A stretch of DNA of 64,000 nt from Bradyrhizobium quebecense (GTDB lineage Bacteria > Pseudomonadota > Alphaproteobacteria > Rhizobiales > Xanthobacteraceae). The stretch is taken from the NCBI RefSeq assembly GCF_013373795.3, contig NZ_CP088022.1:3658001-3722000 (forward strand). The letters run 5' to 3'. A program made the translations under genes and the position numbers. Numbering within the stretch: position 1 is the first letter of the stretch; each line of letters begins with the position of its first letter. The notes below the pieces were generated by a model. The model was given only the letters and a program-made list of their open reading frames with translations. It made no database searches and had not been told where the DNA came from. Shown here one piece after another: positions 1 to 64,000 of the stretch.

Positions 1-271
1 CCGAGCGGGGATATTCGCCAGTCGGAATGCGCGTGGCATCAAAGAACAGAGCCCAGCCTGAGCCAAAACGCTTCAAGACATTGTTGACGCGGGACGTGAC
101 GCTCATCAGCTCGGCCTCGGTCGCACTGTCGAGGTCCGGCCCGCGGTAGCGTATCGTCCGTTGGAAGCTGCCATCCTTGTTCAGGATGACGCCTGGAGCG
201 ACCAAGCATGCCCATGGCAGCCAATCCGCTAGCCGATAGGCATGGCCGCGGAATTCTCTCAGATTCAGCGT
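1..271 (-). CDS. trbE: TrbE conjugal transfer ATPase, N-terminal part (runs off left edge)
   Basis: VirB4-type ATPase that powers assembly of the Trb (P-type) mating-pair channel at the inner membrane. Only about 90 N-terminal codons lie in the window. They read LNLREFRGHAYRLADWLPWA and continue through a stretch ending ALFFDATRIPTGEYPRS, which is the usual TrbE N-terminus. The frame stays open to base 1. It follows trbD, overlapping its stop codon, as is normal for this operon. Oddity: where the ATG is expected just before CTG-AAT-CTG the sequence is ACG (269-271), and no ATG, GTG or TTG lies nearby in frame. Initiation would need ACG or CTG, or the gene is damaged. The identity is secure; the start is not. 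Confidence 0.85.
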
Positions 272-522
272 GCGAGACGCCCTTTGTGCTTGGTGTGACG
301 GATGGCGACTTCGACGAAGGCCGGGTCGCGCTTGGCGAGCCAAACGGCCGCGCTGTGGCCGACGACCCAGAGCACGAGGCCTGCGAGCCAAAGACGCAGA
401 CCGAGTGCCAGCACGGCGGAGAGTGTCCCGATCAGGATGGCGGCGGCACGCGGGGCGCCGCCGATCAGGATGGGCTCGGTCAACGAGCGGTGGAGCACGA
501 GTTCAAAACCTTCCGCGCGCAT
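265..522 (-). CDS. trbD: TrbD conjugal transfer membrane protein
   Basis: Small VirB3-like inner-membrane protein of the Trb type IV secretion channel, 85 residues. It begins MRAEGFELVLHRSLTEP, the conserved TrbD opening. A hydrophobic double segment follows at about residues 25-58, with a basic tail. The start is the ATG whose A overlaps the TGA of trbC (520-524), giving translational coupling. A much longer open frame exists upstream, but it runs through trbC and is not used. The stop overlaps the beginning of trbE. Order trbB-C-D-E is the standard one. Confidence 0.88.
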   Translation of the reverse strand: MRAEGFELVLHRSLTEPILIGGAPRAAAILIGTLSAVLALGLRLWLAGLVLWVVGHSAAVWLAKRDPAFVEVAIRHTKHKGRLAR

Positions 523-890
523 CAGATCAGTGCTCCGCCACCGAACGAGAAGAACGAAAGAAAGAAGGAGCTCGCAGCAAAGGCGATGGACAGGCCGAAC
601 ACGACCTGGACCATCTTGCGGAAGCCACCGGAGGTGTCGCCAAAGGCCAGCGAGATGCCGGTCACAGTGATGATGATGACGGCGACGATCTTGGCGACCG
701 GTCCCTGGACGGATTCCAGGACGCGCTCGAGCGGGGCTTCCCATGGCATGCCCGAACCGGCAGCGTGCGCCGCCGAGGCGCTGAGAAGCATGCAGACCGA
801 GACCGCGCCGAGCTCCATCAAGGGAAGCCCGCGGATCGAGCAGATGCCACGCAGGCGCGAACGCACGTTAAGAAGCAGTCGAATTGACAT
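522..890 (-). CDS. trbC: TrbC/VirB2 family conjugative pilin
   Basis: Pilin subunit precursor of the conjugative pilus, 122 residues. An N-terminal export segment ends near the ASAAHA-AGSG cleavage-like site at about residue 43. It is followed by a short amphipathic stretch and two hydrophobic helices (about residues 66-88 and 92-118), the VirB2/TrbC layout. It lies 18 bases after trbB and overlaps trbD at its stop. The start ATG at 890 gives a normal length for the family; an internal Met at residue 25 is a possible alternative start. Confidence 0.88.
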   Translation of the reverse strand: MSIRLLLNVRSRLRGICSIRGLPLMELGAVSVCMLLSASAAHAAGSGMPWEAPLERVLESVQGPVAKIVAVIIITVTGISLAFGDTSGGFRKMVQVVFGLSIAFAASSFFLSFFSFGGGALI

Positions 891-908
891 ATAGCAGTCT
901 CCTTCAGG

Positions 909-1892
909 TCAAGGGCGGTGGGCGGTGTTTGGAAGTCCAGGCGGGGTTTCGAGCAGATAGTCGCCTGACGGATCGAGGCCTTTGAGCTCGGCGACGGCCT
1001 CGATGCGCCGCGCGGGGCCCCGTCCCTTGATGAAGACGACCAGGTCGATCGCCTCGGCAATGAGCCGGCGCGGCACGGTCGCGACCGCTTCCTGGATGAG
1101 TTGTTCGATCCGGTAGAGCGCAGCTCGAGCCGAGTTGGCATGGACCGTGGCAATTCCGCCGGGATGACCCGTATTCCAGGCCTTCAGCATGTCCAGGGCC
1201 TCGGCGCCTCTGACCTCACCGACGATGATGCGGTCGGGCCGTAAGCGCAGTGTGGACCGCACAAGATCGGCGAGGCTCGCCACGCCCGGCTTGGTCCGGA
1301 GCGTCACGGCATCCTTCGCATCGCAGCGCAGCTCGCGGGTGTCCTCGATGATGACCACCCGCTCTTCGAGACCGGCAATCTCCGCAAGGAGAGCGTTGGC
1401 AAGCGTCGTCTTGCCCGAGCCAGTGCCGCCGGCGATCAGAATGCTGCGCGCGTCGGTCACTGCGGCCGTGAGCACTTTCGCCATCAGAGGCGAGGCGATC
1501 TGCGCCTTGACGTAGTCGGTTAGGCGGAACGTGGTCGTCGCGGGCTTGCGTATCGCAAAGCAAGGCGCAAGCGAGACGGGTGGCAAGACGCCTTCGAAGC
1601 GTTCGCCCGTTTCGGGCAACTCCGCTGAGATGATTGGAGACGAACCGCTCGCTTCCGCCCGCACATGGCTGGCAACAAGCCGGATGATCCGCTCCGACTC
1701 CTGCGGCGTCAGAACAACGCCGGTATCAGCGCGGCCCGTCCCGTGGCGATCAAGCCAAAGCCTCCCGTCGGGATTGACCATGACCTCGACGACATCGGGC
1801 TCCTCGAGAGCCAGCGCGATTGCAGGTCCCATCGCGGTCCGCAGCATGCCCCGGCGTCGTTCGCGAGTTTCTGGCGAGAGGAGATCAGACAT
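909..1892 (-). CDS. trbB: TrbB P-type conjugative transfer ATPase (VirB11 family)
   Basis: Hexameric traffic ATPase of the Trb type IV secretion system, 327 residues, cytoplasmic face of the inner membrane. Walker A (GGTGSGKTT) lies at about residues 155-163. The Asp box (IIEDTRELRC) follows, then the Walker B/His-box region (IIVGEVRGAEALDMLKAWNTGHPG). The start MSDLLSPETRERRR is chosen because it has a strong GAGGAGG ribosome site just upstream and matches the family. Extension to 2147 would only add a shadow of the neighbouring gene. Its first 8 bases overlap the end of the CopG-like gene, so the two are probably coupled. Confidence 0.93.
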   Translation of the reverse strand: MSDLLSPETRERRRGMLRTAMGPAIALALEEPDVVEVMVNPDGRLWLDRHGTGRADTGVVLTPQESERIIRLVASHVRAEASGSSPIISAELPETGERFEGVLPPVSLAPCFAIRKPATTTFRLTDYVKAQIASPLMAKVLTAAVTDARSILIAGGTGSGKTTLANALLAEIAGLEERVVIIEDTRELRCDAKDAVTLRTKPGVASLADLVRSTLRLRPDRIIVGEVRGAEALDMLKAWNTGHPGGIATVHANSARAALYRIEQLIQEAVATVPRRLIAEAIDLVVFIKGRGPARRIEAVAELKGLDPSGDYLLETPPGLPNTAHRP

Positions 1893-2436
1893 TGCCAACC
1901 TCCTCTCGCCCTGCCGGAGAATGCTCCGGCGGCTCACCCGTCGCGCTCTGCGCGCGGGATCCAGTATCGCCAGATTGGGCCGCGCCCAGAGGAGCACCCT
2001 CCTCGAGGTTCCGCATGAAGAGATCAGGCTTGGAGGCGCTGACGCGATCCATGACGTCGGCGACAAGCCGGCCACCGGAGGCGACGCGCTTGCCGACCTG
2101 GGCGACAAACATCTCGAACCGCTCGCGTCCCAGCGCACGCGCTGCATCCTGATCCTGCGAAGGCAGCGGCGGGGTGATGGTCAGGTAATAGCGGATGAAA
2201 AGTGCGATGGTCTCCGCCAGGACGCTCACGTCGCGGTCGGCTCGTTCCAGTTGCCGGCTCATCCGGTCCAGCCGTCGGATCAGCGCTGCATCGCCGCTCG
2301 TGTCCCGCTCAGGGTTGAGGAAGCGATCCAGCGCAGCATCGACAATGGCCGACTTGTTGGCTCCGGGACGCTTGGCTGCGAGTTCGAGCCGTTGCGCCAC
2401 GCTATCGCTGACATAGGCCGACAGTTTCGGTTTCAT
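1885..2436 (-). CDS. CopG/ribbon-helix-helix type protein between traG and trbB
   Basis: 183-residue protein. Residues 1-45 (KPKLSAYVSDSVAQRLE, then KSAIVDAALDRFL) have the spacing of a CopG-like ribbon-helix-helix DNA-binding segment. The middle is helical and the tail is low in complexity (Ala, Glu, Gly, Pro). Proteins of this kind are regularly found between traG and trbB in rhizobial conjugative islands and plasmids, so a role in regulating transfer or in DNA processing is inferred from position. It lies 12 bases downstream of traG and overlaps trbB by 8 bases, so all are probably one transcript. Confidence 0.8.
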   Translation of the reverse strand: MKPKLSAYVSDSVAQRLELAAKRPGANKSAIVDAALDRFLNPERDTSGDAALIRRLDRMSRQLERADRDVSVLAETIALFIRYYLTITPPLPSQDQDAARALGRERFEMFVAQVGKRVASGGRLVADVMDRVSASKPDLFMRNLEEGAPLGAAQSGDTGSRAQSATGEPPEHSPAGREEVGNV

Positions 2437-2448
2437 CGGGAATGCTCT

Positions 2449-4494
2449 TCAGAATGAGGGGAGAAGATCGTCATCGTTGCGGGTGACGGCGTGGGCTCTG
2501 CGTACGGCGCTCGAGGCATTTGCTGCCTGCTGCATCTGGCTGCGGTCGGCGGCGACGTCAGACTCGTCGTCAAGCAATCGCTCCTCGATGGCACGAGCGT
2601 CGTTTCCGGTCGGTGCGGCCTCATCGAACAACGGCAATTGCTGCTTGAGACCGCCCTCCTCGCCGCCCGCCTGCATGAGCTCGCGATACCGCAGGGTCGC
2701 AAGGCGAAGGTCGGTGGAGCGCACCTGGCCGCTCCAATTGTCAGGGCGTGCTGCCGGCCGGTCGGCATACACCTCGCCCGTCAAGGACGGCGACTTGCGC
2801 AAGCGGCTGACGAAGTTTGCGTCCTCGTAGTGCCGAAGCTTCATTGCTCGGACCGGTGCAAGTCCAGAAACCAGCACGATGGCCTGCTCGGGCGGCAGCT
2901 GCATCACCTCGCCCGGCGTCAACAAAGGACGTGCGGTCTCCTGACGGCTGACCATGACATGACCGAGCCAGGGAGCCAGCCGATGGCCGGCATAGTTGCG
3001 CTGCGCACGCAGTTCTGTCGCGGTCCCCAGCGCGTCCGAAATCCGCTTGGCGGTGCGCTCGTCATTCGCTGCAAAAGCAATGCGGACGTGGCAATTGTCG
3101 AGGATCGCGTTGTTCTCCCCGTATGCTTTTGCGATCTGGTTGAGCGACTGCGCGATTAGGTAGGCGCGGATGCCGTAGCCCGCCATAAATGCGAGCGCAC
3201 TTTCGAAGAAGTCGAGCCGGCCGAGCGCAGGAAACTCGTCCAGCATCATCAGGAGCTGGCGCTGCATTCGGCCGGTTTGATTGACGTTCAAAGTCTCGGT
3301 TAGTCGCCGACCGATCTGGTTGAGAATCAGCCTGATCAGCGGCTTTGTACGGCTGATGTCCGACGGCGGAACAACGAGATAAAGCGTGACCGGCTTGTCC
3401 GCGCTCACGAGGTCAGCGATGCGCCAATCACAGTATTCGGTGTTTCGGCTGACGACGGGATCGCGGTAGAGGCCGAGAAAGCTCACGGCAGTCGACAGAA
3501 CGCCGGAGCGTTCGTTTTCGGACTTGTTAAGCAGCTCTCGTGCGGTCGCGGCGACGACCGGATGCACTTTCGGCTCGGCCTCGGTGCCGAGATGATTGGT
3601 GGCCAGCATGATCCTGAGCGTCTTCTCAAAGGACTGCGCAGGGTCGGCCAGGATCTCCGTGACGCGGGTGAGCGTCTTCTTCTCTTCCGCATACAGGACG
3701 TGGAGAATGACGCCGACCAGCAGCGAATGGCTGGTCTTTTCCCAATGGGTGCGGCGTTCGAGCGCGCCTTCGGGGTCGACCAGGATGTCGGCGATGTTCT
3801 GGACGTCGCGGACTTCGGCCGCCCCCTTGCGCACCTCAAGCAGCGGATTGTAGCGGGCGCTGCGCGAATCCGTGGGATTGAACAGGAGGCAATGCGAGAA
3901 CGTCGAGCGCCAGCCGGAGGTCAATTCCCAGTTTTCGCCCTTGATGTCGTGCACCACTGCCGACGACGTCCAGGACAGCAGTGTCGGTAACACCAACCCC
4001 ACGCCCTTGCCCGAACGGGTGGGCGCAAAGCACATGACATGCTCCGGTCCGTCGTGGCGCAGATAGTTGTTCTCGAGGCGCCCCAAGAAAACGCCCTTAG
4101 ACGCGAACAGGCCGGCCGCCTTGATTTCCTTTGGGGTCGCCCACCGAGCCGAACCGTAGGTCGTCACCATCTGGCTTTGGCGCGCGCGCCACACCGAATT
4201 GACGATCGCAAAGAGCGCGCCCGCGATGCCGCCGCCGGCGGCGATTCCTCCACCCTCCTCGAAGATCTCGGGAGCATAGGCTTCAAAGGCGAACCACCAT
4301 TCGAACAACCGCCAAGGCAGATAGACAGGGTAGCCGACGATCAGAAACCAAGGTTCGCCGAGGCGCTGCTGATAGCCGAGAGCTGCAGCCGTCCATTGCG
4401 TCGCGCCCCAGGTCGACACCACGACGATGCCGAGCACGACGGCGATCTGACCGACATAGATTTTTGCTGGAAACATCCCGCTCGCCCCACTCAC
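2449..4494 (-). CDS. traG: TraG/VirD4 family type IV coupling protein
   Basis: DNA-dependent ATPase that links the relaxosome to the Trb channel, 681 residues, inner membrane. Two N-terminal hydrophobic segments lie at about residues 12-42 and 48-68, with another near 85-100. Walker A (APTRSGKGVG) is at about residues 157-166. Walker B (LLMMLDEFPALGRLDF) and the downstream IAQSLNQI and FAANDERTAKRIS motifs are intact. Length is normal. It heads the run traG-copG-trbB-C-D-E, with short gaps or overlaps throughout. No lesion is seen. Confidence 0.94.
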   Translation of the reverse strand: MSGASGMFPAKIYVGQIAVVLGIVVVSTWGATQWTAAALGYQQRLGEPWFLIVGYPVYLPWRLFEWWFAFEAYAPEIFEEGGGIAAGGGIAGALFAIVNSVWRARQSQMVTTYGSARWATPKEIKAAGLFASKGVFLGRLENNYLRHDGPEHVMCFAPTRSGKGVGLVLPTLLSWTSSAVVHDIKGENWELTSGWRSTFSHCLLFNPTDSRSARYNPLLEVRKGAAEVRDVQNIADILVDPEGALERRTHWEKTSHSLLVGVILHVLYAEEKKTLTRVTEILADPAQSFEKTLRIMLATNHLGTEAEPKVHPVVAATARELLNKSENERSGVLSTAVSFLGLYRDPVVSRNTEYCDWRIADLVSADKPVTLYLVVPPSDISRTKPLIRLILNQIGRRLTETLNVNQTGRMQRQLLMMLDEFPALGRLDFFESALAFMAGYGIRAYLIAQSLNQIAKAYGENNAILDNCHVRIAFAANDERTAKRISDALGTATELRAQRNYAGHRLAPWLGHVMVSRQETARPLLTPGEVMQLPPEQAIVLVSGLAPVRAMKLRHYEDANFVSRLRKSPSLTGEVYADRPAARPDNWSGQVRSTDLRLATLRYRELMQAGGEEGGLKQQLPLFDEAAPTGNDARAIEERLLDDESDVAADRSQMQQAANASSAVRRAHAVTRNDDDLLPSF

Positions 4495-5085
4495 TCACCC
4501 CACGTGAGCGGCGCGATGAAAACGGCGAATGCGGCGAGCCTTCAATCGAAATAAAAAGTCGCGCCATCAGCGAGCGCGAGATTGATCAAGTATGGTCAGG
4601 CGCCGGCATTGAAAATCAAGGTCGACGCAGCGTCATCGAACACCTCAACAGCGTGTGAACACTTGGCGCAAATAGCATCTCGTTGCCATGTCGCCCCCTG
4701 AACCCTGGCGATCAGCGCTCAACGCCGTAGCGAGCATTCGCGAGTCGGCGCGGCCACGAAGGGCCACGATGTGATTCTGCAAGACTGAGCTGGATCTAAT
4801 TGTATTCAGCGCGAATGCTGGATGGGTCAGTGATCAACATGCCGTTTAGCAAGCAAAAGCCAGCAAGGCGTGGACAGCCCGATCACTGCCACCATCATGT
4901 TGCGCCAGACGCAGTGTCGAGCATGATCGGTGACGTCGGCGTGATCGACATGCCGATATCGGCATCTTCATCGGCAGCACTTGCGTGACAGAGGCGATCA
5001 TGTTGACGCGGGACCTGTGCTGCTGCTGGTCGAGGCGACGTTGGAGCAGGCAACGCGAGGCAGGACTTGGCCTGCCTGTCACGAG
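4495..5085. other. Gene-free stretch with a 16-bp palindrome
   Basis: Between traG and the nucleotidyltransferase gene there are 591 bases with no convincing coding frame; short frames here lack ribosome sites and family resemblance. The clearest feature is the perfect palindrome ATGCCGATATCGGCAT at 4950-4965. The promoter of traG probably lies at the left end of this interval. It could also hold transfer-origin sequence, but nothing here proves that. Confidence 0.4.
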
Positions 5086-6225
5086 TCATTTTGGCGGTGG
5101 AGCCGGCTTGTCGGTGGACTTGTCTACCAGATCGTAATTGGCTGGATCGGAGCCGAACTCGGATACACCCTTCGCAAATTCGGTTCGGAGCAACGTCTGG
5201 AAGTCATCGTCATAGGTCGCAATGCTGGTGCGGATCGCAGCTCTCCACTGGTCACCACGATCCCATGCCTCCATGAAGGCGGAGGCAAGATCAGCATGCT
5301 GCCGGTTCTCGATCATTGCTTCAATGATCGATCTGGCTTGAAGTCGATCCTTCGCGCTCTTGGCCGTCCCGTCGCGGTCTTGCTTTCGGCGGGATCCGAC
5401 GATCAGCTTGTGGATGGCATATCGTTCTGGAGATGGAATGAGAACCGGCACGCCTGCACCATGCAGCAGCACGGCACGGATGGGCTCGTAAATCAGGTAA
5501 TCGAGAAAGCGCAGCGGAAATGCCGCCGCACCACCGAGCGCCGGCATCGGAACTGGCTTGCCTGCTTGATCATCGGACCACTGGTTCGGCGTCAGGAATT
5601 CCACCTTGAAGTTGTCCCTCGACACGAATTGGGTGGAGACCCTGCCGTCGGCCTGGCTCGGAACCTCGCGAAAAGTCGGATCGACATGTCGAAGTACCTC
5701 CAGGATCGGAGGCATGGTATCTTTGATCGCGACCGAGATTTCATGGAATTGCGCAAAGTCGGCATCGCCAGTCTGCATGGCGACCGCATCAAGGCGTCGG
5801 CCGAGCACGGCGGAGTAACATTGGTAGGCCACTGTTCCCACGAGCACCCCCCTCATGCGGAAAAAGCCGGCCTTGGCCAGTTGCTCCACGACTTGGCCGA
5901 CCATGGGTAAGGGCCGCGGCAGATAGGCCTCGCGGGTCAGCGTGGAAACCAGCCGGCGACGTCCCTTCAGGTCGGCCTTCAGATCTTTGAATGCCTCAAC
6001 CCGCTTGGTGATTTCAGGATCATCCACTGGACCGACGTAGCGGCGATCCTGGCCGCCCCCCTCTGGCTTGGGTGTGTCGAAGTACCAGTACTTCTTGTCC
6101 TTGACTTCGACAGCCACGAACCTTCCATTCGAGGAAAATTCGGAGGTGAAGCTCTCATCGAGGCTACGCTGGGCCAATTCCGAATATAGCGTTTGATAGG
6201 TGATATCGAGGCGGGCGGAGGTCAT
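5086..6225 (-). CDS. GSU2403-type nucleotidyltransferase-fold protein
   Basis: 379-residue protein matching the GSU2403 (NTP_transf_8) nucleotidyltransferase-fold family. After an N-terminal alpha-helical part comes the core RGVLVGTVAYQCYSAVLG, then an acidic TGDADF box, a VEFLTPNQ segment, and the family signature VPVLIPSPERYAIHKLIVGS. The helical C-terminus ends in a Pro/Lys tail. The fold is shared with AbiEii-like and MNT-type toxins, but the substrate of this family is unknown. The start at 6225 is preferred over 6312 because the 30-bp operators and a promoter lie between them. It is a single gene inside the conjugation module, with no obvious antitoxin partner next to it. Confidence 0.75.
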   Translation of the reverse strand: MTSARLDITYQTLYSELAQRSLDESFTSEFSSNGRFVAVEVKDKKYWYFDTPKPEGGGQDRRYVGPVDDPEITKRVEAFKDLKADLKGRRRLVSTLTREAYLPRPLPMVGQVVEQLAKAGFFRMRGVLVGTVAYQCYSAVLGRRLDAVAMQTGDADFAQFHEISVAIKDTMPPILEVLRHVDPTFREVPSQADGRVSTQFVSRDNFKVEFLTPNQWSDDQAGKPVPMPALGGAAAFPLRFLDYLIYEPIRAVLLHGAGVPVLIPSPERYAIHKLIVGSRRKQDRDGTAKSAKDRLQARSIIEAMIENRQHADLASAFMEAWDRGDQWRAAIRTSIATYDDDFQTLLRTEFAKGVSEFGSDPANYDLVDKSTDKPAPPPK

Positions 6226-6238
6226 GCCGGGAACCCAA

Positions 6239-6268
6239 GTTATACTATTTTCGCGAAAATAGTATAAC
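6239..6268. promoter_or_regulatory. Perfect 30-bp palindromic operator
   Basis: The half-site GTTATACTATTTTCG is followed directly by its exact reverse complement. It sits 14 bases upstream of the nucleotidyltransferase start and covers the likely -10 element. It reads as a binding site for a dimeric repressor. Confidence 0.8.
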
Positions 6269-6288
6269 CGTTTCAGTGCAAGCGGCAA
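6261..6288 (-). promoter_or_regulatory. Putative promoter of the nucleotidyltransferase gene
   Basis: On the minus strand TTGCCG (6283-6288), a 16-base spacer and TATACT (6261-6266) form a plausible sigma-70 promoter. The -10 hexamer is part of the palindromic operator at 6239-6268, so repressor binding should block transcription. The untranslated leader would be about 30 bases. Confidence 0.5.
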
Positions 6289-6292
6289 GTCC

Positions 6293-6322
6293 GTTATACT
6301 ACTTCCGCACAAATAGTATAAC
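6293..6322. promoter_or_regulatory. Second, imperfect copy of the 30-bp operator
   Basis: This copy has the same outer arms as the operator at 6239-6268 (GTTATACTA on the left, AATAGTATAAC on the right) but a diverged centre. The centres of the two copies are 54 bp apart, close to five helical turns, so cooperative binding on one face of the DNA is possible. Confidence 0.72.
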
Positions 6323-6350
6323 CTCTATATTTATCAGTAGCTTATACGTT

Positions 6351-8327
6351 TTAAAGGCCCAATCCGCGCTTCATGCCGATTGACCAGGAAATACCCTCCC
6401 CGCCGATCTGGCCGGTGACCAATTGCCCGCGGACCCGCTCCAGCACCGGACGCCAGGGCACCAGCACGAACTCGTGGGATCGCTCGATCACGGCGAACCG
6501 TCCGCTGTTCAGCGTCAGCATGCGCCGGTAGACGCCCTCGATCTTGTCGCCGGTTTTAGCATCGACATGCTCAAGGCCAGTGCGCGCGGATATCTCCGCG
6601 GCGGTCCGCGTCAGTTCGCGCGTCTTGAGCGTCTCGAGCATGTTCCGCGCGAAGCGCATCTGACCGCCTTCCTCCCGCGCCAACCCCTGCTCGATCAGCC
6701 ATTGCCGTCTGGCTCGCAAGGCGGTCTCGACCGCCGCGCCAAAGCCGGTCGATGCGAGTTCATTGGGCTCCTTGCCAACGAGCTTGCGATCCAGCCAAGT
6801 TGCGCCCAGCGCCTGCGGCAGATCCTCGAGCCTTTGCCACGACAGCACCGCGATCCGGACCGGAGCGCGCGATTGCTGGAGTTGTTCGTATCGAAGCGCC
6901 CGGTCCAGATAATCCCGCCCCACGCTCCAACCGCCATCGGCAAGACGGCTTACCATCCCCTCGCGCCGCATCGCCTCCAGACGACGGACGTGGGTTCTGA
7001 CAAATTCGCCTGATGCTTGCGGGGCGAATTCCCGGTGCAGGCGGTCGCTGTAAATGCCGCCATGGCGGGCGGCGATCTCTGCGATCGTCCGATCGATTGC
7101 GCGCGGCTCAGCGACGCGCGACCGGAGCTCCAGAATCGTGTTCCGGACAGGCGGCTCTTCGTTGGCACGAAGGATACCAAGCTCCGCATAGTGCGTCCGC
7201 CCGTCGACCCCGTCGATCACCACATAGCGGCGCTCTGTCAGTTCATCTGCAAACCCTTCGCCGACGACCCGCCCGACCAGATGCTGACCGTGTCGCTCCG
7301 GATCGAAGATCGCGTAGTCGCCGGCGGCTCGCGAAACTCCTGCCGCGGCCATCTCGCGATGCATGGTCTTGATGATGTCGCCGCGCTCCCCCATGCGTCT
7401 CAGCTTGGGCTCGAGCTCAGGGTCGATCCGCCAACGCCCCGGTTCAGCCTCTTCCGCCAACCCCATGCGCGCCAAGGCTCGCAGCCGTCCGATCCGCGCC
7501 GTTTGCCAGGCGGGCTCCCGTCCAGACAGAGCACCCAACTCAAGAGCTCCTTCGGCAGCATCTCGCAGGATACTCCGATCGAGCCGCGTTAACCGCTCGG
7601 CCGTGATCTCCTGCTGAAGCTTACGTGCGACCTCGAATTCCGTTTCCGGGCCGAGCTCTCGCGTGATGAGCTCCGCTGCCCGCGAGCGAAGACCATGAGC
7701 GATATAGTCGCGCGCGATGACGAGATCGTTTCCTTCGCCATCCTTGCCGCGCAGGACGACGTGGGTATGGGGATGGCCGGTGTTGAAATGATCAGCAGCG
7801 ACCCAGTCGAGCCTGGTGTCGAGATCCTGCTCCATCTGCCGCATGAGGTCGCGGACGAAGGGTTTCATGTCCGCCAGCTCCGAGCTGTCCTCAGGCGCCA
7901 CGATAAACCGGAACTGGTGGCGATCGCCGGTGCTGCGTTCCGCAAAGCTCTTGCCATCGGCGCGGTCATTGCTGGCGTCGTAGAGCTCCCCCGGCTCGGC
8001 CTCGCGTGTGACACCGTCGCGCTGGACGTATCGCAGGTGAGCTCGTACGGCACCTAGGTCGCCTGACTTAATCCGCACGATCCGGGCCTTGATCACGACG
8101 CGGCGCTGGCCCGGATTCCGCCCGCGCCCGACCAGCACCGCACCTTGCGCGCGGCCGCGCCCGATGCGACCGCCGCTGAACGACGAGGCCGTCCGAACAC
8201 CGGCGCCAGCTTTGGCCGCCTCCTGGCGGACGCGTCGAAGATAGCTGGTCGCTTTCCTGGCTCTGCGGTTGCCGATCCGTCCAAGTTTCACTTCGAATTC
8301 GTCGTCGATCTCTCGCATGGCCCGCAT
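6351..8327 (-). CDS. Relaxase/mobilization nuclease (VirD2-like, DUF3363 C-terminus)
   Basis: DNA-nicking relaxase that starts conjugative transfer, about 658 residues from the start chosen here. Basic N-terminal segment (EVKLGRIGNRRARKATSYL), then a VKARIVR / AHLRYVQRDGV region. The metal-binding three-histidine motif is DHFNTGHPHTHVVLRGKD. The rest is the long DUF3363-type C-terminal region with RRYVVIDGVDGRTHYAEL. The family normally begins near MREIDDEFEVKLG, so 8327 or 8318 is preferred to the longer frame starting at 8489; no strong ribosome site settles it. The gene is intact and lies upstream of the nucleotidyltransferase and traG on the same strand. Confidence 0.88.
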   Translation of the reverse strand: MRAMREIDDEFEVKLGRIGNRRARKATSYLRRVRQEAAKAGAGVRTASSFSGGRIGRGRAQGAVLVGRGRNPGQRRVVIKARIVRIKSGDLGAVRAHLRYVQRDGVTREAEPGELYDASNDRADGKSFAERSTGDRHQFRFIVAPEDSSELADMKPFVRDLMRQMEQDLDTRLDWVAADHFNTGHPHTHVVLRGKDGEGNDLVIARDYIAHGLRSRAAELITRELGPETEFEVARKLQQEITAERLTRLDRSILRDAAEGALELGALSGREPAWQTARIGRLRALARMGLAEEAEPGRWRIDPELEPKLRRMGERGDIIKTMHREMAAAGVSRAAGDYAIFDPERHGQHLVGRVVGEGFADELTERRYVVIDGVDGRTHYAELGILRANEEPPVRNTILELRSRVAEPRAIDRTIAEIAARHGGIYSDRLHREFAPQASGEFVRTHVRRLEAMRREGMVSRLADGGWSVGRDYLDRALRYEQLQQSRAPVRIAVLSWQRLEDLPQALGATWLDRKLVGKEPNELASTGFGAAVETALRARRQWLIEQGLAREEGGQMRFARNMLETLKTRELTRTAAEISARTGLEHVDAKTGDKIEGVYRRMLTLNSGRFAVIERSHEFVLVPWRPVLERVRGQLVTGQIGGEGISWSIGMKRGLGL

Positions 8328-8914
8328 CCGGCGTTTGAACGAGCCGCCGATATGTGAAGCCAACGAGCGCTCGCCAAGACGCAGACGCAATTGCTCAAGC
8401 TCGCCATTGCGTTGGGCCGAATATGGTGACGGAGAGGATTCAGCGAGCGCCAACTCTTGGATGTGCAGACAACGGCTTAGGCGCTCCATAGCGCCAGTGC
8501 TTTTATCTTGCCCTCTTAATCGGTCGTGTCGTCTCTCGTCTCTCCGCTCTTACCCATTCTCGCTTCCTTTCTCTTTTACGACAAGGCCCTCTGCGCCACG
8601 CTTGAACGCGCTGCGCCACCACAACCGCGAGTCCGGGTGCGCCGTGCACTCTTCCGCGCTCAGCGACGGCGCAAAATCGCTGCAGCAAGGCAGCGTGGAT
8701 GCCGTCGCGGCGCAATTTTCCATCGGCATGACGGAGCCACATCACAGGCACTCCGGCGTGGTCCAACTTGCACGTCACGTGCGTGGCCACAGGCAAGATA
8801 GCGTGCGTTCCGTCGTCGTTGATCTGCACCAGGCCTCTTCCGCTTGTGGCGGAGCTCCGTGTTCAAATTGGCTACGCTGCTCGGGTCATTGATCGGCCAT
8901 CGGCTCGCCTCTGG
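8328..8914. other. Gene-poor stretch between relaxase and first IS110 gene
   Basis: 587 bases. One minus-strand frame (8503-8829, beginning MQINDDGTHAILPVATHV) looks partly coding in its first 60 residues, then turns into an Arg-rich tail; it may be a gene remnant. The far end must contain the 3' end of the IS110 element, whose boundary cannot be fixed by eye. The transfer origin often lies near the relaxase gene and may also be here. No known RNA is recognised. Confidence 0.35.
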
Positions 8915-10003
8915 TCATGCATGGGCTCCGAGCAGCTTGCGGTCCTTGGCGGCGGCACGTGCGCTGACGTCCGCCTGCGCGGCGTCCGGATCGCCGCAAT
9001 AAAATGTGCCGTCGACCCACATCGCATGCATGATCACGGCAAGCTTGCGTGCCACTGCAACGGTCGCCTTGCGATGGCTCGTGCGTTTTGCGATCGCCAT
9101 GCCCCAGGTCTTGACCTTGTCCTTGCGCTTGTAGCGGGTCAGCAGCGCACTGGCCGCCTCATAGAGCGCCCGCCGCACGTCGCCGTCGCCCGCCTTGCTG
9201 ATCCGGCCCTGCACGTCGATCGAGGAGCCGGACTGCCAGCGCCGCGAGGTCAGGCCAAAATACGCCGCGACGTCGCGCGAGCGCCTGAAGCGCGAGGGAT
9301 CGTCGACCGCGGTCATGAAGCTCAGCGCCGCAATCGGGCCGACGCCGGGAATCTGCATGAAGCGCCGGCACAGCGCATGGCCGGCGACCAGTCTGACCAC
9401 CAGGTCGTGCAGCCGGCAATACTGCTTCCACAGCGCCGCGCGCGCGGTCAGCATGGCGTCGATCAGCTCGCTGACCAGCGCATCGCCCGCGCAGGCCTCG
9501 CGCACGGCTTGCGCAAAGCCGCCGCGCCCGACCCGGTTGAGGCGAATGCCGAACACCTTCAGCGAGTGCCGGATCGCGTTCTCCAGATCCAGGAACTTGC
9601 GCTTCAAATTGCGCCGGTGGGTCAGCAGCAGCCGCAGCCGGTAGCAGGCCTCACTCTTGATATGCGCGCGCCGGAACCAGCCGGTGCGCATGATGTGGGC
9701 GATGCCGAGCGCGTCCGCCTTGTCGGTCTTGTTGCGCTGCGCCTTCAGCGCCGCGCGCACATGCAGCGTCTCCAGGCAGACCGCCGGCAGGCCGAGCTTC
9801 AGCAGCTCCGCATGCAGCCAGGGCGACAGTGAGCCCGCCTCGTGGCCGAGCCGCCGCAAGCGGCCGAGATACGCCGCAAGCGCCGCCTTGATCGCGTCGG
9901 GATCGGTCACCACCGCCGTCTCCAGCATCACCGTGCCCTTGTCGTCCACCACGCACACGGCCGTCTCGTCCATGCCGACATCCAGACCACAGAAGTATTC
10001 CAT
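8915..10003 (-). CDS. IS110-family transposase, copy 1
   Basis: DEDD-type transposase (recombinase) of the IS110 family, 362 residues. The N-terminal RuvC-like domain begins MEYFCGLDVGMDETAVCVVD and continues with the NKTDKADALGIAHIMRTGW acidic motif. The C-terminal Transposase_20 domain has IPGVGPIAALSF and the catalytic-serine region SRRWQSGSSIDVQGRI. The start at 10003 matches the family; 20 more codons are open upstream (to 10063) but are not conserved-looking. Intact by eye. Known members move without terminal inverted repeats and use a structured bridge RNA encoded in their non-coding end. Confidence 0.92.
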   Translation of the reverse strand: MEYFCGLDVGMDETAVCVVDDKGTVMLETAVVTDPDAIKAALAAYLGRLRRLGHEAGSLSPWLHAELLKLGLPAVCLETLHVRAALKAQRNKTDKADALGIAHIMRTGWFRRAHIKSEACYRLRLLLTHRRNLKRKFLDLENAIRHSLKVFGIRLNRVGRGGFAQAVREACAGDALVSELIDAMLTARAALWKQYCRLHDLVVRLVAGHALCRRFMQIPGVGPIAALSFMTAVDDPSRFRRSRDVAAYFGLTSRRWQSGSSIDVQGRISKAGDGDVRRALYEAASALLTRYKRKDKVKTWGMAIAKRTSHRKATVAVARKLAVIMHAMWVDGTFYCGDPDAAQADVSARAAAKDRKLLGAHA

Positions 10004-10493
10004 CGCACGCCTCCCGCGTTGCTGAGGCGGCGCACTGTGCCCGTCATTCATCGCGCAGGCCACTTGCGCTGCGGCCGCAAATCCGGGTGCAGACCGATTA
10101 CGGGCGGCCTTCCTAATCGGGCGTTCAAAGTCAACTCATTCCTACGCTTTTCTTCGACTCCTCGCAGAATAAGCATCGCTGCTTCCCTCCATCTACGACG
10201 CACAAACGTCACCACACCGCGTTGCAGTGGCATTCACCAGGCGGGGTCCATGCGTTCCTTCGCGTTCAGCACTTCGGCCGTCGCATGCTCTTCACCAGGT
10301 TCGTAAACAGGGTTGTCCAAGCAGTTTTGCGCTCTCGTCCCCGAAGGGCGGCAGCAGGCAAGAGATAGCGGACATTCCCCGTTTCGCGGCCCCGCCAGGG
10401 GACGCTCACCGCGCGCGCGGATCTCTAGTTTCGTTCCTCCTCAACAATGCTGGGGCGTGTCCCCAGCGCCTTGCTGGCTCGCCGGCGCGGAGG
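10004..10493 (-). other. Non-coding end of IS110 copy 1 and junction with copy 2
   Basis: 490 bases without a supported gene. In IS110-group elements the bridge (seek) RNA is encoded in the non-coding region upstream of the transposase, so for copy 1 the expected place is the first 200-300 bases here (about 10004-10300). The remainder holds the 3' end of copy 2. One small minus-strand frame (10048-10233) is open but has no family resemblance. No RNA structure is asserted. Confidence 0.4.
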
Positions 10494-11558
10494 CTATTGC
10501 GCAGGCTTTAAGCGCAGCCGTTGCATGATCTTGGCACCGAATCCGACGTGGAAATCGGTCTCACTGACCCACATCCGATGCAGAATGCATGCGAGTTTCC
10601 GCGCCACCGCGGCAATCGCGCACAGCATGCTCGACCGCCTGGCGATCCGCAGGCCCCATGCCCGCAGTGCCGACCATTTTCTGACCCGGAGCAGCAGGCT
10701 GGCAGCCGCCTCACAGAGCGCCTCTCGCACGGAGATATCGCCTTGTTTGCTGATATGGCCCTCAAAATCGATCGATGTTCCAGATTGGTGGCGCTTCGGC
10801 GTCAGGCCAAAATGGGCGCCCACCGTACGTGATCGGGCAAAGCGATGAGGGTCATCAACGCCAACTTTGAAGGACAAGGCGACGACCGGACCGACGCCCG
10901 GAACCGTCATCAGACGGCGGCAAACGGGATCATGCTGGACCGCCTGCAGCAGCACGCGATGCAGCCGTTCGTAGCCCTCGAGAAGCGCGCGGCGCACGTC
11001 CAGCATAACCTCGATGGACATCGCAAAGACCGGGTCGCAGTGCTCGATCAGCTCGCGGATCCGAGCTTCGTAAGCCCCCCGGGCGACCGCTCCGACGAGC
11101 AATCCATAGGCCCGCAGTGCCCCGCGAACATGGTTCTCGAGGTCGACCAATTTGCGCTTGAGCAGCTTCCGGTTAGTCAACAACGTGCGCATTTTTTGCA
11201 TGTCGATATTCTTGACATGGACGGCGCGGTACCAGCCCAGCCGCATCATCTGCGCGATGCCGCGCGCATCATTTCGGTCAGTTTTGTTGCGCATCGTCGA
11301 TAGCGAAACGCGCATATGGCGCGCTTCCACGACAATGATTGGAAGGCCGGCTGCCCGTAGTTCGCGATACAGCCAGATACCTAGCGATGACGCCTCAACC
11401 CCCACCCTATCGAGGCGATCCGCGTAGCCCTCCAACGCGGAGCGGATCGCCTCTGGCTCGGTGTTGACCTTCACTTCGCGAACCGTGAGACCCTCGCTAT
11501 CGACGATGCAAACGCTGGTTTCTTCAAGGCCGACGTCCAGTCCAACATAGAGTTTCAT
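10494..11558 (-). CDS. IS110-family transposase, copy 2
   Basis: Second DEDD transposase of the IS110 family, 354 residues. It begins MKLYVGLDVGLEETSVCIVD. The NKTDRNDARGIAQMMRLGW motif, VPGVGPVVALSFKVGVDDP and the KRHQSGTSIDFEGHISKQGD serine region are all present. The start at 11558 follows a CGATGAAACTC context and the family length; the longer frame to 11600 adds 14 unrelated residues. No frameshift is seen. Its 5' non-coding end, which may hold its own bridge RNA, would lie at about 11559-11700, directly against the PIN-like gene. Confidence 0.92.
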   Translation of the reverse strand: MKLYVGLDVGLEETSVCIVDSEGLTVREVKVNTEPEAIRSALEGYADRLDRVGVEASSLGIWLYRELRAAGLPIIVVEARHMRVSLSTMRNKTDRNDARGIAQMMRLGWYRAVHVKNIDMQKMRTLLTNRKLLKRKLVDLENHVRGALRAYGLLVGAVARGAYEARIRELIEHCDPVFAMSIEVMLDVRRALLEGYERLHRVLLQAVQHDPVCRRLMTVPGVGPVVALSFKVGVDDPHRFARSRTVGAHFGLTPKRHQSGTSIDFEGHISKQGDISVREALCEAAASLLLRVRKWSALRAWGLRIARRSSMLCAIAAVARKLACILHRMWVSETDFHVGFGAKIMQRLRLKPAQ

Positions 11559-11700
11559 CGGAGCTCTCCCTTGTGGCAACGACGCTCCAAGTCGTCGCAC
11601 CAGGCTCCGGATTCGGCCACGATCGCGTTATCGCCGTGCACCGGTATCTCGACGCCCGATTTGAAGAGCCCTCCCGCTTCCCTCCTGCAAAATACCGCTC

Positions 11701-12597
11701 ATGCTGCTCGGAACGCCCAATCTCTATCTCGATCACAGCGCCGTCTCGAATGAGGATTGGTGGCCGCAGATCGATGCCGTGCTTGCAACTGGCCAGGTCC
11801 GGCTCGCACTCTCCCTGTGGAATTTGGTCGAGATCGGCAGTGCTACCGACCGGACGCAGCAGGACCGCCGCCTGGCATTTCTCGAACAACATGACCCGTT
11901 GTGGATCGTTGAGCGCGTCGCGGTGCAGCGGCAGGAGGTCGAACGCTTCCTCTGGGAGGGTCGTTTCGGTGTCACTCCGCGAGACCTTTGCGTGGTTACG
12001 CCGCATCTTTCGGTCGTCGATTTCTATCATTCCGGGACGCAAACGCGGATCGGACTGACGCCGCGGGGCTGGATTGACGGCGTCGATTTCAACCGCGTGT
12101 CCAAGCACAAGGAGCTTGCTCCGGACGCGCTGACGCGGCTCCAGGCCGTGGACAGGAAGACATTCAAGACGCGACAGGACGAGGTCTTCAGGGCGTGGAT
12201 CAAAGGCTTGATTCCGAAGTTCGATCCCGACGGGAAGCCCTTCACGGTTGCGCAGCAGGCTGAGCTGCTGGCGTGGTGTGAAGCGCATCAGAAGGCGTTT
12301 TTCGACGCATGTCCGTCGCTTGTGGTGGAGGATGCGCTGACGGCCGTGCGCACCGCTAATCCCCGCCGCAAGCCCCAGCGGTCCGACGGCATCGATTTGA
12401 TGCATGCGGTCATCGCGCTCGCTTATTGCGATTATTTTCTGATCCGCGACGGCTACGCGAAGACCTGTGCGATTCAGGTGATCAAGAGGCTCAGCTCACG
12501 CCACCTGGCGTCCGTCTATGACGACCCGGCGCGCTTGCATTCCGATCTCACCGTTCCGCGAGCGGGCGATACCCCGCAAGCAGGGTCGCCCGCATGA
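11701..12597 (+). CDS. Orphan PIN-like domain protein
   Basis: 298-residue protein of unrecognised family. Acidic residues have PIN-nuclease spacing: Asp in NLYLDHSAVS (residue 11), Glu in LSLWNLVEIG (about 44), Asp in SDGIDLMHAVIALAYCDYF (about 229), and a final Asp in FLIRDGY. Between the first and second halves is a long helical insert of about 140 residues, larger than in VapC toxins. It may be an RNase-type effector. No antitoxin is adjacent: upstream is the IS110 copy, whose insertion may have removed a partner or the native promoter. No good ribosome site precedes the ATG. It converges on traF with a 25-base gap. Confidence 0.6.
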   Translation: MLLGTPNLYLDHSAVSNEDWWPQIDAVLATGQVRLALSLWNLVEIGSATDRTQQDRRLAFLEQHDPLWIVERVAVQRQEVERFLWEGRFGVTPRDLCVVTPHLSVVDFYHSGTQTRIGLTPRGWIDGVDFNRVSKHKELAPDALTRLQAVDRKTFKTRQDEVFRAWIKGLIPKFDPDGKPFTVAQQAELLAWCEAHQKAFFDACPSLVVEDALTAVRTANPRRKPQRSDGIDLMHAVIALAYCDYFLIRDGYAKTCAIQVIKRLSSRHLASVYDDPARLHSDLTVPRAGDTPQAGSPA

Positions 12598-12622
12598 ACA
12601 TCCAGTTGCCTCTCTCGCCGGT

Positions 12623-13162
12623 CTATTGATCCGGATTCCAGGTCCACAATGGCCGCGCGACGCCCAGAATATCGCACCTCATGACCGGCCCGAAATACCT
12701 TGAATCGAACGAGTATGGATGCGGCTGCAGCAGGAAGAATTCGCCATCGACCAGCCGGATGCAGCCCTCCCAAGCCGGCAGCGGCCGTCCCTCGCGGTCC
12801 TTGTCGAACACCTCAGCCAAGACCTGGCCATTGATCGCAATTGTGCTGATCGGCTCCTTCGAGCGGCAAACCTCATCGCCGCCGATGGCTGTGACCTGTT
12901 TCACCAGCGGCACCGACGGCGGCAGGATGCCACGGGCGACAATCATCAGCTCGATCAATGGCGGAGGTATTATTACCGCAGTCTCGCCGCGCTTTGGGAG
13001 CCGGTTCTCGAGGTAATAGAACCCAAGCGGCGCGCTGCCCGAGGCATTGTAGATGACGAGCGGCGCGCGAATATCAGAGGTGATGAACATCGCAACGACG
13101 GCCGCCGAAACGCTGGCCAGTACGGCTATTTGCAGCCGCAGACGGGTACGATCAATCCGCAT
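12623..13162 (-). CDS. traF: TraF-type S26 signal peptidase of the conjugation system
   Basis: S26-family peptidase that processes (and in RP4 cyclises) the conjugative pilin, 179 residues, anchored by an N-terminal membrane segment (about residues 9-28). The catalytic Ser is in YNASGSAPLGFYY (Ser43) and the Lys in PSVPLVKQVTAIGGDEV (Lys88). The C-terminal SFDSRYFGPV motif is typical. The start MRIDRTRLRL is chosen; its first 11 bases overlap the end of the small excisionase-like gene. The rdfS-traF pairing is also found in the Mesorhizobium symbiosis island ICEMlSymR7A. Confidence 0.88.
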   Translation of the reverse strand: MRIDRTRLRLQIAVLASVSAAVVAMFITSDIRAPLVIYNASGSAPLGFYYLENRLPKRGETAVIIPPPLIELMIVARGILPPSVPLVKQVTAIGGDEVCRSKEPISTIAINGQVLAEVFDKDREGRPLPAWEGCIRLVDGEFFLLQPHPYSFDSRYFGPVMRCDILGVARPLWTWNPDQ

Positions 13163-13370
13163 CGGAGGTCGACCTCCGCTTGTTGGCCTGCGAGTAATCG
13201 ACGAGGTCTTCGATGTGATAACGGACGTAACGTCCATGCTTGCGGTAAAGGGGGCCTGTGCCCTGCACCCGCATTTTCTCCAGGGTGTTCTTGGTGAGCC
13301 GCAGCCAGGCGGCTGCTTCCACCGTATTCAGAAATGCTGGTTCCGGCTCTTTCTTTGCGTCGTCCGCCAT
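13152..13370 (-). CDS. RdfS-like excisionase (small helix-turn-helix protein)
   Basis: 72-residue DNA-binding protein. Residues 12-60 contain FLNTVEAAAWLRLTKNTLEKM, then GPLYRKHGRYVRYHIEDLVDYS, the winged helix-turn-helix pattern of AlpA/excisionase-type proteins. Its place directly before traF and after a DUF2285 gene is the arrangement of rdfS, the recombination directionality factor of ICEMlSymR7A-type elements. It is therefore inferred to bias the integrase at 21749-22999 toward excision. It overlaps the traF start by 11 bases. Confidence 0.78.
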   Translation of the reverse strand: MADDAKKEPEPAFLNTVEAAAWLRLTKNTLEKMRVQGTGPLYRKHGRYVRYHIEDLVDYSQANKRRSTSDAD

Positions 13371-13524
13371 CTTTGGGCTCTCCCTCGCGCGCGCCCCGTC
13401 AAAATGCGAGGGCGAGAAGAAGCGTCGTCAGATTGCCGCGCGATCGGGAGTGGCGAAGATTAGAGAATGCCGATTCGCCACCCCAGACCGGCAAGGTTGG
13501 TCAAGCCACCTATAGGCCAAGCGG

Positions 13525-14202
13525 CTAGGCGAGCAGATCGCGGTAACCGCCCTTCATCAATTCGGTGCCCTTGGCGACCAGCCGCCTTGTGCGGTCTTTC
13601 AGGAACTGGCTCGGTCCTTGCCATTCCTCGGCTACCTTTTTCTCGCCGAAGATCGTGATGGCGATCTGCCGGTAGGTCTTGCCGGCCATACTCTCATCGA
13701 GCGCGATCAGCGCGTGGTGGAGCCGTTCGTCGACCGTCAATGCCTGCCTATTGGCGGCCGTTGCTGCCTGCTCGGTAAAGCGGTGCAGGCGCTTGAGCAG
13801 TTCGGTTTGCGCGTTCAAATCCGCCAAACCGTTGATCTCAAACACCGACGCAAAGGGTTGTGTCAGGACCGCGATGTCGTGGATTTCGACGGCAACGAAG
13901 GCGCCTCGCCCCTTCATCAACACCAGCGGAATGTTATCGACGCCGATCGCCGCAACCCGGTCGGCATTGAAGCGCGACAGCGTGAGCGGTGCGAGGCCTT
14001 GGCGATGTTTTGGGGGCGCGGCCCGGAGCCGGACGACCTGCCTCAGCGAGGCCATATGCCAGAACACCGGAGCTTGCCGAGCCACAATCGAAGGATCGGC
14101 GAAGGCATAAAGGCCCCATTGTTCGGCGCGTGGAAAGCGCCGTCGCAATCGCAATAATCGCGTGCCGTCGTTCAGGGTGATAAGCGGCTGATGCCGGGGC
14201 AC
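13525..14202 (-). CDS. FseA-like excision activator, DUF2285 part
   Basis: DUF2285 protein, 225 residues from a GTG at 14202, that by position should activate the excisionase gene just downstream. Recognisable stretches are LNDGTRLLRLRRRFPRAEQW, FWHMASLRQVVRLRAAP, and the DUF2285 core LTVDERLHHALIALDESMAG, then KTYRQIAITIFGEKKVAEEW, ending RRLVAKGTELMKGGYRDLLA. In ICEMlSymR7A the homologue FseA is made by +1 frameshifting between two genes and activates rdfS. Here the conserved DUF6499-like part (DWAWEFLRRNPDYYADWCC) lies in the same frame upstream of the GTG but has no ordinary start codon. The GTG start shown may therefore give only a truncated product. Confidence 0.78.
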   Translation of the reverse strand: MPRHQPLITLNDGTRLLRLRRRFPRAEQWGLYAFADPSIVARQAPVFWHMASLRQVVRLRAAPPKHRQGLAPLTLSRFNADRVAAIGVDNIPLVLMKGRGAFVAVEIHDIAVLTQPFASVFEINGLADLNAQTELLKRLHRFTEQAATAANRQALTVDERLHHALIALDESMAGKTYRQIAITIFGEKKVAEEWQGPSQFLKDRTRRLVAKGTELMKGGYRDLLA

Positions 14203-14442
14203 GGAGCAGCACCAGTCAGCGTAATAGTCAGGATTTCGACGCAGGAATTCCCAGGCCCAGTCGCTTGGGTCATAGCAGGCCGGTCCGCAAGAAACGGGTG
14301 TCTCGCGCGGTGTGACGGTAACGTCGTGGTTCAGGAGAAGCCCCCGGGCATTTAGACGAGCGATCAGACGAACGGGATCGTCAGGAGTAATTGGGGCGAG
14401 AGAACGGCCCCCGTGCGAAGAGCGCGGGGGCCGGGCTTGGCG
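14203..14442 (-). other. In-frame DUF6499-like segment lacking a normal start codon
   Basis: 80 codons continue the DUF2285 frame upstream without a stop until the TAA of the DUF736 gene (14443-14445), which is in the same frame. They encode DPVRLIARLNARGLLLNHD, TPRETPVSCGPACYDPSDW and AWEFLRRNPDYYADWCC, clearly coding-like and DUF6499-like. There is no ATG, GTG or TTG in frame. The options are an ATT start at 14389-14391, a -1 shift from a short ATG frame (ATG-CCC-GGG-GGC) at about 14351, stop readthrough from DUF736, or loss of the start by mutation. Confidence 0.6.
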
Positions 14443-14766
14443 TTAGTCCGCCGGATTCCAGATGACGGCGAAGACGTTGTCGTCGTCCTGGCCGGCGGCA
14501 CGGCCGAGGTTGGCGTAAAGCTTGCGTGGTCCGAACTCGGGAGCCGCAAGCGACAGGCTCACATAGTCCTTGCGGCTGTTTTCCCCGCGCCGGATCCAAC
14601 CCGCGCCGATCTCGACGCCCTGGGTGACGACCCGGAAGTCCGGGTGAGTGTCCGCGCTCTTGTCGCGGTTGGGCACGATGTCGATGTCGGCCCGGATCGA
14701 CACGGTCTTGAGTTGTCCCTTGTAGCCGCCGTTCTCGTTCTTGGTGACGTATCCGATCGCAGTCAT
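14443..14766 (-). CDS. DUF736 family protein
   Basis: 107-residue DUF736 protein, very common on rhizobial conjugative islands and plasmids; its function is unknown. Recognisable by MTAIGYVTKNENGGYKGQLK, DIDIVPNRDKSADTHPDFRV, EIGAGW and RKDYVSLSLAAPEFGPRKLY. A GGAGAC ribosome site lies seven bases before the ATG. Its TAA is in the same frame as the following FseA-like gene. A head-to-head degenerate second copy lies at 15037-15297. Confidence 0.9.
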   Translation of the reverse strand: MTAIGYVTKNENGGYKGQLKTVSIRADIDIVPNRDKSADTHPDFRVVTQGVEIGAGWIRRGENSRKDYVSLSLAAPEFGPRKLYANLGRAAGQDDDNVFAVIWNPAD

Positions 14767-15036
14767 GGTCTGTCTCCTTGATGCCGCAGAGGCCGATCCC
14801 CTGCGATGGCGAGACCGTCATGGGAACCGAAACGCCACCGAACCCGTCAGGGGCGAAGCGCAGCGGCGCACCCGAGCAAACGAGTTTTTTGGAGCGAAGC
14901 GGCCGCGAGGAGCCGGGACTAGCAGGACCGGCGGGGAAAAAAGGAGATGGCGAGGGTTTTGGCGGCGGAGCGGTTCCCATAGGTCGTCACGCCCACGAGC
15001 AGGGAATCGTTCCTTTGAGGCTCATGGGGACAGACC

Positions 15037-15297
15037 GTGACTGCGATCGGACACGTCACCAAGAACGAGAACGGCGGTTACAAGGTTCAGCTCAAGACCG
15101 CGTCGTACCGGGTCGGCACCGACATCGACATCTGCCCAACCGCGACAAGAGTGCGGACACTCATCCGGGATTCCGCATTGTCATCCGGTGGTTCGCGACG
15201 AGCGCTTAAGTGAATCCGGCGCCGGGAAAACAGCGGCAAGGACTATGTGAGCCTGTCGTTTGCGTCTCCCGAGTTCGGACTGAGCACACGCAAGCGC
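15037..15297 (+). pseudogene. Degenerate inverted copy of the DUF736 gene
   Basis: Plus-strand copy beginning GTG-ACT-GCG-ATC-GGA that matches the DUF736 gene at 14443-14766 closely (TKNENGGYK, DIDI, PNRDKSADTHP). One base is lost near 15132, and there are further disruptions after 15190 before similarity resumes at the RKDYVSL region. The same GACAGACC leader precedes both copies. The two starts face away from each other, 270 bases apart. The protein cannot be made. Confidence 0.75.
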
Positions 15298-15544
15298 GGC
15301 CGTTTAGTGGCCGGAGGCCATCGACGAATCGTGAAGCATCATCTTCGCCGGCGAATAGCTGACATCGCATCACCCGCGCTTCGGTGAGTCGCCTGCGTCG
15401 CTCATCATCGCGACGTCGCGACGCGCAAGGCCGAGCGTTAATTCATCGTGGTATGGTTTTTGCTAGTTTCGTGTTAGCTTGATGGCGCGCGCTGGTTCGC
15501 AGCGTCCGCGCATTCGTCAAGCCAACCAAACCTAAGAGGAAGAC

Positions 15545-15628
15545 ATGGCTAAGAAAGCGAAGAAGGCAAAGAAGACCGCCAAGGCGACCAAGAAGGTCGC
15601 CAAGAAGACCAAGAAGATGAAGAAGTAA
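15545..15628 (+). CDS. 27-residue lysine-rich histone-like peptide
   Basis: Starts MAKKAKKAKKTAKATKK and ends in KKMKK: 15 of 27 residues are Lys and most others Ala or Thr. An AAGAGGAAG ribosome site directly precedes the ATG, and a strong terminator follows 53 bases after the stop, so this is a self-contained small gene. The sequence resembles the basic tails of bacterial H1-like proteins, so binding of DNA or RNA is inferred. It lies inside the mobile element. Confidence 0.65.
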   Translation: MAKKAKKAKKTAKATKKVAKKTKKMKK

Positions 15629-15681
15629 GCGCGCGGTTTTCCGCAAGAGCAAAGCCGCCGCGGTATCGCGCCGACGATCAG

Positions 15682-15745
15682 ACCGGCCCCATGTGCACAC
15701 GGCTCAAGAAGCCTGGGACTGATGCACATGGGGCCGGTTTTATTT
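15682..15745 (+). terminator. Strong intrinsic terminator with nested hairpin
   Basis: A 16-base arm (ACCGGCCCCATGTGCA) pairs perfectly with its complement at 15723-15738 and is followed by a T-rich tail. Inside the loop GGC/GCC (15701-15713) can form a small second hairpin. It serves the Lys-rich peptide gene. Confidence 0.85.
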
Positions 15746-15968
15746 CGGGGCGTATGCCGCACAGGTCTCGTCGATTCCTAAGGATTACTTTTTAGTCTCA
15801 GCGCCGATCGTCCATCCCCTCGCGGGAGCAGTCATCGGGACTGCTTCCAGTGCCGATGCCCCCGCCATCCCGAAGGTGGATCGATCGAATCAAAGTGAGC
15901 TCGGGCGACATCGTTCGGTTCGGGCGGACTCGTCTGGGAACGACGGCTTCCACATATTGGAGTCGCAC
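15746..15968. other. No supported gene
   Basis: Nothing convincing in either strand. Together with 15629-15681 this forms a gap broken only by the terminator. It ends at a possible small minus-strand membrane-protein gene. Confidence 0.3.
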
Positions 15969-16115
15969 CTACGGTGCGCCCATCGTCAGTGAGGAGACGA
16001 CCCGGGCAAGCACCACGACGGTCGCAGTTAGTGTCGCCGCTCCGACCAAAAGTTGCGCAACGCAATGCTTCACCATGGCACTTCCGTCCTTAAAGACGCT
16101 GAATGCATTCAGCAT
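15969..16115 (-). CDS. Possible 48-residue single-pass membrane protein
   Basis: Reads MLNAFSVFKDGSAMVKHCVA, then a hydrophobic helix (LLVGAATLTATVVVLARVV) near the C-terminus. A CGGAG ribosome-like site lies 6 bases before the ATG; an internal Met at residue 14 is an alternative start. The family is unknown. The composition fits a small inner-membrane protein, but there is no independent support. Confidence 0.4.
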   Translation of the reverse strand: MLNAFSVFKDGSAMVKHCVAQLLVGAATLTATVVVLARVVSSLTMGAP

Positions 16116-16280
16116 GGGTCGGCTCCGTCGAGTTCCATCCGTGGATCGCTCCGGACTCATAATCCGAGTCGGGAAGGCTCCCCCTCAGGCTTATTTCCGG
16201 GGCTGTTAGGGTTTGATTCAGGACTCACCGACTCCTGCAAAAAGGCTGCGGCGGAGGCCGCCGCAGCCGAATCGGTGGGC

Positions 16281-18030
16281 TTAGCCGCCGGTAAACAAAT
16301 CCTTAACAGCCTCCCAGTTGCTGGCCGCGCTAAGGGTCTTGGCGGCGTCATAAGCATGCGGCGGGAACGCCATGTAGCGCGGCACCCAACCCTCGATCCT
16401 GTCCCGCCCTTCGCCGTTCAGGCAGTCGCGGATGATCTTTCGCTGCACCTTTGTCGTTTCCGACACGTTGGCGGCGGCGGTCTCCGCGCCGGCGACGTCC
16501 GCAAGCATGGCATTGACCGCGCCGCGATCCCGGACGAGATCGAGGAAGGTATCGTCGGCTGCCCACCAACGCGCCACGTCGGGGGCCACAAGAAAGCCCG
16601 CCGCCTCGACCAGCTCCGAGCCTGCGTACAGGGTTTCGGCCATGAGCAAGGTCAGTACCCGTAACACCTGTTCGTCCGGCAGGGTCAGCAGCCGGGCGAG
16701 TACGGCGGCGCCCCGATAGGCATCGGCATTGCCCCGCGTCAGCGTACCGTAGTGGCTCGGTTCGAGGTCGAGCAATTCGAAGATCGCGGTTCGCTCGGCC
16801 TCGAAGGCTGCCTGAGCTCGCCCTGCGGCCACGCTTTCAGCAATGGCTTCCTTGTCGGCGCGCTGCGGCTCGGGGCGGACGCTCCACAGCGGCGATCCGG
16901 CGATGATGTGCGCGACGGCAAGCCGGAGCGCAATGCCGGGCCGCGACAGCAGTTCGGCGCGCACGATGGCGTGGCGATGCATAGTTCTCGGCAGCCTTGG
17001 TCAATTCAGCCTTGGCAAGAGTGGACCTTTCCAGCGTGTCGGTGGCCTTTCCGCCCTGAGCTTCCCTATCGTCCGCGTCCCGCTCGTCCCGGTCGCGATA
17101 ACCGGCATGGACCTCCACCTCGCCGTTCGAGCCGACCTCGATGAACGCGTGGCCGCCGTCTTCCAGCGCCACTTCATCGTACTGCCAGTCGTGGAAACTG
17201 CTGCCTCTTTCCATGACCGTCACCTGTTGCCAGCCTTTGCCGGTCAGGTCGTCCCGCAACTGCGCAATCGCTGTGTTCTGAAGTACCCAGAAGGCATCGT
17301 GGTCGCTGAAGTAGCCGACGTCGCCAAAGAGATCGGTGACGATATTGCCGGGGTAGTTCGCAAGCGGAAACAACGCGACTTTGGTTGCGATCTGTTCGCC
17401 TCCGAACAGCCAGCGCTTGAGCCGAAACCCCCGTGGTGCTCCCTCCCCGTCGCCGTCCGCACCGGCCTCCGTGGCCAATGCATCGACCCACTCCTTCTGC
17501 TGGCTCCTCGTCGCCGATGTGAGGAGGCGCAGGTCTTCGCCCTCGATGGTGCCTGCGCGGAAGGCTTCCTTGATTTTCGGGTGGAGGGAGGCGATCGCAA
17601 GACGCTGCTTGACCCGAAGCTCGGTCACGCCGAACGTTGCGGCAATCTCCTCCACCTTGCGGCCTTGCTTGAGCAGTTTGGCGAAGGCCTCGTATTCCTG
17701 GAGTTCGTCCATTGGCTGGCGGGCGACGTTTTCGATAAGGGAGGCTTCCATCGCGCCGGTGTCGTCGCCCGTGGCCGTCACGGCGCACGGCAGCAGCACC
17801 GTTTCAGGTGCTGCGCCCTGTTCCTCGGCGACCTTGCTTGCGGCGAAATATCGCCGTCGCCCGGCGATGATCTCAAAGCCTTCTTCATTTGGTCGCACCA
17901 GAAGCGGCTGCAGAACGCCGCGGACGCGGATTGACGGCAGGATGTCGGAGACATCGGGCGGTTTGCGTCCATGGCGGACATTGACGGCGGCTACCTTGAG
18001 GTTGCTCAAGGGAATGTGTTGCAGGTCCAT
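16281..18030 (-). pseudogene. ParB/RepB-like nuclease-domain protein, frameshifted
   Basis: ParB-like protein common on rhizobial islands. The N-terminal ParB domain is intact: MDLQHIPLSNLKVAAVNVRH, GVLQPLLVRPNEEGFEIIAG-RRR and the ENVARQPMDELQEYEAF box, with a helix-turn-helix near VEEIAATFGVTELRVKQRL. The frame breaks at about 16980 in the ENYA/HRHAIVRAEL region. The remaining 230 residues (ELLSRPGIALRLAVAHIIAG to NWEAVKDLFTGG) are in another frame. One small deletion would explain it; a sequencing error is possible. Without the break the protein would be about 580 residues. Confidence 0.75.
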
Positions 18031-18170
18031 TATCTTATCTCCTTCGGTTGATGTTGAGGTGAAGGCTCAGCGATTGCGAACAGCCTCACCGACGAGCCCG
18101 GTTTCGGGAGGCAATGGGTTTCTTGAAAGCCAGTGGCGTTTGCGTCCGGGGATCGCCGGGGACGGAGGCG

Positions 18171-18855
18171 CTATGGCGGTAGTTCGTCCCGCGCTTGGTC
18201 ATCGGTGCTCGCTGTGACCGGCGCTCGGAAGGCCAGCAGGAAATCGGCGGCTTTCGAGGCCTTGCTGGCGGCGCGAAAGATGGCGCGATTATCCGAACGC
18301 AGGACGTTCAGCCAGTTGCCGAGATAATCGGCGTGGCGCACGGTCGGCTGGATCGACAGCGCGGCGCAAACAAAGGCGGCCGTGATCTCGGCGACAAGTT
18401 CCTCGCTGGCGTAGAGTTTCGAGCCGAACGAGCCGGTCTGGTCGCGGTTCAGCCTTTTGCATGCCCGGTCCAGTGCCCCAGTTCGTGAAACAGGGTCCGG
18501 TAGTAATTGATCTGATCGAAGAAAGCGGGCTGCGGCGGGATGTGGACCGCGTCTTCCGAAGGCCGATAGAAGGCGTGCGCCCCGCCGGTACGGATATCGG
18601 CCAACGTCGCTTTCGCCAGCGCCTCGGCCTGCGGTACGATCTGGCGCTCCGGCAAGGCGAGCGCAGAACCAAGGCAGTGATCCGACAGGTTCTCACATTG
18701 CGCGACATTAAAGACGGTATAGCGCCGCAGGAACGGCACCGCCTCGGCCGCGCCGTTCCGTTCGTCTTGGCCGTTCCCCTCGCCCTGGCCCGACGATGCT
18801 TCGCCGCCCGGCCGAACACCCGATCCTGCCGCCCTTAAGCCGTCTATCGAGATCA
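18171..18855 (-). pseudogene. ArdC-like antirestriction protein remnant
   Basis: Antirestriction zincin-type protein, broken twice. The frame opens at 18855 with no start and lacks the N-terminal ssDNA-binding half. It carries VPFLRRYTVFNVAQCENLSD and the metallopeptidase motif FHELGHWTGHAK. After GHAK a one-base loss gives a premature stop at 18449. The proper C-terminus (LNRDQTGSFGSKLYASEELV through HADYLGNWLNVLRSDNRAIF, ending near ARDELPP) continues in another frame to a stop at 18171. Intact relatives protect incoming DNA from host restriction; this copy cannot. Confidence 0.75.
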
Positions 18856-18881
18856 GCTAATCGCTACGAGGTGGAATGACC

Positions 18882-20669
18882 TCACGCTGTCGGGTCATTC
18901 GCCGGAATGGGCGGGTTTGGCTTGCGTTGCGCCTTGATCGTTACCGCGGGTTCGATGAGCTCGGGATTCAAGTCCGGGTTCGTCACATAGATCGGACCCA
19001 CGTTGGTTGGGTTCTTAGCCCAGGCGTCGCGCGCCGGAATTTTCGTTAAGCCGATCGGATAAAGCGTCAGCTCCTCCCCGACGATCTTCATTCTTATAAA
19101 GTTACGATGTGTGTCGCGGCGCATCGAGCTGAACGCATCGTTGTGATTCATGTCGAGGTATGCGGACGATACGTACAGGTAGGCGCCGAAGAGCTCAGCA
19201 GCGACAACGCCACCGGCACCGATCATTTCGGTGCCGAACAGAAGAAAGGTTAAGCGCGGCCAGGACGATGAATCGACGAAGAATGCGTTGAAATGATTGA
19301 AGACCCACGCGCAAGCGATCAAGGTGAGACTATGCGCTATGCCGTTTGTCGCAGAAACCCAGCCGACTTTGGCGGACGCGCCTTCCGTCCGCTTCGTGTA
19401 GGCATAGAAGCCGGCTGCCAGGACTATGGGCGCGATGTACCAGACATCGCATGGCAGATACCTCACGATTAGCCCAAGCAAGAAATAGACAACACCGAGC
19501 ACGATGCCGAAGCCCCGGTTGAGACTGGCAAACTTGAAATTGCCTCGTAACATATCAAGGCTAGTGGCTCGATCGGGATAGCAAGCTTCTTTGGTCGCTC
19601 CTGCCGCATCCTTGAATGCCCCCAAGGTTAGCTTTTTAACGGCGGACTTCATCCAGACAATTCCGTCGGCGCGACGATTGAGGTCGATGGTCGGTGCTAG
19701 CTGATGGGTGGGGTGCAGGAAGGCCCCACCTCCGCCCGAGGTGACGAATTGCGTCATCCCGTCATCCCCCTCATAGCGGCTGTAGTGATGGGTATCGCCA
19801 GAGATCACGAGCGGGATGCGGACACCCTTGCAATGGTTGATCGCGATCCAGGCCAGATAGTCCATGATCTTGAGCGAGGCGCCGCCAGGAACGTTGGTAT
19901 AGAGCCATCCCGGCTCTGGCCCGCAGAGGATGATGTTGGAATTCTCCGGCATACCTTTGGCGATCGCGACGAAGTAATCCTTCTGGGGTTGATCCATGTC
20001 ATCGTCGAGCTGGGAGTCCATGCCCCAAATCCACCAGGTTTCCGTCAGCTGAAGCGCGAAGTAGCTGCGCCGTTGATGCGAGCGCCAGCCACCAAGATGC
20101 AGATGCTCACGGCGACAAAAGAGCGCCAGAAATTGAACGAGCCCATCATACCAATCATGATTGCCGGGAAGGACGTAGACAGGAGGCCCCTTGAGCAGCT
20201 TTGGGTTCGAGTCCGGATACGCCCACTCATAGGGTGTACGCAGCCGGTCGCGGTAGGCCTCGGCGGATGCGTTGGGATAAACTTCATCGCCACCCATGAC
20301 CAGGAGCTGACCACGCGGCAGTTTTTCCTGCCCGAACGTCAGCTCGTCACGTGCCAAGAGGCAAGCCATGGCGTAAGTGGAGTCGAAGCCGTCACCGAGA
20401 TCAGCGACATAATCAATCCAAACAGCGCCGTCCTTGGGTGCAAAATCCCAGACTTCGGCGTTGTCGCCGCCGGGCATAAACTGCTTGGCACGCTTCACGA
20501 GTTCGTCGGCAGATACCGGATCAAGCGCCGCTACGATCAATCGCCGATCAGCGTATTGGCCAAAGAGTTCGGAAACGACGACGCGCCAAAGCAGTTTGAT
20601 CAGTAATCCAGGCTCAAACCAGCCAGCCATGGTCGGCAGGCCTGACGGCGTCTTTTCTGGTGAGGCCAT
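18882..20669 (-). CDS. Membrane-anchored calcineurin-like metallophosphoesterase
   Basis: 595-residue protein. The N-terminal half is a metallophosphoesterase domain: VADLGDGFDSTYAM, GGDEVYPNAS, the YVLPGNHDWYDGL metal site and LVISGDTHHYSRYEG. The C-terminal half has about four hydrophobic segments (FGIVLGVVYFLLGLIVRYL and two more pairs to about residue 520), then a soluble tail. The start at 20669 has a GAGGAG ribosome site; the upstream extension to 20882 does not look coding. The substrate is unknown. It is cargo of the element, next to the integrase end. A second-messenger or membrane-damage role would be speculative. Confidence 0.8.
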   Translation of the reverse strand: MASPEKTPSGLPTMAGWFEPGLLIKLLWRVVVSELFGQYADRRLIVAALDPVSADELVKRAKQFMPGGDNAEVWDFAPKDGAVWIDYVADLGDGFDSTYAMACLLARDELTFGQEKLPRGQLLVMGGDEVYPNASAEAYRDRLRTPYEWAYPDSNPKLLKGPPVYVLPGNHDWYDGLVQFLALFCRREHLHLGGWRSHQRRSYFALQLTETWWIWGMDSQLDDDMDQPQKDYFVAIAKGMPENSNIILCGPEPGWLYTNVPGGASLKIMDYLAWIAINHCKGVRIPLVISGDTHHYSRYEGDDGMTQFVTSGGGGAFLHPTHQLAPTIDLNRRADGIVWMKSAVKKLTLGAFKDAAGATKEACYPDRATSLDMLRGNFKFASLNRGFGIVLGVVYFLLGLIVRYLPCDVWYIAPIVLAAGFYAYTKRTEGASAKVGWVSATNGIAHSLTLIACAWVFNHFNAFFVDSSSWPRLTFLLFGTEMIGAGGVVAAELFGAYLYVSSAYLDMNHNDAFSSMRRDTHRNFIRMKIVGEELTLYPIGLTKIPARDAWAKNPTNVGPIYVTNPDLNPELIEPAVTIKAQRKPNPPIPANDPTA

Positions 20670-20815
20670 ATAGATTCTCCTCAAGGTAGAATAATGCACG
20701 CACCTCGCAACCATGGAGGGTCGCGGCCTTATCCACCGGAAAAAGGTGATGCCGTTCGCGAAAGAGCTAAGGTCGCGCCGAGATTTCTCCCGCGCGTCCG
20801 GCGACCGGCCAACTC

Positions 20816-21004
20816 CTAGGGGGAGAAGTCGAAGCTTGGCAGACATTCGGCCAAGTCGTCGCCGTCCATATCGGCAAAGCATTCATTAGGGATGGCATTT
20901 GCAATACCGCATTCGCGCAACCAATCGCGCGCGCGGGGTGTCGCGGAGATTATTTCGAGCTGACGCCCGAAACCATGTTCGAAATGCTCCGGCCTTACTG
21001 ACAA
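20816..21004 (-). CDS. Possible small protein (62 residues, TTG start)
   Basis: Open frame with protein-like composition (GFGRQLEIISATPRARDWLR, ending in an acidic DMDGDDLAECLPSFDFSP tail). It starts at TTG without a clear ribosome site. It could be a remnant. No family is recognised. Confidence 0.3.
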   Translation of the reverse strand: MSVRPEHFEHGFGRQLEIISATPRARDWLRECGIANAIPNECFADMDGDDLAECLPSFDFSP

Positions 21005-21013
21005 CGGCTTGAA

Positions 21014-21277
21014 TTGGCCGACTATCTTGACGGTACCAATTCCTCCTTGTTGGCAGCTCGCGCAACCATCAGAGCACTACGGCGAATGCGGTCGCGCGAA
21101 ATCATGCAAATGGCGCAGAGATTTGAGTCAAACCCACGGTTTCGATCATTCCACTTCGAGCATCGAGAAATGCAGATCCTACACATGCGCCATAAGCCCG
21201 CTCAACTGGGATGCGGTGAGATTTCTTTTGATCTCCCGGTGCACACGTTGTGCACACGCCGCCCTTTAACCGATTGA
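21014..21277 (+). CDS. Possible hypothetical protein (87 residues, TTG start)
   Basis: Reads MADYLDGTNSSLLAARATIR, then a basic helical part RRMRSREIMQMAQRF and a Cys-containing tail. It overlaps a second frame with worse composition. No ribosome site or family is recognised. The DNA here (21.0-21.6 kb) is noticeably more AT-rich than its surroundings, which is typical of the edge of a mobile element. Confidence 0.3.
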   Translation: MADYLDGTNSSLLAARATIRALRRMRSREIMQMAQRFESNPRFRSFHFEHREMQILHMRHKPAQLGCGEISFDLPVHTLCTRRPLTD

Positions 21278-21566
21278 AAAACTTGAACTCTCGGTCCTAT
21301 CCATCATGGGGAAGTTTGAGCTAGCTCCAGCTACACAAACACAACCAGTCTAGGTCAAACTTGAGCAAATCTAGCCTTCCGATTTGTCGCCGCCCCGGCG
21401 ACATCAAGGGAAAATGATCGTTATGTTCTGCTTCGATCTTTTTGTCGCAAGAGGCCTCCTGCCCCATCTATCTTCGCCACGGTGCTCCACGCTTTCCCTT
21501 GTTTCAGTAGACTCATAACTGAGCGTCATGATTTAATGATCAGCGATCCCGTACACACCGACTTGG

Positions 21567-21752
21567 ATGTCCCGGACCAGATTCACCGAGGCAGATATTA
21601 AGCGGGCTGTTCGAGGCGTCCTCGACAGCGGCGGTAAGGTCGCGCGCGTCGAGATATGGCCTGACGGACGCATTTCTGTGTTGATTAGAGAAGAAGGATC
21701 GATTCCAATCGATCCTGAAGACGATCCGGAGGTGTCCAGGAGACTGCTGTGA
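21567..21752 (+). CDS. Small protein coupled to the integrase gene
   Basis: 61 residues: MSRTRFTEADIKRAVRGVLD, KVARVEIWPDGRISVLI and an acidic tail. Its stop overlaps the GTG start of the integrase by four bases, so the two are almost certainly co-translated. Small proteins with this TEADI/RAV opening often sit immediately before island integrases in rhizobia; their role is unknown. It might modulate the recombinase. Confidence 0.65.
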   Translation: MSRTRFTEADIKRAVRGVLDSGGKVARVEIWPDGRISVLIREEGSIPIDPEDDPEVSRRLL

Positions 21753-22999
21753 AAAGACCAGGGCGATCTGCGTTATCGTTGCCTCGGTACACTCTGCGCA
21801 AGCGTCTCAGAGGCGGCGGCTTCGCATATTTTTTCAATATCCCGACGTGGGCCCGCAAGCGTGGATGTTCGATCGCGAACGAAGCCCTAGGTACTGACTA
21901 TAAGCGCGCAGTCTCACGCGCAGAACAAATTTTGCTTCCTGCTTTTGATAGTTGGCGCACCCGCGGCGAGGACGCAAGTCCAATCGGCATTGGCGTTGTC
22001 GTCGGCACGCTGGATTGGATGTTTCACCTCTACCGCCAAACCTGGTCTCAGAAAACAGCGAAGCGGCTTCAGCCTTTGAGCCCGGGCCAGTGCCGCGTTC
22101 ATGAGACTGGGATCAAGATGATTTGCGATTACATCCTGCAAGATGGCCGACGATTGGGGGCACGCCGAGCCGCAAGTATCGATACGGCTTTCGTCGATCA
22201 GCTCTTCGAAAAACTGCTCTTCAAAGAAGTGAAGGGCGAGAAGATCGAACGCCGTACGACGGTCAATCACGCGATGAAGACCGCACGTAGCGGATGGAAC
22301 GCCATTTCCCGGGCACATCCAGCCTTGTTTCCACCCCGCAATCCATTCGAAAAGATGGGCCTGCGATCCAGCTCGCGCGAAACGCCGCATGCGACCTTTG
22401 CGGAGCTTGCAGCTTTCCGCGCGAAGGCGATCGATATGGGCTATTCTTCGCTTGCCACCGGTGCGCTGATCGGTTGGGAGCTGCTTCAGCGCGAGGCTCA
22501 TATTTTCATCCGCTTCATGACCGACCACTACCGTCCTCCGAGCCGGCCGAATCACGTCTACGTTATCAACTACAAGACCAGCACCGGATCCTGGGAACCA
22601 CTTTTCAATGCCAAAGGAAGGGCACTCTATCCGCTGCTGATGGCCGAGCTCGACGCAGTCAAGGAGCTGCGCCCAACGGGAGGTCTGATGCTGCGGCGTG
22701 ATGGCAGCAGTCTTCCCTGGTTTGGTAAGGGTGAAATACTGACTCAAGTCCAGCGCATCACGAAGAAAGTTATCTTGGCCGCAGGTTTACGGCCCGAACT
22801 GACTTTCACCTCATTTGGTCGCCACGGCGGCACGACCGAAGCAAGCACATCCGGCCTGACGGAAACACAGCTGATGAAGAAGGGTCAGTGGTCGTCGACA
22901 ATGGCCATGGCGCACTACCTGCACGACGATGATGAAGCCAAGCAGGATGCGCAAATGAAACGCATCAAGCGCCGTGCAAGACAAGCGAAGGGAAAGTGA
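21749..22999 (+). CDS. int: Tyrosine recombinase/integrase of the element
   Basis: Site-specific recombinase, 416 residues, starting with GTG. Catalytic positions visible by eye are Arg248 (WELLQREAH), Lys276 (INYKTSTG), the box-II arginine Arg358 in FTSFGRHGGTTEAS, Trp381 in KKGQWSS, and the nucleophile Tyr390 in AMAHYLHDDD. The usual His of the HxxR box is replaced (S355-F-G-R358), as seen in some divergent integrases. The gene points toward the tRNA-Gly 3' end, 72 bases away, the normal layout for an island integrase next to its attachment site. An upstream 61-residue gene overlaps its start. Confidence 0.88.
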   Translation: MKRPGRSALSLPRYTLRKRLRGGGFAYFFNIPTWARKRGCSIANEALGTDYKRAVSRAEQILLPAFDSWRTRGEDASPIGIGVVVGTLDWMFHLYRQTWSQKTAKRLQPLSPGQCRVHETGIKMICDYILQDGRRLGARRAASIDTAFVDQLFEKLLFKEVKGEKIERRTTVNHAMKTARSGWNAISRAHPALFPPRNPFEKMGLRSSSRETPHATFAELAAFRAKAIDMGYSSLATGALIGWELLQREAHIFIRFMTDHYRPPSRPNHVYVINYKTSTGSWEPLFNAKGRALYPLLMAELDAVKELRPTGGLMLRRDGSSLPWFGKGEILTQVQRITKKVILAAGLRPELTFTSFGRHGGTTEASTSGLTETQLMKKGQWSSTMAMAHYLHDDDEAKQDAQMKRIKRRARQAKGK

Positions 23000-23071
23000 A
23001 CGTTTGTCAGAATGACAATGCGTGTCTTGTCAGAATGAAAAGGTCTTGACGCTCTAAACCATTGAAAACAT

Positions 23072-23100
23072 TGGAGCGGGTGAAGGGAATCGAACCCTCG
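23072..23100. other. Likely attachment site (tRNA-Gly 3' end)
   Basis: The 3' portion of the tRNA-Gly gene faces the integrase gene, so the crossover (attL or attR) most likely lies in this segment. The other end of the element, with a repeat of the tRNA 3' sequence, is to the left of this window; no second copy was seen within it. The exact core is inferred. Confidence 0.55.
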
Positions 23101-23145
23101 TATTCAGCTTGGAAGGCTGCTGCTCTACCATTGAGCTACACCCGC
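23072..23145 (-). tRNA. tRNA-Gly (UCC)
   Basis: A complete cloverleaf can be folded: acceptor GCGGGTG pairing with the 3' strand, D-stem GCTC/GAGC, anticodon loop CTTCCAA (anticodon TCC), T-arm with GGTTCGATTCC, and an encoded CCA. It is 74 bases with CCA. The gene is intact, so integration rebuilds a full tRNA. Confidence 0.96.
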
Positions 23146-23275
23146 ATCGAGCGATCACCTAACACGGCCGGACGGCCGTCTCAACTGCCTCGGCGGGCGT
23201 CCTTGTGCGCCGGTAAACGAGAATATGTTCGCGCAATGCGGCCGGTTCCTGGCCCGGATGGGACGGACGGCGGTC

Positions 23276-23304
23276 TTAACAGCGGCAGATTCGCCACCTA
23301 TATT
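23276..23304 (+). promoter_or_regulatory. Near-consensus sigma-70 promoter
   Basis: TTAACA (23276-23281), a 17-base spacer and TATATT (23299-23304): five of six matches in each hexamer. It drives the structured transcript that begins near 23311. Confidence 0.65.
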
Positions 23305-23338
23305 GCTGGTCCCATCAACAAAGAAAGGAGGTGATCTA

Positions 23339-23383
23339 GTGTCTTGTCTCAAGCGCTGTCACCTCGCTGAGATCGCCCGCTAG
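23339..23383 (+). CDS. 14-codon leader ORF behind an extended Shine-Dalgarno
   Basis: GTG start, product (M/V)SCLKRCHLAEIAR. The ribosome site AGAAAGGAGGTGATC is complementary over 15 bases to the usual 3' tail of 16S rRNA and lies at good spacing. The start codon and first codons lie in the loop of helix A of the surrounding RNA, so translation and folding compete. Function unknown. Confidence 0.45.
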   Translation: MSCLKRCHLAEIAR

Positions 23384-23448
23384 GCTCTGAGTAATCAGCC
23401 TGGCATCGGGGCGCTCTCAGCCCTGACCAGCGAGACAACAAATCCGGG

Positions 23449-23481
23449 GGCGCGGCGGAAGCGATTCCGCCGCGCCTTTTT
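23449..23481 (+). terminator. Intrinsic terminator, 12-bp stem
   Basis: GGCGCGGCGGAA, a GCGA tetraloop and TTCCGCCGCGCC, then five T. The stem is perfect. It ends the small transcript 155 bases before the YCII gene. Confidence 0.88.
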
Positions 23482-23636
23482 ACCTGTCCAGGCCGCGGGA
23501 TTCGCCGCCGCCATGCCGCCGGCGGGATACCTTGTCGCAGCACAAAAACCGGCCGGTCCGCTACACATGAAATGTCGGCGTGGCTGGCTCTGGGCCGTCC
23601 TTGGGCCTGCCGCAACAGAAATGAGGAGCTCACGAG

Positions 23637-24023
23637 ATGCTTTATGCCATCCTGGCCTATCACGTCGAAGCCGAGGTCAAGTCGTGGAGCGCCGATGAGG
23701 ACGCAGCCGTCATGGCAGGTCTGCGCGAGGTCCATCAACGGTTGAAGGGGCGGCTCGGCCCGGCTGCACGGCTCGGCGAGACCCGCAACGCCAGCACCCT
23801 GCGCGGGCCCGGCCACGGCATCGTGATCGACGGCCCGTTCTCGGAGACCAAGGAGCAGTTGCTGGGCTTCTACGTGATCGATTGCGCCGATGAAGCAGAA
23901 GCGATCGCCGCGGCACGCGACCTGCGCAGCGTCAACCCGTCGGCGGTCTACGAGATCCGCGCGCTGAAGCTCTACATCCCCGGCGCGCCGTTTCCGGAGA
24001 CCGCGGGCCCGAGCGACGCATAA
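23637..24023 (+). CDS. YCII-related (DGPF-domain) protein
   Basis: 128 residues with the DGPF/YCII fold: MLYAILAYHVEAEVKSW, GIVIDGPFSETKEQLLGFYV and EAIAAARDLRSVNP, ending in a Pro-rich tail. The conserved DGPF motif is intact. A GAGGAGC ribosome site lies upstream. Family members are small dimeric ferredoxin-like proteins, often encoded beside sigma factors; no sigma factor is adjacent here. The biochemical role is unknown. Confidence 0.85.
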   Translation: MLYAILAYHVEAEVKSWSADEDAAVMAGLREVHQRLKGRLGPAARLGETRNASTLRGPGHGIVIDGPFSETKEQLLGFYVIDCADEAEAIAAARDLRSVNPSAVYEIRALKLYIPGAPFPETAGPSDA

Positions 24024-24029
24024 AGTTGC

Positions 24030-24437
24030 TCAGCGACTCGAGCGCTTCGGCAGCTTCGGCAGCTTGCTCGGATCGAACTTCGGCAGCGGCGGATCGGGCG
24101 GCGGTGTGGGCGCCACCCCATTGCTTGGAATCAGCGTCACCTCGAAGGCGAGATCGGGCACGGCATCCGCCCTGCCCGCGGCCGTCGCGATCGCGCCGCT
24201 CCAGACGCCTTCGAGCCGCACCACGAGGTCGTCGGTGCCGAACACGGTCGCATGTCCCTCGGAGTGCCGCCTGGCGGTGAGCACGGCGGAGAAGCGCTCG
24301 CCGTCGACCTCATAGGTGCCGTCGTAAAGCATGATGGCATCGCTGCCCCACAGCCTGCCGTCGGCCATGTGCACGATGCCGGTGCCGTCAGCGAGCGACG
24401 TCCGAAACCACGCCGCATAGGTGCCGTTCTTGAGCAT
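24030..24437 (-). CDS. GrlR-like domain protein
   Basis: 135 residues. The first 100 (MLKNGTYAAWFRTSLADGTG, VHMADGRLWGSDAIMLYDGT, then VWSGAI) resemble the beta-barrel GrlR family, named for a regulator of type III secretion in enteric pathogens. Stand-alone relatives are frequent in rhizobia, and nothing nearby suggests type III secretion. The tail is Pro/Lys-rich. The start at 24437 is preferred; a start 5 codons upstream is possible. Convergent with the YCII gene, 6 bases apart. Confidence 0.65.
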   Translation of the reverse strand: MLKNGTYAAWFRTSLADGTGIVHMADGRLWGSDAIMLYDGTYEVDGERFSAVLTARRHSEGHATVFGTDDLVVRLEGVWSGAIATAAGRADAVPDLAFEVTLIPSNGVAPTPPPDPPLPKFDPSKLPKLPKRSSR

Positions 24438-24525
24438 GGAGCCTGTCTCCATCTGCTCCGTTTCACAGCAAACGATCTGGGCACCGTTGCGTTAACAGGG
24501 GATGAAGGAACCCCCGGCCCTGCGC

Positions 24526-25323
24526 TCATTGGCCGTCGATCTGCCGTCCCATAATGGCAATCGCCTTCTGATAGACCTGCGCTGCATTCCATGCCTCGAT
24601 CGCGGCAAAATTGGGTTCCCCGGGCTGATAACCGGCGCCGGCGCGCCAGCCATGGGCGTGCAGGAAGTTCGCCGTCGAGCTCAGCGCGTTGGCGGCGACG
24701 TCGAGATTGCCGGTGCCATAGGCGAGGACGTTCTTCGGCATGAACTGGGTCTGGCCGATTTCGCCATGCATCGAGCCGCGCGTGCTTCCGGACAGAGTGC
24801 CGCGGTCGATCAGCTTCAGCGCGGCATAGAGCTGGTCGGTGAAGAAGTCCGGGCGACGGCAGTCATAGGCAAGCGTCGCGATCGACGACAGCATGTTCTG
24901 GTTGCCGCGCTGGCTGCCGAAGCCGCTCTCCATGCCCCAGATCGCGATCAGCGGTCCCGGCGGCACGCCGTAGCGCTGCTGGATCGAGGCGAACATGGCC
25001 GCCTGCGACTGCTTCAGCGAACGGCCGCGCGCCACGATGGTCGCAGATCCCCGCTTGGCCATGAACTGCTCGAGCGACAGGCCAAAACTGCGCTGGCCGC
25101 GATCGGCGGCGATCGTCGCACTGGCGTAATGTGCCTGCATCAACGCGTCGATCGCGGTGGCACCGACGCCCTTGGCCCTCGCCTCGCCGGCAAATTGCTC
25201 CTTCCAGGCTTCGAATCCGCCGGGCCCGTTGCCGCACTGCGCCGCGTTCGCCTCTGCGCCCAGCGTTGCAACCATCACGACGATGGCGAGCGCCGACGTC
25301 GCAATCTGCCAGCCCCTGATCAT
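24526..25323 (-). CDS. Lytic murein transglycosylase (MltB type)
   Basis: Cuts peptidoglycan glycan strands in the periplasm with formation of anhydro-muropeptides; 265 residues. The signal peptide ends at about ANA-AQC (residue 28). The SLT_2 domain follows, with the catalytic glutamate in AIWGMESGFGSQRGNQ (Glu132) and the motifs GEIGQTQFMPKNVLAYGTG and AAIEAWNAAQVYQKAI. It lacks the C-terminal peptidoglycan-binding domain found in longer relatives. It stands as a single gene. Confidence 0.9.
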   Translation of the reverse strand: MIRGWQIATSALAIVVMVATLGAEANAAQCGNGPGGFEAWKEQFAGEARAKGVGATAIDALMQAHYASATIAADRGQRSFGLSLEQFMAKRGSATIVARGRSLKQSQAAMFASIQQRYGVPPGPLIAIWGMESGFGSQRGNQNMLSSIATLAYDCRRPDFFTDQLYAALKLIDRGTLSGSTRGSMHGEIGQTQFMPKNVLAYGTGNLDVAANALSSTANFLHAHGWRAGAGYQPGEPNFAAIEAWNAAQVYQKAIAIMGRQIDGQ

Positions 25324-25624
25324 CCGAAACCTCCTCCGAAAAATGTGCCGCCGCCCCTCGCGGGCGCGGCGCTGACGATGGCCTGATGTAGATGACCCGA
25401 CGATGAACGATCCGCCTCAGATTCGGCCGCGGACCGTCACGATATGTCGGCGGCAGCGGATTGGCCATCCCGGCCAGATCAGGCAGGCCGGGGCATTTGG
25501 CCCCGGCGTCCGTCCCGGCGGATTGATGGAATTCAGCGGCGGCGCCCGGTGCGGCCCCGCAACACGGCGCTTGACATTGACGTTAATGAGAAGGTGCTAG
25601 GCCGACCCTCGACAGGAGATCGCG
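25324..25624. other. Intergenic region with divergent promoters
   Basis: 301 bases without a gene between the transglycosylase and merR genes. It should hold both promoters. Only the merR side shows a recognisable element (25571-25603). Confidence 0.4.
25571..25603 (+). promoter_or_regulatory. MerR-type promoter with dyad operator
   Basis: TTGACA at 25571-25576, then the near-palindrome CATTGACGTTAATG (25575-25588) between the hexamers and a weak -10 near 25596-25603. This implies the stretched spacer typical of promoters controlled by MerR proteins, so self-regulation is likely. Confidence 0.4.
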
Positions 25625-26125
25625 ATGCGGATTCAGGAGGCGGCACACCATCTTGGCGTGAGTGCACGAGCGCTTCGGCATTATGAGGCGGCAGGCCTGA
25701 TCGTGCCGCGCCGGAATTCGAACGGCTATCGAAGCTATTCTGTGTTGGAGATCGAACGGGCTGCGTGGGTGAGCGACCTCATCGCCGCGGGCTTCTCGAC
25801 CCGCGAGCTTCGCAATCTTCTGACTGCGCTTGAAGACGGCCGGCGCGGCGCGCGCGTGAACTGCTCGGCAGTGATGCAGGAGAAGCTCGAACAGATCGAT
25901 CGAGCGATCGCGGCGCTGCGCAAGCGGCGGCGCGCCTTGTCGCGTCGTCTGGCTGGACCGGATGGCGGTCGCAGCAATATGAGAACATCAGGACGTGGCG
26001 ATGAAGATACTCAATATCCTGGCGAGACGTTACCTGCCGCTCGAGGGCCTGGACGAGGCCGTGGCCTTCCACGAAGCCCTGATCGGCCAGCCGGCGCGGC
26101 TTCGGTTCGACTATCCCGAATATGA
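25625..26125 (+). CDS. MerR family transcriptional regulator
   Basis: 166 residues. The N-terminal winged helix-turn-helix is textbook MerR: MRIQEAAHHLGVSARALRHY, EAAGLIVPRRNSNGYRSYS, then ERAAWVSDLIAAGFSTREL. A dimerising coiled coil runs over residues 70-112 and contains one Cys (VNCSAVMQEKL). The last 45 residues are Arg/Gly/Pro-rich and are read from bases that also encode the start of the VOC protein, so the functional domain probably ends near residue 115. A GGAGAT ribosome site precedes the ATG. Confidence 0.88.
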   Translation: MRIQEAAHHLGVSARALRHYEAAGLIVPRRNSNGYRSYSVLEIERAAWVSDLIAAGFSTRELRNLLTALEDGRRGARVNCSAVMQEKLEQIDRAIAALRKRRRALSRRLAGPDGGRSNMRTSGRGDEDTQYPGETLPAARGPGRGRGLPRSPDRPAGAASVRLSRI

Positions 26126-26387
26126 TCTCAGGCTGGCGCAGGTCGCCTCGATCCTGTTCATTGCAGGGACGGAACAGAGCCTGAAGCCGTTCACGGCGAC
26201 GCATCTGACGTTTCTGGTCGACGACATCGACGCATTCGCCGCGCATCTCCCCGGCGTCGGCGCCACGATACTGGAGGCCCCCAAGCCGGTCCCGACCGGC
26301 CGCAACATGCTGGTGCTGCATCCGGACCAGACCCGCGTCGAATATGTCGAGCATCGCGACAAGCATCCCGCCGACGTATTGCCTTGA
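26001..26387 (+). CDS. VOC family protein (glyoxalase/bleomycin-resistance fold)
   Basis: 128 residues: MKILNILARRYLPLEGLDEA, VAFHEALIGQPARLRFDYPE, THLTFLVDDIDAFAAHLPG and TRVEYVEHRD, one VOC module with paired beta-alpha-beta-beta units. Candidate metal ligands are His in ATHLTF and Glu in VEYVEH. The ATG at 26001 is chosen, with GGACG before it. The gene overlaps the merR frame by 125 bases in another frame, so the two are co-transcribed and the VOC protein is probably the regulator's target. Confidence 0.8.
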   Translation: MKILNILARRYLPLEGLDEAVAFHEALIGQPARLRFDYPEYDLRLAQVASILFIAGTEQSLKPFTATHLTFLVDDIDAFAAHLPGVGATILEAPKPVPTGRNMLVLHPDQTRVEYVEHRDKHPADVLP

Positions 26388-26455
26388 GCTCGTCAACCAC
26401 ACGGCGGTGCTGACCGTAGCACCAGCTCGCGAAATGCCGTACGCGATGCTGCGTT

Positions 26456-26683
26456 CTACGGCACCTCGCCTCGCCGCAGCGGGCCGACGGTCTGCGGGCG
26501 GTTGAGGAAGAATTCGCGGTTGCCAAGCGCGGCCTCCGCATACTGGTCGATCGCCACGATGATCGCCTGCACGTGGTGAAAGCACCAGCCTTCCCGCGTC
26601 GCCATGTGCCGGACCTCGGCCAGCGCCTTGATCCAGGGCGCATGATCATCGCTGTCGTGGAAATACCGAAGCGGCTCTCTCAT
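26456..26683 (-). CDS. Hypothetical protein, third gene of a small operon
   Basis: 75 residues: MREPLRYFHDSDDHAPWIKA, MATREGWCFHHVQAIIVAID, YAEAALGNREFFLNRP. Rich in His and Trp, soluble. Not recognised beyond being a plausible rhizobial small protein. It overlaps the end of the preceding gene by 38 bases. Confidence 0.6.
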   Translation of the reverse strand: MREPLRYFHDSDDHAPWIKALAEVRHMATREGWCFHHVQAIIVAIDQYAEAALGNREFFLNRPQTVGPLRRGEVP

Positions 26684-26825
26684 CTTTCCTCCGGCAGATC
26701 ACGTCCTCCAGCTCGGCGCGCTTGCGCGACAGCAGAAGCTGCGCCGATGCACTATCGCGTCCGGCCTGCCTCAGCCGGTTCACGGATGCGTCGAACTCGC
26801 GCAACTCGGTGCGCAGCCGCTGCAT
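26646..26825 (-). CDS. Small coiled-coil protein, second gene of the operon
   Basis: 59 residues: MQRLRTELREFDASVNRLRQ and AQLLLSRKRAELEDVICRRK. Charged, fully helical, with heptad-like spacing. The ATG at 26825 follows CTAAGG; a GTG at 26846 (giving a GDDELR lead) is the alternative. No family is recognised. Confidence 0.5.
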   Translation of the reverse strand: MQRLRTELREFDASVNRLRQAGRDSASAQLLLSRKRAELEDVICRRKDERAASVFPRQR

Positions 26826-26838
26826 CCTTAGTTCGTCA

Positions 26839-27135
26839 TCACCCACGCGCTTCGCCGGCGACGAGCTCCCGCTTCGCCGCGCGAAGAAAGATCGGTGGCG
26901 CGGCACGGCGGCGCGGAGCAACGCTCGCATGCACGATGATCGGCTCGCGGTCGCCCAGCATGCCCCGCTCTTCGACCAGACGGCTCATCACCAGGCGCAT
27001 CTTGAGGAGGTCCCCGGCCACGAAGGCGCAGTCCTCATCCCGGTTGATCTGCTGTCGCATGATGGCCTCGGCCTCGAGCATGCTGACGCGCAGCGCCCTG
27101 ATCTGCCTGCGAATTTCGCTGATACGGTTGTCCAT
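26839..27135 (-). CDS. Small coiled-coil protein, first gene of the operon
   Basis: 98 residues: MDNRISEIRRQIRALRVSML, EAEAIMRQQINRDEDCAFVA, MRLVMSRLVEERGMLGDREP. The charged helical repeats of the first 65 residues suggest a coiled coil; the tail is Pro/Arg-rich. A GGAGG ribosome site lies just before the ATG. First of three minus-strand genes with 13-base spacing or overlap. Confidence 0.6.
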   Translation of the reverse strand: MDNRISEIRRQIRALRVSMLEAEAIMRQQINRDEDCAFVAGDLLKMRLVMSRLVEERGMLGDREPIIVHASVAPRRRAAPPIFLRAAKRELVAGEARG

Positions 27136-27565
27136 GGCGGCCTCCTATTCACGGTGGAGGGCGATTAGAACAAAACAAGAACATTGAGTCAAGCGGCAGA
27201 GAGCTGCCTGCCATGGACTTTTGTCATCGAAGGCCGCGCCAGTTCCTCCTACGGGAACCAGGAGTACCTCATTCTCACGAGCTCAACGTGAGGATGTTCG
27301 ATGAAGCGAGACCACGCCCGGGCTCACGGCGAACGCGTGCAAGCGTATCCACGGTGAAGCCGCGCCAGACCGTCACAGCCGGCCGCCTCTTCACTTGCCG
27401 CTCCTCGTACGAGGATGCGCGTCGTCAGGATTTTCTCAGTGCTCAGGCCTTCCGTGGCAGACAAACAGCCGACACATGACTGTGGAACAATTCGCCCTTG
27501 GAACTTGTCTACTCAAATAGACAAATTAGAATGGGGTCGATTCTGTTTCGGTCATTGCGCAGTAC
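27136..27565. other. Gene-free region with an inverted repeat
   Basis: 430 bases. An open frame at 27213-27479 lacks any protein-like pattern. The arms TTGTCTA (27505-27511) and TAGACAA (27518-27524) form a perfect 7-bp repeat around a 6-base loop, 42 bases before the Nudix start: an operator or a small stem. Confidence 0.4.
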
Positions 27566-27961
27566 ATGACGAAGTCTTCCAAACTAGTTGCCGCGAAGCG
27601 CGGCAAGGTCCTTCTGGTCCGACGTCGATCCGACGGGCTGTGGATGTTCCCCGGCGGACGCAGGCGTGCGCGCGAGACCGGCAAGGACTGCCTGAAGCGT
27701 GAGATCAAGGAAGAGCTGCCGAAGCTCAAGCTCGGCAGGCTCAGCCTGTGGAAGGAAGTGACGGCCAAGAACAAGCGTTCCGGCCGCAGGATGAGCGATG
27801 CGATCTTCATCGCCAAGAACGCCAAGGGACGGCTGGCGATCGGCGACAAGAAGGAGATCGACCGCGCCGCCTGGCAAAAGCCGCGCGGACTTCGCCTGAC
27901 GCCGACCTCGCGCTACATCCGCGATCGGCTGTTTCCAAGGAAGCAGCGGCGCCGGAGATAG
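27566..27961 (+). CDS. Nudix hydrolase
   Basis: 131 residues. The Nudix box is complete: GGRRRARETGKDCLKREIKE-E (Gly, five residues, Glu, seven residues, REIKEE), about residues 30-52. The N-terminus is KLVAAKRGKVLLVRRRSDGL and the C-terminus is very basic. It hydrolyses a nucleoside diphosphate linked to some other group; the substrate cannot be told from sequence. It may be a diphosphoinositol or Ap4A type by length. Single gene. Confidence 0.88.
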   Translation: MTKSSKLVAAKRGKVLLVRRRSDGLWMFPGGRRRARETGKDCLKREIKEELPKLKLGRLSLWKEVTAKNKRSGRRMSDAIFIAKNAKGRLAIGDKKEIDRAAWQKPRGLRLTPTSRYIRDRLFPRKQRRRR

Positions 27962-28132
27962 GCGGCGGGATCTCTGCTGCCCGCGGCAAAAAGCACAGAT
28001 TTCGGCTTTGGCATCTGGCGGCTGCGCGGGCACGCCTTGCTGATTTGTTGAGCTTCACCCACCACCGACGCATGCTAGGAATGACGTGATCCGTCCGGAC
28101 CGGATCACGTCATCAGCCGGAATTGCGTCAGA

Positions 28133-29446
28133 ATGGGCTTCCCCTCCAACCGCCAGAGGCGGCTGTTCAGAATCGTTTCCGCGCGTTGGCAGCGCCGGGC
28201 CATCTTCCTTCTGGGCGGCATTGCGGTCGGCGCGGCGGCCGTCGCGCTCGCCCAGCTCGCGGATCTGGCGCAGGTCGCCTTCTCCGCGCTGGTGTCGCAT
28301 GTCCGTTACGCCTCGCTGGTGCTGACGCCCGCAGGCTTCGCGCTCTCGGTCTACCTGACCAATCGCTTTTTTCAGAACGCGCAGGGAAGCGGCATCCCGC
28401 AGGCCATCGCCGCACGCCATCTGACCGACCAGACCGCGCGCGAAAGCCTGGTTTCGCTGCGCATTGCCGCCGGCAAGATTCTGCTAACCCTGTTCGGCCT
28501 GCTGTGTGGCGCATCGGTCGGGCGCGAGGGACCGACGGTGCAGATCGGCGCGTCGATCATGTTTGCGCTCGGCCGCTTCTCGCCCCGGCGCCAACCGGGC
28601 TTGATCCTTGCCGGTGCGGCGGCGGGCGTCGCGGCAGCCTTCAACACCCCGCTGGCCGGGATCGTGTTCGGCATCGAGGAAATGAGCCGCGCCTTCGAGA
28701 CGCGAACCTCCAGCCTGATCATCGGCGCGGTGATCGCCGCGGGCCTGACGTCGCTCGCCTTGATGGGCAACTACACTTATTTCGGCACCAGCGCGACGGC
28801 CCTGCGCAACGGCGCCGACTGGCTCGCGGTCCCGCTCTGCGGCGTGGCCGGAGGTCTGGCGGGCGGCCTGTTCAGCCGCATCCTGATCGCAATGGCGCGC
28901 GGATTTGCCAACCCGGTCGGACGCACGATCAAACGCTATCCGGTCGGCTTTGCCGCGATCTGCGGATTTGCGGCGGCGATTTGCGGGATTGCTTCCGACG
29001 GCGCGATCTACGGCACGGGATATCAGCAGGTCAAATCCGCGCTGGAAGCCGGGTCACAATTGCCCGCGAGCTTCAGCGTGTGGAAATTCCTGGCCACCAC
29101 ATTTGCCTCGATCAGCGGCATGCCGGGCGGCATCTTCGCGCCATCGCTCGCGGTCGGCGCCGGGCTCGGCTCCAACATCGCACCGCTGTTCCACGGCGCG
29201 CCGCTTGCGGCCATCATGCTGCTCGGCATGGTCTCGTATTTCGCCGGCGTGGTTCAGGCCCCGATTACGGCCTTCGTGATCGTCACCGAGATGACCGACA
29301 ATCACGCCATGGTGGTGCCGCTGATGGCCGCGGCCCTGATCGCGCATGCGAGCTCGCGCCTGATCTGCAAGGAAGGCGTCTATCATGCCCTCGCCAAGGG
29401 ATTTATCGATCGGGCTACGCCGGCGCAAAAGGCGACGCCGGCCTGA
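28133..29446 (+). CDS. ClC family chloride channel/antiporter
   Basis: 437 residues, inner membrane, about 10-12 hydrophobic helices. Anion-selectivity motifs are all present: AQGSGIPQAI, CGASVGREGPTVQIGA (gating Glu), ISGMPGGIFAPSLAVGAGLG. GIVFGIEEMSRAF carries the inner proton-pathway-type Glu. It lacks the cytoplasmic CBS domains found in longer relatives. In bacteria such proteins exchange chloride for protons and help in acid stress. The ATG at 28133 lacks a strong ribosome site. Confidence 0.93.
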   Translation: MGFPSNRQRRLFRIVSARWQRRAIFLLGGIAVGAAAVALAQLADLAQVAFSALVSHVRYASLVLTPAGFALSVYLTNRFFQNAQGSGIPQAIAARHLTDQTARESLVSLRIAAGKILLTLFGLLCGASVGREGPTVQIGASIMFALGRFSPRRQPGLILAGAAAGVAAAFNTPLAGIVFGIEEMSRAFETRTSSLIIGAVIAAGLTSLALMGNYTYFGTSATALRNGADWLAVPLCGVAGGLAGGLFSRILIAMARGFANPVGRTIKRYPVGFAAICGFAAAICGIASDGAIYGTGYQQVKSALEAGSQLPASFSVWKFLATTFASISGMPGGIFAPSLAVGAGLGSNIAPLFHGAPLAAIMLLGMVSYFAGVVQAPITAFVIVTEMTDNHAMVVPLMAAALIAHASSRLICKEGVYHALAKGFIDRATPAQKATPA

Positions 29447-29454
29447 AGATTTCT

Positions 29455-30654
29455 TCAGCCATTATAGGCAAACAACTCGATCGGCTCGCTGAAGCCGCGC
29501 ACCGGATGCTCGCCGACATGTTCGAGCGCGAAATCGTGCTCGACAAGATCCGCGAAGGCGCGGGACAGCAGCACCGTCTTCTTCAACTGCTTGGTGAGGG
29601 CTTCGAGGCGCGACGCCATGTTCACGGCGGGGCCGATGACGGTGAAGTCGAGCCGGGTGCGCGATCCGATATTGCCGTACATGACGTCGCCGACATGGAC
29701 GCCGATGCCGTAATTCATCGGCGCGCGGCCCATCATGCCGTTCCTTTCGCTGAGCGCCGCCATCGCCAGCCGCGCCTCGGCTACCGCATGCAGCAGGTTG
29801 GCGCAGGCCTTGGGTTCGCTGAGCGGGAAAATGGCGAGCAGACCGTCGCCGATGAATTTCAGGATTTCCCCGCCATGCCGCGCAATCGGCTCCGACATCG
29901 CGTCGAAATAGTCGTTCAGGAGATCGATCACGTCATCGCGTGGCCAGGAGTCCGAGATCCGGGTGAAATCCCGCAAGTCGCAGATCATGATCGCGGCGCT
30001 CACCGTGGTACCGCTGCCCCGCCGCGTCGCGCCGGCCAGGATCATCTCGCCGGCGTGCGAGCCGACATAGGTCTCGAGCAGCGTCCGCGCCAGGCGGTTC
30101 TTCATCCGGATTTCGCTGACCAGCGCCAGCACCGGCAGCACCGTCTTCAGACTGGCGATATGCGCATCATCGAAACCTCCGGCACGGTCGGTCGCGAAGG
30201 TCACGACATGCCGCTTGCCGAGCGTATGCAGCAACGGCCAGGCCACATAGTCGGTCAGGCCCTGCGCGCGCATCTCGTCATAGAGCGCGTGCTTGCGGCC
30301 CTGTGACGGGTCATGTTCGAGCTTCTCGCGCACCTCGTCGATACCCTGATGGATTTCGTAGACCGGACTGCCGATATATTCCGATCGCTGCTGGACATCG
30401 TAGTCGACCCGCGTGATCTCGGCCTCGCGTTTCCCGTCGGCCCAGATGATCCGGGCGCCGAGCCATTGCGGATGCTGGATCAGGAGATTCATCGTCGCCC
30501 GCTTGAGCGGAATGCCCGTCCGCTGCAGCCGGATGCACAACTCGGCGAAGATATTGTCGATGAAGCGCTGGTCGCGCGTCTCGTTGGTCAGCCAGCTCAC
30601 TACGTCGCCGTCGGACTGCGGCGTGACGTGATCGATGTTGGGGGGCGCGTTCAT
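29455..30654 (-). CDS. Class III adenylate/guanylate cyclase
   Basis: 399 residues. The N-terminal half is a soluble sensor region of the type found in many rhizobial cyclases (YIGSPVYEIHQGIDEVREKL, YVAWPLLHTLGKRHVVTFAT). The C-terminal catalytic domain begins SAAIMICDLRDFTRISD, with the metal Asp, then GGEILKFIGDGLLAIFPL (second metal Asp), GVHVGDVMYGNIGS and TVIGPAVNMASRLEAL (transition-state Arg and Asn). It makes cAMP or cGMP; ADFTVIG-like LDFTVIG suggests ATP. The ATG at 30654 is favoured. Convergent with the ClC gene, 8 bases apart. Confidence 0.92.
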   Translation of the reverse strand: MNAPPNIDHVTPQSDGDVVSWLTNETRDQRFIDNIFAELCIRLQRTGIPLKRATMNLLIQHPQWLGARIIWADGKREAEITRVDYDVQQRSEYIGSPVYEIHQGIDEVREKLEHDPSQGRKHALYDEMRAQGLTDYVAWPLLHTLGKRHVVTFATDRAGGFDDAHIASLKTVLPVLALVSEIRMKNRLARTLLETYVGSHAGEMILAGATRRGSGTTVSAAIMICDLRDFTRISDSWPRDDVIDLLNDYFDAMSEPIARHGGEILKFIGDGLLAIFPLSEPKACANLLHAVAEARLAMAALSERNGMMGRAPMNYGIGVHVGDVMYGNIGSRTRLDFTVIGPAVNMASRLEALTKQLKKTVLLSRAFADLVEHDFALEHVGEHPVRGFSEPIELFAYNG

Positions 30655-30817
30655 GGCTGGCTCCGGAGCGGCGGGTGGGGTCGGCACGCGATATGTCGTG
30701 CTTCCGCCCGGCCGCGTCAACGCCGCCAGCGGTAACGTGAACGAGCAAATCGGCCCGGCCTGCCCCCGCGTGACGCCGTGAGGACGAGCGCTTTGCCCGC
30801 GAGCGTGCTTAGGTGGC

Positions 30818-32062
30818 TCACCCGCCCAGCCGGTCGACTTCGGCCTTGCCGGCCTTCATCACCAGCGGAATGTGCTCGCCCTGGCCCAGCAGGCACGTTA
30901 CATCGCGCAGCGGATTGCCCTCGACCACCAGCAGATCGGCAAACGCCTCCGGCGCGATGCGGCCGAGCTTGCCTTCCATGCCGAGCACTTCGGCGCCGAC
31001 AATGGTCGCGCTATGGATCACGGCCTGCGCACCGAGCAGCTCGGCGCGGATCCGGAACTCGTCGCTCTGCAAGCGCTGCGACGGCCCGAGCAGATCGGTG
31101 CCGAATCCCATCTTGACGCCGGCCTCGCGATAGATCGCGAGCGAGCGCAAGCCGGCGTCACGCACGTCGGCAACCTTGGCGACGCTTGCGGCAGGCAGGC
31201 CGTATTTGGCGCCTTCGGTGGCCAGCGCCTCATAGGTGACGAGCGTCGGCACCGCATAGGCGCCCTGCTCGGCCATCAGGCGCGCGGTCGGAAGGTCGAC
31301 CAGATTGCCGTGCTCGATGGTGCGCACGCCGCAGCGCACCGCGCGCTCGATCGCCTCCGCGGTGTAGGCATGCGCCAGCACATAGGTGTGCCGCGCCTTC
31401 GCTTCCGCGACGATGGCGCGGATCTCGTCCTCGGAATAGCCGAACGCACCGATCGGATCGGTGGGCGACGCGACGCCGCCGGACGCCATGATCTTGATCT
31501 GGTCGGCGCCCATCTGCAGCTCCTCGCGCACCGCCTTGCGCACCGCATCGACGCCGTCGACGACGCGCGCGATCGCGCCGACCCGCACGCAGCAGGAGCA
31601 GGTCGGGTCGCTCAGATAATCCGAGCGGCCGCGCCCGTCGCCATGGCCGCCGGTCTGGCTGAGCGCGCGGCCGGAGACGAACAGCCTGGGCCCATCGGTC
31701 AGCCCGGTGTCGATCGCCTGCTTGAGCGCATGGCCAGCGCCGCCGGCATCGCGGACGGTGGTGAAGCCGCGCTTCAGCATGCCCCGCAGCAGCATGGTCG
31801 AGCGCAGCGTCACCAGCACGTTCGCCATCCGAGCCTGCTGCGACAGGTCGAGCTCGACTGCGACCGCGTGCACATGCAGGTCGATCAGGCCGGGCATCAG
31901 GGTCTTGCCCTTGAGGTCGATGACGCGATCGACTGAGGCCTCGATCGACCGATCGGACACTTCCTTGATCAGGCGATCCTCGACCAGCACGTGGTGGCCT
32001 TCGAGCAGATCGGACCGCAGCGGGTCGAGCAGCGCGGCATTCTTGAAAAGGGTCGTGGACAT
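30818..32062 (-). CDS. Metal-dependent amidohydrolase
   Basis: 414 residues, TIM-barrel amidohydrolase with a binuclear-type site: HxH in MPGLIDLHVHAVAV, Lys in DQIKIMASGGVASPTD, His in YVLAHAYTAEAIERA, His in GVRTIEHGNLVD and Asp in MGFGTDLLG. The N-terminal beta-sandwich holds ALLDPLRSDLLEGHHVLVED. This subgroup includes prolidase-like and imidazolonepropionase-like hydrolases; the substrate is not fixed. The start at 32062 is used because upstream DNA belongs to the MFS gene and an intergenic repeat. Probably transcribed after the MFS gene. Confidence 0.9.
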   Translation of the reverse strand: MSTTLFKNAALLDPLRSDLLEGHHVLVEDRLIKEVSDRSIEASVDRVIDLKGKTLMPGLIDLHVHAVAVELDLSQQARMANVLVTLRSTMLLRGMLKRGFTTVRDAGGAGHALKQAIDTGLTDGPRLFVSGRALSQTGGHGDGRGRSDYLSDPTCSCCVRVGAIARVVDGVDAVRKAVREELQMGADQIKIMASGGVASPTDPIGAFGYSEDEIRAIVAEAKARHTYVLAHAYTAEAIERAVRCGVRTIEHGNLVDLPTARLMAEQGAYAVPTLVTYEALATEGAKYGLPAASVAKVADVRDAGLRSLAIYREAGVKMGFGTDLLGPSQRLQSDEFRIRAELLGAQAVIHSATIVGAEVLGMEGKLGRIAPEAFADLLVVEGNPLRDVTCLLGQGEHIPLVMKAGKAEVDRLGG

Positions 32063-32102
32063 AAGGTCTCCTGTCAGGACGTGGCCGGTCGCTTTAGTTT
32101 GA

Positions 32103-32147
32103 GCATGATCTTTTCGGAAAACCGCTTCACACTTTTCCGGATCATGC
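32103..32147. repeat. 45-bp dispersed palindromic repeat, copy 1
   Basis: GCATGATC at one end and its complement GATCATGC at the other; inside, CGGAAAA pairs with TTTTCCG. A near-identical copy lies at 53576-53620. It sits between MFS and amidohydrolase genes and could form a stable hairpin in the mRNA. It belongs to a repeat style common in Bradyrhizobium genomes. Confidence 0.75.
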
Positions 32148-32148
32148 T

Positions 32149-33504
32149 TCACGCGGCTTCGCTTGCGATGTCTTCCAGCGATCGGCCGCGCGTCGGCACG
32201 CCCATCAGCACGACGGTGACGGCGCCGATCAACAGCACGGTCGTGGTGACGCCGAACACGCCGGCGAAGCCGAAATTCGGGTAGAGATAGCCGACCAGGA
32301 TCGGTGCAATGATCGCGCCGATGCGACCGATCGCGGACGCGAGCCCTGCGCCGGTGGTCCTGATCGCCGTCGGAAACACCTCGGCCGTGTAGGCATAGAC
32401 GCCGGCATAGGTGCCGTTCATGAAGAACGACAGCAGCAGCCCGGCCGCCATGATCTGCCCGTCGCTTGCGGCAAAGGCGAGCCCGAGCGCGCTGGCGCCG
32501 CCGAGGATCATGTAGGATGCGATCGTGGACTGCCGGCCGATCCGCTCGTTGAAAAAGGCGGCGGTGAAATAGCCGGGCACCTGCGCACAATACATCGCGA
32601 GCGAATAGCCGAAACTCTTGGTGATGCTCATGCCGTTCTGGACCAGCAGGCCGGGAATCCAGACGAAGAACGAATAATAGCTGAACGTGATCGACAGCCA
32701 CATGATCCAGGTCATGGTGGTGATCCGCGCCTGGCGGCCGGCCAACAGCGCCGCAAAATTGCTCAGCAGCGTTCCCGACGATACGGCAGGCAGCGCGGGC
32801 TCTGCGACCGGTGGCGGCAGCACACGGCCCTCGCGCGCGAAGCTCGCCTCGACCTTATCGAGCACCGCCTCGGCTTCTTTGACCCTGCCGCGGCTTTCCA
32901 GCCAGCGCGGCGATTCCGGCAGCGACCGGCGCCACCACAGCAGCATCACGACAGGTATGGCGGTGATCACGAGCACGATGCGCCAGCCGTTCTCATAGGC
33001 CGGCACGATGAAATAGCCGAGCAAGGCAGCCGCAACGAAGCCGAACGAGAAGAAGCCGGCGAGCGCGCCGGTGAAGGCGCCGCGGTAACGCCGCGCCACG
33101 AATTCCGCGAGATAAGGCGCGATGATCGCGCTTTCCGCGCCGGTGCCCATGCCGGCAACGACGCGCGCGGCGAAGAACGCCGGCCAGCTGTCCACCGTCG
33201 CGCTGACCAGCGAAGCTGCACTGTAGAGCGCGAGCGCCGACATCATCACCGCACGGCGGCCGATCAGGTCGCCCAGCATCCCGGCAAACAGCGCGCCGAA
33301 CAGATAGCCGACGAAGGTGCTGCTGCCGAGCACGCCGGTCTCGACATTGGTGAGCCCCCAGGCGGTGCGCAGCACCGGCAGGATGAACGCCAGCACGGCG
33401 GCATCCATCGCGTCGAACAGATAGCCCAGGCCGCCCATCAGCAGCAGGTGCACATGGAAACGCGCGAACGGCAGGCGCTCGATGCGCGCCGATATCATTG
33501 ACAT
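32149..33504 (-). CDS. MFS transporter
   Basis: 451 residues with 12 hydrophobic helices, inner membrane. Family signatures are FDAMDAAVLAFILP in TM1, GMLGDLIGRRAVMMSALALY (motif A), RSLPESPRWLESRGR after TM6, and ERIGRQST in the second half. The pattern is that of the sugar/aromatic-acid-proton symporter groups. Divergent from a LysR gene and followed by the amidohydrolase gene, so it probably imports that enzyme's substrate. Confidence 0.9.
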   Translation of the reverse strand: MSMISARIERLPFARFHVHLLLMGGLGYLFDAMDAAVLAFILPVLRTAWGLTNVETGVLGSSTFVGYLFGALFAGMLGDLIGRRAVMMSALALYSAASLVSATVDSWPAFFAARVVAGMGTGAESAIIAPYLAEFVARRYRGAFTGALAGFFSFGFVAAALLGYFIVPAYENGWRIVLVITAIPVVMLLWWRRSLPESPRWLESRGRVKEAEAVLDKVEASFAREGRVLPPPVAEPALPAVSSGTLLSNFAALLAGRQARITTMTWIMWLSITFSYYSFFVWIPGLLVQNGMSITKSFGYSLAMYCAQVPGYFTAAFFNERIGRQSTIASYMILGGASALGLAFAASDGQIMAAGLLLSFFMNGTYAGVYAYTAEVFPTAIRTTGAGLASAIGRIGAIIAPILVGYLYPNFGFAGVFGVTTTVLLIGAVTVVLMGVPTRGRSLEDIASEAA

Positions 33505-33574
33505 GAATATCCCCCCTGAGCCACGGCCCGGCGCCCGTGTTCGGGGGAATGATAGACAAACCTCAATTATCGCA

Positions 33575-33589
33575 ATAATTTATAATTAT
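33575..33589. promoter_or_regulatory. Candidate LysR binding site
   Basis: ATAATT-tat-AATTAT, a perfect 6-bp repeat in the AT-rich gap between the divergent MFS and LysR genes, matching the T-N11-A geometry of LysR boxes. Confidence 0.5.
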
Positions 33590-33612
33590 GATCTAGTATA
33601 TCACCAGCATGA

Positions 33613-34539
33613 ATGTCGCTAATGCCGTTTCGCACGCTCGACCTCAATCTCCTGAAAGTCTTCGAGGCGTTGATGACGGAGGGCAGCGTCACGCGTGCCG
33701 CGAACACGCTCAAAATGACGCAGCCCGCGGTCAGCAATGCGCTGGCACGACTACGTGACGCGCTGAGCGATCCCCTGTTCGTCAGATCCGGCACGGGAAT
33801 CCGCCCGACCCAGCGGGCCGTGGCACTGTGGGATCCGATCGGCGGCGCGCTGGAGAGCATCCGCGGCGCACTCGACGAGGAGGTCTTCGATTCACGCCGT
33901 GCGCAGACCGAGTTCAGCCTGTCGATGTCGGACTACGTGGCGGCTCTGGTGATGCCGCGGCTATTGAACCGCTTCGCCGAAATGGCGCCGACGGCGCGCA
34001 TCCGCACCGTGCCGAACACCATCATCGGGATCGCCGACCAGCTCGAGGACAACCGGGTCGATTGCGTGCTGAGCGTTTATGTCAATGAGGCGCTGCATCA
34101 GGGACTGATCCGTTCGCGCTCGCTTTGGACGGTGGACTATGCCTGCTTCATGCGGCGTGATCACCCGCTTGCGGGCCGGAAGCGGCTGAATGTGCGCAGT
34201 TTCCTCAACGCCAAGCATGTCGATGTGAGCCTGGCCGGCCGAACTTTGCCGACCTATGACCAGTTTCTCGGCTCTCGCGGGCTGTCGCGCAACCTCGTCG
34301 CCATCGTCAATCATTACAACGCCGCCTACGAGATCGTGCGCCAGTCCGACCTGATCGCGGTGCTGCCGCGCGACCTCAGCGCGCAGTCCCGCCAGGCGCC
34401 CCATCTGCATGCGGTGCCGGTGCCGCTGCCGGCGCCGCCGCGCATCGTCAGCCTGTTCTGGCACCAGCGCAACGACACCGTCCCCGCGCAGCGCTGGCTG
34501 CGCGAGACGCTGGTGGAGATATTCGCGCGGATGGAGTGA
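33613..34539 (+). CDS. LysR family regulator (divergent to MFS)
   Basis: 308 residues. N-terminal helix-turn-helix: RTLDLNLLKVFEALMTEGSV, TRAANTLKMTQPAVSNALAR. The effector domain has VDCVLSVYVNEALHQGLIR and AYEIVRQSDLIAVLPRDLS, the NodD/NahR-like subgroup pattern. Divergent from the MFS-amidohydrolase pair with a LysR-type box between, so it is the likely activator of that pair. Confidence 0.9.
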   Translation: MSLMPFRTLDLNLLKVFEALMTEGSVTRAANTLKMTQPAVSNALARLRDALSDPLFVRSGTGIRPTQRAVALWDPIGGALESIRGALDEEVFDSRRAQTEFSLSMSDYVAALVMPRLLNRFAEMAPTARIRTVPNTIIGIADQLEDNRVDCVLSVYVNEALHQGLIRSRSLWTVDYACFMRRDHPLAGRKRLNVRSFLNAKHVDVSLAGRTLPTYDQFLGSRGLSRNLVAIVNHYNAAYEIVRQSDLIAVLPRDLSAQSRQAPHLHAVPVPLPAPPRIVSLFWHQRNDTVPAQRWLRETLVEIFARME

Positions 34540-34561
34540 GCAGGCGCAAGGCGTGCCCCTG

Positions 34562-36022
34562 TCAGGTCGATGTGGGCGCGGGTTCGATCGACGCTGTGTC
34601 CACGGCCGGCGACGGGACGCTCCGCGCCAACGGACGTCCAAACAGCCGATGCAGCGCAAGGTAGCTCGCCATCGCAACGCCGATGCCGGTGAGCCACGAC
34701 AGGTCGACCCCGCCGGTCGCCAACGCCAGCGGACCTTGCATGGCCTTGATCGTGCCCATCTGGAAAGCCCACGCCGCCACGAAGCCGGCAGCAAACGCGA
34801 TCAGCCCGGCCCAGTTGAAATCACGATCCCGACCCGGCTCCTCGTAGAGCGAGGCGACATCGATGCGGCCGCGTCGCACCAGGTAGAAGTCCGCGAGCGT
34901 CACGCCGGCCCATGGGCTGATCCAGACGATCAGGGCGACCATGAAATTGTCGAAGGCGTGGGCGAAATCGCCCGATTGCAGGAAGGCGTACAGGATCGCG
35001 GAGGCGATCAGGCCGGACAGCACGGAGATCACCCAGCGCGGCCGCCGCAGATCGAGCGCGAGCGACGACAGCGCCGCCGAATAGATCACGACGATGTTGG
35101 TCGCGATCGGGCCATGGAGCAGCACCAGCAGTACCGGCAGCGCCATCGCACCAAAAGCTGCGATGATCAGCTTCGACGGATCGGAACCGGCGCCGGCGGA
35201 CGCAATGGCCGCACCGAGGAAGGCGAGCCAGACCGTCGGCAGGAACATGCCGAGGAATGTCGCCCGAAACACCTTGGCGGCGCCGAGCGAGGGCCTGGTG
35301 AAGCGCGTATAGTCGGCGGCATAGGTCAGCCACGAAATGCCCCAGCCGATTCCGATCGCGGTCATCAGCTGCGTCGCCGCCGCGAACGCCGGCATGCCGG
35401 TGACGGTTGCCGACTGCCACCTGATATCGACGCGCAGGAAGGCGAGCGCGGTCATGACCGCCATGATCAGCAGGATGAACGGCATGGTGTAGCGCTCGAA
35501 CACCTTGATGGCATTGAAGCCCCAGGCCGCGATGCCGATCTGGAACAGCATCACCAGCACCGCGATCGCGTATTTGAGCTCGATGCCGCCGCCAATGCCC
35601 ATCCGCTCCAGCGCCGCCATGCAGAGGTCGAGCACGATCCAGGTGTTGATCGCGACCCACCCCATCGGCATCAGGACCTGCGCCAGCGCCGGCAGATAGG
35701 CGCCGCGGCGGCCGAACGCCAGCCGGCCCAGCACCATCTGCGGCACGCCGGTGCGATGTCCCATCAGGCAGAAGGCGGCAAACAGCGCCGCGCCGAACAG
35801 ATTGCCGACAACGATGACGGCAAGCGTTTGCAGCAGGCTCAGGCCGAGCTGGATGCCGAGCGCGCCCAGCACCCAGTTGATCGGTGCGATGTTCGCGCCG
35901 GTCCAGATCCAAAACTGATCTGATGATGACGACGTGCGGTGCGTCGCCGGCACCGGCTCAATTCCGTGGGCATCGAAGCCGGCTTCATCCTGCGCCGGAA
36001 GCTGTGTCTGCTTGAGCAACAT
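34562..36022 (-). CDS. NCS1 family purine/pyrimidine-type permease
   Basis: 486 residues, 12 hydrophobic helices. NCS1 (cytosine/allantoin permease) marks are FWIWTGANIAPINWVLGALG in TM1, GHRTGVPQMVLGRLAFGRRG, WVAINTWIVLDLC, SWLTYAADYTRFTRP, and ISPWAGVTLADFYLVRRGRI near the end. It imports a small cyclic nitrogen compound by cation symport; the exact substrate is unknown. The start at 36022 (MLLKQTQLPAQDEAG) is taken over a 64-codon upstream extension with poor composition. Confidence 0.9.
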   Translation of the reverse strand: MLLKQTQLPAQDEAGFDAHGIEPVPATHRTSSSSDQFWIWTGANIAPINWVLGALGIQLGLSLLQTLAVIVVGNLFGAALFAAFCLMGHRTGVPQMVLGRLAFGRRGAYLPALAQVLMPMGWVAINTWIVLDLCMAALERMGIGGGIELKYAIAVLVMLFQIGIAAWGFNAIKVFERYTMPFILLIMAVMTALAFLRVDIRWQSATVTGMPAFAAATQLMTAIGIGWGISWLTYAADYTRFTRPSLGAAKVFRATFLGMFLPTVWLAFLGAAIASAGAGSDPSKLIIAAFGAMALPVLLVLLHGPIATNIVVIYSAALSSLALDLRRPRWVISVLSGLIASAILYAFLQSGDFAHAFDNFMVALIVWISPWAGVTLADFYLVRRGRIDVASLYEEPGRDRDFNWAGLIAFAAGFVAAWAFQMGTIKAMQGPLALATGGVDLSWLTGIGVAMASYLALHRLFGRPLARSVPSPAVDTASIEPAPTST

Positions 36023-36319
36023 GTTTCCCCCGTTGTCCGGCGCATTGGTTTGGGCCGGGATGGGGCATCTGAGCAGCAGGCAGCCGTGAGGCGATAATGA
36101 GGAATCCTCAAGCCGGGTTGAGATGAGATCGAGAGTGAAGTTTGCGTGTTGAATGGCGACAGATCCCCCCGCGGTCACGCTCGCAGACCGCGTCATCACG
36201 GCACGCCGCTTCACTGTTGAGATTTTCTCAACTCACCTGCCGGATTCGTCAATCACGCCGACCCGGGCACTCGGTCATTGTGGAGCCAACGCATTGCCCC
36301 CAACCAGCCGAGGCCAGGG
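36023..36319. promoter_or_regulatory. Divergent promoter region, NCS1 permease and oxidoreductase
   Basis: 297 bases between two diverging genes. TTGAGATTTTCTCAA at about 36219-36233 is a near-perfect dyad and a candidate regulator site. No gene is supported. Confidence 0.45.
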
Positions 36320-36991
36320 ATGACGACACTTCTGCATATCGATGCCAGCCCGCGCGGCGACCGTTCGGTCAGTCGAAAGCTCTCCAGGTCGTTTGTCGAG
36401 CACTGGCTGACGCACGAGCCCGGCGCCACGATCATCTCGCGCGACGTCGGCCGCGCCCCGCCGCCGCTGATCACGGAGGCGTGGGTGGCCGCCGCCTTCA
36501 CTGCGCCCGGCGACCGCACGGCGGAGCAGCACGACGAGCTTCGTCTCTCCGATGCGCTGATCGACGAGCTTGAACGCGCCAACGTGATCGTCATCGGGGC
36601 GCCGATGCACAATTACGGCATGCCGGCGGCCTTGAAGTCGTGGCTCGACAAGGTGATCCGCATCGACAAGACCTTCAGCTTCGATCTCGCCCGCGGCGAC
36701 TTTCCGCTTGAGCCGATCATGCGCGGCAAGACGCTGGTGGTGCTGAGCTCGCGCGGCGAATTCGGCTTTGGCCCCGGCGGGGTGCGGGAAACCATGAACC
36801 ATCTGGAAACCCATATTTTCACCTGCGCCCACTATCTCGGGGTGCAGGAGAGCCATCTGATCGCGGTCGACTACCAGGAGTTCAACGATGAACGCTACCG
36901 GCGCTCGCTCGCCGACGCCTTCGCCGCGATCCCCGTGCTGGTCCGGCAGTGTCTTGGAATCGACGGGCCTGTTAATGTGGCGGCGGAATGA
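36320..36991 (+). CDS. FMN-dependent NAD(P)H oxidoreductase (AzoR-like)
   Basis: 223 residues, flavodoxin-like fold. FMN phosphate loop MTTLLHIDASPRGDRSVSRK; FMN-contacting loop PMHNYGMPAALKSWLDKVIR; VLSSRGEFGFGPGG near the isoalloxazine. This is the layout of FMN-dependent NADH:quinone/azo reductases. The ATG at 36320 is chosen. It may act in the catabolic cluster or in detoxifying quinones. A polysaccharide-deacetylase-fold gene follows 36 bases downstream, probably in one transcript. Confidence 0.86.
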   Translation: MTTLLHIDASPRGDRSVSRKLSRSFVEHWLTHEPGATIISRDVGRAPPPLITEAWVAAAFTAPGDRTAEQHDELRLSDALIDELERANVIVIGAPMHNYGMPAALKSWLDKVIRIDKTFSFDLARGDFPLEPIMRGKTLVVLSSRGEFGFGPGGVRETMNHLETHIFTCAHYLGVQESHLIAVDYQEFNDERYRRSLADAFAAIPVLVRQCLGIDGPVNVAAE

Positions 36992-37027
36992 TGCACCGCT
37001 GTCCGCCGGCTGCACGAGGATGATCCC

Positions 37028-37912
37028 ATGATAAAGAATCCCATCCCCTGGCCGAACGGTGCGCGCTGCACCTGTGCGATCACGTTCGACGTCGACGCCG
37101 ACAGCCTGATCCACATCGCGCGCCCAAAGGACTCCTTCGACCGGCTCTATCCGATCACGATGGGACGCTACGGACCGACCGTCGGCGTGCCGCGCATCCT
37201 GGAAACCTATCGACGCCTCGGCCTGAAGCAATCGTTCTTCATGCCGGCCTGGACCATGCAGCGCTATCCGGATGCGGTGGAGGCGATCCTCAGGGGTGGC
37301 CACGAGATCGGCCATCACGGCTACATCCATGAGGATCCGACGGAGATTTCCTCGGTGGAGCAGCGCGAGGCCTTCGAACGCGCGCTCGGCATTCATGTCG
37401 CGATGACCGGGCGCAAGCCGCGCGGCTACCGCGCGCCGGTCTACAACGCCAACCAGACCACGATCGATCTCCTGATCGAGCACGGCTTCGTCTACGATTC
37501 GTCGCTGATGGCCGACGACATCCCGTACCAGATGCGCACCGCGCGCGGATCGCTCTACGAAATGCCGCCGCACTGGGGATCGGACGATTGGCCGCCCTTC
37601 GCCCATTACGCGGAGATCGGCTACATGATGCCGGTCAAATCGCCGAGCGAGGGCCTTGCCGCCTCGTTCGAGGAGTTCGAAGCCGCCTATGAGGCCGGCG
37701 GATTCTGGATGGGGATCTGGCACCCGTTCCTGACCGGCCGGCTTGCCCGCTGGCGCGTCGTGGAGCGTTGGCTCGAGCAGATCGTTGCCGAACGCAAGGT
37801 CTGGTTCGCATCGCTCGAGGACATCGCGGCGCACCTCGACGGCCTGGTCAAGGCAGGCACCTACCAGGTCCGCGTCGAGACCCTGCCCTACTTCACGCAG
37901 CCCGTGTCATGA
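37028..37912 (+). CDS. Polysaccharide-deacetylase-fold amidohydrolase, cyclic-imidase-like
   Basis: 294 residues, NodB-fold. Metal ligands: Asp in AITFDVDADS (residue 21 or 23) and H92/H96 in GGHEIGHHGYIHEDP. The remaining sites are RGYRAPVYNANQTTIDLL and WMGIWHPFLTGRLARW. The IPWPNG opening and absence of a signal peptide match the cytoplasmic PuuE/HpPgdA/cyclic-imide hydrolase subgroup rather than chitin deacetylases. Expected action is opening of a cyclic imide or ureide amide bond. Next to an NCS1 permease, an amidohydrolase and a DUF1989 protein, a nitrogen-ring catabolic role is inferred. Its end overlaps a convergent LysR gene by 20 bases. Confidence 0.82.
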   Translation: MIKNPIPWPNGARCTCAITFDVDADSLIHIARPKDSFDRLYPITMGRYGPTVGVPRILETYRRLGLKQSFFMPAWTMQRYPDAVEAILRGGHEIGHHGYIHEDPTEISSVEQREAFERALGIHVAMTGRKPRGYRAPVYNANQTTIDLLIEHGFVYDSSLMADDIPYQMRTARGSLYEMPPHWGSDDWPPFAHYAEIGYMMPVKSPSEGLAASFEEFEAAYEAGGFWMGIWHPFLTGRLARWRVVERWLEQIVAERKVWFASLEDIAAHLDGLVKAGTYQVRVETLPYFTQPVS

Positions 37913-38822
37913 CCTGCTCGGGAGCCGCCCGAAAGGTGGCCGCCTCGGCCCGCAGCCAGTCGATGAACGCCGTCACCGATTTGCGCCGGGCAGCGTTTGG
38001 CGTATCGACGAGGCGATAGGCAAAGCCCGCAAGCGCGGGACCGTCGAGCCGGCGCAGCGTGCCCTCGCGCAATTGCTCGTCCACCAGCGCATCGCTGCAC
38101 AACAGCGGTCCGAGCCCGCGCTCGGCGGCATGCAGCGCCAGCGGCTCCTCGCTGTACCAGGAGATGCGGAAGTCCCGGCCGGGATCATGATCGGCCGCCG
38201 CGAGCCAGGCCGACCACGCCGGCGAGTCCAGCGCGGCGTTCTTCCAGCGGAACGCCAGCAGCGAGCGCGAACGGACGTCGTCAATGCCGAGACGGGCACC
38301 GGGCGGACAGATCGCGCTCGCCGCAACCGCAATGTAGCGATCGCTGAACAGCACCGATGTCTCGCCGGCGCGGTCGACGCGTCCGTAGCGGATCGCCAGA
38401 TCGACGCCGTCTGCGCCCGGCGTCCGCACCTCTTCGGTCGCATCGATGTGGACGACGAGGTGCGGAAACGCGGCGTTGAAGCGCGCGAGCCGCGGCATCA
38501 GCCAGCGCTCGGCGAAGGCGCGCGTGGTCGATACCGTGATCGCATCGCCGTCGGCCGGCGGACGGATCGCGGCGAAGGCACTCGCCATGCGGTCGAAGCC
38601 GTCGCGCAGCATGGGGAACACCGCATGGCCCTCCGCGGTCAGCACCACCGCGCGGCCGGAGCGCTCGAACAGCTTGTGTCCGAGAATTGCCTCGAGTTGC
38701 CGAACCTGGTGACTGATCGCCGTCACCGTGACGCAGAGTTCATTGGCGGCGGCGGTGAAGCTCTCATGGCGCGCCGCGGCTTCGAACGCGCGGACGGCAT
38801 TAAGCGGCGGCAGCTTGCGCAT
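37893..38822 (-). CDS. LysR family regulator (GcvA-like)
   Basis: 309 residues. Helix-turn-helix at residues 5-62: MRKLPPLNAVRAFEAAARHE, SFTAAANELCVTVTAISHQV, LFERSGRAVVLTAEG. The effector domain contains GADGVDLAIRYGRVDRAG, the GcvA-type signature. Convergent with the cyclic-imidase-like gene (20-base overlap). It is followed by nothing on its strand and preceded by the DUF1989 gene. Confidence 0.9.
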   Translation of the reverse strand: MRKLPPLNAVRAFEAAARHESFTAAANELCVTVTAISHQVRQLEAILGHKLFERSGRAVVLTAEGHAVFPMLRDGFDRMASAFAAIRPPADGDAITVSTTRAFAERWLMPRLARFNAAFPHLVVHIDATEEVRTPGADGVDLAIRYGRVDRAGETSVLFSDRYIAVAASAICPPGARLGIDDVRSRSLLAFRWKNAALDSPAWSAWLAAADHDPGRDFRISWYSEEPLALHAAERGLGPLLCSDALVDEQLREGTLRRLDGPALAGFAYRLVDTPNAARRKSVTAFIDWLRAEAATFRAAPEQVMTRAA

Positions 38823-38846
38823 GATTTGTTCTCCGCGCGGCCCGTG

Positions 38847-39458
38847 TCAGGCGATGAGAAAATGAGCGTCGGTCGGCCGCATGTCGTTCACCGGCACCAT
38901 GTCCTGCGGACAGGCGGAGAACACGATGACGAGATCCATCTCGGCACGCAGCGCCACATACTGCCCGGCCTCGCTGACGGGCGACTTGAAGTCCAGTTGA
39001 CCACCGTCGGTGACGGGTACATTCATGAACAGATTGAGCGGAGCCGGCGTCACCGCAGCCGACAGGCCGACTGTCTCGAGCGCGTGCGCCAGATTCTGCG
39101 TGCAATTGTCGTGGTGGCCGACCGCACCGAGCTGGCGATAGCGGTGAATGTCGCAGGCCGCGATCAACGTGTCGTGGATTCCCGGCGTCGTGTCGGCGAC
39201 GAAGGTGAGGATCGCGCGGCGCCGGTTGGTCGTCAGCGTGTCACCCACGCGCGGAATCAGCCGCAGCATCGATGCACGGCTGTGCTCCATCGACATGAAC
39301 TCGCCGGTGTCGCGGGCATTGAAGGCCCAGGTATCGACCACCTGCTTGCCATGGGTGTTGACGACCATGACCGTCTCTCCCGCATCGAGGCGAGCCGCCA
39401 CGCCATTGCGGGCCGGAATCAGACGGGCGCGGGTCAGATCGATGGTTGCTATGGTCAT
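38847..39458 (-). CDS. DUF1989 (urea carboxylase-associated) protein
   Basis: 203 residues. Family marks are TVMVVNTHGKQVVDTWAFNA, EFMSMEHSRASMLRLIPRVG, DNCTQNLAHALE and PAPLNLFMNVPVTDGGQLDF, with SEAGQYVALRAEMDLVIVFS towards the end. The EHSR and Cys residues (DNCTQN, FSACPQDM) form the probable metal site. Relatives travel with urea or allophanate degradation genes and with guanidine carboxylase systems. The start at 39458 is chosen. Divergent from a LysR gene. Confidence 0.88.
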   Translation of the reverse strand: MTIATIDLTRARLIPARNGVAARLDAGETVMVVNTHGKQVVDTWAFNARDTGEFMSMEHSRASMLRLIPRVGDTLTTNRRRAILTFVADTTPGIHDTLIAACDIHRYRQLGAVGHHDNCTQNLAHALETVGLSAAVTPAPLNLFMNVPVTDGGQLDFKSPVSEAGQYVALRAEMDLVIVFSACPQDMVPVNDMRPTDAHFLIA

Positions 39459-39560
39459 GTGGTGCCTCCTCAATGGCTCGTTGCGCCATTGGAGCACTGC
39501 TCGTCATGTAATTCTAATAATATTAATTGTGTCCATTATAGCAGATTCGTATAGTCGCGC

Positions 39561-40436
39561 ATGCGCCTCAGACAGCTCGAATGCTTCCGCGCCCTGATGC
39601 TCCACGGCACCATGACCCGGGCGGCCGAGTTGCTCGGCATGTCGCAGCCCGGCATCAGCACGATGATCGCGGGCCTCGAGCACGAGACCGGCCTCAATCT
39701 CTTCCTGCGCCGCGGCGGCCGCCTTCAGCCGACCCCGGAAGCCAAGCTGTTCTATGTCGAGGCGGCGCGCGCCCTCGAAGCCGCCGAGAACGCGGCGCGC
39801 GTTGCGGCCGAGATCAGGTCCGGGCGGCGCGGTCACCTCGCGATCGCGGCCTATCCGAGCATTTCGATCAGCCTGCTGCCGCGGCTTCTGTCGCAGTTCG
39901 CCAGGAACAAGCCCGAGCTGCAGATCAAGATCATCACGCGCAATTCCGCGACCGTCCGCGAGCTGATCTCGACGCAGCAATTCGATCTCGCGATCGCCGA
40001 GCTGCCGCTGGATTATCCGACCTCGCACATGGAGGTGTTCTCGTATGAGTGCGCGTGCATGCTGCCGCATGCGCATCCGCTCGCGAAGCTCAAGCAGATC
40101 ACCCCTGATGACCTCGATGGCGTCCCCTTCGTCACGCTGTTTCGCGGCGATCCGATCTACCAGCAGCTGGCATCCGCCTTCTCCGAATACGGCGCGCGCT
40201 GGAACGTGGTCGCGGAGACCGAATTCTTCTCGACCGCGTGCCAGCTCGTCGCCGAGGGCCGCGGCGTCGGCATCGTCGATCCGGTGGTGAGCAAGCCCTT
40301 CACCGAAGACCTCGCCATCCGCCCGTTCAAGCCGAAGATCCAGTACCAGATCGCCATCCTCTCCCCGACGCACGAAGCGCCGTCGCAGATGGCGCAGGAT
40401 TTCGCGAAACTGCTGCGGCGTGGTTTGCGGGGGTGA
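39561..40436 (+). CDS. LysR family regulator (divergent to DUF1989)
   Basis: 291 residues: MRLRQLECFRALMLHGTMTR, AAELLGMSQPGISTMIAGLE (helix-turn-helix), RPTPEA-like LQPTPEAKLFYVEAARALE linker and a standard effector domain with ELISTQQFDLAIAELPLDY. The 102-base gap to DUF1989 is AT-rich (TAATTCTAATAATATTAATT), the probable shared operator. Confidence 0.9.
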   Translation: MRLRQLECFRALMLHGTMTRAAELLGMSQPGISTMIAGLEHETGLNLFLRRGGRLQPTPEAKLFYVEAARALEAAENAARVAAEIRSGRRGHLAIAAYPSISISLLPRLLSQFARNKPELQIKIITRNSATVRELISTQQFDLAIAELPLDYPTSHMEVFSYECACMLPHAHPLAKLKQITPDDLDGVPFVTLFRGDPIYQQLASAFSEYGARWNVVAETEFFSTACQLVAEGRGVGIVDPVVSKPFTEDLAIRPFKPKIQYQIAILSPTHEAPSQMAQDFAKLLRRGLRG

Positions 40437-40571
40437 ATCGTGGTGGCGGCGCGAGACGCCTTCTCGGCATGCCCAGCGAAATGGGAGTAACGTGTCGAAT
40501 TGAAGTTCGTGGAAGCGATGCCCTTGGCCAGTCCGTCTTCGCTTTCGCTGGCGCTCAAGCTACGCCGGACA

Positions 40572-40630
40572 CGCTTTGCCCTGACGGGTCAGGCGTGGCT
40601 GCGCCACGCGTAGCCCGTCAGGGCGAAGCG
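40572..40630. repeat. Double-hairpin inverted repeat downstream of tRNA-Tyr
   Basis: Outer arms CGCTTTGCCCTGACGGG (40572-40588) and its complement (40614-40630, one wobble). Inside is a second perfect stem GCGTGGC-tgc-GCCACGC (40593-40609). It abuts the CCA end of the tRNA-Tyr gene and may stop or process its transcript. There is no T-run. Confidence 0.7.
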
Positions 40631-40716
40631 TGGTGGGGGAGGCAGGACTCGAACCTGCGAAGCCATGAGGCGGCTGATTTACAGTCAGCTCCCTTTGCCA
40701 CTCGGGACACTCCCCC
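40631..40716 (-). tRNA. tRNA-Tyr (GUA)
   Basis: 86 bases with CCA. Acceptor GGGGGAG with 3' CTCCCCC; anticodon loop CTGTAAA (GTA); long variable arm (CCGCCTCATGGCTTCG), as expected of a class II tRNA; T-loop GGTTCGAGTCC. Confidence 0.96.
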
Positions 40717-40935
40717 GTCCAACAGCATCAGACCGGCCGCGCGAGTGGCGGCGGACCGGGTCATCGAGATGACGCTGATAACCGGCCGACCCGAAGCGGG
40801 TGCGCGGTCGGGCGCGTTTATGGGCGAAGGCGGTCCCCAAAGTCAACCAAGCGGGCCGCCTATTTGGCATACTTTTGCAGACTGTCGCGATCTCTGTTCC
40901 AAACAAGCAATAACGGCGGCTAGATTCTTGTTTTT

Positions 40936-40983
40936 GACGCGTTTTCTTCACGCGAACCGCCCTCCACTTCGCTCGAAAACGCT
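40936..40983. repeat. 48-bp dispersed repeat, copy 1
   Basis: Reads GACGCGTTTTC, then a CGCGAACCG core and CTCGAAAACGCT at the end; GCGTTTTC and GAAAACGC form a terminal inverted repeat. A diverged copy lies at 50031-50078. It precedes rlmB by 42 bases. Confidence 0.7.
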
Positions 40984-41025
40984 GCGTAAATTGCCAATAA
41001 TCGAGAGCCGTGACACAAGCCTCAC

Positions 41026-41853
41026 ATGAGCGACCGCGACCGCAAACCCAATTTCCGAGGCAAGGGCGGTAAACCCTTCCAAAAAGGGCCGAAATTCGGC
41101 CGCCCGCCGGCTTGGCGGGAGCGCGAATCCGGTTCCGACGGACCGGTGATTCTGTATGGCTGGCACACGGTGGCCGCCGCGCTTGCCAACCCGGACCGCC
41201 AGATCCGCAAGCTTTACCTCACCGAGAACGCCGCGAAGCGCCTTGCCGACGAAAACATCGCGACCCGGGTCACCCCGGAGATCGTCCGGCCCGGCGACAT
41301 CGACCGGCGCCTCACCCCCGATGCCGTGCATCAGGGCCTCTTGGCGGAGGCCGACCCCCTGCCCTCGCCCGGCATCGACACGCTGGCGCAGGAGGGCATC
41401 GTGCTGGTGCTCGACCAGATCACCGATCCGCACAATGTCGGTGCCATCTTGCGCTCGGCCGCGGCATTTGCGGTGAAGGCGATCGTCACCACCGCCCGCC
41501 ACAGCCCGGAGGCCACCGGCGTGCTGGCGAAGTCCGCCTCCGGCGCGCTCGAGCTGGTCCCGATGGTCACCGTGCAGAATCTGGCGCGCGCGCTGAACGA
41601 ACTGAACGACCACGGCTTTCAGACCGTCGGCCTCGACAGCGAGGGCACCGAGGATCTCGGCAAGGTTCAATTGCAGCAGCCGCTCGCGCTGGTGCTCGGC
41701 GCCGAAGGCAAGGGCTTGCGGCAATTGACGCGCGAGACCTGCCGCGTCGTCGCCCGCCTCGACATGCCCGGCGAGATCAAGAGCCTCAACGTGTCGAACG
41801 CCTGTGTGCTCGCGCTCTATATCGGCGCCAGCCGGCTCGGGCTGATGGGTTAG
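41026..41853 (+). CDS. rlmB: 23S rRNA (guanosine-2'-O) methyltransferase RlmB-like
   Basis: 275 residues, SPOUT (TrmH) fold. The basic unstructured N-terminus (MSDRDRKPNFRGKGG) is followed by the substrate-binding domain DGPVILYGWHTVAAALANPD. The catalytic domain has the three family motifs: VLVLDQITDPHNVGAILRSA, LALVLGAEGKGLRQLTRETC and IKSLNVSNACVLALYIGASR, forming the deep knot that binds S-adenosylmethionine. It methylates a conserved G in the peptidyl-transferase loop (G2251 in E. coli). Single gene, no lesion. Confidence 0.93.
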   Translation: MSDRDRKPNFRGKGGKPFQKGPKFGRPPAWRERESGSDGPVILYGWHTVAAALANPDRQIRKLYLTENAAKRLADENIATRVTPEIVRPGDIDRRLTPDAVHQGLLAEADPLPSPGIDTLAQEGIVLVLDQITDPHNVGAILRSAAAFAVKAIVTTARHSPEATGVLAKSASGALELVPMVTVQNLARALNELNDHGFQTVGLDSEGTEDLGKVQLQQPLALVLGAEGKGLRQLTRETCRVVARLDMPGEIKSLNVSNACVLALYIGASRLGLMG

Positions 41854-42188
41854 TTTGATAGTTGGATGGGGCCGAGATCTTGTTCACCTCTCCCGCTTGC
41901 GGACCAGGGGGCTTGCGAGGCGGCGCTCGCATGATTTCGGAATATTCGAAATATATCCCTGATTTGCCCGACGTGTCAAGTCGCCCTGTCGAACGCCGGC
42001 AACCGCCGGCTCCTTTGCATGGGGTTGTTTTCGATATTTTGGCAGCGCGCACCTGCGGCGGTCGCATGCGGGGGGTGCGGCGCCCTTTGCGGAAGCGACC
42101 TCACTTCAATTGTCAAACGAAGAACGCCCGCTCGCTTGACGCAAACGGGCGCTGATGTCTTCGACCGGGTCTCGAACCGATCGTCGGA
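41854..42188. other. Intergenic region with probable family repeat
   Basis: 335 bases without a gene. The part from about 41937 to 42043 (TCGGAATATTCGAAATATAT at its start, GGGGTTGTTTTCGATATTTT at its end) resembles an intergenic sequence I associate with Bradyrhizobium genomes; no second copy was found in this window. TTCGAATATTCCGAA-like symmetry (GGAATATTCGAAA) marks its left end. Confidence 0.35.
42125..42151 (-). terminator. Probable terminator of the Tyr/Gly-rich protein gene
   Basis: CGCCCG (42125-42130) and CGGGCG (42146-42151) pair; on the minus strand the stem is followed by a T-rich run (TTCTTCGTTT). Confidence 0.5.
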
Positions 42189-42650
42189 TCAGTAGTAGCG
42201 GCGCAGCACCGGATGGCCGTAGCGGTGTGGCGCGTAGCCGTAGCGATAGCCGTAGTGCGCACGGTAGGGCCGATAGTGATGGCGGTAGCCGTAGTGACGG
42301 TAGCCATAGTGGCGATAGCCGTAATACGGACGGCCGTAACCCTCGCGGTAGTACGGACGCGGCGCCCAATTGCCCGGGCCGGTGTAGCTCGGTCCCTGGT
42401 TGACGTAATAGTACTGCTGCGCTGCGTCGGGGTAGGCCGCATCCGGGTCAGGCAGGCGTTCGACCGCGCCGTAACCGCCATAGCCGTAGCCGTAGCCGTA
42501 GCCACCGCAGCCGCCGCAGCCGCCGCAGCCGCCGCAGCCGTAATTCACGACGGGCGCGGAATAGCCGCAAGGGTTGAAACCGCACGCCATTGCGGGCGCG
42601 GTCACCATGACGGCCACGGCCGCAATCAGTCCTTTGATCATTTGACGCAT
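42189..42650 (-). CDS. Secreted Cys/Gly/Tyr-rich repeat protein
   Basis: 153 residues. The signal peptide (IKGLIAAVAVMVTAPAMA) is followed by CGFNPCGYSAP, then five CGG units in a row and a YGYGYGYGGYG run. The second half has repeated GYRHYGYRH units rich in Tyr, His and Arg. No enzymatic domain is visible. It could be a metal-binding or cell-surface structural protein; Cys and His spacing would suit metal ions. The start at 42650 has a GGAGAG ribosome site; the longer frame to 42872 lies in the neighbouring gene. Confidence 0.7.
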   Translation of the reverse strand: MRQMIKGLIAAVAVMVTAPAMACGFNPCGYSAPVVNYGCGGCGGCGGCGGYGYGYGYGGYGAVERLPDPDAAYPDAAQQYYYVNQGPSYTGPGNWAPRPYYREGYGRPYYGYRHYGYRHYGYRHHYRPYRAHYGYRYGYAPHRYGHPVLRRYY

Positions 42651-42730
42651 TACTCTCTCCTGATGGTCTCTCTGTTCGTCGCGTAGCTCTTGGTGGCTAT
42701 GAAGGCGCCCCCGTTCGAGGGGCAGTTGAT

Positions 42731-43204
42731 TTAGGGTCCTCGGGGACGCGGTGGCCGCGGGACCGGTCCCGGCAGCGGCTGCGGCCCGTTGAATTGCGGC
42801 GCGTAGATCACCGGCGGCGGATCGACCGGCACGCTGGACTGCGCCGGCAGCGGCGCGGACCGCGCCGACCATGATTCGTGATAGCTCTCGGCCGGCTGCG
42901 GCAGGCGGCGGTTGGCCGGCGGCTCGATCTCGAGGCGGCCGTAACCCGGCATGTGGCCGAGGCTTGGATAATAATGGCCGACATTCGGCTCGGGATCGAT
43001 CGGGCGGCCGCCATAGACGGTCGGCACCATCGAGTCGTTGCGGGCCAGCCCCATGGCACTTTCGACCACGGCGTAGGAGGCGTCGACGCCATTGATGATG
43101 ATGGGCACGCCAGGGCGATTGGGCACGACAATGTCGAAGCCGCCGCCGGCCAGCGCCGTCGAGGTCATCGCAGCCAATATCGTCAGCGCAAGACTTCCGC
43201 GCAT
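42731..43204 (-). CDS. Secreted proline-rich hypothetical protein
   Basis: 157 residues. Signal peptide MRGSLALTILAAMTSTALAG; then DIVVPNRPGVPIIINGVDAS, YAVVESAMGLARNDSMVPTV, a PEPNVGHYYPSLGHMPGYGR segment and a long Pro-rich C-terminus. The family is unrecognised; similar small exported proteins are frequent in Bradyrhizobium. It lies upstream of the Tyr/Gly-rich protein gene on the same strand. Confidence 0.7.
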   Translation of the reverse strand: MRGSLALTILAAMTSTALAGGGFDIVVPNRPGVPIIINGVDASYAVVESAMGLARNDSMVPTVYGGRPIDPEPNVGHYYPSLGHMPGYGRLEIEPPANRRLPQPAESYHESWSARSAPLPAQSSVPVDPPPVIYAPQFNGPQPLPGPVPRPPRPRGP

Positions 43205-43379
43205 GTTCTACCCAGCGTCCCGAATTGTTCCACCCGCAGCCTAATCCAACGGCTTGGCGGAAGGGTTAAGGACGCGGCCCAAACTGGCGGTAAGCCTAAC
43301 GCGTAAGCATCGGCATCCGGTCAATGCGGCCGTGAGGGATCAGGAATCGTTAACGGCGGTCCGGCGCACGTTGGCTGCG

Positions 43380-44096
43380 TCAGGTAAACGCGTTCTCGAT
43401 GATCGAGTGGATGCCGATCGCAATCGTGACCGCGCCGACCGCCATTTGCAGGCCGCGATTGGCCCAGGTCAGCCAGCGTGCGGAGGCCGCGAGCGGCACC
43501 GCAATCACACTCGACAGCACGCCCATCCCGATCATCGATCCGACGCCGAACAGCGCGACATAGCCAAGCCCGATCACCGGGTTTGGGGCCTGCGATACCG
43601 TCAGCACCAAGAGCGCCGCCGAGCCCGCCATGCCGTGCATCAGACCGACCAGCAGCGTGCGCCAGCGGAAGCCATGGGCGTGGCTGTGCGCCGCGCGGAC
43701 ATGTGGGCTGGTGGACGCACGCGCCACGGTTTCACCGGCATGGCTGTGGGCGTGGAAATGCGTCATGCCGTCGCCATGCGAATGGGTGTGGAAGTGCACG
43801 CGATCGCGCCACAGCCGCCACCAGACATGCGCACCGAGGCCGACCAGCATGACGCCGACCGCGGTCTCGATCGGCTGCGCGACCGTCTCGGGGATCGCGT
43901 GCCCGAGCAGGATCGCGGCGCCGGCGAAGACGAACAGCGTGAGCGTGTGACCGAGGCCCCAGGTCAGGCCGTGCTTGACGATATCACCGACATGGGTACG
44001 GCGCGCCGCGATGCTCGATACCGCCGCGATGTGATCCGGCTCCAGCGCATGCTGCATGCCAAGCAGAAAGCCAAGACTCAAGATTCCGAACATCAA
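43380..44096 (-). CDS. NiCoT/UreH-type nickel-cobalt transporter
   Basis: 238 residues with six hydrophobic helices. The first helix carries the metal signature LGMQHALEPDHIAAVSSIA (HxxxxDH), followed by WGLGHTLTLFVFAGA. A His-rich loop lies between helices 3 and 4: HFHTHSHGDGMTHFHAHSHA and AAHSHAHGF. The second half has LVGLMHGMAGSAALLVL. Expected substrate is Ni or Co, with export or import undecided. No urease or hydrogenase gene is nearby. Confidence 0.85.
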   Translation of the reverse strand: MMFGILSLGFLLGMQHALEPDHIAAVSSIAARRTHVGDIVKHGLTWGLGHTLTLFVFAGAAILLGHAIPETVAQPIETAVGVMLVGLGAHVWWRLWRDRVHFHTHSHGDGMTHFHAHSHAGETVARASTSPHVRAAHSHAHGFRWRTLLVGLMHGMAGSAALLVLTVSQAPNPVIGLGYVALFGVGSMIGMGVLSSVIAVPLAASARWLTWANRGLQMAVGAVTIAIGIHSIIENAFT

Positions 44097-44147
44097 TCCC
44101 CCGCGCCGGCGCGTGACGGCAGATCAAACACCACATCGCCGATCTTG

Positions 44148-44864
44148 TCAGGCCGGCACCTCGTCAAACAGGCCTTGCATCGCCGCCCAGGAGCGGCGGT
44201 CAGCCCGCGCATCGTACAGCGCCGACTTCATGATCGAACCGTCGGCGGCCGGGTTGGCAAAACCGTGCAGCGTGTTGCCGTAGCTGATCACCTGCCAGTC
44301 GGCAACCTTGCCGGCGCGCATCTCGTTCTCGAATGCCGCGACCTGGTCGGAAGGCGCCAGCGGATCGTCGGCTCCGGTCAAGACCAGCACGCTCGCCCTC
44401 ACCGCCCCCGCTGCCGCAGGCTGCGTGGTCGAGAGCACGCCATGGAAGCTGACGACGGCCTTGAGGTCAGCACCGTCGCGCGCAAGCTCGAGCACGACCG
44501 TGCCGCCGAAGCAGAAGCCGATCGCCGCGCAACGGGTAGCGTCGACCTCGGGCAATGCCGTGAGCGTCGCGAGCGCGGCGCGGGCCCGCCCGCGAAGCGT
44601 GGCGGGATTGGCGCGCAAATGACCGATCAGCGTCATTGCCTGCTGCAGATCGGCGGCCTGCCGCCGCTCGCCGAACATGTCGGCGGCGAACGCCACATAG
44701 CCACGCTCGGCAAGCCTGCGTGCCCGCTCCATCGCGAAATCGCCGAGCCCGAGCCCTTCGTGGAATACCAGCACCCCGGGACGCTTTACGCCGCGGTCCT
44801 TGAACGCAAGATAGCCGCGCAAATTGGCGTCGCCGGCGGCGTAGTCGATGTCACCAGTGTGCAT
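44148..44864 (-). CDS. Dienelactone hydrolase family protein
   Basis: 238 residues, alpha/beta hydrolase fold. The nucleophile Cys is in AAIGFCFGGTVVLEL, the acid Asp in VLTGADDPLAPSDQV and the His in SYGNTLHGFANPAA: the complete Cys-Asp-His triad of dienelactone hydrolases. VLVFHEGLGLGDF forms the oxyanion region. It hydrolyses a lactone or ester; the substrate is not assignable without a pathway context. Lies 51 bases upstream of the Ni/Co transporter gene on the same strand. Confidence 0.88.
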   Translation of the reverse strand: MHTGDIDYAAGDANLRGYLAFKDRGVKRPGVLVFHEGLGLGDFAMERARRLAERGYVAFAADMFGERRQAADLQQAMTLIGHLRANPATLRGRARAALATLTALPEVDATRCAAIGFCFGGTVVLELARDGADLKAVVSFHGVLSTTQPAAAGAVRASVLVLTGADDPLAPSDQVAAFENEMRAGKVADWQVISYGNTLHGFANPAADGSIMKSALYDARADRRSWAAMQGLFDEVPA

Positions 44865-45012
44865 GCAATTCTCGTCAAGACAGCATCATCCGGAACGCAT
44901 CATGCGCGAGAGTTACGGAACTTCACACTGGTTTGAACGCAGGGCAAGGCCGGATCGGAACAGGCACGGCGCGGCGAGATTAGCTCGTCACCACGACGAG
45001 AGGAGACCTTGC

Positions 45013-45444
45013 ATGACACAGCTCAAGATTCGCTGCGCCACCGTTGGCGCAGCAGCCCTGCTCGCTGCGACCCTGGCCGGCTCCGCGATGGCGCAGCAGA
45101 CCATCGGTACCGCCGCGCGCTGCTCGAATGACGATCCCGATGCCCGATGCCAGACGATGACGCCCGGCACCACGCGCACCGCCTATCGCCACCACACCTA
45201 TCGGCGGGACCGCGACTGGCAGGGCAGCTACAACCGCTATGACCCCGGCCCCGCCGGCGTCGCGGCCGGTGTGGTTGGCGGCGCGGTCGGCACCGCAGCC
45301 GCGATCGCGACCGCCCCGTTCGGCGGCCCCGACTATGCCCGCACCCCGATCGGCGGCGAGGAATATGCCCGGCAGAATGGCTTTGTCTGCACCCCCGGCA
45401 CGTGGTTCCGCGGCAGTGACGGCCTGCGACATCCCTGCCAGTAG
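45013..45444 (+). CDS. Small exported hypothetical protein
   Basis: 143 residues. Signal peptide (VGAAALLAATLAGSAMA-QQ). The mature part has three or four Cys (ARCSNDDPDARCQT, FVCTPGTWFRGSD, HPCQ) and a Gly/Ala-rich stretch (GVAAGVVGGAVGTAAAIATA). The paired Cys suggest disulfides in the periplasm. The ATG at 45013 has a GAGAGGAGACC ribosome site. A terminator follows at 45467. Family unknown. Confidence 0.75.
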   Translation: MTQLKIRCATVGAAALLAATLAGSAMAQQTIGTAARCSNDDPDARCQTMTPGTTRTAYRHHTYRRDRDWQGSYNRYDPGPAGVAAGVVGGAVGTAAAIATAPFGGPDYARTPIGGEEYARQNGFVCTPGTWFRGSDGLRHPCQ

Positions 45445-45466
45445 CTCGGGCGAACCGCTGACGCGC

Positions 45467-45493
45467 AAAAGGCGGCCTTCGGGCCGCCTCTTT
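45467..45493 (+). terminator. Intrinsic terminator
   Basis: GGCGGCC, a TTCG tetraloop, GGCCGCC, then TCTTT; the preceding AAAA makes it usable from both sides. Confidence 0.85.
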
Positions 45494-45607
45494 GCCGCCT
45501 GGCCGGTGGAGGCGAACGGCCGATCCGGACCTCCCGGGTTCTGGCCTTCAGGTTCTGGCCCTGCCCCGCCAAGTCTGCTATGCGAGCGCGCAAATCATAC
45601 CCATGTA

Positions 45608-45682
45608 GCCGGCTTAGCTCAGCGGTAGAGCAGCAGTTTTGTAAACTGAAGGTCGGGGGTTCAATCCCCTCAGCCGGCACCA
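45608..45682 (+). tRNA. tRNA-Thr (UGU)
   Basis: 75 bases with CCA. Acceptor GCCGGCT pairs with AGCCGGC; D-stem GCTC/GAGC; anticodon loop TTTGTAA (anticodon TGT); T-arm GGGGGTTCAATCCCC. Confidence 0.96.
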
Positions 45683-45860
45683 TCTTTTCACGAAATCAAC
45701 GGGACGGGTCGGTTGGCCGTGCCCCGGTACGGGATGCCCAACCTGGTTGGTTTGGAGAGCGTGGCGTTGGACAACCGGGTCGTGGGGGCTTGCACTAGCC
45801 GAAAACATCCCGCAAAATTGCGCAACAGGGAGCCACAAGCGGATTTCGGGCAGGCACCGG

Positions 45861-46175
45861 ATGACGGAAAAGCAGTTGCGGGCGAGGACGTCGTTCCTGA
45901 AGGCAATGCTGCTGGTCTGCGCCTTGCTGATGGGCTACTCGGATCTGATCACCACCAACGAGATCTTGCAGCGGGGAATGGGCGAACTGAACCCGTTCAT
46001 GTGGCTCACCCAGGAGTGGCTGGGTGAATGGTGGCTTATTGCCAAACTGGGCCTAACCTACCTCGTGATATGGTTGCTGTGGCACGGCAACAGCGAACGC
46101 CAAGTGGCTTATGTGGTCGCCTTCATTGCACTGCCCGTCTACAATAATCTGTTTATCCTGGCGGGCGCCAATTGA
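45861..46175 (+). CDS. DUF5658-like small membrane protein
   Basis: 104 residues with three hydrophobic helices. The motif YSDLITTNEILQRGMGELNP (Asp ... Glu-x-Asn-Pro) matches the DUF5658 pattern, followed by WWLIAKLGLTYLVIWLLW. Function unknown. The ATG at 45861 is chosen; upstream open frame is spacer after the tRNA-Thr gene. Confidence 0.7.
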   Translation: MTEKQLRARTSFLKAMLLVCALLMGYSDLITTNEILQRGMGELNPFMWLTQEWLGEWWLIAKLGLTYLVIWLLWHGNSERQVAYVVAFIALPVYNNLFILAGAN

Positions 46176-46277
46176 GCTGACCTTGCGGTGATGCTGGCGA
46201 GCCGTCGTTAGCGCTGCCTGGCACAGTTGCCGAGGCTCGCTGTTTCACAATGGACACTGCCAGGCGCGGTTCTGACT

Positions 46278-46460
46278 ATGGACTGGTCCTACTATCTCGT
46301 CGGCGTTGCTGTGGTCCTGCTCCTCCTCGCCTATCGCCTGCATGGCGGGCTGTTCAGGAAGGACACGCTGCGGGACGAGAGACTGAATCGATTGATCGAT
46401 GAACGCATCGATCGCATGGACCTGAAGCGCGACAAAAAGCACGAGCCGTCCGAGCTATGA
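46278..46460 (+). CDS. 60-residue single-pass membrane protein
   Basis: MDWSYYLVGVAVVLLLLAYR forms one helix, then a charged cytoplasmic tail (RLNRLIDERIDRMDLKRDKK). No family is recognised. It shares strand and spacing with the DUF5658-like gene (102 bases away). Confidence 0.5.
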   Translation: MDWSYYLVGVAVVLLLLAYRLHGGLFRKDTLRDERLNRLIDERIDRMDLKRDKKHEPSEL

Positions 46461-46466
46461 AGACTG

Positions 46467-46799
46467 TCAGCCACGCCTCGTCGCGCGCAGCTTCAATCGG
46501 TCGAGATCGACCGTCGACCGCAGCAGCCCCGCCAGCTCGTGGGAGAATACGGCAGCTCCGAGCATGGCGAAGCGGGCTTTGATGCCGGCGAACTGACCGA
46601 AGCACGATTCTTCGACGCAGATGCCGACGCGGTCCGCTGCTGCAAATCTCTTGATGATCCCGTGAACGTCGACCGTCCCGCCGGCGATGTCGCCTTCAAA
46701 CCGAAGTGCCTGGGCATCGAGTCCTCCATCCGGATCTACACGGCTTGCGCCGCGCATTGTCCTTGATCCAACCCGAGCATGTATTCGCGGCTCAATCAA
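46467..46799 (-). CDS. Possible hypothetical protein
   Basis: Up to 110 residues; the likely start MRGASRVDPDGGLDAQALRF is at 46757. The sequence is protein-like (DVHGIIKRFAAADRVGICVE, ARFAMLGAAVFSHELAGLLR) with mixed alpha/beta character. It is convergent with the preceding small membrane-protein gene. No family is recognised. Confidence 0.4.
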   Translation of the reverse strand: MIEPRIHARVGSRTMRGASRVDPDGGLDAQALRFEGDIAGGTVDVHGIIKRFAAADRVGICVEESCFGQFAGIKARFAMLGAAVFSHELAGLLRSTVDLDRLKLRATRRG

Positions 46800-46858
46800 A
46801 GAGCCTCACTTGGATTACCCACAACGTTTAACGGAAGCCGTAGTCTTCCGGGCTCCGC

Positions 46859-47059
46859 TCACACCGCCGACAGGACTTGCGCGCAAGGCAACGGTGACTC
46901 ATCGAAGGAGCCCTGCTCGGCAGGCACGCAAGCAATGATGTCCGTCATCTCAGTGCGCTTTGCGAAACGCAACTCGTAAGCCTGCCGCTGGACGCCAACG
47001 GCGGACAGCTGACCTATCAAGCTTGCGCCGGTCTCAAGCTCTCGGATATCGGCGATCAT
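46859..47059 (-). CDS. Possible small hypothetical protein
   Basis: 66 residues: MIADIRELETGASLIGQLSA, RQAYELRFAKRTEMTDIIAC. Amphipathic and protein-like. It lies 59 bases upstream of the previous small gene on the same strand, so both may be one transcript. No family is recognised. Confidence 0.35.
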   Translation of the reverse strand: MIADIRELETGASLIGQLSAVGVQRQAYELRFAKRTEMTDIIACVPAEQGSFDESPLPCAQVLSAV

Positions 47060-47221
47060 CCGGCGTAGCTGGTCATGTCGACAGCGGTCGGGAACCAGCC
47101 GGACACCCTGCTCCCTGGCAGGAATCGTGGGATCATCCCCGTAGCATCACCCATCCCTTGCCTTGTTTCTGTCCTTGCAGCCCAAAACGCGGTATGCAGA
47201 ATGTGGGATGGGACTCAGCCA

Positions 47222-47410
47222 ATGACCTATTTGATCCTTGCCCGGGATGGCACCAGCCAAATCGTGCTGAAGCGCGACAGCGAAGACGCTGCCGAGAAGA
47301 AGGCGCGCGAGCTGAAGGAGATGGGTTGGTTCGAGGTCGAGGTCCGCGAGGACAAGGCCGGCCACCCGGTCGCGGCTACGGCGACCGATCGGTCCAACAC
47401 CCTTCAATAA
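47222..47410 (+). CDS. Small hypothetical protein
   Basis: 62 residues: MTYLILARDGTSQIVLKRDS, AEKKARELKEMGWFEVEVRE. Reads as one beta-beta-alpha-beta unit. Such short proteins recur in Bradyrhizobium; no function is known. Confidence 0.55.
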   Translation: MTYLILARDGTSQIVLKRDSEDAAEKKARELKEMGWFEVEVREDKAGHPVAATATDRSNTLQ

Positions 47411-47496
47411 CGCCTGCCCTTCATGACGTCTTCCCTTCAATGACGTCTTGATGAACCTTTGCCGGACGGTCCTTACACATGTGTGAGGAGCCTACG

Positions 47497-47676
47497 ATGT
47501 CCGACACAGCCCATTATCGCTTCCAGTCCGATCAGGCGCGACGGCTGGCCCGCCAGGTCACCGACGCCACGGTGCGTGAAAAGCTGCTCGAAATGGCCGA
47601 GGAGTATGGCCGCTACGCCGACCTGATCGAGGCCCGCAGCACCGAACCGGTAGCTGTCGAGGCGATGGCTCACTAG
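47497..47676 (+). CDS. Small helical hypothetical protein
   Basis: 59 residues: MSDTAHYRFQSDQARRLARQ, VTDATVREKLLEMAEEYGRY. All-alpha, acidic; resembles the common rhizobial small proteins with an LLEMAEEY motif. A GTGAGGAGC ribosome site precedes the ATG. Confidence 0.65.
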   Translation: MSDTAHYRFQSDQARRLARQVTDATVREKLLEMAEEYGRYADLIEARSTEPVAVEAMAH

Positions 47677-47837
47677 ACTGAACGCGCCCGCTCCAGCCGG
47701 CACACCGGGCCGGTGGACTCGCGACTTGAGCTTTCAGGTCTCCTCCTGCCGCACTTTCTCAAGCTCGAGGCCAAACCGCGAGAAAACGCCTGAGGATTTG
47801 TTCGGAACATTATGCCGCCTCACGCGATTTTCCCCGC

Positions 47838-48068
47838 ATGAGAGTACGCGAGACCAACCGAAATTTGATGCTTCTGGGCAGCTTCACGCTGCTGAGCGTG
47901 GCCGCTGCCGGCATCGTCGCCCTGCTCGATCCGGCGCCCGCTCCGGCCAGCGCGGCGCCCCGGCCGGCCGCGAATCAGGCGCCGGTCCCAAGCCAAGCAC
48001 TGGCCCAGACGCCGGTCCGGATCGTCGGTACCCCGTTCGTCCCGAACACCAATCCCCGCCAGCGCTGA
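47838..48068 (+). CDS. Small membrane-anchored Pro/Ala-rich protein
   Basis: 76 residues. A single N-terminal helix (LMLLGSFTLLSVAAAGIVAL) followed by a Pro/Ala-rich periplasmic tail with PVRIVGTPFVPNTNPRQR. No domain is recognised. Confidence 0.5.
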   Translation: MRVRETNRNLMLLGSFTLLSVAAAGIVALLDPAPAPASAAPRPAANQAPVPSQALAQTPVRIVGTPFVPNTNPRQR

Positions 48069-48202
48069 CCGTCCCTCGCGCCCACGCACGTCACAATTTT
48101 GTCACCGTGCCTGCAAAACCGGCGTCTTCGTCAACCATCATGATGGCGAGTGCTTGCTTCCGCGGGGTTGCTCTGATGCAATCCGCGCGCTCAAGGTGCG
48201 CC

Positions 48203-48751
48203 ATGAAGTGGATGAAGGAACGCGATCTCCTGATCGCGCAGACAATGGCTTTCGTACAGTCGGTGAAGGGCAAGCTGCCCGACGCCGAACTGCCGACGCC
48301 TGCCCCGCGGACGGTGACGCCGCCCGCCGCCCAGCCGACCGCCGCGCCACCCGCCGCACCAGTTGCACCCGCTGCCGCGTTGCAGACCGCCGCTGAACAG
48401 GCCTTGGTCGAGGCCATCGCCACGCTCAGCGTCAAGCCTGAGGCTGAGGTGCAAGCTGCACTCATGCCGCCACCGCTTCCGCTGCCGACCGTGATCGAAG
48501 GCCTGCCCTCCGCTCCACAGCCTTTAGCTGTGACCGTCGTCGAAGTCCCGCCGCCGCCGGCGCAGCCGCCGCAATTTGCCAAGCTCGACATCAGCGGCGA
48601 CTTCGGATCCGAGGTGCGGGACCGTGTTGCCAATTTCCGCGCGCAGCAGCAGCGTTTCCTGAGGGAGCGCGAGGAATACTGCACCACGACCATGGCCAAG
48701 GTCCGCGCTGCGATCCGCGACAACAGCGAGCTGCCGCGCTCCGGCAAGTAA
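48203..48751 (+). CDS. Pro/Ala-rich hypothetical protein
   Basis: 182 residues: MKWMKERDLLIAQTMAFVQS at the front, a long Pro/Ala linker in the middle, and a folded-looking C-terminus (FGSEVRDRVANFRAQQQRFL, EREEYCTTTMAKVRAAI). An upstream in-frame Met at 48176 is an alternative start. It occurs as a single gene; no signal peptide is certain. Function unknown. Confidence 0.6.
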   Translation: MKWMKERDLLIAQTMAFVQSVKGKLPDAELPTPAPRTVTPPAAQPTAAPPAAPVAPAAALQTAAEQALVEAIATLSVKPEAEVQAALMPPPLPLPTVIEGLPSAPQPLAVTVVEVPPPPAQPPQFAKLDISGDFGSEVRDRVANFRAQQQRFLREREEYCTTTMAKVRAAIRDNSELPRSGK

Positions 48752-48787
48752 CCGGCCCCCTTTAATCTCCGAATCGTTCGCTGACCT

Positions 48788-49945
48788 TCAGCCGCGCGCG
48801 CCCGGTTTCACCGGCTCGCTCAGGAAGCGTCCGCTCGATCGCGCCAGCGTCGGCTCCTCCACAGCGTCAACGGCAGGCTGCTTGCCTTCCACCATTGATC
48901 GGAGGCCGGCCACCGCCTGGGTCATCCGTTCGGCGAATTTGGCCGCGGCGCCATCGAGGAACGCCCTGTCCTTCGGCTTCGGCTTGGCGATCCGCAGCTC
49001 GAAACGGGACGTTCCGTTTGCGCCGTCGAGAACGGCCCGGGTCATGATGATGCGCGGGGCTCCGGGCACCGGCAGCGTGATCCCGACCGTGAAGTAATCG
49101 ACCGGACGCCAGTCGAGCGTTTCCTCGACGTTGGTATGGTTGCCGTGCGCGCAATGGTTTTTGGTGCCGATACCGCGTCGCCCCTTGCCTGACTCCTCGA
49201 CGATGTCGTCGGCGTCCCACCATTTCTGCCATTGCCCGGGCACGGTGATGAACTCCCACACCGTCTGCCGCGGCGCGGCGATGTCGAACTCCAGTATCGC
49301 GTAGGCGTCTTCGCGCGTCACCTCCAGCCGCGTTTGCGCGTCGTCCTGCTGCCACGCCGCCTCGAGATCGCGCGCCCACAGCGTCACATCGCCGATGATG
49401 TCGATGGTTTCCTGATGCGGGATCAGACCTTGTGCCACCGGGTCGACGCCCATGGCGCGGATCGCTGCGTCGCTGTAGAGCGCGTAGGCACGCCCGCCAA
49501 CCTTCTCGCCAACCGTGTTCTTGAGCAGCCGGTGGACCAGAATGACGTCGCGCCCGGCGAGCTCTTCCCTGCCGCCCATCTTCTGCTTCACCATCTCGCC
49601 GTGATGGACGACGAATTTGAAATCGAGATCGCCCATCGCGACGCAGGCCTTGCACTCGCAGGTCGAGGCCTGGCGGACGTCGCGCAGGCGCCGGCGGAAT
49701 TTGAAATAGGCGCCCTCGATCGCGTCCTGCAGCAGCGAGCCGTCGATTGTCCCGGTCGAGTAGACGAAGGCGGCGTCGCCCTCGAACTTGGCGAGGCGAA
49801 ATGGCGGGCGCAGCCCTTTCACCACCACGTCCATGAAATCGGCGATGATGTCCTGCGCGTGGTCGAGCTCGACCGCCGCGAGGAAGTTGGTATAGCCGGA
49901 AATATCGGCAATCGCGAAATATGCCGCTTCAGCCTTCGGAAGCAT
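48788..49945 (-). CDS. DUF2652 (cyclase-like) and SRPBCC fusion protein
   Basis: 385 residues with two domains. Residues 1-190: nucleotide-cyclase-like DUF2652 (AYFAIADISGYTNFLAAVEL, LAKFEGDAAFVYSTGT, a CECKAC Cys pair, VVHHGEMVKQKMGGREELAG, GRDVILVHRLLKN). Residues 200-350: SRPBCC hydrophobic-ligand domain (EFDIAAPRQTVWEFITVPGQ, WQKWWDADDIVEES, RFELRIAKPKPKD). The Asp pair of true cyclases is partly kept (IADISGY, FEGDAAF). The pairing suggests ligand-controlled nucleotide binding or signalling. Single gene. Confidence 0.8.
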   Translation of the reverse strand: MLPKAEAAYFAIADISGYTNFLAAVELDHAQDIIADFMDVVVKGLRPPFRLAKFEGDAAFVYSTGTIDGSLLQDAIEGAYFKFRRRLRDVRQASTCECKACVAMGDLDFKFVVHHGEMVKQKMGGREELAGRDVILVHRLLKNTVGEKVGGRAYALYSDAAIRAMGVDPVAQGLIPHQETIDIIGDVTLWARDLEAAWQQDDAQTRLEVTREDAYAILEFDIAAPRQTVWEFITVPGQWQKWWDADDIVEESGKGRRGIGTKNHCAHGNHTNVEETLDWRPVDYFTVGITLPVPGAPRIIMTRAVLDGANGTSRFELRIAKPKPKDRAFLDGAAAKFAERMTQAVAGLRSMVEGKQPAVDAVEEPTLARSSGRFLSEPVKPGARG

Positions 49946-50030
49946 GGAGACCTCCCGCGTAACCTCTTCGTGCGATGACGCAGTCTGTCACACCGCGCCA
50001 TACGAGGTCGAGAGTGGCGACTCTTGTTCT

Positions 50031-50078
50031 GACGCGTTTTCTGAGCGCGAACCGGTATCCACTTCGCTTGAAAACGCT
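50031..50078. repeat. 48-bp dispersed repeat, copy 2
   Basis: GACGCGTTTTCTGAGCGCGA at the left and CTTGAAAACGCT at the right, with terminal inverted arms. It matches the repeat at 40936-40983 with a few differences and ends exactly at the alpha/beta-hydrolase stop codon. Confidence 0.72.
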
Positions 50079-50927
50079 CTAGCCGCCGCCGATCTTCTCC
50101 AGCACCGGCAGCAGATGCTTCAAGAACTCGCCCGGGTTCTCGCTCATCGGGAAATGCCCGAGGCCCTTCATAATGGTGGCCTCACTGCCGGCAATGCTGT
50201 TCGCCACCGCCAGCGTCTCCTCCGGCGTGCAGGAATAGTCGTACTCGCCCGACAGCAGGAACAGCGGGCAGCGTTTGGTGTCGATCTCGGCGACGCGGGC
50301 GCGGATATCGCCGTCGATCTTGTAGAAATAGAGGTCGCCCTTGAACACGCCGGGCCCGCCCTGCATGTAGTGCCACAGCGTCTCCCACCGGTCTTTGTCG
50401 GGCGCGTCCGGCCCGACCAGACCCGAGACGATGGCGGCCGCGACCTCGCCGCCATGCACGTCCGGCCGATGCAGGAAATTCAGGTCGTAATAGGGATCGA
50501 CATGCGCGCCAGCCTGCAGACCTATGATCGCGCGGAAGCGTTCGGGATGCTCGAGCGCGAGATGCAGCGCGATCCGGCCGCCGATCGAGCAGCCGATCAC
50601 GATCGGCCGGTCGAGATCGAGCGCCTCCATCACGGCCAGGATCATCGCCATGTATTGCGCCGAGGTGAGCTGGTATTCCTCGTCGTGCCAGCCTTGGGGC
50701 GGCGACGACTTGCCGTGCCAGGGCATGTCGAACGCGATGACACGATGGTTGCGCGTGACGCTGACATCGTTCATCAGGCCGCGATATTGCCGCCCGTCGG
50801 CGCCCGCGGTGTGCAGGCAGAGCAGCGGCGTGCCCTCGCCCGCCTCCTCGACATAGACGCGGTGCGCCCGGCCTGACAGCTCGAGATGCGTGTAGCGGCC
50901 GATGATCGGTTCGAATTTGGCGCTCAT
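50079..50927 (-). CDS. Alpha/beta hydrolase
   Basis: 282 residues. Nucleophile Ser in PIVIGCSIGGRIALHLAL, Asp in LFLLSGEYDYSCTPEET, His in TIMKGLGHFPMSENP; oxyanion segment TPLLCLHTAGADGRQYRGLM. Cytoplasmic, no signal. The ATG overlaps the upstream gene's stop by four bases (ATGA), so translation is coupled. Substrate unknown; the shape is of an esterase or a C-C bond hydrolase. Confidence 0.9.
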   Translation of the reverse strand: MSAKFEPIIGRYTHLELSGRAHRVYVEEAGEGTPLLCLHTAGADGRQYRGLMNDVSVTRNHRVIAFDMPWHGKSSPPQGWHDEEYQLTSAQYMAMILAVMEALDLDRPIVIGCSIGGRIALHLALEHPERFRAIIGLQAGAHVDPYYDLNFLHRPDVHGGEVAAAIVSGLVGPDAPDKDRWETLWHYMQGGPGVFKGDLYFYKIDGDIRARVAEIDTKRCPLFLLSGEYDYSCTPEETLAVANSIAGSEATIMKGLGHFPMSENPGEFLKHLLPVLEKIGGG

Positions 50928-51292
50928 GCGGCCGCTCCCTCGCGGCGCAGCTTGCCGAGCGCCTCCTTGAAGTAACGCAGGTTCGCCATGAAGATCTGCA
51001 GCTCGCCCTCGGCCCTCAGCACGCGGCGCTTGAGCAGCGCCATCAGGTCGTTGGAGCCCGGCGGCGGCCGCTTTTCGCAGAACCTGTCCCATTCCTCGTC
51101 CGAGGTGCGCAGTGCAAACGACGACGACGGCATCACGAACGGGCCCTTCGTCACCGCGACGACGCGGCCCTCATGGATGGCGATCAGCCAGGCGGCCTTG
51201 CCGATCTCGAGCAGGAATGTCGTGGTGAGGTAACGGCCGCGCCGCACCAGGCCGGCGTCGCAATTGACCCGTTCCTTCAGCATCTCGATCAT
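50924..51292 (-). CDS. Sterol-carrier-like (SCP2 fold) hypothetical protein
   Basis: 122 residues. MIEMLKERVNCDAGLVRRGR, TTFLLEIGKAAWLIAIHEGR and DEEWDRFCEKRPPPGSNDLM show the mixed alpha/beta pattern of small SCP2-type lipid-binding proteins. ATGA overlap with the hydrolase gene implies a two-gene operon, perhaps supplying a hydrophobic substrate to it. The family call is tentative. Confidence 0.6.
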   Translation of the reverse strand: MIEMLKERVNCDAGLVRRGRYLTTTFLLEIGKAAWLIAIHEGRVVAVTKGPFVMPSSSFALRTSDEEWDRFCEKRPPPGSNDLMALLKRRVLRAEGELQIFMANLRYFKEALGKLRREGAAA

Positions 51293-51459
51293 GACAGCTC
51301 CACCCCGATCGCGGCCCGTCCGCGCAGGCCGCGGCGGGCACTTGTTCTGCCGGCAATGATGGAAGGAATGGCCGGCCCGTCAATCGGTGCCGGGGTCGCG
51401 CGGCCACGGCGTTTTCGCGTGGTCCGCTACATACAGGTTTTGGCTGGAGCCAAGTTTCC

Positions 51460-51567
51460 CTAGAGCCGCGACCAGACCAGTGCCACGTTGGCGGCACAGG
51501 CTGCGAGCAGCACAACCGCAAGCGCGAGCTGCACGCGTTCGTAGGGGGGCTGGTGGATCGCTCTCAT
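51460..51567 (-). CDS. 35-residue single-pass membrane protein
   Basis: MRAIHQPPYERVQLALAVVL, then LAACAANVALVWSRL. One clear helix. No strong ribosome site. Found by reading the frame; too short for usual gene calling. Moderate support from hydrophobicity only. Confidence 0.4.
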   Translation of the reverse strand: MRAIHQPPYERVQLALAVVLLAACAANVALVWSRL

Positions 51568-51789
51568 GGCTCGGAGCATCCGGCGATTCTACCCGAGGAG
51601 TCCCGGGGATTCTTTTTTCCGGGGTTTACCGCTCATTAAGGACTCAGGCTCCTCCCGCAAAAAGTCCGAAATGACTCATATTTTCAGATGCTTGCCTGAA
51701 TCCGGCTCACGGTTCCGTGATCGGAACGGCGATCTCGTGTGAAACCCGGGACGGGCCTTGGCGTTGTCGGTTGTTTGGGGAAACGACGA
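51568..51789. other. No gene; degenerate repeat
   Basis: TTTTTCCGGGG, GGACTCA and CCGCAAAAA (51613-51663) recur in the same order at 16189-16245 (TATTTCCGGGG, GGACTCA, CTGCAAAAA), so a short imperfect repeat family is likely. Confidence 0.4.
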
Positions 51790-52041
51790 ATGCCGTACGC
51801 GCTATTCTATCAAGACGCCAAGCTGAGCAAGGCCTACCCGACCGAGGCCGATGTCTGGAAGCTTGCCCGGCAATCGGGCCTGGTGGTGGATACCGTCTCC
51901 GAGGAGGAGAAGTCCTCGCCGCGCCCGGTGCTGGACAATGACTACGAAATCCGGCCGTGCCAGCCCGAGCCGAACGAGGACCCGGCCAAGAACAAGGCCG
52001 ATGCCGAACGCGAAGCGCGTCTGGAGCCGCGGTTGAACTGA
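51790..52041 (+). CDS. Small hypothetical protein
   Basis: 83 residues: MPYALFYQDAKLSKAYPTEA, DVWKLARQSGLVVDTVSEEE, then a Pro/Glu/Lys-rich tail. Matches a type of small protein I associate with Bradyrhizobium; function unknown. A GGGAAACGACGA leader gives a modest ribosome site. Confidence 0.65.
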   Translation: MPYALFYQDAKLSKAYPTEADVWKLARQSGLVVDTVSEEEKSSPRPVLDNDYEIRPCQPEPNEDPAKNKADAEREARLEPRLN

Positions 52042-52104
52042 GGTACAGTGGGTCGTCCGGTGCGCATAGGCGGACCGGATGCCGATGCGGCCGTCGTGCT
52101 GCCG

Positions 52105-52344
52105 TTACGGCGTCGCCGTCGCCAGCGACGCCTGTTCGGCGGCGAGCGAGACGCAGATTTTCCGCCGATGCAGACCGCGGATCGACCCGGTCACCTTGAG
52201 CACCTTGCCGGCCGTGCAGGAGGCGTCCTGCACGAACACGACCTCGTAAGGCGCGAGTGCCAAGGGTTCGGATTTGAGGATGGTCTGGGCAAAGCACGGC
52301 ACAGAGACCGCAGAGATGATCAGCCCTAACGCAAAGCTACGCAT
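52105..52344 (-). CDS. DUF6719-like small exported protein
   Basis: 79 residues. Signal peptide MRSFALGLIISAVSVPCFAQ, then TILKSEPLALAPYEVVFVQD, ASCTAGKVLKVTGSIRG and a basic end with a second Cys (RKICVSL). The QTILK opening and two Cys fit the DUF6719 group. Function unknown. Confidence 0.65.
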   Translation of the reverse strand: MRSFALGLIISAVSVPCFAQTILKSEPLALAPYEVVFVQDASCTAGKVLKVTGSIRGLHRRKICVSLAAEQASLATATP

Positions 52345-52487
52345 GTTTGTTTGTCCACCAGCCCGGCGATCCCACAATAGCGCATCACGATGAAAGTTCC
52401 GTGCAATGCAGGAATTATTTTTTTGCATTGCACGATCAGGCCTGAACATCGGGTGAATGTGGGAGCGCGGGCACGCGGCAGGCCAAC

Positions 52488-52516
52488 AAAAAAGGCCGCC
52501 CCGAAGGCCGGCCTTT
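52488..52516 (-). terminator. Terminator of the porin gene
   Basis: AAAGGCC (52491-52497) pairs with GGCCTTT (52510-52516); on the minus strand the stem runs into a T7 tail. Confidence 0.75.
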
Positions 52517-52541
52517 CGATGTCGATGATACGACGACGCGA

Positions 52542-53255
52542 TCAGTAGCGGGAGCCCACCGGACCGCCCCAGCCGAAGCGGTAGTTGACCCCGAGCTTGA
52601 CGGTATGTTCGTCGTTCCGGAAGCTCGCACCGACAATGTCGGCCGGACCGCTGGTGAAAGTGGTCTTGCCGAAATTGTAGTACTGGTACTCGGCCTTCGC
52701 CGACCAGTTCGGGGCGAACATGTATTCGAGGCCCGCGCCGACCGTGTAACCGTCCTTGTGACCGCCATCGGTGGTGAAGGCCGCCGGCACGCCGCCGACC
52801 GACGCCGTGATGTTGTTGTCGCGCCAGGCGTAGCCGCCCTTGGCGTAGAGTAGCGCCGGACCCCAAGTGTAGCCGAGGCGGCCGGTCACCGAACCGAGTT
52901 GGTCGGTATTGCCGGTCACGACCGTTCCGGCAGGGAACGTCAGGCCATTGTTCGAGGAACTCGGCAGCCAGGAGTACTGCGCCTCGATACCCATCACCCA
53001 GTTCGGCGCGAACTGATAGTCGAAGCCGCCCTGCACGCCACCCATGAACCGCGCGTCGCTGCCCATCAGATTGGTGCCGTCGGTGAACGCGCCGCCGACA
53101 TGGCCGCCGATATAGAAGCCGGTCCAGTTGTAGACGAGCGCCGGGGCGGTATAGGGCGGCGGTGCCTTGGTATAGGTGCGGGCTGGCATGTCAGCCGCAA
53201 ATGCCGGGCCCGCAAGGGCGGCCAGCGCGACTGTGCCGAGCAAAAACTTCTTCAT
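52542..53255 (-). CDS. Outer membrane beta-barrel protein (Omp25/RopB type)
   Basis: 237 residues. Signal peptide MKKFLLGTVALAALAGPAFA-AD, a linker YTKAPPPYTAPALVYNWTGF, then an eight-stranded barrel: GFYIGGHVGGAF, GGVQGGFDYQFAPNWVMGIE, GYTVGAGLEYMFAPNWSAKA, and the C-terminal strand HTVKLGVNYRFGWG ending in an aromatic-containing motif. Typical rhizobial surface protein that stabilises the outer membrane. Single gene with own terminator. Confidence 0.92.
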   Translation of the reverse strand: MKKFLLGTVALAALAGPAFAADMPARTYTKAPPPYTAPALVYNWTGFYIGGHVGGAFTDGTNLMGSDARFMGGVQGGFDYQFAPNWVMGIEAQYSWLPSSSNNGLTFPAGTVVTGNTDQLGSVTGRLGYTWGPALLYAKGGYAWRDNNITASVGGVPAAFTTDGGHKDGYTVGAGLEYMFAPNWSAKAEYQYYNFGKTTFTSGPADIVGASFRNDEHTVKLGVNYRFGWGGPVGSRY

Positions 53256-53575
53256 CTCTGATCCCCGTTACGAACGCTGCGCTGTTAAGCCAAACAACGT
53301 GACGCCAATTAGGTTGCTTTGGGGCAATGCCTGACCTGTGATGTTTCCGAGCTGTAACAGGGTCGCAACAACGCCCGTTTGTTCCTTGGCAGAGAAGGTT
53401 TTTTCACCGGTTAAGCAGCCGTATTTCGGCTGTATGTAAGTCGCAAACGGCTAAGGTGAAGTTCAGCGCTCGCCGAAAAGTGATCGGAGTTCGCTAACGA
53501 ACTGCTCAGGCTTGCTGCTGCGACAAGCCGCCGCGTCCCAAAGCGCGTCAGATCGCGCCTTGTCTCCTTGTCTGG
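53256..53575. other. No gene supported
   Basis: 320 bases upstream of the porin gene. It contains the porin leader and promoter (not resolved) and a short hairpin AGCCGTATTTCGGCT near 53418-53432. Coding frames here are not convincing. Confidence 0.4.
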
Positions 53576-53620
53576 GCATGATCTTGTCGGAAAACCGTTT
53601 CGCACTTTTCCGGATCATGC
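53576..53620. repeat. 45-bp dispersed palindromic repeat, copy 2
   Basis: Same as the element at 32103-32147 with three or four base changes (for example CTTGTCGG for CTTTTCGG). It ends directly at the lipoprotein gene stop codon (53621-53623). Confidence 0.78.
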
Positions 53621-54061
53621 CTAGCGCGCCATCTTTTCCAGATCCGGAAATGCCGCGTAGGACGCGCCGGCGCAGGGCTCGGCGGCGTTGTCGAGGATGC
53701 GGTCGAGCCGGCCGTCGACGAACAGGACGCCGCGCTCCCGCGCCGGGCGGTAATTGCCGTCGGTATCCTTTGCGCTGTAGCGCAGGCAGACCACGTAGCG
53801 CAGCCGGCCGCCGACCGTGCGCTGCACCGGCTCGGCAATGCCGGCTTCGCGGACCCCGACCGGATTGTTCAGGTAGGTCCGCATGAAGGCCAGGATCTGG
53901 TCGCGGTACCTGTCCGGAAACGGCTGGTTGGCGACGCCGCGATCGTCGGTGAAGGTGGTCGAGCTGCCGCCGTCGTCGCTGGTGAGGCAGCCGGCAAGTG
54001 GCATCGAGAGCAGCAGGATCGCCGCCAGTTTTGATGAGGTCCGCAAACGACGCTGTTTCAT
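53621..54061 (-). CDS. Small lipoprotein
   Basis: 146 residues. Lipobox AILLLSMPLAGC near residue 25; mature part TFTDDRGVANQPFPDRYRDQ, LAFMRTYLNNPVGVREAGIA, GRLRYVVCLRYSAKDTDGNY, and an acidic end. Outer-membrane or periplasmic lipoprotein of a type frequent in Bradyrhizobium. The ATG at 54061 is chosen; 54082 is an alternative. Function unknown. Confidence 0.75.
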   Translation of the reverse strand: MKQRRLRTSSKLAAILLLSMPLAGCLTSDDGGSSTTFTDDRGVANQPFPDRYRDQILAFMRTYLNNPVGVREAGIAEPVQRTVGGRLRYVVCLRYSAKDTDGNYRPARERGVLFVDGRLDRILDNAAEPCAGASYAAFPDLEKMAR

Positions 54062-54279
54062 GAGTCCCCGGACGCGTCTCATAAACCGCCAGCCGGGGAA
54101 TTCGCAACTCGGTTGTTCCCGCCGAGCTGGCGCCCAGCCTCGCAACGGAAGCCCCGACGCACTCCGGCCCGCCGCCATTGGGGAAGCAATGGACGGACGG
54201 GCCGGTTCTGCATCCCAAGGGCGCAGCGGGGCAATGTGGATCGAACGACGCCCTTCGGATCAGGCTCAGCCGCGCTTGA

Positions 54280-54600
54280 TCAGCCGCGCTTGGCCGGCGC
54301 GACGTGCTTGGTGGCGACCTTCGCATGGACGTGCTTGGTCGCATGCTTCGGCGCCTTCACCTTCAGCATGCCCATGTGCTTGTGGTGGCGGTGATGGCGA
54401 TAGTGCTTGTGGTGCATCTTGGCGTTGGCGTTGCGCACCTTCGACGGCAGCTGCTCGCTCTTGATGACGGGGGCGGCCTTGGTCGCCGGGGCGGTCGTGG
54501 TCACCGGCGCGGGCGCAGCAGTCTTGCCGGCCTCAGCGGCGAGCGCGGGCGCTGCGATCACGGACATGGCGAGCAGCGCGGCGGAAATCGTCTTCAGCAT
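54280..54600 (-). CDS. Exported His/Lys-rich protein
   Basis: 106 residues. Signal peptide LLAMSVIAAPALA; Ala/Thr/Pro linker; then a stretch MHHKHYRHHRHHKHMGMLKV and KHATKHVHAKVATKHVAPAK. More than a third of the mature C-terminus is His or Lys. It could bind metal ions or polyanions. GGAGACC precedes the ATG. Family unknown. Confidence 0.7.
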   Translation of the reverse strand: MLKTISAALLAMSVIAAPALAAEAGKTAAPAPVTTTAPATKAAPVIKSEQLPSKVRNANAKMHHKHYRHHRHHKHMGMLKVKAPKHATKHVHAKVATKHVAPAKRG

Positions 54601-54880
54601 GGTGGTCTCCTCTGCGGGATCGAGAGGTCTCCGGCCGGATGGTCGGCCTCACCGATCAATGCACGTGACCTTATGGGCCGCGCACTGAACCCGTTCTGAA
54701 GGGCGCTGACGGTATTCATTCATGTGAATGACATCTTGGTCATGTTGGCCGCCCCCTGCCGGCGGGGATCACGCAATCGTGGACCCGGGCGGGAATGTTC
54801 TGCACCCTCGGGTGTTCAAGTCAGCAGGCTTGGGTGTAGGATTACCGAGCACGATCAGGAACGATCAGGAGCAACCAGGA

Positions 54881-55438
54881 ATGAGCAAGTCGCCGAAGTT
54901 TCTTTGGAAGTTTTTGGGCCTCGCAGTGCTCTCGATGACCCTCGCCGCCGGGCCGGTCATCTCGGCCTACGCCGCAGGCGGCGACAATCCCTCCCCGCCG
55001 GCTTCCGACAGCAGCAGCAAGGGCAAGAAGGCGAAGAAGGACAAGAGCTCCGCGATCGACGATCAGAAGTTCCTGGCCGGCTATCACGCCGCCTATGCCA
55101 CGATCTACGACAAGCACGACTATAGCGCCGCGATCGAGCAGCTGAAGGCGCTCGGCCAAGATGACCGTGCCGACGTCGCCAACCTGATCGGCTATTCCTA
55201 TCGGAAACTCGGCGACTACAAGGTCTCGCAGATCTGGTACGAGCGCGCGCTCAAGGCCGACCCGGCCCATGTGCGCACCTGGCAGTATTACGGCCTCTGG
55301 CAGGTCGAACAGGGCAACCGCGATCAGGCGCAATACCACCTGAACCGCATCGCCCAGCTCGCCGGCACCAGCAGCGACGAATATCGCTCGCTCGCCGCCG
55401 CGCTGGAGAAGCCCCCGGGCACCGGCCTGGTTTACTGA
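54881..55438 (+). CDS. Exported TPR-repeat protein
   Basis: 185 residues. Signal peptide ending near ISAYAAG (about residue 32), a Ser/Lys linker, then two or three TPR units: YDKHDYSAAIEQLKALGQDD, VANLIGYSYRKLGDYKVSQI, YERALKADPAHVRTWQYYGL. Periplasmic protein-protein adaptor by class; partner unknown. Ribosome site AACCAGGA. A terminator follows at 55461. Confidence 0.88.
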   Translation: MSKSPKFLWKFLGLAVLSMTLAAGPVISAYAAGGDNPSPPASDSSSKGKKAKKDKSSAIDDQKFLAGYHAAYATIYDKHDYSAAIEQLKALGQDDRADVANLIGYSYRKLGDYKVSQIWYERALKADPAHVRTWQYYGLWQVEQGNRDQAQYHLNRIAQLAGTSSDEYRSLAAALEKPPGTGLVY

Positions 55439-55460
55439 GCAAGCGAACCGTTCAAACATC

Positions 55461-55496
55461 AAGCCGGTGTAGTCACAATGACCGCGCCGGCTTTTT
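55461..55496 (+). terminator. Intrinsic terminator
   Basis: AAGCCGG (55461-55467) and CCGGCTT (55487-55493) with further T residues; belongs to the TPR gene. Confidence 0.75.
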
Positions 55497-55567
55497 GCTG
55501 ATCGATATCGCTGCGATAGGATGGGTAACGCATCCTGGAGGTGATTGCCTTGCTTGGGCTCCGCAGC

Positions 55568-55837
55568 CTACGGGTAGTGCTCGAGGCGCCGGTCGGGCTT
55601 TTGCGGACGGCTCGCGCCGACCGTGCTGCCGTCAGCTGGCTTCGCCGGGTGCGCGGCCGTCGCGATCGGCGGGCCGCTGTCGCCGGTCTTCTTGCTGGTG
55701 TTCAGCGCCTGGCCGGTGGTGGTGACGTTGGCGGCCTGCCCGGCTCCCGCTGAGCCGGCCGACGGACCGGAGCTCTGCGCCAACACGGTTCCCGACAGCA
55801 CCAATGCCGCCATCAGTATTGCCACGTTGACTGTCAT
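55568..55837 (-). CDS. Small exported hypothetical protein
   Basis: 89 residues. Signal peptide MTVNVAILMAALVLSGTVLA-QS; the rest is Gly/Ser/Ala-rich and disordered (GAGQAANVTTTGQALNTSKK). Not recognised. Confidence 0.55.
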   Translation of the reverse strand: MTVNVAILMAALVLSGTVLAQSSGPSAGSAGAGQAANVTTTGQALNTSKKTGDSGPPIATAAHPAKPADGSTVGASRPQKPDRRLEHYP

Positions 55838-55978
55838 GGAGGGGGCCTTCTGCGCACAAATGATGCACAGCAACGCGCCGCTGCCACGGACGTTCCCCCG
55901 GCGCCATCATTTAAGGTAAATGCAAGGCGAATTCCCGCGCACGCCTCCAGCAGCAGCACACGGTCAGGTGCGGCTCAA

Positions 55979-56728
55979 TCAGCCATGCGCCGCCGTCGGG
56001 CTGCGCAGCGCCGCCTCGCGATACTCGGCCCACGCCTGCCGCAGGATTTGCACCGACGAGGTGAGGAATATCATCGCCATCACCGCGGCGACCGCGAGGT
56101 CGGGCCAGGCGGTGGCGGTTCCCCAGACGCCGAGCGCGGCCACCATCACGATGAGGTTTCCGATCGCGTCGTTGCGCGAGCAGAGCCAGACCGAGCGGAC
56201 ATTGGCGTCACCGTCCTTGTAGGGCAGCAGAAGCAGAACGGACGACAGATTCGCCGCAAGCGCCAACGTCCCTATCGCGCCCATCACCTCGGCCTTCGGC
56301 ACACCGAGAACGAGGGTCTGGTAGACCGTCGAGCCGACGACCCAGAGCGCCATCAGGCTCAGCGAAGCGCCCTTCAGCAGCGCCGCCGACGCACGCATCC
56401 GCAGGCCGGCGCCGATCACCGCAAGGCTCAGCCCATAGGTGACGGTATCGGCAAGGAAGTCGAGCGCATCCGCCTTGAGCGCCTGCGATCCGGCAAGCTG
56501 ACCCGCGATCATCTCGGTCAGGAACATCGCGCCATTGATGGCAATGACGGTCCAGAGCACGCGCTTGTAGCGCGGATCGAGGCCGTCAAACACCGGAACG
56601 CCGCCCGAGCAGCCGCACGCATCAGCCGTGAGGTTGCGATCCAACGCCGGCGCGCCAGCCTTCTTCGGCAACGTCGGCGGCGGTGGCGCACAGCATTCGG
56701 GCGTCTTCTGCTCGCAGCAATCGCTCAT
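55979..56728 (-). CDS. Cation diffusion facilitator exporter
   Basis: 249 residues. The Cys-rich cytoplasmic N-terminus (MSDCCEQKTPECCAPPPPTL, ACGCSGG) probably binds metal. Then come six helices with the metal site LKADALDFLADTVTYGLSLA and the second half VWLCSRNDAIGNLIVMVAAL. Expected to export a divalent ion (Zn, Co, Cd or similar). Last gene of the copper-resistance run; the Cys-rich lead is unusual for the family. The start at 56728 is favoured over 56863. Confidence 0.85.
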   Translation of the reverse strand: MSDCCEQKTPECCAPPPPTLPKKAGAPALDRNLTADACGCSGGVPVFDGLDPRYKRVLWTVIAINGAMFLTEMIAGQLAGSQALKADALDFLADTVTYGLSLAVIGAGLRMRASAALLKGASLSLMALWVVGSTVYQTLVLGVPKAEVMGAIGTLALAANLSSVLLLLPYKDGDANVRSVWLCSRNDAIGNLIVMVAALGVWGTATAWPDLAVAAVMAMIFLTSSVQILRQAWAEYREAALRSPTAAHG

Positions 56729-56893
56729 GGCTTGTCCTTCCAGACCGCAGGATAAGTCCACCCGTGCAACGCATTCAAGCCGATCCACGTGGAGCAGCTC
56801 TGCTTTGACGATCATGCCCCGCGCTTGCTGGGGCTGCCGGCGGTGTTTCAACCGACAGCCCATCGTGCGCGGGGCGACGATACGGGCGTCGCC

Positions 56894-57190
56894 TCACTTC
56901 GCCTTCTGGATCGCGGTGACGGTGTAGCCGCCATCGCCCTCCTGGGCTTCGAACTTGACCTTGTCGCCGACCTTGACCTGTTTGAGCAGCGCGGGATCCT
57001 TGACCCGGTAGACCATCGTCATCGGCTCGTCCATGCCGAGGCTCCTGGCCGGGCCGTGCTTGAGCGTGATCTTGCCTGCGCCCTCGTCGATCTTCTTGAC
57101 CTCGCCGTTGATGGCTGCGGCCTGCGCGAAAGCGCCGCCCAATGTCAGCGCCAGCGCAGCTGCGGCTGCAATCCGGATCATCCTGTTCAT
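56894..57190 (-). CDS. CusF-like periplasmic copper-binding protein
   Basis: 98 residues. Signal peptide IRIAAAAALALTLGGAFAQA; OB-like domain INGEVKKIDEGAGKITLKHG with the copper-ligand His, then LGMDEPMTMVYRVKDPALL holding the paired Met. The Trp that stacks on copper in E. coli CusF is not present at the expected place (MDEP instead of WPA). It should carry Cu(I) to the RND pump encoded upstream. Confidence 0.85.
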   Translation of the reverse strand: MNRMIRIAAAAALALTLGGAFAQAAAINGEVKKIDEGAGKITLKHGPARSLGMDEPMTMVYRVKDPALLKQVKVGDKVKFEAQEGDGGYTVTAIQKAK

Positions 57191-57219
57191 CGTTGTCGTC
57201 CTTTCTCTCGTTGCTGGTT

Positions 57220-57681
57220 TCATTGCACGATGACGCGACCGGTCATCCCGTAATCGCGGTGATCGGGGATCAGGCAGGAATATTCGAATGTTCCGGCCTT
57301 GGTGAACTTCCAGACGATCTCCGCGGTCTTCTTGGGCGCGAGGCGGACGCCGTTCGGATCGTCATGCTCCATATGCGGATGCTTCTTCATGACTTCGGCA
57401 TGCTTCAAATTCTCCTCGGTGGTCGCGAGCAGGAATTCGTGATCCTCGGTGCCGGCATTCTTGATCACGAAACGGATCTGCTCGCCGCGCTTGACCTCGA
57501 TGCGGAATGGCGTGAACTCCATCTCCTTCATCTCGACCTCGACCGTGCGCGACGGCTTGCTCGGATCGCCGGGCTCGCCGGCCGAGTAGGATTGGTGACC
57601 GTGTTTTTCGTGACCGCGCGACGGCGCCGCGGTGATCGACAGCGCAACGAGGGCAATGCCGATCGTGGTGCGGTGATTCAT
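57220..57681 (-). CDS. Periplasmic cupredoxin
   Basis: 153 residues. Signal peptide (IGIALVALSITAAP), a His-rich linker (HEKHGHQSYSAGEPG), and a cupredoxin fold with type 1 copper ligands: His in GTEDHEFLLAT and Cys-His-Met in FEYSCLIPDHRDYGMTG. A Met/His segment (EVMKKHPHMEHDDPN) adds possible Cu sites. Electron carrier or copper chaperone; next to the multicopper oxidase it may serve that enzyme. Confidence 0.88.
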   Translation of the reverse strand: MNHRTTIGIALVALSITAAPSRGHEKHGHQSYSAGEPGDPSKPSRTVEVEMKEMEFTPFRIEVKRGEQIRFVIKNAGTEDHEFLLATTEENLKHAEVMKKHPHMEHDDPNGVRLAPKKTAEIVWKFTKAGTFEYSCLIPDHRDYGMTGRVIVQ

Positions 57682-57737
57682 TGGATTCTCCATTCTGAGT
57701 TTGTTGCTTGCTTTTCGTTGGACGGCACGTCGATCCG

Positions 57738-59093
57738 CTACATCTTCATTCCCTTCATCGATGGCTTGGCTTTTCGCTCGGGAGCCGCCGGCGGCTGCCG
57801 CGCGGGTTCGGCGGCGGGCGCGTCGACCTGATAGGCAACGGTGCCCGGCGGATAATTGTAGGGACCGGGATCGGCGTAATCGTCGCGGCCGAGCCCCTCG
57901 CGGATCTTCATCACGGTGAACATGCCGCCCATCTCGATCGGCCCGAACGGTCCCGTTCCGGTCATCATCGGCAGCGTGTTGTCGGGCGCCGGCATCTCCA
58001 TGTTGCCCATCGCCATGCCGGTCGATCCCATCACCATGGCGTCGGGCGCGAGCTTGCCGACCGCCTTGGCCAGATCCTTGCGCGACACGCCGATGAAGTT
58101 GCGCACGTCGTGGCCCATCGCGTTCATGGTGTGGTGCGACTTGTGGCAGTGAAACGCCCAGTCGCCCGGATTGTCGGCGAGCATGTCGAACGCCCTGACG
58201 GCGCCGACCGGCACGTCGGTCGTGGTCTCCGGATATTGCGCGCTCTGCGGCACCCAGCCGCCGTCGGTGCAGGTCACCGCGAAATTGTGCCCGTGCACAT
58301 GGATCGGATGATTGGTCATGGTCAGATTGCCGATCCGCACGCGGATCCTGTCGCCGAGCCGGATCGGCATCGGATCGATGCCGGGATAGACGCGGCTGTT
58401 CCAGGTCCACATGTTGAAATCGCTCATCTCGTTGACCTTCGGCAGATAGGTGCCGGGATCGATCAGGTAGCTGCTCATGATGAAGACGAAGTCGCGGTCG
58501 ACCGGACGAAATGCCGGATCGCGCGGGTGCACGATGAACATGCCCATCATGCCCATCGCCATCTGCACCATCTCGTCGGAATGCGGGTGGTACATGAAGG
58601 TCCCGCTGTGCTTCAGCTCGAACTCGTAGACGAAGGTCTTGCCCGGCTTGATGTGCGGCTGGTTGAGGCCGCCGACGCCGTCCATGCCTGATGGCACGAT
58701 CATGCCGTGCCAGTGCACCGTGGTGTGCTCCGGCAGCTTGTTGGTGACGAAGATGCGGACCTTGTCGCCTTCAACCGCCTCGATCGTCGGGCCCGGCGCC
58801 TGGCCGTTATAGCCCCACAAGTTCGCCTTCATGCCGTCGGCGAATTCGCGCACCACCGGCTCGGCGACGAGATGGAATTCCTTCCAGTCGCCGTTCATCC
58901 GCCACGGCAGCGACCAACCGTTGAGCGTGACGACGGGCCGGTAGTCGGGCCCGCTTGTCGGATGCAGCGGCGGCTGCATCACCGCTCTGTCCATGGTCGG
59001 CGCCTCCGGAATCGCGGCAGCCTGGACGCGGCCGCTGACCGCGCTTGCCGTGACCAGCGCCGCGCTCCCCAAAAATCCTCGACGTGAAAACAT
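57738..59093 (-). CDS. Multicopper oxidase (CopA-like)
   Basis: 451 residues. Twin-arginine signal SRRGFLGSAALVTASAVSG. Four copper-binding boxes: TTVHWHGMIVPSG, FMYHPHSDEMVQMAMG, NHPIHVHGHNFAVT and WAFHCHKSHHTMNAMGHD. A Met-rich segment (MVMGSTGMAMGNMEMPAPDN) lies after the last box, and the C-terminus is Lys/Met-rich. Oxidises Cu(I) to Cu(II) in the periplasm. Directly between the TolC and cupredoxin genes. Shorter than Pco/Cop CopA, near CueO-size. Confidence 0.93.
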   Translation of the reverse strand: MFSRRGFLGSAALVTASAVSGRVQAAAIPEAPTMDRAVMQPPLHPTSGPDYRPVVTLNGWSLPWRMNGDWKEFHLVAEPVVREFADGMKANLWGYNGQAPGPTIEAVEGDKVRIFVTNKLPEHTTVHWHGMIVPSGMDGVGGLNQPHIKPGKTFVYEFELKHSGTFMYHPHSDEMVQMAMGMMGMFIVHPRDPAFRPVDRDFVFIMSSYLIDPGTYLPKVNEMSDFNMWTWNSRVYPGIDPMPIRLGDRIRVRIGNLTMTNHPIHVHGHNFAVTCTDGGWVPQSAQYPETTTDVPVGAVRAFDMLADNPGDWAFHCHKSHHTMNAMGHDVRNFIGVSRKDLAKAVGKLAPDAMVMGSTGMAMGNMEMPAPDNTLPMMTGTGPFGPIEMGGMFTVMKIREGLGRDDYADPGPYNYPPGTVAYQVDAPAAEPARQPPAAPERKAKPSMKGMKM

Positions 59094-59105
59094 CTACGTC
59101 TCCTC

Positions 59106-60524
59106 TCAATGATCGCCAGCCGCAGGCGCGGTCGAGGCGATGGCGGATGGTGTCGATGGCGCGGCCGCCGGGCCGCCGCCGCTGATGGCGGTCTGCAGGT
59201 CGGATTGCGCCAGCCAGAAGTCGCGTTTGGCATCGATCGCTGCGCGCAGCGAGCCGAGCCGCTGCCGCGCTTCGGTCAGCAGTGCGAACACGTCGACCTG
59301 CATGCTGGAGAAGCGCAGCTGCATCTCCTCGGTGATGATCTGCCGCAGCGGCAGCACCTCGCGCTGGTAGTGGCTCGCGATGTCGTAAGTCGAGCGGTAG
59401 ACGCGATAGGCGTCGCGCGCCTCGGAGCGGACATTGATGGCCTTCTCGGTCAGTCGGTTCATGGCCTGCCGGTAAGTCTCGGCCGCCTGACGCACCCGCA
59501 CCTCGCCGCCGTCGAAGATCGGGATCTGGAACTGGACGTCGAAGCCGCGCTCCCTGAATGGCGGGCCCTCGGGATCGCGCGTCCGCCTGTCGATGCCGGC
59601 GACGTCGAGCAGCGTGACGAAGCGCGTCGCTTCGGTGAGATCGAGCGCCTTGGCGAGCGCGACAATCTCCATCCGTGCGATCTGCAGATCGACGCGATGA
59701 CCGACCGCGGCGACCTCGATCGACGTCTGTTCCAGTGGCCGCTTCGGCAGCAATGGCAACTTGCTCGAAATCCGGAAGCCGAGATCGCCGTCCCACAATC
59801 CCAAGAGACGCGCCAGCCGCTCGCGCGAGCTCGCCGCATTCTGCCGCGCGCTGGCGAGGTCGGCCGTGATCTCGGCGTAGAACACCTGCTCGCGGGCCTG
59901 GTCGAGCTTGTTCATGCCGCCGGTCTCGCCGAGTTTCTTGGCGAGCTGCGCGGTCGATTCGGCAGTCGCCTTCGCGTCGGTCAGCAGCGCGACCGTCTCG
60001 TTCGCCGCCACCGCCGCGACATGGCCGCGCCGCACCTCGGCAGCGAGCCGCAAGGTGGCGAGCGCGGCCTTGAGCTGCGCCTGGCGGAAGCGCTCGCGCG
60101 CGATCTCGGAGCGCGCCGGCAGCGCCGCGAGCGCCAGGATGTCGCCGACCACCTGCCGTTCGACTTCGCTGGCGCCGTTGCCGGTGATCCGGGAAACCGA
60201 GAAGGTCGGGTTCGGCGGCAGGCTGTCGGCAACGAGTTCCGTCTCCGCCAGCGCCAGCTCGTTATAGGCGGCCTGCAATCCCTTGTTGTTCAATAGCGCG
60301 AGCTGGACGGCGGCATCCGCGGTCAGGTTGCGCGCCAGCAGCCGCTTCACCGCGGCGTCGACGGTTGTGGCTTCGTCTTTGGTGCGAACGAAGGCGATGT
60401 CCTTGCCGATCGCCTGCGCGGTGACCTCGGAGACGACGCCCATGCCGCCGTCGGGCGAGAACGACGCGCATCCCGCGAGCGCGGATGTCAGCAGCAGGAT
60501 CGGCACGATGGCTAGATGTCGCAT
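59106..60524 (-). CDS. TolC-family outer membrane channel (CusC-like)
   Basis: 472 residues. Lipoprotein signal LLLTSALAGCASF, then the duplicated outer-membrane-efflux domain: VQLALLNNKGLQAAYNELAL, LEQTSIEVAAVGHRVDLQIA, FDVQFQIPIFDGGEVRVRQA, with the long helical hairpins typical of the tunnel. C-terminal Ala/Pro-rich tail. It forms the outer channel for the CusA pump. It lies 12 bases upstream of the multicopper oxidase. Confidence 0.9.
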   Translation of the reverse strand: MRHLAIVPILLLTSALAGCASFSPDGGMGVVSEVTAQAIGKDIAFVRTKDEATTVDAAVKRLLARNLTADAAVQLALLNNKGLQAAYNELALAETELVADSLPPNPTFSVSRITGNGASEVERQVVGDILALAALPARSEIARERFRQAQLKAALATLRLAAEVRRGHVAAVAANETVALLTDAKATAESTAQLAKKLGETGGMNKLDQAREQVFYAEITADLASARQNAASSRERLARLLGLWDGDLGFRISSKLPLLPKRPLEQTSIEVAAVGHRVDLQIARMEIVALAKALDLTEATRFVTLLDVAGIDRRTRDPEGPPFRERGFDVQFQIPIFDGGEVRVRQAAETYRQAMNRLTEKAINVRSEARDAYRVYRSTYDIASHYQREVLPLRQIITEEMQLRFSSMQVDVFALLTEARQRLGSLRAAIDAKRDFWLAQSDLQTAISGGGPAAAPSTPSAIASTAPAAGDH

Positions 60525-60533
60525 GGCGCCCTC

Positions 60534-60845
60534 CTACCGATTCGAATTGGTCGGCGGCGTCACGCCGTCGTTGCGCTCGCGCCAGGGCAGCGGCGTCGCC
60601 GGACGCAGGCTGCTGTAGGGCGCGATCGTCGAGCGGTAGCCGACGCTGGCGCTGCCCGCCGACGGGTTTGCCGGATCGCCTGCGGCGGCAAGCGGCCGGC
60701 CGTTGGCCATGCAGCCGGCAAGCGACGCGGCCGCGAGGATGGCGGAGGCGATCCGCAACACGAATGTGGATGGCGCGCGCCGGCCAAGCCGGTTGCCAAG
60801 CCGTGTGGCCACGGCGGCGAGCCTCGCCCCGAAATGCGAATACAT
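60534..60845 (-). CDS. Small lipoprotein in copper operon
   Basis: 103 residues. A basic N-terminus, then lipobox LAAASLAGCMANG near residue 45; mature part is Pro/Ser-rich (GYRSTIAPYSSLRPATPLPW). Directly upstream of the tolC gene (9-base gap). Function unknown, but association with Cus-type operons is suggested by position. Confidence 0.6.
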   Translation of the reverse strand: MYSHFGARLAAVATRLGNRLGRRAPSTFVLRIASAILAAASLAGCMANGRPLAAAGDPANPSAGSASVGYRSTIAPYSSLRPATPLPWRERNDGVTPPTNSNR

Positions 60846-60922
60846 GGGTCTGTCCCGATCGTCAGATGAATGACAGGCATGCGCACGCGAGCGCGCGGCG
60901 CAGCCACGATGTCAGCTGAGGA

Positions 60923-61408
60923 TCAGGCGATGGGGGGACGATAGAGCCGCGCGGGCGCCTCGCTGTGCAGGCTCTGAAGAGCCTCGGCGAGACGGGTCGC
61001 GATCGGGTGCAAGGGAGCAGTGACGGACGGAAGATCGGCCGGCAGCGCCGACACGCACATCATCGCGCAGCACGGCCCCGGCGCGTTCTTGCCGTCGTGG
61101 CTGTGCTTGGCAGGAGGTTCAGCGCCATCGGCGGCGTGATGCATATGCATGCCGCCATGATCGTGGGCGGCATGATCGTGCGCGGCGCCATCGGCGTGCG
61201 CCATCGAGGCATCATGCACCTGCACCGCGGCGGCCGGCTGGACCTCATCGGTCAGGCACGGAAACGGCGCTCCGAACGCGAGCGCGACGGACGGCGCGAG
61301 GACGCAGAACAGATAGGCCAGGATGATGGAACATCCCGCCCGCACCCGCCCTGACCTCGTCAACCGCACCAACACCTGCGTGATCGCCCCGAACTCACCT
61401 GACCGCAC
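60923..61408 (-). CDS. His-rich membrane/periplasmic protein in copper operon
   Basis: 161 residues. One N-terminal helix (GCSIILAYLFCVLAPSVAL), a run GAAHDHAAHDHGGMHMHHA, then GPCCAMMCVSALPADLP. His, Met and Cys together suggest copper binding. The start at 61408 is uncertain. It lies 54 bases after cusA, same strand, so probably part of the operon. Confidence 0.65.
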   Translation of the reverse strand: MRSGEFGAITQVLVRLTRSGRVRAGCSIILAYLFCVLAPSVALAFGAPFPCLTDEVQPAAAVQVHDASMAHADGAAHDHAAHDHGGMHMHHAADGAEPPAKHSHDGKNAPGPCCAMMCVSALPADLPSVTAPLHPIATRLAEALQSLHSEAPARLYRPPIA

Positions 61409-61462
61409 CCCGACTGCAAATCAGTCGGCCGCGAACCCCATCGTATATACCCCCTCAGGGTA

Positions 61463-64000
61463 TCATTCAATCCGGTTTGAACCAGCCAACGGATTCCCTG
61501 CCCCTGCTACACGCTGTCGCACGACCGGCGCAACGACATCCGCTCCCGGCATCCTCACGCGAAGCCCGATGCCCTTCACGACGGCGAAGATCGCGGGAAT
61601 CACGATCAGCGTCAGCAAGGTCGACGAGATCATGCCGCCGATCATCGGCACCGCGATGCGCTGCATGATCTCGGAGCCGGTGCCGGTGCTCCACATGATC
61701 GGCAATAACCCGGCCATGATGGCAACCACCGTCATCATCTTCGGCCGCACCCGCTCGACCGCGCCCTCGATGATCGCGTGGTTGAGATCGTCGCGACCGA
61801 TCGCGCGGCCCTCGGCGACGCGACGCGCGGTGACCTCGGCCAGCGCCTGGTTGAGATACATCAGCATCACGACACCGGTCTCGGCGGCGACGCCGGCGAG
61901 CGCGACGAAGCCGACCGCGACCGCAACCGACAGGTTGAAGCCGAGCGCCCACATCAGCCAGAGCCCGCCGACCAGCGCGAACGGCAACGACAACATCACG
62001 ATCATGGTCTCCGCCACCGAGCGGAAGTTGAGGTAGAGCAACAGGAAAATGATCAGAAGCGTCACCGGCACCACGATCTTGAGCCGCGCCGCGGCGCGTT
62101 CGAGATATTCGTATTGCCCGCTCCAGATCACATAGGCTCCTGGCGGAAACTGCACGGCGGACTGCACCGCGCGCTGCGCATCCGCGACATAGCCGCCGAG
62201 ATCGCGATCGCGGATATCGACATAGATGTAGGTCGCAAGCTGCCCGTTCTCGGTCCTGATCGTGGTCGGCCCGCGCGCCGGCGTGATATCGGCGACCTCG
62301 CCGAGCGGCACCGCGCCGCTCGCCGGCATCGGCACCAGGATGTCGCTGGCGATCGCGCCCGGATTGTCGCGCAGGTCGCGCGGATAGCGCATGTTGACCG
62401 TGAAGCGCTGGCGTCCCTCCACCGTCGTCGTGACGGTCTGGCCGCCGAGCGCGGTCGCGATCGTGTCCTGCACGTCCTGCACCGCGATGCCGTAGCGCGA
62501 TAACGCCTCGCGGTTCGGCGTGATCTCGAGGTAGTAACCGCCGAGGCCGCGCTCGGCATAGGCCGACGAGGTGCCGGGCACGCCTTTCACGACCTGCTCG
62601 ATCTGGCGGGCGAGCTTGTCGATCACGGCGAGATCGGGGCCGATCACCTTGACGCCGACCGGCGTCCGGATCCCGGTCGACAGCATGTCGATGCGCGCCT
62701 TGATCGGCATGGTCCAGGCATTGGAGACGCCAGGAAATTGCAGCTCCTTATCCATCTCGGCGATCAGGCGGTCGAGCGTGAGGCCCTTGCGCCATTGCTG
62801 TTTCGGCTTGAGGTTGACCACGGTCTCGAACATCTCCGACGGCGCCGGGTCGGTCGCGGTCGCGGCGCGGCCGGCCTTGCCGTAGACCGAGACGACTTCG
62901 GGAAAGCTGCGGATGATGCGGTCCTGCATCTGCAGCAGCTCGGCCGCCTTGGTCACCGAGATCCCCGGCAGCGTGGTCGGCATGTAGAGCAGCGTACCCT
63001 CGTTGAGGTCGGGCATGAACTCGGTGCCGAGTTGCCGCGCCGGCCAGACCGTGACGGCGATCGCACCGAGTGCGAGCAGGATCACCAGCGTCTTCGCCCG
63101 CAACACCCCGTTGATGACGGGACGGTAGATCCAGATCAGGAAGCGATTGATCGGATTCTTGTGCTCGGGGACGATCCTGCCGCGGACGAAGATCACCATC
63201 AGCGCCGGCACCAGCGTCACCGACAGCAGCGCGGCTGCCGCCATCGCGAACGTCTTGGTGAAGGCGAGCGGCGAGAACAGCCGCCCCTCCTGCGATTCCA
63301 GCGTGAAGATCGGCATGAACGACACGGTGATGATGAGCAGACTGAAGAACAGCGCCGGTCCCACCTCCGCCGCGGCCTCGATCAGGATCGCGACCCGCGA
63401 CCGGCCGGGCTCGGCCCGCTCCAGGTGCTTGTGCGCGTTCTCGATCATCACGATCGCCGCATCGATCATGGCGCCGATCGCAATCGCGATGCCGCCGAGG
63501 CTCATGATGTTGGAGCCGATCCCGAGCAGCTTCATCGCGCCGAACGCCATCAACACGCCGACCGGCAGCATCAGGATCGCGACCAGCGCGCTGCGGACAT
63601 GCAGCAGGAACACGAGGCAGACCAGCGCGACCACGACGCTCTCCTCGAACAGCGTGCGCTTGAGCGTGTCGATCGCCGCATAGATCAGGTTGGACCGGTC
63701 ATAGACCGGCACGATCTCGACCGACTTCGGCAGGCTGGTCGCGATCTCCTTAAAGCGTTTCTTGACGTTTTCGATCACGTCGAGCGCATTGACGCCGAAG
63801 CGTTGCAGCACGATGCCGCTCGCCACCTCGCCCTCGCCGTTCAATTCGGCGATGCCGCGCCGCTCGTCGGGGCCGAGCTCGACGCGGGCGACGTCGCGCA
63901 GCAGCACCGGCGTGCCGTTGTCGGTCTTCAGCACGATGTTGCCGAGATCGTTGATGTCCTTCAGATAGCCCTTGCCGCGAATGACATATTCGAACTCGGA
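61463..64000 (-). CDS. cusA: CusA-type RND copper/silver efflux pump (5' end off right edge)
   Basis: At least 845 residues of the inner-membrane pump; the N-terminal 200 or so are outside the window. The frame is open through 64000 (SEFEYVIRGKGYLKDINDLG). TM4 has IAIAIGAMIDAAIVMIENAH with the proton-relay Asp and Glu. The Cu/Ag-type periplasmic segment is SNAWTMPIKARIDMLSTGIR. Other RND marks are PVYDRSNLIYAAIDTLKRTL and AGVAAETGVVMLMYLNQALA. Drives Cu(I)/Ag(I) export by proton influx with the TolC channel gene downstream and a membrane-fusion partner expected upstream. Confidence 0.94.
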   Translation of the reverse strand, partial: SEFEYVIRGKGYLKDINDLGNIVLKTDNGTPVLLRDVARVELGPDERRGIAELNGEGEVASGIVLQRFGVNALDVIENVKKRFKEIATSLPKSVEIVPVYDRSNLIYAAIDTLKRTLFEESVVVALVCLVFLLHVRSALVAILMLPVGVLMAFGAMKLLGIGSNIMSLGGIAIAIGAMIDAAIVMIENAHKHLERAEPGRSRVAILIEAAAEVGPALFFSLLIITVSFMPIFTLESQEGRLFSPLAFTKTFAMAAAALLSVTLVPALMVIFVRGRIVPEHKNPINRFLIWIYRPVINGVLRAKTLVILLALGAIAVTVWPARQLGTEFMPDLNEGTLLYMPTTLPGISVTKAAELLQMQDRIIRSFPEVVSVYGKAGRAATATDPAPSEMFETVVNLKPKQQWRKGLTLDRLIAEMDKELQFPGVSNAWTMPIKARIDMLSTGIRTPVGVKVIGPDLAVIDKLARQIEQVVKGVPGTSSAYAERGLGGYYLEITPNREALSRYGIAVQDVQDTIATALGGQTVTTTVEGRQRFTVNMRYPRDLRDNPGAIASDILVPMPASGAVPLGEVADITPARGPTTIRTENGQLATYIYVDIRDRDLGGYVADAQRAVQSAVQFPPGAYVIWSGQYEYLERAAARLKIVVPVTLLIIFLLLYLNFRSVAETMIVMLSLPFALVGGLWLMWALGFNLSVAVAVGFVALAGVAAETGVVMLMYLNQALAEVTARRVAEGRAIGRDDLNHAIIEGAVERVRPKMMTVVAIMAGLLPIMWSTGTGSEIMQRIAVPMIGGMISSTLLTLIVIPAIFAVVKGIGLRVRMPGADVVAPVVRQRVAGAGNPLAGSNRIE

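Follow-up and report, generated by a model that had tools for sequence, protein, structure and literature searches.

A Bradyrhizobium form of an alphaproteobacterial RNA related to RF01867, with an extended Shine-Dalgarno sequence and a 14-codon reading frame

What might a short, structured transcription unit be doing in the genome of Bradyrhizobium quebecense when it carries a Shine-Dalgarno (SD) sequence matching the 16S rRNA tail over 15 bases and a reading frame of only 14 codons? The question is raised by one locus in the window, by which we mean the whole 64,000-nucleotide stretch of DNA that was analysed. An earlier note on this DNA had described an unrecognised small transcript beside an ICE insertion and had proposed a translation-controlled leader, a regulatory RNA or a ribosome decoy as its role. 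The feature as a whole proved to be real, and its anatomy, relatives and possible role are considered here.

Anatomy and setting of the element in Bradyrhizobium

Analysis of the locus found the near-consensus promoter as it had been described (23276..23304, + strand), with a -35 box TTAACA at 23276-23281, a spacer of 17 nt and a -10 box TATATT at 23299-23304. The transcript of about 170 nt would span 23310..23481 (+), its 5' end being placed from the -10 box and its 3' end from the intrinsic terminator at 23449..23481 (+), for which the previously described 12-bp stem (23449-23460/23465-23476) was confirmed together with a GCGA loop and five T residues ending at 23481. The extended SD AGAAAGGAGGTGATC (23322..23336, +) is followed by the short open reading frame (ORF) MSCLKRCHLAEIAR (23339..23383, +), for which the GTG start at 23339, the length of 14 codons and the TAG stop at 23381-23383 were all as reported. 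The perfect 15-base match, which the note had drawn against an expected 16S tail, also held against the 16S gene of the genome itself, and is exact because that gene (locus L256) ends in GGATCACCTCCTTTCTAAGG. Searching the 9.2-Mb genome for the 15-mer returned two places, the element and the antisense of rrs, and the remaining 19 near-matches had two mismatches each, with no place at one mismatch.

An internal anti-SD, TCACCTC (23359..23365, +), pairs with the GAGGTGA of the SD in both the minimum free energy (MFE) structure and the A1 consensus fold, as the note had proposed for this intra-ORF sequence. A second set of pairings uses TTGTCTC in codons 2-5 (23344..23350, +), in the register of the class-wide covarying helix P1, with GAGACAA (23432..23438, +) just 5' of the terminator, and a P2-like helix of CTCGCTG (23363..23369, +), whose CTC is common with the anti-SD, and CAGCGAG (23428..23434, +), both P2-like strands being invariant in 60 aligned rows. 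The 12-bp mismatch helix of the note probably corresponds to these two pairings taken together, which form an alternative structure in competition with the SD hairpin. The stop codon lies inside the 5' strand of a further hairpin, CTAGGCT/AGCCTGG (23380..23403, +). The predicted fold of the window RNA (-87.5 kcal/mol) was well below that of 200 shuffles (-60.8 kcal/mol, sd 5.0; z -5.4), and forcing the P1 pairing TTGTCTC/GAGACAA gave -84.1 kcal/mol, a cost of 3.4 kcal/mol by which the SD hairpin is favoured.

Across the genus, the core of the element (at most two mismatches) was present in 252 of 265 genomes, with a single match each, and in 246 of the 251 genomes of good quality; an earlier draw searched by blastn gave 57 positives among 59 genomes of the genus. 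The divergent tRNA-Gly (TCC) gene next to it (23072..23145, - strand), which is context outside the RNA, was found by ARAGORN beside the element in 55 of 57 loci, the exceptions being L043 and L194. Conservation beyond close strains, which had been suggested as a check, thus held, and the ICE insertion beside the element proved incidental; the wide occurrence and shared tRNA-Gly neighbour rule out that the element is an ICE part or its cargo. Of 58 Bradyrhizobium loci, 57 retain the promoter pair; measured from CTTNNC, its spacing is 18 in 56 of them and 17 in the other. The sole locus of the 58 lacking it, L043 in G016, also lacks the tRNA-Gly gene and is perhaps a moved copy. The segment GAAAGGAGGTG was invariant in the 60 A1 rows, which were themselves found by homology to the element.

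On the far side, a 416-aa ORF (window 21749-22999, +) abuts the tRNA-Gly gene. It matched no Pfam family at E 0.001 and is presumably an integrase, as both our own reading and the earlier note called it; L030 has a similar ORF at the same place. Downstream of the element lies a YCII-domain protein gene (PF03795; window 23637-24023, +). Elsewhere the next gene is of a different kind: in L064 it encodes an ABC1 kinase, and in L020 a sensor kinase encoded on the opposite strand (Pfam). No common downstream gene occurred among the ORFs listed for homologous loci. A leader or attenuator of a downstream gene, which a short ORF with alternative hairpins and a terminator would otherwise suggest, is therefore extremely improbable, and the translation-controlled leader of the note lacks support on the same grounds, as the next large gene of L020 is on the other strand and the terminator is strong. 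Synteny led us to reject a leader of the YCII gene in particular. An amino-acid attenuator was also rejected, as no conserved biosynthetic gene lies downstream (listed ORFs; three genes by Pfam); by eye, no run of codons for a regulated amino acid was seen in MSCLKRCHLAEIAR or the other printed homolog peptides.

Relation to RF01867 and distribution

At the Rfam gathering threshold the window contained tRNAs only. At a permissive threshold the element was a full-length match (1-159/159) to RF01867, CC2171, at 23316-23476 with 45.9 bits (E 1.1e-8). It is a divergent relative of this family and, by Rfam's rule, not a curated member, because the match is full-length yet short of the 75-bit gathering score. 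The earlier description as unrecognised was therefore half right: a known family does match, at a score that its threshold would not report. Full-length RF01867 matches were obtained in all 16 homologous loci tested, five of them above the cut-off; the gathering score excludes many true relatives, 11 of these 16 loci falling under it. A covariance model built from 45 loci with zero Bradyrhizobium rows (R2, used instead of R1, whose RNAalifold structure had neither P1 nor P2) placed the window element on top at 23313-23481 with 40.9 bits (E 3.5e-10), the next match having 17.8 bits (E 6e-4), and, beyond the window, its 17 best matches fell in the 17 other test loci.

The same 5' end appears in the consensus of the RF01867 model, CAAC-GAAAGGAGGTGATCC-start-TCN, and the structure of that model contains a P1, CAUUGUC/GACAAUG, with the terminator directly after it. 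The Bradyrhizobium form differs in its 14-codon ORF and in that P1 is not evident in most Bradyrhizobium, where the SD hairpin and the stop-codon hairpin stand in its place. RF01867 is filed as an sRNA, and the accessible part of the family entry names no ORF. The name CC2171 reportedly goes back to Landt 2008. That study is cited, in the available portion of the citing text, as the source, by tiling array, of 27 Caulobacter ncRNAs. A literature search including few subscription papers found no functional study of CC2171 or RF01867. A link of the element to BjsR1-10 or to the BjrC sRNAs of B. japonicum was considered and not established; in the new-sRNA section of Hahn 2016 (PMC5082802), as far as available, no link to the locus could be made. 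Elsewhere, Mesorhizobium huakuii MH_s33 is annotated as RF01867 in a study whose accessible part reports 19 functionally annotated sRNAs seen by RNA-seq (PMC5596092), and the available part of another lists RF01867 with one added covarying pair (PMC11701678).

Distribution was surveyed with a strict pattern, AAAGGAGGTGATCNAGTGTC with one mismatch allowed. Within the order it occurred in 105 of 297 genomes and 52 of 122 genera, once per positive genome, and the reversed-pattern control gave 0 matches. Among 22 genomes negative for the strict pattern, 16 had an RF01867 match at E 0.1, which on inspection were 15 true relatives and one chance match; the misses of the strict pattern are in part sequence divergence. 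In the class, RF01867 matched 69 of 289 genomes at E 0.01, nine of them above the cut-off, the weak matches being terminator-like. A draw from the phylum gave the strict pattern in 49 of 299 genomes, all among the 86 that are alphaproteobacterial (49/86) and in 0 of the 213 others. In the control set, Caulobacter vibrioides scored above the RF01867 cut-off and Deinobacterium chartae matched below it, and at the laxer limit of E 0.1 three more distant genomes matched. Plasmid records contained longer matches in Methylobacterium and Skermanella, matches to the first 40 bases in three Azospirillum, and a match to the inner part only in one Streptomyces. A few genomes outside the order (G366, G630, G623) had two or three RF01867-like places, some weak, G366 having two in the phylum draw.

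For comparison, 252 loci were gathered, corresponding to 243 distinct sequences as nine places were fetched twice, and distinct counts are given where it matters; loci without the SD pattern (L215, weak RF01867 matches), the chance match L264 and L241-L256 (repeats and 16S loci) were excluded. In a set of 240 loci, which encode 158 distinct peptides, 148 have AAAGGAGGTGATCCA as SD and the others a similar sequence, starts were GTG in 155, ATG in 82 and TTG in three, and the second codon was TCN in 234; the SD and start codon are partly present by selection, because either RF01867 or a pattern containing an SD had been used to collect the loci. Both an SD and a start were carried by all 29 of the other loci that RF01867 had retrieved in the class search. 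The peptides differ widely across the class.

Helices, ribosome binding site and reading frame

Throughout the class, codons 3-5 pair with the bases before the terminator to form P1, and the strands differ between loci (CAUUGUC/GACAAUG, AUGAG/CUCAU, GUGAG/CUCAC, CACCAAA/UUUGGUG, UCAUAGUU/GACUAUGG and others). Across 119 distinct 5' regions, own partners scored higher than in any of 5000 permutations of the partners (z 12.5), and in two large groups taken separately z was 8.6 and 4.5; no P1 covariation was seen in Bradyrhizobium (11 distinct 5' regions, z 0.3). Related genomes in these and the following comparisons are not independent. L094, in which the terminator was not found, was left out of the helix tests, and alignment A2 is limited to loci whose terminator lies within 165 nt of the start. 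On A3, a hand-picked set of 45 of the 105 A2 rows that includes unpaired rows and carries a P1/P2 structure written on L071, both sides had changed in 12 of 14 P1 and P2 pairs. Cells with changes of this kind numbered 40, where shuffles gave 17.4, and pairing held in 79.7% of cells, compared with 32-50% (maximum 49.9%) when the strands were slid.

In Bradyrhizobium the core, including the SD hairpin, is nearly invariant, with the exception of the stop-codon hairpin. There 91.4% of cells were paired, both sides had changed in four of seven pairs, and the 26 cells with both-side changes compared with 11.7 in shuffles, 0 of 500 shuffles reaching 26. Covariation of the SD hairpin is not possible in A1, because the anti-SD is invariant there. 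The covariation proposed as a check was thus found class-wide in P1 and P2 and within Bradyrhizobium in the stop-codon hairpin, the SD hairpin offering too little variation to contribute.

The SD and its complement could be compared in a Rhizobiaceae-like clade, where 19 distinct sequences (22 loci, three fetched twice: L229, L233, L235, L237, L257-L263 and L265-L275) have GGAAGG or GGATGG as SD. CTTCC occurred within about 25 nt past the stop in 18 of these 19 sequences and in only one of 224 distinct others, and CCTCC was found in none of the 22 loci. The 16S gene of one such genome (G353; L277) keeps CCTCC. In this clade the SD thus appears to track its intramolecular partner and not the ribosome, because CTTCC co-changes with it while a 16S gene retains CCTCC; the co-change belongs to one clade and perhaps reflects one or two events.

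Concealment of the SD is nevertheless no general feature. In 169 loci the predicted unpaired probability of the SD was 0.305 against 0.272 with shuffled downstream sequence (Wilcoxon p 0.005), and SD sequestration was rejected as a class-wide rule because the SD is significantly, if slightly, more open than in shuffles. The groups differed, with values against shuffles of 0.398/0.258 in the MSH group, 0.17/0.21 in the KRCHLA type and 0.26/0.29 in the others. The single-sequence energy of SD and complement, calculated for 158 of the 240 loci (one per peptide), gave a weak signal (p<0.05 in 19 of 158, median 0.17), which leans toward predicted sequestration and is not decisive.

These data bear on the view that the element is a decoy or sink that would sequester 30S subunits through the 3' tail of their 16S rRNA, the ORF and peptide serving only to allow timely release. 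The window element would suit this role, as its SD is unique in the genome apart from the antisense of rrs, the predicted SD:16S duplex (-34.4 kcal/mol) far exceeds the cost of opening the SD region (8.6 kcal/mol), and the peptide shows no sign of selection. Full 16S complementarity, however, is not kept in the Rhizobiaceae-like clade, because there the SD is GGA[AT]GG and the 16S gene seen is canonical, and a pure sink needs neither a fixed stop nor P1 nor the stop-codon hairpin. We consider a decoy unlikely.

Outside the KRCHLA type, the 165 distinct peptides had a mean length of 24.5 aa (sd 2.6). Lengths of 18-30 aa accounted for 96% of these peptides, for 18% of shuffles, and for 7% and 11% in the two other frames. 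In 22 close pairs, a small sample of non-independent genomes, 20 synonymous and 52 nonsynonymous changes made up a total of 72, where 20.3 synonymous changes are expected under neutrality (p 1.0), and changes were distributed over codon positions as 18/30/24. ORF length seems to be kept while ORF sequence is not; judged by this comparison, it is the pattern of an RNA whose ORF would be read but whose product is not what selection keeps.

In the KRCHLA-type ORFs, codons 5-10 and 14 were unchanged, even synonymously, in 73 of 73 distinct sequences, while codons 3 and 4 varied in amino acid; in the wider genus draw, codon 5 differed in at least one genome (G1100). The two cysteines of the window peptide, suggested earlier as a metal or redox sensor, did not bear this out. 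Cys7 was present in all 73, with each base of codon 7 also fixed, but codon 3 encoded Cys in only 23 of the 73 (some of which were fetched by a pattern containing codon 3) and otherwise Tyr, Leu, Phe or Asn, and no peptide-level selection was seen in other homologs.

A base-pairing sRNA, in which the anti-SD or another loop would pair with target mRNAs and the ORF would be secondary, could account for the unchanged codons of the 73 sequences, and it agrees with the filing of RF01867 as an sRNA and with the M. huakuii annotation. It leaves the ORF superfluous, although the frame and length of the ORF are conserved to a degree well above chance, and we regard it as improbable. The accessible Hfq co-immunoprecipitation table of PMC11005374 lists 18 sRNAs by CCNA_R number, by which the Caulobacter homolog is not recognisable. 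Alternatively, the element may be a small mRNA for a functional micropeptide, as the strong SD and fixed ORF length would allow and as the resemblance of S. meliloti SEP1 to the Rhizobiaceae-like homologs might suggest (PMC10117765, accessible part). This appears very unlikely, since the 22 close pairs gave no purifying selection, codons 3-5 follow P1 pairing, and a GGAGCARCCTYC-type motif lies in another frame in seven of the 58 distinct peptides that carry it. As proof of RNA-level function, the frame-independence of this motif was discarded as weak, so few peptides having it out of frame. A type I toxin mRNA, which would encode a hydrophobic toxin peptide kept by selection, does not fit, as the peptides are by eye mostly polar, with no sign of selection.

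A ribosome-gated reading and comparison with known systems

We tentatively favour, as the most plausible reading, a regulatory RNA whose activity or stability would be gated when ribosomes bind and would thereby report ribosome availability or translation, its peptide being a by-product. This reading is favoured because of the conserved unit, the long SD, the fixed ORF length, P1 and P2, and the stop-codon hairpin. In this view the element is the form that Bradyrhizobium carries of a stand-alone RNA, old in the Alphaproteobacteria and related to RF01867/CC2171. It has its own promoter and terminator and is presumably both transcribed and translated in Bradyrhizobium. Its 5' end would present the 30S subunit with an SD complementary to the entire single-stranded 16S tail, and two folds would compete, one joining the SD to the internal anti-SD and the other pairing codons 3-5 with the sequence just 5' of the terminator (P1/P2). 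The footprint of a 30S subunit bound at an SD reaches about 15 nt beyond the start. Binding of 30S and formation of P1 would be mutually exclusive, because this footprint overlaps P1. A 30S subunit on the SD, and then a ribosome reading the ORF to its fixed stop, would break or reset the folds, and ribosome passage would remove the internal anti-SD. Switching between the folds, and any target that the RNA may act upon, are what we infer from this arrangement. A bolder version, which we think somewhat unlikely, is a class-wide and mostly one-per-genome sensor of free 30S subunits, in which engagement of the SD with the whole tail would flip the RNA between two folds that set its regulatory activity, and the ORF would be translated for the sake of translation, its length set while the peptide drifts. 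The regulatory RNA with a translated ORF and the decoy of the earlier note both still stand as readings, the case having been strengthened.

These results indicate that Rfam's "Caulobacter sRNA" family RF01867 is wider than its cut-off shows, and they argue for a rebuilt model. Its relatives carry a short ORF that appears to be kept for length and not for sequence, and in the window this ORF sits behind the only full match to the 16S tail in the genome outside rrs. A kept length without a kept sequence would suggest that, on a stand-alone RNA, translation itself has a function.

A point against the ribosome-gated reading comes from the available part of Schrader 2014 (PMC4117421), which describes ncRNA regions of Caulobacter that are mostly intergenic and not translated, although two earlier ncRNAs are. 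A likeness in description is shown by the S. meliloti small mRNA SEP1, which according to the accessible part of PMC10117765 encodes an acidic peptide of 23 aa (pI 4.18; ATG assigned by elimination) conserved in the Rhizobiaceae, had the top translation efficiency (TE) of 54 novel sORFs and gave a Western-blot band as expected; the Rhizobiaceae-like homologs encode 23-24 aa, nearly all from ATG, several with a pI of 4.05-4.7. The dual-function attenuator sRNA rnTrpL/peTrpL of Sinorhizobium likewise combines a 14-aa ORF with a terminator on a short RNA; as described in the same source, it is leaderless and lies upstream of trpE, in contrast to the long SD of the element and its lack of a linked gene. 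The extended SD motifs of Staphylococcus aureus share the long pairing between SD and 16S rRNA, but are, in the available part of PMC13009471, a general feature of initiation, whereas the element is one transcript per genome.
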